Positions 1 to 29,800 of a stretch of DNA of 29,800 nt are shown one piece after another. The stretch comes from a virus. The position numbers were made by a program, and so were the translations under genes. The notes beneath the pieces are model-generated. The model made no database searches and had not been told where the DNA came from. It worked only from the letters and a program-made list of their open reading frames with translations. Position 1 is the first letter of the stretch. The number at the start of each line of letters is the position of its first letter. The DNA lies in the IMG/VR virus record IMGVR_UViG_3300031539_000212, positions 1 to 29,800 of that record; one strand, 5' to 3'.

Positions 1-111
1 GAGAGATTTAAAACACCACCCATCAATTTAGATGCAATGAAGCCAGTTGATAAACCAGAAAAGCCCGTCTACCGAAAAGTAAACCTTAAGACAGAGGCAA
101 ACAATGACTGA
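1..111 (+). CDS. C-terminal end of an unrecognised protein (cut by window edge)
   Basis: An open frame runs from base 1 to a TGA at 109-111 and encodes 36 residues that are basic and proline-containing (ending KTEANND). Its stop lies inside the first codons of the helicase gene, an 8-base overlap, so the two are probably co-transcribed and translationally coupled. Position before a replicative helicase suggests an early or replication gene, but nothing in these residues identifies a family. The 5' part is outside the window. Confidence 0.6.
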   Translation, partial: ERFKTPPINLDAMKPVDKPEKPVYRKVNLKTEANND

Positions 112-1372
112 ATATGATGAGACTGTAGAAGCCGAAGAGAATTTTATAGGCATGCTCCTCGCCGAGCCCGACTGCATTGCTGATCTGACCCAGTACCCGA
201 ACAAGGAATGGTTTTACAATCTTGCCCTGGGTAAAATCTCTGATGCAATTCACAAAGGCAGCACCCAAGACCCTTTTGAAATTTCAGAACTCACAGGTAT
301 TAAACAATCATATTTAGTCAAACTGCAGATAAATGCACCCGTCAGTCACAACCCCAACGCATATTCCAAGGCCATTTACAATAATTTTAAGGGCCGAAAA
401 ATCACAGCTATTGCCGAGAAGTGGATTAAGCAAAAAAAATATAACCAAGATTTCTTTGATGCAGTGGACGATGACCTAAACAACTTAAGCCAGCTCGGCG
501 GCGGGGTTCACGATGTTATGTTTGCCGAGGAATCCCTAGATTTGTGGATGGCAGATAAAGAGAGGAGGATTAGTGGGGAAATCAAACCAGTGCATACTGG
601 CTTTCCCTCTCTTGACCGTTTATTTGCCGGTGGCTATCACAGGAAAGATTTGATCACGGTCGCTGGGAGACCGGGCAGCGGCAAGTCAGCATTTACAAAA
701 AGCAGTCATGTAAAAATGTCTCTGGATGACCCAAATACAAAAGTAGCCATCTTCTCTATAGAAATGGAGCCAAACGAATACCTCGATAGAATGTGCTCAG
801 AATATATGAGAATCGGAGGGACAACCTTAAGAGAAGCTGTAAACCTGACCGACCATGAACTAGATAAAATGATGGATTTCAGAAGAAAATTCCACAGCCA
901 CAACTTTAGCTTCAATAGAATTCAGGCATGTACCGTTTTTGAAATAGTGCGCCTGGCCAAAGCTGCCAAAATGAGAATGAAGGGCCTTGATGCTATTTTC
1001 GTCGACCACCTCCATATAATTAAAAACCATGACAAGCGGCTCCAAGAGCAGGCCTTGCTAGCAGAGCAGACAATCACCCTGAAAAGGCTCGCCCAAGATT
1101 TGGATGTGCCAGTAATAATGGCTGCTCAGTGCAACAGGGATCAGGATAAGCGGCCTGACAAAACCCCTCAGATGTCGGATCTTCGGGGTAGTGGAGCAAT
1201 CGAGCAGGATAGTAATTGCATTGTGTTTATTCATCGGCCGGGGCTTTATGACAAGGCCGTAGATCCAGGAGTGGCAGAGGTAGCACTAAGGAAGAATAGG
1301 CATGGACCATCACCCGCCCAGCTTACCTTTAAATTTGAGCCTGATTACACGGCTTTTTTGGAGATGGGCTGA
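104..1372 (+). CDS. Replicative DNA helicase, DnaB-like
   Basis: Expected to be the ring-shaped 5'-3' helicase that unwinds the phage replication fork. The 422-residue protein has an N-terminal helical DnaB_N-type domain (about residues 5-130) and a RecA-type C-terminal domain. Visible motifs: Walker A GRPGSGKS with Lys194, the following FSIEME segment, Walker B IFVDH with Asp301, the long motif PVIMAAQCNRD followed by SDLRGSGAIEQDSN, and a late RKNRHG segment that fits the arginine-finger region. It is slightly shorter than typical cellular DnaB (about 450-470 residues). The start ATG has a GAGG ribosome site 6 bases upstream and overlaps the previous frame. It is the only recognisable replication gene here and lies convergent to the - strand genes, so it marks the early/late boundary. 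Confidence 0.95.
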   Translation: MTEYDETVEAEENFIGMLLAEPDCIADLTQYPNKEWFYNLALGKISDAIHKGSTQDPFEISELTGIKQSYLVKLQINAPVSHNPNAYSKAIYNNFKGRKITAIAEKWIKQKKYNQDFFDAVDDDLNNLSQLGGGVHDVMFAEESLDLWMADKERRISGEIKPVHTGFPSLDRLFAGGYHRKDLITVAGRPGSGKSAFTKSSHVKMSLDDPNTKVAIFSIEMEPNEYLDRMCSEYMRIGGTTLREAVNLTDHELDKMMDFRRKFHSHNFSFNRIQACTVFEIVRLAKAAKMRMKGLDAIFVDHLHIIKNHDKRLQEQALLAEQTITLKRLAQDLDVPVIMAAQCNRDQDKRPDKTPQMSDLRGSGAIEQDSNCIVFIHRPGLYDKAVDPGVAEVALRKNRHGPSPAQLTFKFEPDYTAFLEMG

Positions 1373-1380
1373 AAATCCCA

Positions 1381-1420
1381 GAAAACAATCTTTGCGCAGA
1401 GAAAACATGCTTTGTGCTGT
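1381..1420. repeat. Two imperfect 20-bp direct repeats downstream of the helicase
   Basis: The units at 1381-1400 and 1401-1420 are directly adjacent and match at 15 of 20 positions, sharing GAAAACA, CTTTG and GC. They sit between the helicase stop and the hairpin at 1424. They could be a protein-binding site or an old duplication; the sequence alone does not decide. Confidence 0.5.
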
Positions 1421-1423
1421 TTA

Positions 1424-1472
1424 GTCCCCCATCCAAGCCCGTGCCAGTGGGTCACTGTTTTGGATGGGGGAC
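1424..1472. terminator. Long hairpin between convergent operons, probable terminator
   Basis: A perfect 13-base inverted repeat, GTCCCCCATCCAA at 1424-1436 and its complement at 1460-1472, encloses a second perfect 5-bp hairpin (CAGTG/CACTG at 1445-1449 and 1453-1457, loop GGT). It lies where + strand transcription of the helicase meets - strand transcription of 1519-3589. No U-run follows directly on either strand; the nearest + strand T-run is near 1497-1508. It may therefore work as a transcript end or RNA-stabilising structure rather than a textbook intrinsic terminator. Confidence 0.6.
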
Positions 1473-1518
1473 GCCAAATATGGTCACAAACAGCTTTCTT
1501 TTTTTTTCTCCTCGCCAT

Positions 1519-1788
1519 TTACATCACAGCAGTAATAATTTGAGCGCCACATAAAGCCGATGCGTTTACAAAAGCTTCCCGATCCTCTGCAGCTTCCCTA
1601 GAGATTTCCGACACGCCCTCCATAGCTGGGAGCAAATCAGCCATGGCACTTGCCAGGATCGCTGAGATATCCCCCACATCAAAACCGTCCTTTGACTCCT
1701 CCTTTAGAATTTTGAGGAATTTAGCTACGCCATCACCAAGCTCAGTAAGCTCTTTGGAACAAGAAACCGTTCTTTGAATAGTTGACAT
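1519..1788 (-). CDS. Small phage protein of unknown function
   Basis: An 89-residue acidic protein without a signal peptide or clear membrane segment. The start is set by a perfect AGGAGG about 7 bases upstream of the ATG. The first third is Lys/Leu-rich (KFLKILKEESKDGFDVGD), the rest helical and alanine-rich, and it contains two cysteines. I do not recognise a domain. It resembles in size and composition the short helical proteins often found beside lysis or accessory genes in phages, but that is an impression, not an assignment. It follows the cytochrome-like lipoprotein gene by 11 bases and is the last gene of the - strand accessory operon, just before the 1424-1472 hairpin. Confidence 0.8.
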   Translation of the reverse strand: MSTIQRTVSCSKELTELGDGVAKFLKILKEESKDGFDVGDISAILASAMADLLPAMEGVSEISREAAEDREAFVNASALCGAQIITAVM

Positions 1789-1799
1789 CTTCTTTCCTC

Positions 1800-2126
1800 C
1801 TAAAAAAAATTGAGAAGTCTTTGCCTAGCAGCATTGCCCATTTTAACGGGGCTGTTGTTCGGCGGCATAGAATTATTTTGTGTGCGTGCCCTGGCCCCCG
1901 ATGCCTTTAGAGAAGCCGGGTCTCTAAGCCAAGGGCTGTTCGTGTGACAAGATTCACAATAAGTACCAATGATCTGCCTAGCTTCATTAAACGAAGTTTT
2001 GCCACCCCTGGGAGGAGGGACCGGCGGTGGTGGCTGTTCTGCTGGTGGATCACTAGGCACCCGGACCACCTTAGTTTCGCCGCTGCCACATCCCATAAGC
2101 ATTGCAATAATCAATATTTTTTTCAT
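1800..2126 (-). CDS. Small lipoprotein with a c-type cytochrome domain
   Basis: The 108-residue product starts with a lipoprotein signal (MKKILIIAMLMGC, lipid-acceptor Cys13), followed by a Pro-rich tether (about residues 24-39, including QPPPPVPPPRGG). A compact domain then holds one CESCH heme-attachment motif (Cys57, Cys60, His61) and a downstream SMPPNN (Met87). The order CxxCH, then MPP, then a C-terminal helix is that of class I-type cytochromes c, where His and Met ligate the heme. The protein would be anchored in a membrane of the periplasm. Its ATG overlaps the TGA of the 488-residue lipoprotein as ATGA, so the two are translationally coupled. A structural phage operon is an odd place for this; no electron-transfer partner is visible. 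Confidence 0.85.
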   Translation of the reverse strand: MKKILIIAMLMGCGSGETKVVRVPSDPPAEQPPPPVPPPRGGKTSFNEARQIIGTYCESCHTNSPWLRDPASLKASGARARTQNNSMPPNNSPVKMGNAARQRLLNFF

Positions 2127-3589
2127 AGCGAGGTATCCTTATATGCACCAACATCCTCTACGAGCTGGTCAAAATTAGCACTTAAAACACCTAGCCCAAC
2201 AGTCCCGCCGGACAATAGGTTTCCAAATATCTGGCTGGATAAATTGCTGCCCCTGAGCCTTTGCACAAAAGTTTGCAGAGGCATCAGCAGATAACCAGCC
2301 ACCTGATTTGCATCCATTTCCTGCCTGAACGGGGTAATCATATTCTTGCCTAAGCTGTCCTGATCACCTGGATCTGATGCCCCTAATCGTCTCAGAGAAT
2401 CCTGGTATTCTGACTCAACCCTTCTCAGCCTACCTTCCATTATTGTCTGATTAAAAAACACATCTGATAGCTCTTTTTCCAAAGCATCAAAAGCACCCTG
2501 GTTAGAAATATGGCTTGATAATTGATCTGTAAATTGAATCATTGGGTTTAAAGTTGAATGACAGTGAGCGCAATTTCCCAAAAAAATGCTGGGGTCAAGC
2601 CCGGATGCCGTGGCGTTGAGATTTATGACGACATCATTCGGCGCTACAGTTTCAGCTATCCCTGCAGCTCCATTTAAACGATAGCCCAGCATACCGTTAG
2701 GCAAATTATAGATATGCTCCTGAGCTGTAAACTTGAATATTTTATTACTCCTCCTGACTCCCTGGGCGATAGTCGCCTCCTTTGGAAAAGGGTTCACAAA
2801 ATGGCTATCTGTATCCGACAAAGCACTATCATAAGTGGTGATCACAAAACCGTCATCAGACTCCAATACCTGAATACTGCGAGTTTTTTGCAAAGCTATC
2901 TGGCTAGCTGAAAATCCGGCCAGCACAGCATCTTCAGCATCAAATTCGGCTTGCACGTTCACGCCGATAGATGCAAAGAAGTCAGCTAGTTTTGCTGGCT
3001 GCTCAACCAAATCATAATAAAGGCCATTATTCACCGTCAAGGCATCAGCTTGGGTGGTGGTTGTGAAAAAATCGCTGGCGAAGACATAGGGTTTCAGGGC
3101 CTGCGTTAAAAACTGGATCTGCTGGCCCCTGACTGACTCGGTGACAAAATCCAATAGCAGCTCGCCCTCAATTTTTTGCCACTCACCACGAGTAATTCCG
3201 TAAGAATCAATATCCACCCGGTAAATACATGAGCCCACACCAATAGCCGCCACCCTCTCAAGCTGGGTCTCGGTGGATATGCTGTTAATCCCCACATCAA
3301 TACCGGCTCTAATGTCACTGAGATCCTTTTGCCCTTCATTGTAGTAATTGCATCCAACTAAGTACCTTGCGTTGAGTCTGTCATTATCTGACAAAGTATT
3401 TAGGTCTAAAAGTATCTGATCCTCTAGGATTTCCAGCCCTATATTGTCAGGGTTATCTGGCACATTTAGAGGCGGTGGCGTTGTGATTGGCCCATTGGGG
3501 ATCTGCCTTGCATCCTCTACCACTACCTCTTGATTATTTGGCGAACAACCAAGTAACAAGGCCATAGCCAGGACGACAATAAATTGCAT
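2123..3589 (-). CDS. Large lipoprotein with a CxxCH heme-binding motif
   Basis: A 488-residue product beginning with a lipoprotein signal (ALLLGC, Cys15) and a low-complexity Pro/Asn linker to about residue 48. A mixed domain of some 270 residues, which I do not recognise, follows. A CAHCH motif at 340-344 is followed by about 145 residues of helical sequence. The motif and its surroundings (GNCAHCH, then LNP) look like the heme site of exported cytochrome-type domains. I see no clear axial Met close to it. It is transcribed divergently from 3652-4334 and is coupled by a 4-base ATGA overlap to the small cytochrome lipoprotein. The ribosome site AAGGAGG precedes the ATG. Two heme-type lipoproteins in a row suggest they act together in the periplasm. 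Confidence 0.8.
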   Translation of the reverse strand: MQFIVVLAMALLLGCSPNNQEVVVEDARQIPNGPITTPPPLNVPDNPDNIGLEILEDQILLDLNTLSDNDRLNARYLVGCNYYNEGQKDLSDIRAGIDVGINSISTETQLERVAAIGVGSCIYRVDIDSYGITRGEWQKIEGELLLDFVTESVRGQQIQFLTQALKPYVFASDFFTTTTQADALTVNNGLYYDLVEQPAKLADFFASIGVNVQAEFDAEDAVLAGFSASQIALQKTRSIQVLESDDGFVITTYDSALSDTDSHFVNPFPKEATIAQGVRRSNKIFKFTAQEHIYNLPNGMLGYRLNGAAGIAETVAPNDVVINLNATASGLDPSIFLGNCAHCHSTLNPMIQFTDQLSSHISNQGAFDALEKELSDVFFNQTIMEGRLRRVESEYQDSLRRLGASDPGDQDSLGKNMITPFRQEMDANQVAGYLLMPLQTFVQRLRGSNLSSQIFGNLLSGGTVGLGVLSANFDQLVEDVGAYKDTSL

Positions 3590-3651
3590 GCTAACCTCCT
3601 TATAATGATTAAAGATGACCTTAATTTTAACTTAGCCGAGGGAGCGTAGGG
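3590..3651. promoter_or_regulatory. Divergent intergenic region, likely promoters for both accessory operons
   Basis: This 62-bp A+T-rich gap separates the divergently transcribed genes 2123-3589 (-) and 3652-3921 (+). A perfect TATAAT stands at 3601-3606 on the + strand, 46 bases before the GTG start, but no good -35 box lies 16-18 bases upstream. For the - strand I see A+T-rich stretches but no convincing box pair, and the best TATAAG overlaps the ribosome site. A phage- or host-specific sigma factor may be used. Confidence 0.35.
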
Positions 3652-3921
3652 GTGAAAATTATTCAATCCATTGTTATAGCCACCATATTATCAATGTTTT
3701 CTGGCTGTGTGACTGAAACATTTATGATCGAAAATTCAACATGGAAGACTTGCACAGTTAGGTGTGCCGAAAGAAACCTAAAGTATCTTGGTTATAGAGT
3801 ATCATACAGCTATGTTTACTTCCAAGTATCAGTAGAGGATATTATCTGCGAGTGTTTCGACAACTATAGATATATGATGAGCCCCAGAGGCTTTTACGAT
3901 GGTAATAAGGAGGATTATTAA
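3652..3921 (+). CDS. Small cysteine-rich lipoprotein
   Basis: An 89-residue product with a GTG start preceded by a GGAG-type site. The N-terminus is a lipoprotein signal ending SMFSGC (Cys19). The mature part is short and holds further cysteines in CTVRC and CEC arrangements, which could form disulfides in an oxidising compartment, and it is Tyr-rich. It has no CxxCH and I recognise no family. Small phage lipoproteins of this kind can be superinfection-exclusion factors or outer-membrane spanins; neither is shown here, and the lysis pair lies 19 kb away. It overlaps the next gene by one base (TAATG), so the pair forms a unit, transcribed opposite to the late operon. Confidence 0.75.
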   Translation: MKIIQSIVIATILSMFSGCVTETFMIENSTWKTCTVRCAERNLKYLGYRVSYSYVYFQVSVEDIICECFDNYRYMMSPRGFYDGNKEDY

Positions 3922-4334
3922 TGAAGTATTTAGCGGCTTTTCTGGTTTCTTTTATGCTGTGTCCCGGCTTTGCCCTGGCTCAGGGAATTGATGACAAAAC
4001 TGATTCACTAGATACAGAGGAGGAAAGGTGTTTTTTTGATCTGACCGTCATCGGCAGACAGAGTTTCATCGAGAACAACCTAGCTTCTAATTGGTGTGGC
4101 TCTGTCCACAAGCTCTTTGGATTTGAAAGGTCATGCTTTATCAGGCGGCATAACAACGGTAGCTGGGTGGCCGATTTCAGGCATCAGAGAAGATTCCACG
4201 GGTCATCTTATGACGAGCTGTTCCGAGGATTTACCCAGTGGTCTGACCGGCATCTGTTCCGAGGGATAAGATTTGATCATTTCATCAGATATTCGCCAAC
4301 CTGCTTTGGCCGTGGTGGTGGTGGAAACTATTAA
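3921..4334 (+). CDS. Secreted cysteine-containing protein of unknown function
   Basis: A 137-residue product with a standard cleavable signal peptide (hydrophobic core about residues 3-17, likely cleavage after FALA-Q). The mature protein has four cysteines, consistent with two disulfides, and is rich in Arg, Phe, His and Trp (RRFHGSSYDELFRGF, SDRHLFRGIRFDHF), ending in a Gly-rich tail. No catalytic motif is evident. It starts at the ATG of a TAATG overlap with the Cys-rich lipoprotein and has a strong AAGGAGG site, so the two are probably made together. A strong terminator follows directly. It reads like a phage accessory gene acting in the periplasm or outside the cell. Confidence 0.75.
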   Translation: MKYLAAFLVSFMLCPGFALAQGIDDKTDSLDTEEERCFFDLTVIGRQSFIENNLASNWCGSVHKLFGFERSCFIRRHNNGSWVADFRHQRRFHGSSYDELFRGFTQWSDRHLFRGIRFDHFIRYSPTCFGRGGGGNY

Positions 4335-4371
4335 AAAAAGGGGGGCGAATCCCCCCTTACTTTATTTTTTT
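4331..4371. terminator. Bidirectional intrinsic terminator
   Basis: An 8-bp GC-rich stem, AAGGGGGG at 4338-4345 and CCCCCCTT at 4351-4358, closes a 5-base loop. On the + strand it is followed by ACTTTATTTTTTT, ending the 3652-4334 operon. On the - strand the A-run at 4333-4339 supplies a U-run, so the same hairpin can stop late-operon transcripts after 4438. Confidence 0.9.
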
Positions 4372-4437
4372 GTGGTGCCCGCCAACCAACAATTTATATC
4401 CGACCCTTGCCAATCTGATCAGATTCCCACCAATTTC

Positions 4438-4815
4438 TCACTTGCCATAATGGAACAAATTATCAGGCAACACCTTGGCCCGATGCCTGACCGTTCCATC
4501 GTTATATACTTCAACCACATCACTCCTACAAACCATTGTCAGGCCTACTATGGTGGGCTTAAACTCACCAAATTTGCCCCTAAAAGTGATTCGACCCATC
4601 CACTCAAAATTGCAGAAATCTGGGCCTGATATTTGAGCAGCTATCGTGGTCTCTTTGGTGACAAGATCCCTCTTTTCAATCATTGCATGGGCCAGACCTT
4701 CCTTGTTCTGACACCACGCTTGATTTTCCGTATCGCCTCGGTCAGCCTCCTTGCCCCATCGACCATACAAAACTTTTCCCGAAGCCCAGATTAGTTTCCA
4801 TCTCACTAAGTACAA
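4438..4815 (-). CDS. Unknown protein downstream of the tailspike
   Basis: The last gene of the late operon. The longest open frame starts at an ATG at 4881, inside the tailspike gene and without a ribosome site. I prefer the TTG at 4815, which has GAGGGG 6 bases upstream and lies just after the tailspike stop; this gives 125 residues. The product is Trp-rich near its start (RWKLIWASGKVLYGRW) and mostly beta-like further on, with three cysteines and a C-terminal VEVYNDGTV segment. There is no signal peptide. Genes directly after tail fibres or spikes often encode fibre chaperones, attachment proteins or anti-receptor accessories, but I see no motif that assigns one of these roles. Confidence 0.65.
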   Translation of the reverse strand: MYLVRWKLIWASGKVLYGRWGKEADRGDTENQAWCQNKEGLAHAMIEKRDLVTKETTIAAQISGPDFCNFEWMGRITFRGKFGEFKPTIVGLTMVCRSDVVEVYNDGTVRHRAKVLPDNLFHYGK

Positions 4816-4828
4816 AACAGTCCCCTCA

Positions 4829-7800
4829 CTAAAATAGAAATCCGTAGTTAGTTCCCAGAGTGCCGCCTGAAATTGCGTCATACATGACTGAGGAACTAAC
4901 GATTAACGAAGAATTGAGTATCGTCAAGGTGCCATCAATATAGGAATTACTTATAATGTTGCCCAAGTCATTAGTGAAAGGCGCAATTGCAGTACCATAA
5001 GCCATGGATACTTCGCCAGTCCCATGATAGTTAATCTGCACAATACACTTGGCTCCCCTTAATCTCAGTATACCGGCCCCTACCGATTCATCTATGTGGC
5101 CGAATGTAACAACGCAAGAGTATAGCTCTGCCCTCTCGGATGCAAAGCTCTTTACACCGCCGGTGCAGCCCCCTAGCCAATCAACACTAAGGGTTGAGCG
5201 ATAAGTATAATCCCAACTGCCAAGCCACCTTTGATCGGTTCCATAGGCCCTAGTGATATTAACATTATTGTATTTGGCTGGGCTGGGCGATTGGCCTCCT
5301 ATCTTATTTTCTTCAGTACCAAATAGCTCAATTCCTTTGAGCGTATTGTTACCCCAACCAAGGCCTGCGGAAGTATTATTGGTTATCCCTGACCATCCAG
5401 CCGTGGATGATGTAGTTTTTAAATTAACCGTAACATCAGAAACTTTATTATTAAAAGCACTTTGAAAAAACAAAGCTGCACGGGTGTTAGTTCCAGCACC
5501 ATTAGCCTCAATCGTCACTCTACTGACTTCGCAATTTATTGAATTGATAAACACAATGCCCCGTGAAACCGAAATATTATTAATTATGGTCAAATCTGAA
5601 ACTTTGGTTTGCAATGTTTGCCAATTGGCATGATTTGGCGTCCTAAAGAAAACAAAATCTATGGTGGATGTGCTGCCTTTCCACAACCGATCTAAGGTGA
5701 GAGTATTGGTGCCGCTATCAACTGCTGTTACTTCATGCATTTCACCCGTTGGGCCTATGATAAGCATGTCGCCAATTAAGAATGGGTCGGTAGCAATGGT
5801 ATATACGGCTTGGTTACTCTCAAAGGTCATATTTAAAAGACCGGCTCCGGAGGCGGCATCCCAAGTTAAATTGCTGCTAGTTCTTGTACTAGCTGCAACC
5901 GCCGTTACCGCAATCTGGGGCATTGCAATACTTTCACTTCCTGAGTTAGTGGTTATTATTACGCCATCCCGACTTTCACCTATTAATTTTTGGCCTAATT
6001 TTAAAACAATAGGATCTTCTGAATAGGAACCTCTTCTAATAAAAATCGTGGCTCCTACTGATTCAGTAACGCAAGCGGTCACTATAGAAACATAGTCAGC
6101 ACCGCCAGCCGCATCAACCACAGCATCATATAAAGTTTGCCCACCACCACCAAGACTTGGTGGCGATGTATGGTCCCAGCCCGTATTCCAAACTGGCTCG
6201 TTGGCGTCAAAAATACCGCCATATATAACCGACGATGCAATAATTAAATGGTTACTAGCAGCCGTGAATCTAATGCTATTTTGCAACCAAGAATCGTGAA
6301 GGACATTAGTATTTTCGTCAGTCCTTAAGGCCGGTACATTTATTAGGATTTGGGTGTATTGTTGATAGCCTTTCTTTATTGAGAATCTTGACCGAGCAGA
6401 ACCGATATGCAGCACGCCATGCAAATCATCAATCAAGCCAAATTCAAAATCACAATCAAACCATTCAGCGAAACTTGCCGAAGGGGAAGAGTCAAATATT
6501 GAAGACACTGAGGTAAGTCTATCAACCTTAAAACTACTATAAGCGCAAAAATCAGTGTTGATAAAACATTCGCCACCGGAGGCCTGACTGATAGAGCTAA
6601 AATGAAAATCGTTGTAGACCATAGGGTCAGTTATCTGGCCGTTAATTGAGTTTGCTGAACAACCTACCATTTTACAATTTTTAAATTTGAAATGGCTTGC
6701 CCCTGACGCCATCCTTATTGCCGCAGTAGTTAGCGTTAAGTGTTCACTAATAAAATCAACATTTTCTAGGGTAACTCTAGCTGATACAGTCTTAGCGTCA
6801 AACATGGGGTCATTGGCACTAGTTGAAACGCTGAACATGGCCACGTCTTTTAATACGAAATTCAAAGTCGTAGCTAGTTCTATTCCTCGGCCAGTAGCGT
6901 TTGTCGTTCTAATAGTTAGATTGAATAGCCCATGTACTTGATCCTTCCAGCCAGTTGTACTTGCTACCCTATTCACAATCCAATCAGTTGGACCAGAAGG
7001 CCCTTTCCAAACGGCATCAAGGGTGACTGTATTTAGACCGCCATCTACGACGTCAATTTCAAATTGATCGCCGCTAGGGCCAATCAAACATATGTCAGTT
7101 GGCGACGGGTCTGTATTCCCGCTATAGGTTGCGGTAGCCGAACCTTGAACTACAGTTAATAAGCCTAAACCGTTAACAGTATCCCATGCACCATTATCAA
7201 CTGTTCGTCTTGTTCGGCCCCTGGAAAAACCACTTGAAGTTCTTGGCGCTCTAATAGCAGGGCTTGCAGCTATATTAAAAGATAGGACTACCCCGTCACG
7301 ACTTTCGCCATATACTTTTTGACCTTCTTTCATTTGAGTTAAAACCGTTTCTGCATAAGCCCCATTTCTAATATAAAAAGTGGTGTCTACTGGTTCGGTT
7401 TCTATAGCTGTTTTAAAATCTACATAATCACCGTTACCAGCAGCATCAATAATCACATCATATAAAGTTTGGCCACCACCACCACCAGCACCACCTATGG
7501 ATTGAATTAAAACCGCAAAGGTAGAAACACCACCACTGTTATTTGTGACGCTGATCTGAGTGGTGAGATTTCCTGGTGTGGCGACGATATCGTAATCACT
7601 TTCGGTTGTGACGGTAAGCTCACCACCAGCACCAGCCAAAAGATAAACTTTAAAAGCCAACTCATCGAAAGGCATCTTGAAATTATGGTCAAAAATAACG
7701 GTCGCACCATTACCAACAGCGATACCCTCGAAGTATCTAGCACTAAGATTGTCGCCAATCTTAATAAAATTGTTTTCCACTTGAGTATGCAGAGGCGCAC

Positions 7801-7855
7801 CACCTGGATCATCTAGCGCCGGGTGATCAATCTGCAACCTGCTTACTATTGCCAT
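4829..7855 (-). CDS. Tailspike/tail fibre with two beta-helix modules
   Basis: A 1008-residue protein, probably the receptor-binding or polysaccharide-degrading spike at the tail tip. The first ~125 residues form an attachment domain and end in a Gly-rich linker. Two related modules follow, starting near residues 128 and 572. Each begins GGQTLYD, then a DYV segment, then FYIRNGAY or IFIRRGSY, then a GQK-GESRDGV stretch. This pattern resembles the first coils of pectinesterase/pectate-lyase-type right-handed beta-helices. Each module later has an IGP(S/T)G insert and a VWKG or LWKG segment. The repeat spacing of about 444 residues means nearly the whole body is a tandem duplication that has diverged. 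Active-site residues cannot be named from sequence. The start ATG has an AGG-type site a few bases upstream. Confidence 0.85.
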   Translation of the reverse strand: MAIVSRLQIDHPALDDPGGAPLHTQVENNFIKIGDNLSARYFEGIAVGNGATVIFDHNFKMPFDELAFKVYLLAGAGGELTVTTESDYDIVATPGNLTTQISVTNNSGGVSTFAVLIQSIGGAGGGGGQTLYDVIIDAAGNGDYVDFKTAIETEPVDTTFYIRNGAYAETVLTQMKEGQKVYGESRDGVVLSFNIAASPAIRAPRTSSGFSRGRTRRTVDNGAWDTVNGLGLLTVVQGSATATYSGNTDPSPTDICLIGPSGDQFEIDVVDGGLNTVTLDAVWKGPSGPTDWIVNRVASTTGWKDQVHGLFNLTIRTTNATGRGIELATTLNFVLKDVAMFSVSTSANDPMFDAKTVSARVTLENVDFISEHLTLTTAAIRMASGASHFKFKNCKMVGCSANSINGQITDPMVYNDFHFSSISQASGGECFINTDFCAYSSFKVDRLTSVSSIFDSSPSASFAEWFDCDFEFGLIDDLHGVLHIGSARSRFSIKKGYQQYTQILINVPALRTDENTNVLHDSWLQNSIRFTAASNHLIIASSVIYGGIFDANEPVWNTGWDHTSPPSLGGGGQTLYDAVVDAAGGADYVSIVTACVTESVGATIFIRRGSYSEDPIVLKLGQKLIGESRDGVIITTNSGSESIAMPQIAVTAVAASTRTSSNLTWDAASGAGLLNMTFESNQAVYTIATDPFLIGDMLIIGPTGEMHEVTAVDSGTNTLTLDRLWKGSTSTIDFVFFRTPNHANWQTLQTKVSDLTIINNISVSRGIVFINSINCEVSRVTIEANGAGTNTRAALFFQSAFNNKVSDVTVNLKTTSSTAGWSGITNNTSAGLGWGNNTLKGIELFGTEENKIGGQSPSPAKYNNVNITRAYGTDQRWLGSWDYTYRSTLSVDWLGGCTGGVKSFASERAELYSCVVTFGHIDESVGAGILRLRGAKCIVQINYHGTGEVSMAYGTAIAPFTNDLGNIISNSYIDGTLTILNSSLIVSSSVMYDAISGGTLGTNYGFLF

Positions 7856-7883
7856 ATTCCTAGCCTCTCATTTTTGTGGCTTA

Positions 7884-8588
7884 TTATGCCGTATAGGTGA
7901 AAGCAAAGGTCTCGTCCCACTGGATAATCCCCGATGTGGTTTCATTTTCTTCAAGATAAAGACGATGCTTAATTTTACATGTATCACCGAGAACCGCATC
8001 AGCGGCTTTTCCAATTGTCCCGTCCAGTGGAGATGATGGAATGGTTGTGGGGTCTAAAAACATAGCAGAGGCAAGCACAGTGATCCTGTTAGATAGCTCT
8101 GAGCCTTCGTCTACGATATTGCCGCCATCTGTGCGTCGCATGATTCTAACTACGCCGCCACCAGCTCCTGTGACGATCGTATCTGCTGCTGGCCCAAAAT
8201 TGGCATAATCGAATTGGCTAGGCACCAAAGCATCCCAGTCCATATCAATCCAAAATCCTTGTGAGAGCCCATTGCTGTTGTTTTTATTGCTGCCGGATGC
8301 TTCGGCTAATGTCTGTAGCCGTGCGAAATCAGCACTAGCTGTTGCCACGCCTCCATAGGCCTGTGAGTATGTTTCTAGGTAAACAGAAAGATTCGTTAAA
8401 GGGTCCGTGACTGCATCATGAGAAATATACAAATCATTTGACCCAGTGTTTGCAGACTGAGGGGGCACAAGGCCAGTGAAGCCGCCATTCACAACGGCAC
8501 CAAGATCCCAGCCCGTACCGCCACCACTAAGGGCATCGGCAACAGCAGCACCACCAACAGTTTCAGAAATTGTTACAATAACAGCCAT
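7884..8588 (-). CDS. Putative tail-tip structural protein
   Basis: A 234-residue protein between the tail hub and the tailspike, with no signal peptide or membrane segment. It is Gly/Ala/Thr-rich and beta-like, beginning MAVIVTISETVGG. A central part (FWIDMDWDALVPSQFDYANF) precedes a segment with RIMRRTDGG and a C-terminal beta-rich region. I do not recognise the family. Position and composition suggest a baseplate or tail-tip component, perhaps an adaptor for the spike. The ribosome site AGAGGAG is 8 bases before the ATG, just after the stop of the hub gene. Confidence 0.7.
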   Translation of the reverse strand: MAVIVTISETVGGAAVADALSGGGTGWDLGAVVNGGFTGLVPPQSANTGSNDLYISHDAVTDPLTNLSVYLETYSQAYGGVATASADFARLQTLAEASGSNKNNSNGLSQGFWIDMDWDALVPSQFDYANFGPAADTIVTGAGGGVVRIMRRTDGGNIVDEGSELSNRITVLASAMFLDPTTIPSSPLDGTIGKAADAVLGDTCKIKHRLYLEENETTSGIIQWDETFAFTYTA

Positions 8589-8593
8589 CTTTT

Positions 8594-10330
8594 TTACTCC
8601 TCTAAAATTACTGCGTCATAGCCCCCGACTGTGCCGGGATACCCAGGGACATACCCAGGAAAAGGCGTCATCTGATAAGACCAAAGTTTGAGGGTCACAA
8701 CTCCGCTTGGAGAATAGCCGATGTCTCTGACCGTACACACTACATTATCAAACAAACTAGAACCTATCTTAACATCAAACTTAACATCTTGACCGATGTC
8801 TAAAAGTAAACTCCTCCAAGTTACTTGTAAATCGAGCACTTCGAATTGACTGGATGCTAGCCGTAAAATCTCTGTTATTTGCAGATTACAAACTGTCCTA
8901 TCTACCAGATTTGGAAAGAAGACCCCCTTGGCTATGGGCTTCGTCGCATCTATCGAAGCCTGATTTCTAAATATGCTGGTTTTAAAATTATTGCCATCTA
9001 GGCTGGGATTGAAATCAAAATCGCCTTGAAGCCTGTTAAATACCGTCGTGTCGCTGATTGCAATGCTGAGAGAATCCCGGGCGACATCCCAATTTTTGAG
9101 CGTGTAGGATGGGCTGGCGGCAAAATCCTCAAAATGTAAAGATTTCAACTTCACATTAAGATTTTCCCTCTCAATAAACAATTCAAGGCGAACTTGTTCC
9201 AGCAATTGCAATGCATATTCCAGGGCACCCTGGGCATCTTGCACCCAGACACGGCTGATAAAAGTTGATATGGCTGATTGAGCTGGGGCTGCTTTGGTCC
9301 GGTAGGTTTCCCAATTTGCATCAAAGTCAGCCGGGACAAGAGGCGTGTAAGTCAGCAAAATATGCTTTGCTTGGGCCACAATATTGTCATCAAAACCAAC
9401 CCCACCAATATCTACACCGACCACCTGGACAAGGAATTCATCCCCTGAGCTGTATTCGTATGGGCCGAATGGTATTGCCTCGTCACCAGTTGGAAACCAC
9501 TCCACGGCTGTATCTTGCAGCACCTCGAAGTAATTTTTATCCCCGTTCACGTTGACGATCTCAGTAGAGGGCACTAAAGCATAATTGTTGTCATCAACTT
9601 TGTAATAGCAGCCCCCATTAATAAAAAACTGGTTAACCGTTTCAGATATAACAAGCTTCACATTATTCCGAGGGGCATCCTGTACGTTCGGATCAGCACC
9701 ATTAACGACAAAAGCCGGGATCTGTGCCGGGGTCCTGTTATTAAACTGGGTCCAGTTCCCCAAAATCATCGGCTTCAATGTGCCTATCAGAGAATCTTCA
9801 ATAAATGGGTATTCTGAGTTTGAAAATGTGACCGTGGGGAAAGACTCGTTGATAGTATCGTAGCGGTCTCTGGCCGTAAAATTGAGGGTTTTGGTGGTCC
9901 TGCCCATACCACCAACTTCTGTTATAAACCCCTCAAAAATAGTTTTATAGCTGGATGCAATATCATCAATGCCGATCAGAATTGTTACGTCCAATCCAAC
10001 CCAATTAAGATAATCGTCTCCAGCAGGGAGATAATTATTAAAGCGTCCATCAACATTCGACACTTCAAGCGAGATAGCCGAAAAAGTGATCCCCGGTACA
10101 AGCCACTCACCAATCGTTTTAGAGATGAGAGGCATGTTTTGAATGAGCGCAGTATAAAACTGGCCGCCGACATACTTGTGTCTATCACTGACATAAATGG
10201 TTCCTCCGTCAGGTGTTTTTATATGTGCCACCATCTCGATTTTACCATTTAAATTGTCGGCCATCTCGTCTAGCAGATCCTGGGTAAGATCCGTTGCTGT
10301 CAAATAAGGGCGTCGGTCAACTGTAGTCAT
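8594..10330 (-). CDS. Putative tail hub / baseplate protein
   Basis: A 578-residue protein two genes downstream of the tape measure, where long-tailed phages encode the hub that closes the tail tube. The first 180 residues show a tail-hub-like pattern: an IYVSDRHKYVGGQFY segment, then LEVSNVDGRFNNYLPAGD, an EGFI segment, and a TLNFTARDRYDTI stretch. The C-terminal ~120 residues (DLQVTWRSLLLDIGQDVKF, then a VRDIGYSPSG element) resemble the closing domain of such hubs. No peptidase or muramidase motif is visible. Its ATG overlaps the stop of the preceding gene (TAATG). The hub call rests on pattern and position, not on a diagnostic motif. Confidence 0.7.
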   Translation of the reverse strand: MTTVDRRPYLTATDLTQDLLDEMADNLNGKIEMVAHIKTPDGGTIYVSDRHKYVGGQFYTALIQNMPLISKTIGEWLVPGITFSAISLEVSNVDGRFNNYLPAGDDYLNWVGLDVTILIGIDDIASSYKTIFEGFITEVGGMGRTTKTLNFTARDRYDTINESFPTVTFSNSEYPFIEDSLIGTLKPMILGNWTQFNNRTPAQIPAFVVNGADPNVQDAPRNNVKLVISETVNQFFINGGCYYKVDDNNYALVPSTEIVNVNGDKNYFEVLQDTAVEWFPTGDEAIPFGPYEYSSGDEFLVQVVGVDIGGVGFDDNIVAQAKHILLTYTPLVPADFDANWETYRTKAAPAQSAISTFISRVWVQDAQGALEYALQLLEQVRLELFIERENLNVKLKSLHFEDFAASPSYTLKNWDVARDSLSIAISDTTVFNRLQGDFDFNPSLDGNNFKTSIFRNQASIDATKPIAKGVFFPNLVDRTVCNLQITEILRLASSQFEVLDLQVTWRSLLLDIGQDVKFDVKIGSSLFDNVVCTVRDIGYSPSGVVTLKLWSYQMTPFPGYVPGYPGTVGGYDAVILEE

Positions 10331-11418
10331 TACAAGCTCTCATCTATGTCGACGGTGAAAGACACGAAATCAAGATCCTCATTCGCATCACCCATAACAT
10401 TATGCTCCTCTTGGGGAAGATCGGTCAGCTTGCCAAAGACTCCAAATCTCGCTGGATCGGCCATATAAGGAATCCATACGCATCTAAGGGAAGTTCTGGC
10501 ATCGAGGAACACATTGTTAACTAAATTAGTGTAGTTATTGCTGGCATAATTCAGATTTTTAAACTCTACTGTGACGGCTTTTTTGAGTGTTCTTTGGTTT
10601 GTTATGTTTGTGTAGCCTTCTGTTGGGATCTCGTCTTTAAATTCAGTGTAACGCAGGCCCACATCGCTTGTGATGCAATCCCTTTGGAATATGACAGCGT
10701 TGCCGAAAAGAATATTTCCGATCTCTACATACCCATCAGCGTTGTCCACATCGACAATTGAAAATCTGTAATATCTGGCCAGCGGATATGGGAAAAGCTC
10801 AAGAGGCGTCACCGCATATAGATTGTCTTTGGTCCATTCGAAGTTAAAAGAATAAAGGGCAGTCGCAAAAGATGGGTCATTAGAGGCCACCACAGTCAGC
10901 ACAGCGCCCGAGGAAAGATTGTGGTTCCACATGACAAAGGTATCGGGGCTCACGCCCTGGGGCTTACCTACATCACAGTCCAAAGTCACAAACTGGTTTG
11001 CAGCTCTGTACACTTCTTCGGGGATATCCGTATTAATATTGTTTACAGAAAAATCGCCAGCAGCTTGCCCGCCCTGAACCACAGTCCAGTTATTATCTAC
11101 CAGCCCCCTTGATTGGAATTGACAGAGCACCCTAATATTGGTTGTGTTGTAGATTTTTTGCAGAGCTTCTACACCAACTTGCTCGGCTAATAGCGTAACA
11201 GCCTCAATCCCCAAATTCTCGGAAATTATAATAAAGGCTTCCACACCAGTATGCTGGTGCTGCATCTGCAGGCCTTCGGTTCCAATACTAAGTTGGCTCA
11301 TCTGGAAGGCTTCAATACCAAGATGCTCAGACTGTAACTGCAATGACTGCTCACCATTTTCAGCTTCAAAGTCGGCCAAATATGGATAGGTCAAATATGA
11401 ATAGGTTAAATATGACAT
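10330..11418 (-). CDS. Distal/minor tail protein with jelly-roll-like domain and N-terminal 12-residue repeats
   Basis: A 362-residue protein directly after the tape measure. Residues 2-14 are a short YLTY repeat. Residues 26-85 are five tandem 12-residue units ending GIEA, GTEG, GVEA, GIEA and GVEA. The middle part, about 100-235, reads like a galactose-binding (discoidin-type) beta-sandwich: VMWNHNLSSGAVLTVVASND, later YYRFSIVD, then NADGYVEIGNILFG. I recall this kind of GY(I/V)xIG signature from siphophage tail proteins. The C-terminal third is an unassigned beta-rich domain. Ribosome site GAGGGA lies 3 bases before the ATG. Likely part of the tail tip, possibly contacting surface sugars. 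Confidence 0.75.
   Translation of the reverse strand: MSYLTYSYLTYPYLADFEAENGEQSLQLQSEHLGIEAFQMSQLSIGTEGLQMQHQHTGVEAFIIISENLGIEAVTLLAEQVGVEALQKIYNTTNIRVLCQFQSRGLVDNNWTVVQGGQAAGDFSVNNINTDIPEEVYRAANQFVTLDCDVGKPQGVSPDTFVMWNHNLSSGAVLTVVASNDPSFATALYSFNFEWTKDNLYAVTPLELFPYPLARYYRFSIVDVDNADGYVEIGNILFGNAVIFQRDCITSDVGLRYTEFKDEIPTEGYTNITNQRTLKKAVTVEFKNLNYASNNYTNLVNNVFLDARTSLRCVWIPYMADPARFGVFGKLTDLPQEEHNVMGDANEDLDFVSFTVDIDESL
11164..11343 (-). repeat. Five tandem 36-bp coding repeats (12-residue units)
   Basis: Residues 26-85 of the distal tail protein divide exactly into five 12-residue units: 26-37, 38-49, 50-61, 62-73 and 74-85. The consensus is a hydrophobic position, several polar residues, then G-(I/V/T)-E-(A/G). 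The DNA of the units has diverged, so the period is kept at the protein level. Confidence 0.85.
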
Positions 11419-11425
11419 AAATCCC

Positions 11426-14400
11426 TCAAGATATTAGACCGCTTTGAAACATTACCTTCTGGTTAGCTGATCTTTTTCTTAGCTCTGTAAACATCTCGTC
11501 AATAATTGTTTTACCGGCCTTTTTACCGCCGCTGATATCAGCACCGACCATGTTGACTGTGGCATTTAGCGTGATGTTTTGTGACTGCTGATTTTTGTTA
11601 TTTGTCGTACCCATGATTGCATCGACTAAGCCAGTTGGTAAGACCGCTTCATTCTCGTGGACCATAGCCATGCCGGTGTTGGGAACGATGCCGCCATCTT
11701 CAAACCCAGCAGCACTTTTCATGATGGATTCCATCATCGATTTAACTTGTTCAAATATTTTATCTTTGAACATATCCCACAAATCACCGGTCGCTAATTT
11801 TTTCAGGGCTTCAAAGTTTGCTTCTAAATTTTTAGCAAGGTCTGCTGTTGACATGGTTTTAATATCGTTAATAGATGGTAATTTAGGAGCTGATATTTTG
11901 GGTGCAGACACCGACACCTTTGGTAAAGAACCACCGAAAGCGAATTTAACATTTCCCCCCATTATTGATTGCACAAGCCTAGAGATTTCAGGGTCTGCTA
12001 GTATCGACCTCGGTATCACAGCCTCGCCAGGACTGAGTAAAGCCACTGTTGAATCATTCTTTTTGTTATCACCAGGGAAAGGAGATGTTCCAGGTACAAC
12101 ACCACCTTCAGCAAATCTAATTATGGGAACGTCAGTGCCCATTAAACCCTCAATTGTGCCAGTGCCACCACCACCAACACCCTCAAACATTTTACCAAAG
12201 GCACCTTTGATATTTCTAAACAGCTCATCAAAAGCCCATGTAGCATGATCCTTTATCACGCCGCCCATGCTGCCAAATGCGGACGTAAAAGAGTTCCACA
12301 TTGTTGAGCCGATGCTACCTAGTTTTGAGATGACATTATTTGCAAACTCTGTGGCCTTTCCTGGAAGCCCATTTATAGCAGCAGATAGCTTCTCTGCTGC
12401 CTGCCTCGCCTGTTCTGGTAGCTTAGTGATAGCACCAGAGATTTTATCAGCAGCCTCCTGGCCCTTTGTCGCCAAGGTATCAAATACCGCTTGAATACCT
12501 GACGCAAACTTGTCTAAAATATTTGTCTTAAACCAATCCCAAGTAGCCTGGATACCTTCGGCAAATTTATCTAAAATCTTCTCTTTAAAGAAATCCCAAA
12601 CCGCTTGGACGCCCTCAGTGAATGGCGTTAATATTTTATCTACAAAGAAATCCCATACCGCTTGGATGCCTTCTAAAAGTGGATTGAGGATCTTTTCAAT
12701 GAAGAAATCCCAGACCGCTTGGATGCCCTCTAAAAGTGGATTGAGGATCTTTTCAATGAAGAAATCCCAGACTGCTTGGATACCTTCTAAAAGTGGATTC
12801 AAGATTTTCTCTACGAAGAAATCCCATACCGCTTGGATGCCCTCTATCAACGGCAATATTATATTATTGTAAATCCAAAGCCATGCAGCCCTGAGAGCTT
12901 CCCATACCCTCAGCAATAAGCCTTCCGATGATTTCATGACCTGCTTAAATTGCTGTGCCGCCCGTTTTGTTGCCTGGCCAATAGACTTATCAATAGTCCT
13001 AGCCGCCTTGGATTGTGCAAGGTCAACTAAGGCAAAGACATCGCCGCCACCGGCCTTGATACCTTCGGCCACGTCGGCAACAGCATCGCCAATCTTCTCT
13101 GGTAGCGCCTCGACCGGACCCCAGTCTATTTTTATTTCTAGGCCACTGTCAAAGATACCAGCGAATATCATCTCACCAACCTTTAGCAGAGCCTTAGCGA
13201 GGCCCCTAATTATACCAACGGTAAGGCCTATTAGTATTGCCTCGGCTATCGCTAGGCCTATTTTCATTGCACCTCCTTCCAAAATGAAGGTGTCAATTAA
13301 AGCTATAACAATTTTAGCGGCATTAGAAACCAGCCCCTCGACAAGAGCCTCTACTATAGGGCCGATTCTCTCGGCTAAAGCAATAATTATTTCCGGTATT
13401 TTCTCGATTACTTTTGAAATAATTTCGCCTAGAGCGTCCAAAACTTTTAAAATGATATCAGGCAATTTATCCAATATTTGGATAATAATGCCGGGCAGAG
13501 CATCCATTAATTGTGCAAAAATTGCTGGCAGAGCATCAACTAATTTTCCAAAAGCTTCGAAAAGTTTATTTATAATCTCCGGCAGCATCTCTAATATTTT
13601 TGAGATCATTTCGGGCAATTTATCGACAAGAGTTGAAAGACCATTTACGAAAGAATCAACCGCCGCCAACATTATTGTTGGAAATGATTCCATGCCTTTA
13701 GAGATCATCATAGGCATCTCATCCATAGCCTTTGTTAGGCCTAGAGCTTCACCGTCGCCACCTATGCCTGCAAAAGAATCCATGATCCCAGACAGACCAT
13801 CAAAGGCACCGGCTATCATATCCGTACCTTCTTCAAAGCCCTCTACTATTTGATCAAATATTGATTCGTCGTCCTTGTCGTCATCATCACCACCCTTGCC
13901 CTTCTTTCTAACTTCTTTACCTTGCACAATCAGCAGGCGTTTAGCCTCCTCTGTCAGCAAGCCAGCAGCCTTTAGCTCTGCCCTTTTTGCATCGATAGCA
14001 GCCAAGGCTAAATCTAGGGCTGCCTTTTTTTGCTCCTCATCAGTTTTTCCCTCATTAACCAGGGCCTCAGTATCTTTCCTTAGCTGCTCTATGGAGTCTG
14101 TCTTGATCTCTTTTATATCGAACTTAGCAGCCTCTAGATTATTCTCTTTGAGCTGTGCAAAGCTCCTAGCAAGCTGTGGGGTCAATTCGCCAGCAGCATC
14201 TAATTTTGCTGCCTCGGCGGTAACAGATTTATACTGCTCTATGGTTTCAGTTTGAATCATCTGAATTCTGCTTTGGGTCCTAGATGCAAGATCCTTGTCA
14301 GATTGCTTTAGGCGATCAGCAACAGTCTGGCCTAGCTGCAATGCCGTTGCTGCTGCCTTTTCTGCTGCCTTCGCCTTTTCTTCATCTGCTGTTTTCTTCT

Positions 14401-17400
14401 TTTTATCAGCCTCGGCATCAATTTTTAAATTGGCTAGCTTCATCTCCCTAGCTTTGGCTAAGTTAATGACTTGAGCCGTTCCAACATTGCCCTCGGCCAC
14501 TAGGGTTTTCTGTAATAGGTCAAGTTCTTTGGCCCTCTCATTTTTGCGCATGATTATTAAATCAGTACCCTCTTTGCCAAATTCGTTGATAGTCTTTTGT
14601 AGCCCTATTTGATTTTTCAGCAGAGACTCTAGCTCTCTCTGGGCATCGCTAACCTTCTCTTTGGCTGCTTTTGGGGTCTTTGTTACCCTTGCTACCTTCT
14701 TAACCTTTGAGCCTCTCTCTGCTAAAGAGGCCTCCTTTACCATCTTGGATGCCTCGGCCAGCTCCTTTTGCTTGTCGATTTGTGCTTCAATTTCTTTCGT
14801 AAGAAGCCCCGCTTTATCAAGCTGGGCCTTCCTAGTGTCCAAATCCTGCAGGGTAAATTCTAGCTGTTTTTCAAGGGCTGCTACTCCTGATAGCTTTTCT
14901 TTTGTTATGCTGCGCTCAAGACCTTGGCTTTCTTTCTGTATTTTAGAAAGCTCCTCGGCCTTCAACCCCTCAATATTTAGCTCGGCTTGCTCATTGATCA
15001 GCTCTTTTAATCTAAAAAGTTGATCTCTTTGCGCATCAGAGATTTCCTCATTTACTGCCAATTGCTCCTCTAGCTTATTGACCTTTTCAATCTCAAGCTG
15101 CGCCGCCGTTCTGATATTGGAAACATCGCTTTTCCCAATCTTAGCAATATCTTTTTCGATTTCTCCAATCTTTTGGATTGCGCCCTGCAATGACTCTGTG
15201 AGTGAGTCAATTTGATCCTTAGTCAGTGCGATTTTGTGGCCTGCTTTTTCAACAGCATCACCAGCTTGAACAATATCACTACTCAATATCCTAGATTCGG
15301 CGGCAGCTATTTCCATCCCATCACCAAAGGATGTTAAGCCTACTATTGAGGCATTGATCTGACCTACTAACCTTGCTTGTGAGTCAAAGTTTCTATTAAG
15401 CGCATCATCAAGCTCTTGCAGTTCTTTCTCGTCACTTGTCAGAGCTTTTTTTAATTCTAGCAATGCCTCCACTACCACTAGGGCAGCCAACCCGAAAGGC
15501 AGCAAGGCTAACTGAACAGTAGATTTTAAAACATTCCATAAAGATTCAAAAAACCCGGTAGCCTGTTCAACCTCTGCGCTTAATGACTCAACTTTTTCAG
15601 TGGTGGCACCAGACAACCCTAAGAATTGCTGCAATGGCAGGGCAACATCAGATAATGCAGCGCCAAACCCATAGAAAGAATCGCTCATATCGTCGATCAT
15701 AGCCACCAAGGAAGAAACTATGCCCACGGCAACACCAACTGCAGCGATTAGAGGAAGGAAAGGGACAATAACAGCGGCAGCAGCAACAGCCATCCCTTTT
15801 AATGCGACTATCCCGGCCATCAAAGCAGGGATTAATCCCCTGGCTATAGCTCCCACAGCAGCTTTAGATATTAGGATAAAGTTAGCATAAGCAGCAGATA
15901 GGCTAGTTACGGCAATAGTTTGCACCCCTGCCATTGCACCTAGTTTGCTCATCGTGAAAGTCAATATTCTTTGTACGGTTATACTAGCCACTATCAACTT
16001 GTTCACTAAGGCTAGGGCAATAGCGAGAGCACCCAAGATTTCAATCCAATCAAGCATCTCATTGCCTACAGGGCCTAGGATTTCCCTGAAGCCCTGCAGA
16101 GCATCATACAATTGGATGCCGACAAAGACTAAGAGACCGGCCTTTAAAGCTGCTATTGAAAAAGCTTTCCCTACTGCAATAATTTGAGGGATTGCGGGGC
16201 CGATAACAGACCCTATCTGGCCAAAGGTAGCTACTACAGATTGCACTATTGACGCCATAGCCTGTTTGGTAACAAAGGCTAAGTTGGTCCACAAGCTTGC
16301 TAGGTCCGTTACTTTGACAGCCTGAAACCCCATCATATCGCCTAACTGACCAAAGCCGCTCGTCAGCAAATCTTGTGCAAGCTTATTATCTAAAAGTGCT
16401 TTTCTTGAAAATTGTAAAACAGTAGTGAACAGAGTTATTTTTAAAGCTGCAGATGTCACAAAGCCAAGGAATATAAACCCAACAGTGGCAACATCCTGTA
16501 GGTTTCCAACTAGGCCTAGAAAGCCTCTGTCAAGGTTCAAAACTGATTGGACAAAGAAATTTTGCACCTTAAGAAGGTTCTTTTCTAATACCCCAGCTTC
16601 CCCCAAAACGATCTTAACACCATCAATATTTCTCTTTAATACTGCTTGAGATCCGGCGAAAGTATTAGTAGCATCTGCAGCCGCCCCAATTAGCGGCACA
16701 GTATCCGCCATTATCGTTTTGAATCTTACTTGAGTTTTTTCCATATCGGTCAACTGATCAAAGCTTTTGCCCAGCTCACTGGAATATTCTTGGATGTGCT
16801 TATTGGATGACCTGATATTGATGCCCAGAGCTAGCACCGCTTGAGAATTGCCAGTCAAGCCTGATGCAAATTGACCCGCCACCTCTTCAATAGTCTTTCC
16901 GGTGGCGGCAGCTACATCAGCAGATCTTTTTAGTATCTTTTCATTTTGCTCTAAAGATAGGCCTAAAACATTAGACTCTTTTACTATTAGACTGATCGCC
17001 TTTTCGATTGCCCCGCTGCCAAATGTCGAACTTTTAGAGACATCATTAATAACAGCCCCCCATGATTCCATAGTCCCGACGGATTGACCTATAGCTTTTG
17101 AGAAATTATTAATTGTAAAAGCAAAGGCTCTGCTTGCTACCTCTGCTTTGTTTGCCATAGCGGTGAATTCAATCATGGCCTTGCCTAGGCCAACTCCCAT
17201 ATCTGTTATTAATTCGCCTACTGATTTTATTATCTGCCCTAGCACCAGCCCAAGGCCACCACTCAGGGCGGCAGCCAATAGCAAAGCAGAGCCAGTCATT
17301 CTAGTAAAAGCATCCTCGCTATCTCGAAGCTGGAAGCCTATCACCCCTAGCGCCCCACCAAGGATAAAGGCCTTGTCAGCAAGCCCAATGATACCTGGAA

Positions 17401-18340
17401 TAGCGTTGCCTTGTGTTGCTGCGCCGATCGATTTTATATCGCCTACAATGCGAGAAGCTTTTTTACCAAAAAGGCTTAAGCTTTTCCCTGCGCCTTTCGA
17501 TACAATGTCCATTGCTGAAATATCTAAGCCAACTTCGGCTGCTGCAACACCAATAGCCGTTAGAGCCACCGCTGCCTTGCCTGTGTTCAGTATTGTGTTT
17601 TTAATTTGGTTCAGCTTCTCCGTCGCCATTGATAAAAAATCTAGCGATAGCAAATCTTTTGCATTTTGGATTGTGTCAGCATAGCCAGCCACAGCATCAG
17701 ATACCGACTCTAAAGTGTCAGCTAGGGCGGAGTTACCTTTTAGGCTTGCAAGGTTTGAGAAAATCCCTAGAACTTGGGATAACCTTGTAAGAAAGTCAGG
17801 GTCAGAAAATCTCTCAATAGCACCCCAAAAAGTTTGGAAGATATTTATCAGACTGGAAACTGTCGAAACACCATCGGTCATCGTGCCCCACAAGCTCACT
17901 AGGACCCCATCCTCTTCCTTATATGCTTCAGTTAGGTTTTTGGTGGAAGAGTTCAAGGTATTAGTGGCTTTTGTCAATTTATCAGAGGCCACCGTGGTAG
18001 ATTCAATATCAATCACCAGGCCTTTATGACTATTGGCCATCGCTTCATTTTTATTTGAATAGATAGATAGGCTATTGACGGCAGCATCGAAAGCCTGGGC
18101 CTGTTTTTTTGTCGCCTTAGAGCCATCTTCTAGCGCCCGAGTCACCCCCTCTATTGATTTGGCTGCCTTTGCCTCAACTTCGAGTTCCTTGAGCTTGCCA
18201 GGATCAATCTGATCTACTTGATCCATTACCCTTTCTATAGCTTGATTAAAAAGGTCAACTTCACGGGTCAACTCGGATACATCTTTGCTAGAACTACCAG
18301 TCACAACATTAATGCCGAACACAAATTCTTTGCCTGCCAT
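11426..18340 (-). CDS. Tail tape measure protein
   Basis: The protein acts as a ruler for tail length and is ejected during infection. The frame opens at GTG 18343, but ATG 18340 is more likely: it overlaps the upstream stop as TGATG and follows AGGGGTAGG, giving 2304 residues. Features in order: an N-terminal coiled coil; many hydrophobic segments (about 240-1000, e.g. GLGLVLGQII, AAAAVIVPFLPLIAAVGVAV); a Lys/Glu/Ala-rich coiled coil (about 1030-1480); 11-residue amphipathic repeats (about 1575-1670); 19-residue Trp repeats (about 1822-1950); and a C-terminus with GGVVPGTSPFPGD and ALLSPGEAVIP typical of tape measures. At roughly 0.15 nm per residue the tail could reach about 345 nm. No peptidase or lysozyme domain is obvious. 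Confidence 0.97.
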   Translation of the reverse strand: MAGKEFVFGINVVTGSSSKDVSELTREVDLFNQAIERVMDQVDQIDPGKLKELEVEAKAAKSIEGVTRALEDGSKATKKQAQAFDAAVNSLSIYSNKNEAMANSHKGLVIDIESTTVASDKLTKATNTLNSSTKNLTEAYKEEDGVLVSLWGTMTDGVSTVSSLINIFQTFWGAIERFSDPDFLTRLSQVLGIFSNLASLKGNSALADTLESVSDAVAGYADTIQNAKDLLSLDFLSMATEKLNQIKNTILNTGKAAVALTAIGVAAAEVGLDISAMDIVSKGAGKSLSLFGKKASRIVGDIKSIGAATQGNAIPGIIGLADKAFILGGALGVIGFQLRDSEDAFTRMTGSALLLAAALSGGLGLVLGQIIKSVGELITDMGVGLGKAMIEFTAMANKAEVASRAFAFTINNFSKAIGQSVGTMESWGAVINDVSKSSTFGSGAIEKAISLIVKESNVLGLSLEQNEKILKRSADVAAATGKTIEEVAGQFASGLTGNSQAVLALGINIRSSNKHIQEYSSELGKSFDQLTDMEKTQVRFKTIMADTVPLIGAAADATNTFAGSQAVLKRNIDGVKIVLGEAGVLEKNLLKVQNFFVQSVLNLDRGFLGLVGNLQDVATVGFIFLGFVTSAALKITLFTTVLQFSRKALLDNKLAQDLLTSGFGQLGDMMGFQAVKVTDLASLWTNLAFVTKQAMASIVQSVVATFGQIGSVIGPAIPQIIAVGKAFSIAALKAGLLVFVGIQLYDALQGFREILGPVGNEMLDWIEILGALAIALALVNKLIVASITVQRILTFTMSKLGAMAGVQTIAVTSLSAAYANFILISKAAVGAIARGLIPALMAGIVALKGMAVAAAAVIVPFLPLIAAVGVAVGIVSSLVAMIDDMSDSFYGFGAALSDVALPLQQFLGLSGATTEKVESLSAEVEQATGFFESLWNVLKSTVQLALLPFGLAALVVVEALLELKKALTSDEKELQELDDALNRNFDSQARLVGQINASIVGLTSFGDGMEIAAAESRILSSDIVQAGDAVEKAGHKIALTKDQIDSLTESLQGAIQKIGEIEKDIAKIGKSDVSNIRTAAQLEIEKVNKLEEQLAVNEEISDAQRDQLFRLKELINEQAELNIEGLKAEELSKIQKESQGLERSITKEKLSGVAALEKQLEFTLQDLDTRKAQLDKAGLLTKEIEAQIDKQKELAEASKMVKEASLAERGSKVKKVARVTKTPKAAKEKVSDAQRELESLLKNQIGLQKTINEFGKEGTDLIIMRKNERAKELDLLQKTLVAEGNVGTAQVINLAKAREMKLANLKIDAEADKKKKTADEEKAKAAEKAAATALQLGQTVADRLKQSDKDLASRTQSRIQMIQTETIEQYKSVTAEAAKLDAAGELTPQLARSFAQLKENNLEAAKFDIKEIKTDSIEQLRKDTEALVNEGKTDEEQKKAALDLALAAIDAKRAELKAAGLLTEEAKRLLIVQGKEVRKKGKGGDDDDKDDESIFDQIVEGFEEGTDMIAGAFDGLSGIMDSFAGIGGDGEALGLTKAMDEMPMMISKGMESFPTIMLAAVDSFVNGLSTLVDKLPEMISKILEMLPEIINKLFEAFGKLVDALPAIFAQLMDALPGIIIQILDKLPDIILKVLDALGEIISKVIEKIPEIIIALAERIGPIVEALVEGLVSNAAKIVIALIDTFILEGGAMKIGLAIAEAILIGLTVGIIRGLAKALLKVGEMIFAGIFDSGLEIKIDWGPVEALPEKIGDAVADVAEGIKAGGGDVFALVDLAQSKAARTIDKSIGQATKRAAQQFKQVMKSSEGLLLRVWEALRAAWLWIYNNIILPLIEGIQAVWDFFVEKILNPLLEGIQAVWDFFIEKILNPLLEGIQAVWDFFIEKILNPLLEGIQAVWDFFVDKILTPFTEGVQAVWDFFKEKILDKFAEGIQATWDWFKTNILDKFASGIQAVFDTLATKGQEAADKISGAITKLPEQARQAAEKLSAAINGLPGKATEFANNVISKLGSIGSTMWNSFTSAFGSMGGVIKDHATWAFDELFRNIKGAFGKMFEGVGGGGTGTIEGLMGTDVPIIRFAEGGVVPGTSPFPGDNKKNDSTVALLSPGEAVIPRSILADPEISRLVQSIMGGNVKFAFGGSLPKVSVSAPKISAPKLPSINDIKTMSTADLAKNLEANFEALKKLATGDLWDMFKDKIFEQVKSMMESIMKSAAGFEDGGIVPNTGMAMVHENEAVLPTGLVDAIMGTTNNKNQQSQNITLNATVNMVGADISGGKKAGKTIIDEMFTELRKRSANQKVMFQSGLIS
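12485..12877 (-). repeat. Tandem 57-bp coding repeats in the tape measure (19-residue Trp units)
   Basis: The consensus unit is WDFFIEKILNPLLEGIQAV. Tryptophan codons end at 12541, 12598, 12655, 12712, 12769 and 12826, exactly 57 bases apart, with a further shortened unit at 12877 (51 bases). The copies at 12656-12712 and 12713-12769 differ at only two positions, whereas the outer copies have diverged. Confidence 0.95.
13330..13640 (-). repeat. 11-residue (hendecad) repeats in the tape measure
   Basis: Units such as LPAIFAQLMDA, LPGIIIQILDK, LPDIILKVLDA, LGEIISKVIEK and IPEIIIALAER follow each other with an 11-residue period. One longer unit is 18 residues (11+7). The pattern predicts a helical, strongly amphipathic rod with Pro at the start of each unit. 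Confidence 0.85.
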
Positions 18341-18756
18341 CACCTACCCCTACTCTTTAATGCACTTGAGGCTTTCGTCTGGGTCTTGCCATCACCTAGT
18401 ATCATTTGAGCCTTGTTCGTAAATTTGATTTTATCATAAACAGGTATAAACTCACTGAGTAGCTCTATAAACCATTCAGGTTGATTGATGATACCACCCG
18501 ACCGATACAGTTGACCCGTTTCGGTGCTGATCATCAAGAGGTTAAAAACGTGGCGGCTTTCGAGATCCCAGGTAGCTTTGGCAGGACAGAATGAGAAGAG
18601 AGATCCGCCTTTTGATATCTGCATCGGGAAGATCATGGAATCCTCGGCAGTAAAATCCCACCGATCTTCCATGCACCTTCTCAATTTCTTAATCTTCTTC
18701 GGGCAAGTGGCACAATCAAAAGGGCGAGCTTCCACCTCTGAAGCGGATCTAGTCAT
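18340..18756 (-). CDS. Tail assembly chaperone, C-terminal frame (made by -1 frameshift)
   Basis: A 138-codon frame lying between the chaperone N-terminal gene and the tape measure. Read on its own it starts at ATG 18756 with only a weak site. It is in the -1 frame relative to the upstream gene, and the A9 run at 18783-18791 can join them into a 305-residue protein, with ten shared or linker codons before this ATG. The frame has a Cys cluster (FDCATCPKKIKKLRRC, with further Cys) that could bind metal, then a mostly helical C-terminus rich in Lys. In lambda-like and many other siphophages the corresponding long frameshift product (GT) links tape measure to tail tube protein. The stop overlaps the tape measure ATG as TGATG. 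Confidence 0.8.
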   Translation of the reverse strand: MTRSASEVEARPFDCATCPKKIKKLRRCMEDRWDFTAEDSMIFPMQISKGGSLFSFCPAKATWDLESRHVFNLLMISTETGQLYRSGGIINQPEWFIELLSEFIPVYDKIKFTNKAQMILGDGKTQTKASSALKSRGR

Positions 18757-18779
18757 CAGTGTCAGCTCAATCAGAGCCC

Positions 18780-19256
18780 CTATTTTTTTTTATCCACATC
18801 ACTGATTGTCGATTTTGGCGAGTTATTAGACCTAGCCTGATATAGATCGCTGATAGCGCCGAAAGCCTCAAGCTTTTCCATGATGGCATCAGTGGCACCA
18901 CCGTCGCCATGCTTCTTAAATAGCAATAAATGCTGCTCATACTTAGCTGGCACAACAGGATTTTCAATATCAATAAGAGATAGGCGAACTTCTTCATTCA
19001 TAAAAGAGAGCTGTGGGGTAAGTATGCCATCTTTCATAGCTACTTGTGCGTTTTTGAGCTTGAGCGACAATTTGTAAGGCAGCACTTTGCGCATAACAAA
19101 CCGGGTGGGCATGCCATTCTCTACGACCTTAAGTTTGGTTTCATCAAGATCATTCAGATACTCGTCATACTCCTCACGGGTATTGCCAGCGATCGCTGAG
19201 TCATTGAAACAGATCACTTTAATGTTTGGTGAATCAAGTTCTGTGAAAAATGCCAT
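18780..19256 (-). CDS. Tail assembly chaperone, N-terminal frame
   Basis: The longest open frame starts at 19298, but ATG 19256 is preferred: it has GGAG 9 bases upstream and gives 158 residues starting MAFFTELDSPN. The 19298 ATG lies inside the terminator hairpin. The protein is charged and mixed alpha/beta, with no signal or membrane segment. It ends SDVDKKK followed by TAG, the AAA codons forming the slippery A9 run. Its position between the major tail protein and the tape measure, plus the frameshift into the next frame, matches the G/GT tail assembly chaperones of siphophages. These coat the tape measure before tube polymerisation and are absent from the virion. I infer function from this arrangement, not from sequence similarity. 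Confidence 0.8.
   Translation of the reverse strand: MAFFTELDSPNIKVICFNDSAIAGNTREEYDEYLNDLDETKLKVVENGMPTRFVMRKVLPYKLSLKLKNAQVAMKDGILTPQLSFMNEEVRLSLIDIENPVVPAKYEQHLLLFKKHGDGGATDAIMEKLEAFGAISDLYQARSNNSPKSTISDVDKKK
18783..18791 (-). other. Predicted -1 programmed ribosomal frameshift site (A9)
   Basis: The - strand reads GAT, nine A, then TAG. In frame 0 the stop ends the short chaperone. Slipping back one base on A-AAA-AAA gives ATA GGG GCT CTG and continues without a stop into the ATG ACT AGA frame at 18756. The heptamer obeys the X-XXY-YYZ rule with all A. A downstream stimulatory structure was not identified. Confidence 0.85.
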
Positions 19257-19285
19257 GGAAGAGTCTCCGAATTTGATTAGTAAAT

Positions 19286-19323
19286 AAAAAAAGGCCACAC
19301 CGGGAGATTATCCCGATATGGCC
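19286..19323 (-). terminator. Strong intrinsic terminator after the major tail protein gene
   Basis: On the - strand, GGCCATATCGGGA (19323-19311) pairs along all 13 positions, two of them G-U, with TCCCGGTGTGGCC (19305-19293). The loop is TAATC and seven U follow. It lies 21 bases after the major tail protein stop and would let only part of the polymerase flow reach the chaperone and tape measure genes. Confidence 0.92.
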
Positions 19324-19344
19324 AATTTTGGAAACCTTTAGCTA

Positions 19345-20583
19345 TTATTTATAAGAGCTTGTCACTTCGTCTGCAGCGTTCAAAGTAGTTTGGAGGGCGA
19401 TGCCATCTGAGAAATCGACCGGAATACTGCCGCTTTCAGGAATAGAGACTGCAGGCACAGGGAAAATGACCTTGGGAAGTGCCATTGCAAAGTGCCTGCC
19501 AGTATTATCACCGAGTTCCAAATCAATCTGCTGAGTGGCGAATTCTTCAATATCCCTAAACAGAGCAATTATTGCTTTGCTCATGTTGAGCTGGACGGAA
19601 ACCGTAGCACTAAACCTATCTCCCGGAATGAAGATCGGGCCCGAAACGGAATCTTCTCCGAAACAATAATCAACAATCTCGTGTCCATTCGCCATCGCCA
19701 CTGTGAGATTTCTTACGCAGCTAGCACTAACACCGGCGATAGTTACGGAGCCTTGCAGGCCAACCTGTGGATCGTCAATTCCAACAGGATTTTCCGGCTC
19801 AAAATAAACAAGATAAATATCACCGGCAGAGCCATCGGCATCGGCAAGCACAGCTCCGTCAAGAGTGACCACATCACCAGTAACATCGGTGACACGCCTA
19901 AAAGCACCGCCAGCCGTATCTGCAGAGCGTGTGGTGCCATCGGCCTCGATAAGCATAACAAGCCCAGTAGCGCTCATCTGCTTGCCATCACCAGCCTCTA
20001 CCGTGATAGTGAAGCCACCATTATTATCAACTGTAGTTTTTGCAATTCCGATCGTGATAGCGGTTTTGCCCATTCCCGAAAATTCTAACGTAGCCTGTCC
20101 ATCCCCAGGAAAATTAGCCGTTCCATCCTGAACAAAACAGCCAGAGCCTTGCTGCGCAAATTTGTCTGAATTACTAAAAAGGGAAAATGTAATGCTTGGG
20201 GCAGTAATGGATGTGTAATCAAGCTGAGTGCCTGTGTCATTCTCATTACCCATCAGACTTGACCACAGAGTTCTAATCCCGTCATCAACCTCTGCGGGCG
20301 CATAAGCACCGAGCGAAGTATCGATATTGAAAAAAGTGCTCAGGTTCCATGACATTGTTTTCTTTTGCTTGATAAATGAATTGTGGTGACGCCCGGTTCT
20401 GTGGGGGGAAGATTCGAACGGCTGGGAATACTCAAGTGTTCCACCGGACAATGCAAAGAGAAAATCCGAGTCTGATGGGGCTGCTAGAATGCCTCTAGTC
20501 GTTTCTTGTTTAATGAACCATTGCTGCTCTAACGCACTAGCATCGTTGGTATTCTCATAAATTGCTGCGTAATTCTTAGCCAT
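19345..20583 (-). CDS. Major tail (tube) protein
   Basis: A 412-residue beta-rich protein, expected to form the stacked rings of the tail tube. It begins MAKNYAAIYEN and contains an early QQWFIKQETTRG segment of the kind seen at the start of tube proteins. An inserted, Gly/Thr/Asp-rich domain lies in the middle (about 175-270, IEADGTTRSADTAGG and VVTLDGAV), and a C-terminal tube-like part contains GDRFSATVSVQL. Tube proteins are often 150-250 residues, so the middle insertion may be a surface decoration domain. The call rests on position: two genes after the gp10-like protein, before the chaperone pair and tape measure. AAGGAG is the ribosome site. The gene is bracketed by an RNA stem at 20590-20647 and a terminator at 19286-19323. 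Confidence 0.8.
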   Translation of the reverse strand: MAKNYAAIYENTNDASALEQQWFIKQETTRGILAAPSDSDFLFALSGGTLEYSQPFESSPHRTGRHHNSFIKQKKTMSWNLSTFFNIDTSLGAYAPAEVDDGIRTLWSSLMGNENDTGTQLDYTSITAPSITFSLFSNSDKFAQQGSGCFVQDGTANFPGDGQATLEFSGMGKTAITIGIAKTTVDNNGGFTITVEAGDGKQMSATGLVMLIEADGTTRSADTAGGAFRRVTDVTGDVVTLDGAVLADADGSAGDIYLVYFEPENPVGIDDPQVGLQGSVTIAGVSASCVRNLTVAMANGHEIVDYCFGEDSVSGPIFIPGDRFSATVSVQLNMSKAIIALFRDIEEFATQQIDLELGDNTGRHFAMALPKVIFPVPAVSIPESGSIPVDFSDGIALQTTLNAADEVTSSYK

Positions 20584-20589
20584 GGTATT

Positions 20590-20647
20590 GGCTCCTTCCA
20601 GTCAAAAAATTAAAGTTAATATCTTTAGTTTTTGGCCGGAAGGTGCC
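20590..20647 (-). promoter_or_regulatory. Leader stem that can hide the ribosome site of the major tail protein
   Basis: In the mRNA, GGCACCTTCC (20647-20638) can pair with GGAAGGAGCC (20599-20590) at nine of ten positions. The second arm contains the Shine-Dalgarno AAGGAG. The 38-base loop is A+T-rich and holds a possible inner TAAAG/CTTTA hairpin. It could limit translation or protect the transcript end. Confidence 0.5.
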
Positions 20648-20671
20648 TAAGTATTTGAGGGCAGGATTTTG

Positions 20672-21118
20672 TTAGCAATCACTCACTAGAGGGTCATAGT
20701 ATCTTATTTGTATATCTATCCTACAGTAAAACATCGGCTTCACCATGTGGAGATCTGTTTGAGATCCAAGGTATTTGCAATCAATGACGCCAGTCGTGCC
20801 GCCAAGGTTAGGATCTTGCCAGATATTGCGCTCCACTTTATATTGTAAATCAAACAAATCTTTCTGAAATACCTCGCCGGTCTCTGAAGATTTCATCACG
20901 AGTTCGACTGCTACATCCCATTCTTTTCTAGCCCGACCCATTTCGTGAGTCACCAGCTCGCCTTGATCTATGACCTGAATTGCTGGCAGCTCCCAATCTT
21001 CAAAATCAGACATTGCCAGCTTAATAACTTCAAAATTTACAATGCCAACATCTTTAGAAGTTACTAGCTCCTCAAGCCTAGCTATGAGTGCCTGCAAAAT
21101 ATCGGCTTTCCTACTCAT
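20672..21118 (-). CDS. Putative tail terminator / tail completion protein
   Basis: A 148-residue protein between the HK97 gp10-like gene and the major tail protein, the usual position of the protein that caps the tail tube and joins it to the head. It begins with a helix (ILQALIARLEELV), followed by a mixed beta region with ELPAIQVIDQGE, then a stretch (EWDVAVELVMKSSETGE) of the kind found in tail terminators. The C-terminus has KYLGSQTDLHMVKPMFYCRIDIQIRYYD split over two strands. The ATG overlaps the gp10-like stop (ATGA), so translation is coupled. I judge the fold by pattern and context. Confidence 0.72.
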   Translation of the reverse strand: MSRKADILQALIARLEELVTSKDVGIVNFEVIKLAMSDFEDWELPAIQVIDQGELVTHEMGRARKEWDVAVELVMKSSETGEVFQKDLFDLQYKVERNIWQDPNLGGTTGVIDCKYLGSQTDLHMVKPMFYCRIDIQIRYYDPLVSDC

Positions 21119-21663
21119 ATGCCCCCCATAAATTTATCCATGACACTATTTAGAAGTTTCTGAAATTTTCTATCCCTATATTCTTCGATCGCAGGCCTGA
21201 GATATGGCTGCGGCTTAATTGTGACCGTCTTTTTTAGCCTATATGCAGGCTTGCCAGTCAGCCGGTCAATCATATAAACCTTGCCGCCAAGGGTCACAAA
21301 AGCCAAATCAAATGCCCTCGGCGACCGATCCCGATACTGAGGCTCCAAAGGTATAGCCAGGAATTTTCCTTTTTTTGGTTTTATTATGCCGCCAAGCTCA
21401 ATAATTCTGCCATACGGAACACCCCTATGCTCACCACCAAGCACTCCCACTTCAATTCCTAAGCCCGAAGATTTTAGCCTATATGATATTGCCCTTCTTA
21501 GTGCTCCACGGTCTACAGGGGCTCTCAGCTTCGCCTCAGATACAATGCCTTCGCCCATCCTATGAAGCATATTCTCCCACATATCGGGATCATCAGAAAT
21601 CTGCTGCAGAGATCTGACCAATACCTGTAATTTTCTCAGCTCTGCCCGATTATCCGTAGCCAA
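21115..21663 (-). CDS. HK97 gp10-like head-tail joining protein
   Basis: A 182-residue protein that resembles the HK97 gp10 family, which acts at the neck or proximal tail. Visible elements: a long N-terminal helix, EAKLRAPVDRGALRRAI (the family's region with D-x-G-x-L-R), a GVPYGRIIELGG segment, and the C-terminal PYLRPAIEEYRDRKF that is characteristic. An insertion in the middle (KPKKGKFLAIPLEPQYRDRS to about 140) makes it longer than the roughly 120-150 residues typical. The start is a TTG at 21663, with AGAGG about 9 bases upstream; no ATG is better placed. It ends in an ATGA overlap with the tail terminator candidate. Confidence 0.85.
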   Translation of the reverse strand: MATDNRAELRKLQVLVRSLQQISDDPDMWENMLHRMGEGIVSEAKLRAPVDRGALRRAISYRLKSSGLGIEVGVLGGEHRGVPYGRIIELGGIIKPKKGKFLAIPLEPQYRDRSPRAFDLAFVTLGGKVYMIDRLTGKPAYRLKKTVTIKPQPYLRPAIEEYRDRKFQKLLNSVMDKFMGGI

Positions 21664-21675
21664 ACCAAAACACCT

Positions 21676-22317
21676 CTAAATATTAATGGATGACCTAGGG
21701 GTGGCCCCTCCGAATTCCATTCTTTTATGCTTATTGATCATGTCGGTGATTAGCCGTGGAACAGTCTGCTCGACATTCACAGATTCGTCGCCCTTGGATC
21801 TTGTCAGGCGGCCGATATCCTCCCTCTCATTCAACCTAAAAAGCCACTCACACCACAAATCACAGGCATAGGAGATGTCAGCAGGTAATTTGCCATGCTT
21901 ATAAACGAATTTTACGCTGTAGCTTGCTGATGGATAGCGCCTGTTGAGCAATTCTATTGCAGTTTGGTCATCCACAATCGCATACTCACTAGAATCCAAT
22001 TTATTTACTGGGTCAGTGAATTTTTTCGTAGAATCAAGCCAGACTTCCGAAATAGAATTTATGGGCCATTGGCGGGGCACAAATCGCTCTGTGCCTCTGC
22101 CATCATAAATCTCGACACTTTCCCTAGGCACAAATAAACGCTCAGTCTGCTCCTCGATAGCAGCACTACAGGCATTTATTAGCCGTTCAATCTTTCGGAT
22201 TAGATCTAAATTTAATTTCGTTGATGGAATACCCAACTGGACCCTTACATTGAAAACCGTAGTAAGGGCATATGGGCTTAAAATAGAAGCCGACCCTTGC
22301 GCTTGTATTCCACCCAT
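21676..22317 (-). CDS. Head-tail connector (gp6-like adaptor)
   Basis: A 213-residue protein with the layout of HK97 gp6/SPP1 gp15-type adaptors, which bind under the portal. An N-terminal helical part (LIRKIERLINACSAAIEEQT) is followed by a beta hairpin region with VEIYDGRGTERFVPRQWPI, typical of gp6-like proteins. Further helices include ADISYACDLWCEWLFRLNER and a tail with TVPRLITDMINKHKR. The ribosome site AGGGGG is 8 bases before the ATG. The previous gene stops immediately before this ATG with no spacer. It lies just before the gp10-like gene, the standard order. Confidence 0.82.
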   Translation of the reverse strand: MGGIQAQGSASILSPYALTTVFNVRVQLGIPSTKLNLDLIRKIERLINACSAAIEEQTERLFVPRESVEIYDGRGTERFVPRQWPINSISEVWLDSTKKFTDPVNKLDSSEYAIVDDQTAIELLNRRYPSASYSVKFVYKHGKLPADISYACDLWCEWLFRLNEREDIGRLTRSKGDESVNVEQTVPRLITDMINKHKRMEFGGATPRSSINI

Positions 22318-22575
22318 TTAACTAGCCCCCTTCGGCCTCAAGATAGTATCTTCTTGGAGCTTATTTTTAGGCTTCTCGCCCATTTTATCTAGGATTCTAT
22401 CCTCTGCTCGCATCACCCGAAACATGGCAGGGTATTTAGCCAGCAGTTGATGTGCAATGCTGTCATCTATCACACGAGCTTGCCCAATTGGCCATGGATC
22501 TTTAGGCATCAGAACAGGGTCCACCAAAGGCCCTTTACAAACAGCTTTACCGAGTCTCAATAGCTTTAATTTCAT
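22318..22575 (-). CDS. Small conserved-type phage protein of unknown function
   Basis: An 85-residue basic protein, MKLKLLRLGKAVCKG at the start, followed by a proline-rich segment (PLVDPVLMPKDPWPIG) and helical AHQLLAKYPAMFRVM. It resembles in length and layout the short proteins many phages encode between capsid and connector genes, but I cannot name the family. The stop abuts the ATG of the connector gene. The ribosome site (AGGA) is about 10 bases upstream of the start. A minor head or head-tail role is an inference from position. Confidence 0.65.
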   Translation of the reverse strand: MKLKLLRLGKAVCKGPLVDPVLMPKDPWPIGQARVIDDSIAHQLLAKYPAMFRVMRAEDRILDKMGEKPKNKLQEDTILRPKGAS

Positions 22576-22586
22576 GTTTTAAGATC

Positions 22587-23087
22587 CTATCCGAATTGAG
22601 TTAACATCTTTTTCTTAGCCCTATGCCAAGAATCTACATAATGTTGGTTTACGAAGCCCTCTTGCCCCTTGCGCCTCATAGGATGCCCCCCATTGTATGC
22701 ACTTGCAATCCCTTCCTGTGTTGCTGTGGGGTATCTTCTAGTCAGCCAGGAGTAATATTTGACGCCGTAGTGGATGTTTAGCCGGGGCTCAGTCAGTCTC
22801 AGCAGATTGCCATGGAAATTTAGCGGGCTCCTGGCTGTGCTGCCCATAATTTGGAATAGCCCAAAGCTGCAATGCTGCAGAGTCTCTTCGGTGTGAATTG
22901 TAATGTTATTTTTTTTCGCATAATAATCACATCGGTAGATCCATGGGTTAGATTTTTCAGTCCTAACAGCATGCACATCAAAAGATGACTCGATTTTTAC
23001 AATGGCCATCAAATTTATGGGGCAGACCTCCCTAGCCGTCGCCTCCTCTTTGACCATTTTGTAAATCTTCAGTGGGTCAGTAACCAT
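22587..23087 (-). CDS. Lytic transglycosylase (SLT-type), candidate endolysin
   Basis: Expected to cleave the glycan strands of peptidoglycan. The 166-residue protein shows the three family 1 transglycosylase motifs: catalytic Glu33 in VKIESSF, then SFGLFQIM, then SAYNGG. The catalytic domain fills the whole length. There is no signal peptide, so release would need a holin or equivalent, or the enzyme may be carried in the virion and used at entry. An insertion between motifs 1 and 2 (RCDYYAKKNNITIHTEE) is somewhat longer than usual. A GAGG site lies 7 bases before the ATG. It follows a membrane/coiled-coil gene, forming a lysis-like pair in the middle of the structural operon. Confidence 0.9.
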   Translation of the reverse strand: MVTDPLKIYKMVKEEATAREVCPINLMAIVKIESSFDVHAVRTEKSNPWIYRCDYYAKKNNITIHTEETLQHCSFGLFQIMGSTARSPLNFHGNLLRLTEPRLNIHYGVKYYSWLTRRYPTATQEGIASAYNGGHPMRRKGQEGFVNQHYVDSWHRAKKKMLTQFG

Positions 23088-23106
23088 TTATTGCCTCAGA
23101 TTTTCT

Positions 23107-23388
23107 TCAGTTAAGTTTTATTTCACGGGCATGGGCATGGGAAATTTCTAATAGCTCGTAATATTTATCCTTCCATTCATCTAGTTCCTTCTCTAGCCTG
23201 TCCATCCTCTCATATAAATCATTGGTCAGTGTCGTTAGTCGAGCGATAGACACCTGCTCCCTTGTGATTTTGTGCTCCTTACTCTTGAATATTATCTCTA
23301 CCATCTTTGGTAGAAACACCCCAAGCAGTACGGCAACCAAAATCAACCAAGGGGATTGCCCTTGTATTATTGCTAATAGTGCTTCCAT
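23107..23388 (-). CDS. Membrane protein with coiled coil, possible holin or inner-membrane spanin
   Basis: A 93-residue protein with one transmembrane segment near the N-terminus (about 12-34, WLILVAVLLGVFLPKM). A charged helical tail (about 45-88, rich in Glu, Lys and Leu with heptad-like spacing) is likely a coiled coil. A single N-terminal membrane anchor with a coiled-coil tail fits an Rz-like inner-membrane spanin; it is less typical of a holin, which usually has more membrane helices or a shorter tail. It lies 19 bases before the transglycosylase. No adjoining small lipoprotein (outer-membrane spanin) was noticed in this area. Start has only a weak ribosome site. Confidence 0.75.
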   Translation of the reverse strand: MEALLAIIQGQSPWLILVAVLLGVFLPKMVEIIFKSKEHKITREQVSIARLTTLTNDLYERMDRLEKELDEWKDKYYELLEISHAHAREIKLN

Positions 23389-23413
23389 GCCTGGCGAGCC
23401 TTATATTCAATGT

Positions 23414-23761
23414 TTATCCACCAATCCGTTTAAAACCTTCCATAAAAATCAGCATCTTCTTTGCTGGGTTTGATTGATTTGCCCTCGTCATAGCAAAAGA
23501 TTTTACCCCATCACCGACAAACACCCTATTAATATCAATGACAATGGTGCCACCAGACAGATACGCTATGGCAAGAACATCACCACCAAAATCAACTTTG
23601 AAAGATCCAGACTTAGAATCATTCTTGCTCATATCGCCGAATGTTATTCTATTGATCTGCCATGACTCACCAGCGGGCACAATAGGCGTGGATTGTTCAT
23701 TTGCGCCGATGTCTACTTCATCATCTAATATAAACTGCAGGCGTTCCCTGGATACAGTCAT
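23414..23761 (-). CDS. Putative virion structural protein, paralogue of the neighbouring gene
   Basis: A longer frame opens at 23782, but ATG 23761 is preferred: it overlaps the preceding TGA as ATGA and has AAGGGGAG about 9 bases upstream. The 115-residue product is beta-rich with no signal or membrane segment. It shares the pattern of the gene before it: an (I/V)PA-containing region, then an N(R/K)-V-x-VGDG element, and a similar C-terminal strand pair ending EGF versus EGE. The two are therefore probably a tandem duplication. The family is unknown. Position between the capsid gene and connector genes suggests a capsid decoration or neck component. Confidence 0.75.
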   Translation of the reverse strand: MTVSRERLQFILDDEVDIGANEQSTPIVPAGESWQINRITFGDMSKNDSKSGSFKVDFGGDVLAIAYLSGGTIVIDINRVFVGDGVKSFAMTRANQSNPAKKMLIFMEGFKRIGG

Positions 23762-24093
23762 TTTAAAATCTCCCCTTCCCAAAATGCACCAAGGAATGAG
23801 GGCTCTGTCATATCATTGACGAGACTTATCCGCATAATCTTAGCGCCATCACCAACCACAGTTTTATTTATTCCCTGATGATTAGCTTCGCCATAGCTGC
23901 TGATAATAACTTCTGGTGTCCCGTCAGCATCCCAGCATATATGGCCTACTGTGCTCGGAGCAGATGAGCTGCTTATACCAGCGTTCACTATAAAAACCTT
24001 TTCGCCATTGGCAGGTATATAGTCAAACGATTCAGAAGAGGATGCCGCAACACTAGCGTAATGCCTTTCCGAAATATCAAAAATAAAACTCAT
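23758..24093 (-). CDS. Putative virion structural protein, paralogue of the next gene
   Basis: A 111-residue beta-rich protein, starting MSFIFDISERHYAS, with a Ser-rich stretch (GISSSSAPS) and the NKTVVGDGAKIMRISLV segment that matches the following gene. It is coupled on both sides by ATGA overlaps. No catalytic motif is visible and I cannot name a family. Both copies could form one oligomeric assembly on the capsid surface, or one could be an alternative decoration protein. These are inferences. Confidence 0.75.
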   Translation of the reverse strand: MSFIFDISERHYASVAASSSESFDYIPANGEKVFIVNAGISSSSAPSTVGHICWDADGTPEVIISSYGEANHQGINKTVVGDGAKIMRISLVNDMTEPSFLGAFWEGEILK

Positions 24094-25205
24094 GGCTCCC
24101 TCTTAAATCCGAGAATAGTAGTAAATAGGTTAGTTACTGAGGAAAGGTTATCGTTCACCGAGACTTCTATGTAGTCGTCAGTTGTAAAAGTTCCTTGCGC
24201 CCTTATTACAATAGGCGTGACAAATCCAAAGTCTAATGAGCCCAGCACATGATCACCACCAGCCTGTATATCCAATTTAAAGCCACCGATAGATGAAAAC
24301 CTAGATTTAATATCATCGGTTGAATGTATCGGGTCTAGTTGAACAGGAAGGTCATCAGATTTAATGTCGAATTGGATGCCATTAGTTAAAGGTGAATTCA
24401 TTCCCAAGAAGTTCCCGAATTTTATCCCGTTGTCGGATCCATGTATCCGGATCTGAGTAAAAAACAAATCAAATACGGGATCGGCTTCAATTCTAAAAGC
24501 TACTGGTGTGCCACTACCATTAACCGACATATCATTGTTAACACCGTCTAAAAGGTCCACTTCTGTCCGGTTTGATAATGCACCAGGGGCAATAGTAATC
24601 GAGCCAGTTATACCAAGAATACCCTGCCTGGGGTCATCAATTGATCTTACAAGCTCGGTTTCCGTCCCCCTTCTCAGTACAACATTAAATGCAATTGTAG
24701 TTCTAGTCGTGCCTGTTGGTGTGACGGCAAAATCACCGGCAATTGTTCGGTCTCCTGTTTCTGCTCTAAATTTACTCTCAATAAAAACTATGCCGTTGTC
24801 TTTTACATCTTTCGCCAACCACATGGTTTTAAAATCAGCATCACCATTGAGCATGGCAATGATATTGTCTCTCACTTCTATTTCTGGGAATGTTGCCGAC
24901 ACATCTGATGCTTGAATCGTATATGTCAGGTCTATTGCCGGAAACTCTGTGGGGTCACACCCGGCAGCTATCTCGATCCTGATCTCATCGCCAGCAGCAC
25001 CCACACCATCACAGTCATCAAAATCACCAATAGCAAACCATGCAGCAGCAAACCCAGGGCGACCAAATAGCTGCTCAACAGTCACAACGGCATCAGTCGC
25101 CATCCTGTTTTTACCAGACACCAAATCTACATCAACCCGATTCATTCCATCAGAGCCAGTAATTGTGGTGACTGTTCTGCCATTATGAAAGCTCGATATT
25201 GCCAT
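24090..25205 (-). CDS. Putative virion structural protein
   Basis: A 371-residue protein, beta-rich, with no signal peptide. The N-terminus reads HNGRTVTTITGSDGMN, then MATDAVVTVEQLFG; a middle segment contains FNVVLRRGTETELVRSIDD and the C-terminus ends TILGFKREP. The central and C-terminal parts look like repeated beta domains. I do not recognise the family. The gene sits in a block of five structural-type genes between the capsid protein and the lysis pair, and overlaps both neighbours (TGATG before, ATGA after). Capsid fibre or neck/whisker functions are the likeliest, from position only. Confidence 0.75.
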   Translation of the reverse strand: MAISSFHNGRTVTTITGSDGMNRVDVDLVSGKNRMATDAVVTVEQLFGRPGFAAAWFAIGDFDDCDGVGAAGDEIRIEIAAGCDPTEFPAIDLTYTIQASDVSATFPEIEVRDNIIAMLNGDADFKTMWLAKDVKDNGIVFIESKFRAETGDRTIAGDFAVTPTGTTRTTIAFNVVLRRGTETELVRSIDDPRQGILGITGSITIAPGALSNRTEVDLLDGVNNDMSVNGSGTPVAFRIEADPVFDLFFTQIRIHGSDNGIKFGNFLGMNSPLTNGIQFDIKSDDLPVQLDPIHSTDDIKSRFSSIGGFKLDIQAGGDHVLGSLDFGFVTPIVIRAQGTFTTDDYIEVSVNDNLSSVTNLFTTILGFKREP

Positions 25206-25525
25206 CAGGACAGCTCCTTATTCAAAACTACTTCATATCTAACACCCACGGCATTGCCCAGCAGAGTTATCTGTGTGATCCCACCTTTTGGAGACCATGC
25301 CCAATAGCCAGCAGGCTGAATTGTTAAATAATCGGTCCCGCCATTCAGAGATATTTTGAGGGCGTTAGTATCCACCTGATCGAAAGGGCACTGAACAATA
25401 AATTCACCTATCTCATTTCCTGAAACTGGCGGGATACTGATGGGAGATAAACCAACAGTGCCATCATATTGCTCTGTGCTCCCCAGAGTATCCGATACTT
25501 CTGATGATCCTGGCTGATGAGCCAT
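25205..25525 (-). CDS. Small putative structural protein
   Basis: A 106-residue protein that is polar at the start (SSEVSDTLGSTEQYDG) and beta-like later, with SLNGGTDYLTIQPAGYWAW near the middle-to-end. That stretch looks like an interface or decoration-type beta domain. There is no signal peptide. The ribosome site GGAG lies inside the end of the previous gene and the stop overlaps the next ATG (TGATG). The family is unknown. It belongs to the capsid-adjacent block of five. Confidence 0.7.
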   Translation of the reverse strand: MAHQPGSSEVSDTLGSTEQYDGTVGLSPISIPPVSGNEIGEFIVQCPFDQVDTNALKISLNGGTDYLTIQPAGYWAWSPKGGITQITLLGNAVGVRYEVVLNKELS

Positions 25526-25529
25526 TATT

Positions 25530-26453
25530 TTATGCTCCTATCTGCAATAGGCATAAGGTTCCAATCATATCTGATGGCGGCCCCTTAAGCTGTGTTCCAT
25601 ATATTTTGACTGACTGTGTGCCAGTATCACCTGCAATAAATTCAAGGCACCCAGCATTTATCTGATTAGTATAGGGAGCATTGCCCCCACTCACATAAGC
25701 ATGCCTTATTGAATCAGTGGCATCATCAGTCTGCTCCACCTCCCACAAAACCTCCTGTGTGGATGACGTTGATAGAAATTTGAGAGAATATTTTTTTTCA
25801 AAATTCAAGGGGGCAGTACACACTAATTTTCTGCCACCGCCACCAGTGGAATTTGTATTGTGTGCTTCTGAGTGAATCCCTGCAGAGTCTCCTGAAACAG
25901 GTATTTTCCCATCCGTGGTTAGCTGCGGTAGAACAACCTTCCCATCCGAATCTTTAAAAGCAAAGCCAATCAGCCCGGCAATGCCTGCAGCAATTTGCCC
26001 CTCTACCCGACAATGGAGGTAAAAAAGCTTTTGTGTTTCAGGGTCCAGACAGCCTATAGGGATATGCTTATTATCCCCTGCAATATAATCCTCACCATCA
26101 ATAGAACTAGAGCGCAGTAGCTCTACATCAGTCCTAGCAGTAGATTTAATAGTAAATTTTGATGAGTCTGTCGTCGTTAGCGTGACTTTAATGCTGTTGT
26201 GATATGGATGCGTCCAAAATTCAAAGGTCCCGACACTACTAAACGACCGGGAAAAAAGCGGCTTCAATTGATCTTCGTAAACGATTTCTTCAAATTCAAC
26301 TAAAACAGATCCAGAGGTCAATGAGTCAATAACAAGGGTAGATAGTATGGAATTACCTTGGATCAGCAAAGTTTGGATGTGCGAGCCAGCAGCCCTAACC
26401 ACAGGCTTAAAAATATTCAGTGTTTCATAGGGTCTTAATTGGCAGACTGACAC
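25530..26453 (-). CDS. Putative virion structural protein, first gene after the capsid terminator
   Basis: A 307-residue protein. The start is GTG 26453 with GGAGG 7 bases upstream. This ribosome site immediately follows the terminator hairpin, so translation begins on transcripts that read through it. The sequence is beta-rich with a probable trimer-like region in the middle (QIAAGIAGLIGFAFKDSDGK) and a Gly-rich hinge (NSTGGGGRKL) before a C-terminal beta domain. The family is unknown. It has the look of a virion fibre or decoration protein, and its place directly after the capsid gene supports that. Confidence 0.75.
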   Translation of the reverse strand: MSVCQLRPYETLNIFKPVVRAAGSHIQTLLIQGNSILSTLVIDSLTSGSVLVEFEEIVYEDQLKPLFSRSFSSVGTFEFWTHPYHNSIKVTLTTTDSSKFTIKSTARTDVELLRSSSIDGEDYIAGDNKHIPIGCLDPETQKLFYLHCRVEGQIAAGIAGLIGFAFKDSDGKVVLPQLTTDGKIPVSGDSAGIHSEAHNTNSTGGGGRKLVCTAPLNFEKKYSLKFLSTSSTQEVLWEVEQTDDATDSIRHAYVSGGNAPYTNQINAGCLEFIAGDTGTQSVKIYGTQLKGPPSDMIGTLCLLQIGA

Positions 26454-26469
26454 CGTTTTACCTCCATTT

Positions 26470-26498
26470 AAAAAGGGGGACCTTAAACGATCCCCCTT
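26470..26498 (-). terminator. Intrinsic terminator after the major capsid gene
   Basis: On the - strand, AAGGGGGA (26498-26491) pairs with TCCCCCTT (26480-26473) around a 10-base loop, followed by a short U5 run at 26474-26470. It lies about 40 bases after the capsid stop and would lower transcription of the genes beyond. The short U-run means read-through is likely. Confidence 0.8.
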
Positions 26499-26511
26499 CC
26501 TCCACCTTAAT

Positions 26512-26540
26512 CTAATAACCTTGGGTTAGAACGTTATTAG
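26512..26540 (-). other. Second hairpin overlapping the capsid stop codon
   Basis: CTAATAAC (26540-26533) and GTTATTAG (26519-26512) form a perfect 8-bp inverted repeat with a 13-base loop. It spans the stop codon at 26537-26539. With the terminator it gives the capsid mRNA a double-hairpin 3' end. It is weak (A+T-rich) and could be chance. Confidence 0.45.
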
Positions 26541-27880
26541 GAGGCTATATTAAAGCCGTTGATGACAGAAGTCTCGGTCGCCGACTGGACCCGGCCTTGA
26601 TAATCTTTCCGAGAATAAGAACTCATTAACCATCGGTCATTCTGTGGCAAGTCTTGGATGACCCGAACTTTGATTGGTCGTCGTGTTCCGACAAAAAATC
26701 GCTGGCGGTTAACCAAAAGCAATCCAGTAAATGTACCAATGCCGGTATCAATGCCGGTAGCATCCAAAGTCTCAGGAAGATATTCACTAATGATTACAGG
26801 GACTCCCAGGGCCACACCTAAAACTCCGGTAAGATTCGTGAAGAGAGTATTTCCGAATTTTTCGGCCGTACTGAACACTTCAAGGCCTACCATCTGGTGA
26901 TAAGCAGAGGCACTAGCAATCCAAGCGAGAGCCTGTGGATTGACAGTAAATTTACCGCCCTGCTTTTTCATCGCCTTCATTCCGGCATCGGTTAGGGTGC
27001 CAGTGAAATCATACGTTCCACCGAAAGCTGAATTGTCAGTACCGAGTTTTCGCAGGCCATCCCATGCTTTACGAGCGTCATCTGCGTTGAGTGCAAGTGT
27101 GTCTGCTGCATTGCCATTTATGATGGCCGTTTCGTAGGCACGCTCTTGAGCCAAGACAACATCATCACGGACAGTTGGCAGAATTGCAGGGGCAGAATCC
27201 TCATTCATTTCTTCTGGCACGATTTCAAATTGTCCCAGTTTTGTAGCTGAAAATTGTAGCTGCCCACTTGGGAATTGCGCTTCAGTTATAGTGGTATTCT
27301 CGCCGATGATGCGTGCTGTGGTGGTGCCATCTTGCGTTGGGTGGTTATAAGGGTTAGAAGGCATGGGCACATCTTTAAAGAGGCCGGTAACTTTTCTCTC
27401 AAGCTCGAATTCAGCCATATATGAGCTGGCCGTAATCGTATTGATCCACAGTGGATTGCCACCAGTAGTATAAGCCTTAGTCATCGGGAGCATAACTTCT
27501 TTGCCAAAGTTGGATGCTTCGATTTCTTTGGTCAAGTCAGCTACTCGATCTTGAGAATCAGCCCTGCCGATGATGTCAGTTTTGCCGCCATAAAACATAA
27601 CGCCAATAGCTCTGGCAGTATCAACGGTCTGCTTTAAATTGATGACTTGGTGCTTAATTTCTTCGGGCACATACTTGAATTGAGGGGCGCAGGTATTGAC
27701 TTCTAGTAACTGCTTTACATTTTGACAATGAAAAGCTTTGAGGGCCTTAGACTCATCGCTATTTGACTTGCTGCCGACAACGGGGCTGTTGATAGCCGAT
27801 TTTTTCTGTGTCTCGATTTCTTTTTCAAGTTCACCGATACGATTCTTTAGTTGCTCTGCTGCTTTTACTTGCTCATCCAT
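26537..27880 (-). CDS. Major capsid protein, HK97 fold
   Basis: A 447-residue protein that forms the icosahedral shell. The N-terminal part (about 1-35, helical, Lys/Glu-rich: AEQLKNRIGELEKEIETQ) is a delta-domain-like coiled coil, expected to be cut off by the prohead protease encoded just upstream. The mature part shows HK97-type features: MAEFELERKVTGLF, then an E-loop/P-domain-like region with LGQFEIVPEEMNEDSAPAIL, AQERAYETAIINGN at the spine helix, and a C-terminal A-domain part with LGVPVIISEYLP and IKVRVIQDLPQND. The last segment matches the end of the Phage_capsid family. A ribosome site AAGGGG is 8 bases from the ATG and lies in a leader stem. It follows the protease by 91 bases. Confidence 0.92.
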   Translation of the reverse strand: MDEQVKAAEQLKNRIGELEKEIETQKKSAINSPVVGSKSNSDESKALKAFHCQNVKQLLEVNTCAPQFKYVPEEIKHQVINLKQTVDTARAIGVMFYGGKTDIIGRADSQDRVADLTKEIEASNFGKEVMLPMTKAYTTGGNPLWINTITASSYMAEFELERKVTGLFKDVPMPSNPYNHPTQDGTTTARIIGENTTITEAQFPSGQLQFSATKLGQFEIVPEEMNEDSAPAILPTVRDDVVLAQERAYETAIINGNAADTLALNADDARKAWDGLRKLGTDNSAFGGTYDFTGTLTDAGMKAMKKQGGKFTVNPQALAWIASASAYHQMVGLEVFSTAEKFGNTLFTNLTGVLGVALGVPVIISEYLPETLDATGIDTGIGTFTGLLLVNRQRFFVGTRRPIKVRVIQDLPQNDRWLMSSYSRKDYQGRVQSATETSVINGFNIAS

Positions 27881-27888
27881 CTCTAAAT

Positions 27889-27937
27889 CCCCTTAGTTTA
27901 AAACCATTAATTACAAATATTAATTGGCTAAAAGGGG
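27889..27937 (-). promoter_or_regulatory. Leader stem that includes the capsid ribosome site
   Basis: In the capsid leader RNA, CCCCTTTTAG (27937-27928) can pair with CTAAGGGG (27896-27889), apart from a two-base bulge. The second arm carries the Shine-Dalgarno AAGGGG. An inner A+T-rich stem (ATTAAT on both sides, plus CC/GG) lies within it. The element could control capsid translation, or end the protease transcript. Confidence 0.5.
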
Positions 27938-27971
27938 CCGATGGCTGCGCTGTGTTTTTGGCGATTAAGTT

Positions 27972-28994
27972 TTAATACCCTATTGATCGTAATATTTTAT
28001 CGCAATGAGCATGGATATCGTCAACTAGTTTTAGTTTTTTGCTTTTTTCCTCTTCCTCTTCTTCTATCTCTTTCGGCTTTTCTTCTTCTTCCTCTTCTTC
28101 TTCCTCTTTCGGCTTTTCTTCTTCTTCCTCCTCTTCAACAGGAGGCTTCTCTTCTTCCTCTTCTTCTTCTGTATCCACCTTTTCTACTTCGGCTTTATCT
28201 AGTTTTTGGCTCATCAGCTTGATTTCGCTTATGACGCCAGATAGGAGGATATTTGTTTGTTTTACTTGGTCGAGAAGCGGTGAAGTAGCTGCCTCTTTTG
28301 GCTGGCTATCAATAATCTCGGCGGCCTCTTCCGGTGGAGGGGCATCTTCTGTGGCCTCTGCAGGCAGCGCATCTGCTTTTTTAAACTTATTAACGATCTC
28401 CACGAGCTGGCTAGTGTGAGTCTCGCCATCGTCTTCGTAGATGCTCAATTCACCCATGCATGCTTTCCTAGCCACTTCATATGGCAAGTCTGACAATGCT
28501 TTCGCCGACACATTAAAAAGGCTGCGCTCGGCCATGGGTAGACTGACAATTGAGATTTCCAGAAGCTCGGCCTCCTTAATCACGTTGACTTTGGTGCCTT
28601 CCACCTCCTCCTCTGCAGCAGTTTTGGGGTCAAACCCAACAGAGAAGGCCCGGAGCACCCCATCTTTAACCAAATCCCTAATGCGAGAAACTTCGGGATG
28701 ATCAGAATCAGATATCTTGGCTTTTACAAATAGCCCGTCTTCATTCATCTCAATTTTGACAGCCCGCCCCACAGGATTATCCCGGTCATGGTTGAAAAGT
28801 ATGATGCCGTTGGTCTGGAAATTTTCCAGCTTCCACCCTTTTGGGTCAATCAGGTCATTGCCTCGATCTATAAGGAGCTTCTCGCCTTCTTTGTAGCGAT
28901 TAGCAAAGCCCTCTACAAAGACAGACCTTGTATTGTTCTTCCTGCTGTAAAAACTAACCTTAGTATCAGCGCCTGAGCTGCTAATAAATTTCAT
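27972..28994 (-). CDS. Prohead maturation protease with acidic C-terminal (scaffold-like) tail
   Basis: Cuts the capsid delta domain during assembly. The N-terminal ~165 residues match HK97-family prohead proteases: an AFAN-like segment (VEGFANRY), FNHDRDNPVGRA with catalytic-type His69, and RAFSVGF with Ser118, then EISIVSLPMAERS. The remaining ~175 residues are not protease: a helical part with Ala/Pro-rich linker, then a Glu-rich tract (about 267-325) of runs of six to nine Glu separated by KP(K/P). The last ~20 residues are basic and hydrophobic (KLVDDIHAHCDKILRSIGY). No separate scaffold gene is seen, so the C-terminal part may act as scaffold, a known arrangement in some phages. GGAG is 8 bases before the ATG. 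Confidence 0.93.
   Translation of the reverse strand: MKFISSSGADTKVSFYSRKNNTRSVFVEGFANRYKEGEKLLIDRGNDLIDPKGWKLENFQTNGIILFNHDRDNPVGRAVKIEMNEDGLFVKAKISDSDHPEVSRIRDLVKDGVLRAFSVGFDPKTAAEEEVEGTKVNVIKEAELLEISIVSLPMAERSLFNVSAKALSDLPYEVARKACMGELSIYEDDGETHTSQLVEIVNKFKKADALPAEATEDAPPPEEAAEIIDSQPKEAATSPLLDQVKQTNILLSGVISEIKLMSQKLDKAEVEKVDTEEEEEEEKPPVEEEEEEEKPKEEEEEEEEEKPKEIEEEEEEKSKKLKLVDDIHAHCDKILRSIGY
28028..28190 (-). repeat. Low-complexity Glu-codon tract in the protease gene
   Basis: Mostly GAA/GAG triplets on the - strand (read as TTC/CTC on the + strand), arranged as Glu runs separated by Lys-Pro. Such a tract is prone to slippage and length variation. Confidence 0.85.
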
Positions 28995-29006
28995 TATTAA
29001 ACTCCA

Positions 29007-29800
29007 TTAGTCTAGGTCTTCGATAAATATCATATCACACCGGCAGTTGATCCTCTCTTGGGGCACAGCGGCAGGGTCTAATGGGAATCTGATCACGTTA
29101 CCGGCTCCTGTGGTCCAAGTGCCATCCTTTCCGGCATCTTTGTTATTGAGCGAATCATGATCCCCCTGACTACCTCCCTGCGGCCTCACTCGACTATCCC
29201 CTGCTGTGATCCATCTCTTTTTAATATCCCCTACTATAGCCTGTGCGTCCTTATAAGCAGCCTCCCTTCCTAGCATAGTGGCCATGCCTACCTCAGTTCT
29301 AGCAATCCTCTCTGCCATATGCTCTGCGCCTCTATCGAAAAAATCAACGATCGACCTAGTGATAGCGGTGATAGAATTGTTTGCTTTAAACCCGTCTTTT
29401 ATTTTCCTTTGCACCGTATCCGTCTGGGTTTTGTTTAATGATGAAAAGGTGTCAAGGCCCCTAGCTTTCAACAGTGCCCGCCTATCCTCTTGAGTGTTCA
29501 TCGCCTGTATATCTGCAGCCTGCTGCCCCTCAAATGAAGCTGCGACTATGTTTTGATGGCCAGCATCGGCAACGGGCTCATTGATACCAGCATATTTTTC
29601 TGCATAATCGTCCTTAAAAGACTCCATTTCTTTAGCAAGGGCCTTATTTATAGCTGCTAAAGCTTTGTTTAGTTCGTCATCTGCATCTTTTGTTTGATCC
29701 TCATCAGCTAGCGGCAATAACTCGGCTTGCATGATTGGAATCAAAAGCTCCAAATATTTAGAAAAGAGGCCTTTCGCCAAGGTACCCATCTGCTCTTTTG
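29007..29800 (-). CDS. Minor head protein, SPP1 gp7 / Mu gpF-like (5' end outside window)
   Basis: A head morphogenesis protein associated with the portal. The C-terminal domain is diagnostic: a helix with IARTEVGMATMLGREAAY, then KKRWITAGDSRVR, a DHDSLNN segment, FPLDPAAVPQERINCRC, the family's Cys-containing end motif. The first in-window ATG (29789) would give 260 residues, but the frame stays open to base 29800 and that ATG has no good ribosome site, so the gene probably extends beyond the window. The N-terminal part visible here is helical and polar. It precedes the protease by 12 bases, the standard portal-gp7-protease-capsid order. Confidence 0.9.
   Translation of the reverse strand, partial: KEQMGTLAKGLFSKYLELLIPIMQAELLPLADEDQTKDADDELNKALAAINKALAKEMESFKDDYAEKYAGINEPVADAGHQNIVAASFEGQQAADIQAMNTQEDRRALLKARGLDTFSSLNKTQTDTVQRKIKDGFKANNSITAITRSIVDFFDRGAEHMAERIARTEVGMATMLGREAAYKDAQAIVGDIKKRWITAGDSRVRPQGGSQGDHDSLNNKDAGKDGTWTTGAGNVIRFPLDPAAVPQERINCRCDMIFIEDLD

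Follow-up and report, generated by a model that had tools for sequence, protein, structure and literature searches.

The DNA analysed here (the window) is the whole of the 29,800-base IMG/VR virus record IMGVR_UViG_3300031539_000212 and encodes 29 proteins with 9643 aa in total. On the minus strand, read from right to left, the genes for head morphogenesis, the head protease and the major head protein come first, followed by the neck and tail terminator genes, the tail tube, a 2305-aa tape measure protein and the baseplate hub. The 1008-aa protein after the baseplate hub is taken to be the tail spike by its position and make-up. This spike-like protein (4829-7855) shows an apparent internal duplication, in which two stretches begin with GGGGQTLYD and the sequence after each is similar. 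A 147-aa gene (4438-4881) lies after the spike gene here, while its homologue lies before the spike gene in the relatives L011 and L119. Two plus-strand genes at 3652-4334 encode secreted-looking products of 89 aa (lipoprotein-like) and 137 aa, neither of which gave a convincing family match. Divergent to these two genes is a pair of overlapping minus-strand genes, and the features of this region are as follows.

3590..3651, no strand: divergent intergenic gap, presumed location of the operon promoter (from gene layout only)
2123..3589, minus strand: large subunit gene, 488 aa, predicted unnamed c-type heme domain at about aa 50-480 (HMM, tblastn, AF2)
2693..2704, minus strand: LPNG family signature, aa 296-299 of the large protein (P297 and G299 invariant in a 19-sequence alignment)
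2558..2572, minus strand: CAHCH at aa 340-344 of the large protein, putative site of heme attachment (both Cys and the His unvarying across 92 aligned members)
2123..2126, minus strand: ATGA overlap of the large-gene stop and the small-gene start (sequence)
1800..2126, minus strand: small subunit gene, 108 aa, encoding a proline-rich linker and then a predicted class-I-like monoheme cytochrome c domain (HMM, alignment)
1944..1958, minus strand: CESCH at aa 57-61 of the small protein, putative site of heme attachment (invariant in 12 sequences)
1860..1868, minus strand: MPP, probable axial Met and next Pro, aa 87-89 of the small protein (P88 invariant, M87 nearly so)
1519..1788, minus strand: 89-aa gene, probable third gene of the operon, 11 nt downstream of the small gene (ORF list)
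1424..1472, no strand: inverted repeat with 20-nt arms, possible two-way terminator between the convergent DnaB and lipoprotein genes (repeat search)
104-1372, plus strand: DnaB helicase gene, converging on the lipoprotein genes

The gene order on the minus strand is thus 488 aa, 108 aa and 89 aa, and the pair looks like its own short operon, placed between the late tail module and the DnaB helicase gene and behind the two opposite-strand genes. The initial annotation had put it inside a phage structural region; the tail module does adjoin it, but the pair sits at the border with the DnaB gene. A border between phage modules is a usual place for cargo genes. The ribosome site of the 488-aa gene is good (TAAGGAGG, 5 nt before the ATG), while a sigma-70 promoter scan of the gap at 3590..3651 returned no site. 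The 89-aa gene was also compared with the gene that adjoins the pair in a huge phage, and homology was not convincing. Relatives of the window phage were found via its capsid and tail proteins, and none of their records reaches the pair region, so that the pair is seen once in this phage's lineage.

The open reading frames, both motifs and the ATGA overlap were located where the initial annotation had described two lipoprotein-like genes with CESCH...MPP and CAHCH. Each of the two N-termini has a lipobox-like end (LLGC or LMGC), suggesting that both proteins are probably exported and lipid-anchored. Unusually, the hydrophobic stretch at the N-terminus of the 488-aa protein is not preceded by any positive charge. 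The CxxCH motif is more than chance, because about 0.008 occurrences are expected over all 29 window proteins and none of 5000 within-protein shuffles placed CxxCH in both proteins of the pair.

The 108-aa protein is by its layout a predicted short class-I-like cytochrome c. An alignment of 12 small domains shows CxxCH and Met-Pro conserved, except that one domain lacks the Met, and the proposed single-heme layout is thereby borne out. In an HMM of 11 relatives the 108-aa protein ranks best among the window proteins, at 12 bits. Since this score is weak, the protein is placed in the family by its motif, gene order and partner taken together. Pfam Cytochrome_CBB3 (PF13442) or PSCyt1 (PF07635) is matched by the small domains of cellular relatives and, weakly, by those of phages; CxxCH...MP is retained in the window protein, which falls far below the Cytochrome_CBB3 cut-off (E=0.19, 12.5 bits vs a gathering score of 27). 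A reading of the small protein as a spanin (phrog_456, E=0.087) was rejected, as the match is confined to the signal and proline part.

The 488-aa protein has no match in Pfam, NCBIfam, PHROG or PDB sequences, and single-protein scans of viral contigs and of phage records gave no relative. Its family surfaced only via a plasmid match and then via block-alignment queries. In tblastn against plasmids it matches a Neorhizobium 'c-type cytochrome' (E = 2e-10, 24% over 344 residues), and CAHCH of the window is aligned with CFDCH of that protein. When 91 relatives were made into an HMM from which the window protein was left out, the 488-aa protein scored 155 bits against it. By these comparisons the 488-aa protein is assigned to an unnamed c-type heme domain family. 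Searching bacterial genomes with the conserved blocks gave 452 coding stretches, and the best 80 of the 452 are almost all from Poribacteria; the family is present in 49 of 59 Poribacteria genomes vs 4 of 199 Planctomycetota genomes. A screen of polar, aromatic and ligand-type residues across 92 aligned members found Y191, R237, D254, E291, C340, C343 and H344 unvarying, and no second His or Met common to all of them. The conservation of CxxCH, on which the initial annotation had staked its reading, holds in all aligned relatives of both proteins.

The AlphaFold (AF2) model of the 488-aa protein is fair, with pLDDT 76 and pTM 0.78, and a Foldseek search of PDB and BFVD with this model gave no match that reached E 0.001. 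Structure prediction and family search, as proposed earlier, therefore yielded homologues and a fair model but no Pfam or NCBIfam family and no PDB fold match. The 488-aa protein is an unnamed domain for which no solved structural relative was found, rather than an ordinary cytochrome. A Sec23 zinc-finger match (0.19) and a DUF7564 match (0.013, below its cut-off) were set aside as chance. With the PADLOC anti-phage defence models the pair showed no family membership; the sole match, to capP, was weak and covered 32 residues (E=0.004).

By sequence comparison, each protein of the pair is the counterpart of one half of a diheme protein, and in bacteria these halves form a single fused chain. 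Bacterial diheme proteins annotated as 'c-type cytochrome' (WP_227705619.1 of Neorhizobium and many from Poribacteria) have a homologous large domain with an LPNG-type motif and CxxCH, and they contain the same two heme domains as the phage pair. In the Neorhizobium, full-length Poribacteria and Planctomycetota members examined, the monoheme domain precedes the large domain within a single protein, often with C-terminal additions, and the distance between the two CxxCH motifs is mostly about 360-410 residues. The phages instead have two genes with the large one first, a split layout that recurs among them and is absent from the cellular members examined. In L026, from Poribacteria, a stop codon in frame separates the two heme domains. 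In a Planctomycetota protein (L109, 1-2862) a Ser/Thr kinase domain is joined to the diheme unit, perhaps forming a heme-based receptor kinase.

A survey of other phages, as the initial annotation had suggested, recovered the pair repeatedly. In the 595-kb huge phage LR756511.1 the large protein (611 aa) and the small protein (243 aa) are encoded by adjacent genes, and this phage's kin among IMG/VR records (L100-L103) carry the same cassette. The large-then-small order with CxxCH...MP in the small protein is found in LR756511, L100-L103, L117, L106 and L107. L117 shares the ATGA overlap, as does L107 when its start is placed at 8597. In L106 and L107 the pair lies near terminase and portal genes. 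The two proteins are separate genes in the window and most phage members and are fused in L105, where a single 614-aa protein with both heme domains lies between tail genes and a VanY-type endolysin; the AlphaFold model of this fusion is poor over the small domain. The records of L100, L101, L105 and L107 contain terminase, and that of L106 contains terminase and portal; the phage status of L103 and L117 is given by the IMG/VR call and synteny. At the cassette position of the C1-like peptidase, L117 (5056-7038) has an apparent intein with Hint and LAGLIDADG matches. One further IMG/VR record (L104/L116) was left out of the phage count as an apparent Poribacteria contig without a terminase or portal match. 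At 78,675 bases, this record seems to correspond to the Poribacteria genome contig PYJC01000177 (L080), and it has a tape-measure-like ORF near its diheme gene.

Phage copies form their own deep branches on the tree. One group joins the window and L105 (support 100/98, long branches), and the other joins the huge phages with L117, L106 and L107 (support 96/96). Between the two phage relatives L101 and L103 the pair is under purifying selection: dN/dS is 0.10 in the large gene and 0.21 in the small one, rough values since dS is near 1. Synonymous changes between L106 and L107 are saturated, so no ratio is given. As the pair is found in several unrelated phages and fused in bacteria, it constitutes a genuine phage module that recurs and as yet has no name; this module is probably redox-active. 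Since it occurs in other phages, it is also not just host DNA beside a prophage, a doubt raised at the outset.

We propose that the pair is a phage-carried, two-subunit version of the bacterial extracytoplasmic diheme protein. The cytochrome c maturation machinery of the host would attach one heme to each protein. The small subunit would have a His/Met heme and move electrons, and the large subunit would have a heme with one conserved ligand and the invariant Tyr/Arg/Asp/Glu set. Because of this ligand pattern and residue set, the large heme is probably the reactive site. The absence of a conserved second His or Met may indicate an open site at the large heme; lineage-specific ligands are possible instead. 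The large heme may work like that of a diheme peroxidase or oxidase, a likeness of function that does not imply kinship. Diheme cytochrome c peroxidases and MauG likewise combine one electron-transfer heme with one reactive heme; this parallel is speculative, and Pfam, PDB sequences and Foldseek gave no sequence or fold match to them. We assign a probability of about 0.75 to the biochemical part, that is, a two-subunit extracytoplasmic redox unit in which the small His/Met heme passes electrons and the large heme reacts. Made from its own operon, the pair would then serve as an electron sink or an oxidant-removing enzyme at the periplasmic face of the infected cell; the unit and this role taken together fall somewhat short of even odds. 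We infer every step of this scheme, from lipidation, heme attachment and ligands to redox chemistry, timing and benefit to the phage.

A different use of the same hemes would be sensing: the diheme unit would detect a gas or the redox state beyond the membrane, and the phage would set its development or lysis timing by this signal. The kinase fusion of L109 suits sensing over catalysis, and a large heme without a universal second ligand is consistent with it. However, no signalling domain was recognised in the phage copies and no partner receptor beside them, and the other cellular fusions examined carry LRR/cohesin, TPR or DUF4384 parts; we regard a sensor as unlikely. It is quite unlikely, too, that the pair belongs to the lysis module and acts at the envelope with an endolysin or other peptidase late in infection. 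The fused protein of L105 lies directly before the VanY-type endolysin, a C1-like peptidase is upstream in the huge phages and an M10 matrixin in L106. In relative G215 a gene with weak likeness to the 89-aa window gene (28%, E=0.045, a single comparison) adjoins an Amidase_2 endolysin. Yet no peptidase or endolysin was recognised beside the window pair, those near the other phage copies belong to different families, and tail/lysis borders are common cargo sites.

Superinfection exclusion, another function raised in the initial annotation, would have the surface lipoproteins block a receptor with the heme in a structural part. The lipoprotein-like signals would fit such a function, and so would the position at a module border in what seems a separate operon, an arrangement also seen with cargo genes. 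To our knowledge, known exclusion lipoproteins are small and heme-free, which counts against it, and the retention of CxxCH and a few other residues across very distant hosts and phages is better suited by a heme function, so we hold exclusion to be very unlikely. Neutral host cargo or an assembly join is the least credible reading: the family is cellular and abundant in Poribacteria and a single contig covers the pair region, but the deep phage branches, the split layout that recurs in phages but in none of the cellular members examined, a base composition in agreement with the rest of the window and the purifying selection between phage relatives all argue against it.

The redox unit is thus our preferred reading. 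Its boldest extension is that a specialised, gene-split diheme enzyme with a new heme-protein fold recurs in unrelated phages and controls envelope energy or redox state late in infection, and this we consider somewhat unlikely. Reports of c-type cytochromes carried by phages are few, and soxD, a phage auxiliary metabolic gene with a cytochrome motif (PMC8190135), is the clearest case that we found described. Like the pair, SoxD is a phage-carried c-heme protein, but it belongs to a known sulfur pathway whereas the pair can be assigned to no named pathway. Our literature search turned up no account of this cassette. The large protein represents a heme domain with no family model or solved relative found, kept together with its partner cytochrome by very different phages, which range from a 595-kb huge phage to a 43 kb tailed phage contig. 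The large domain offers structural work a target within a bacterial family that is common yet unnamed, and the two small genes make phage redox chemistry in the host envelope a directly testable question.
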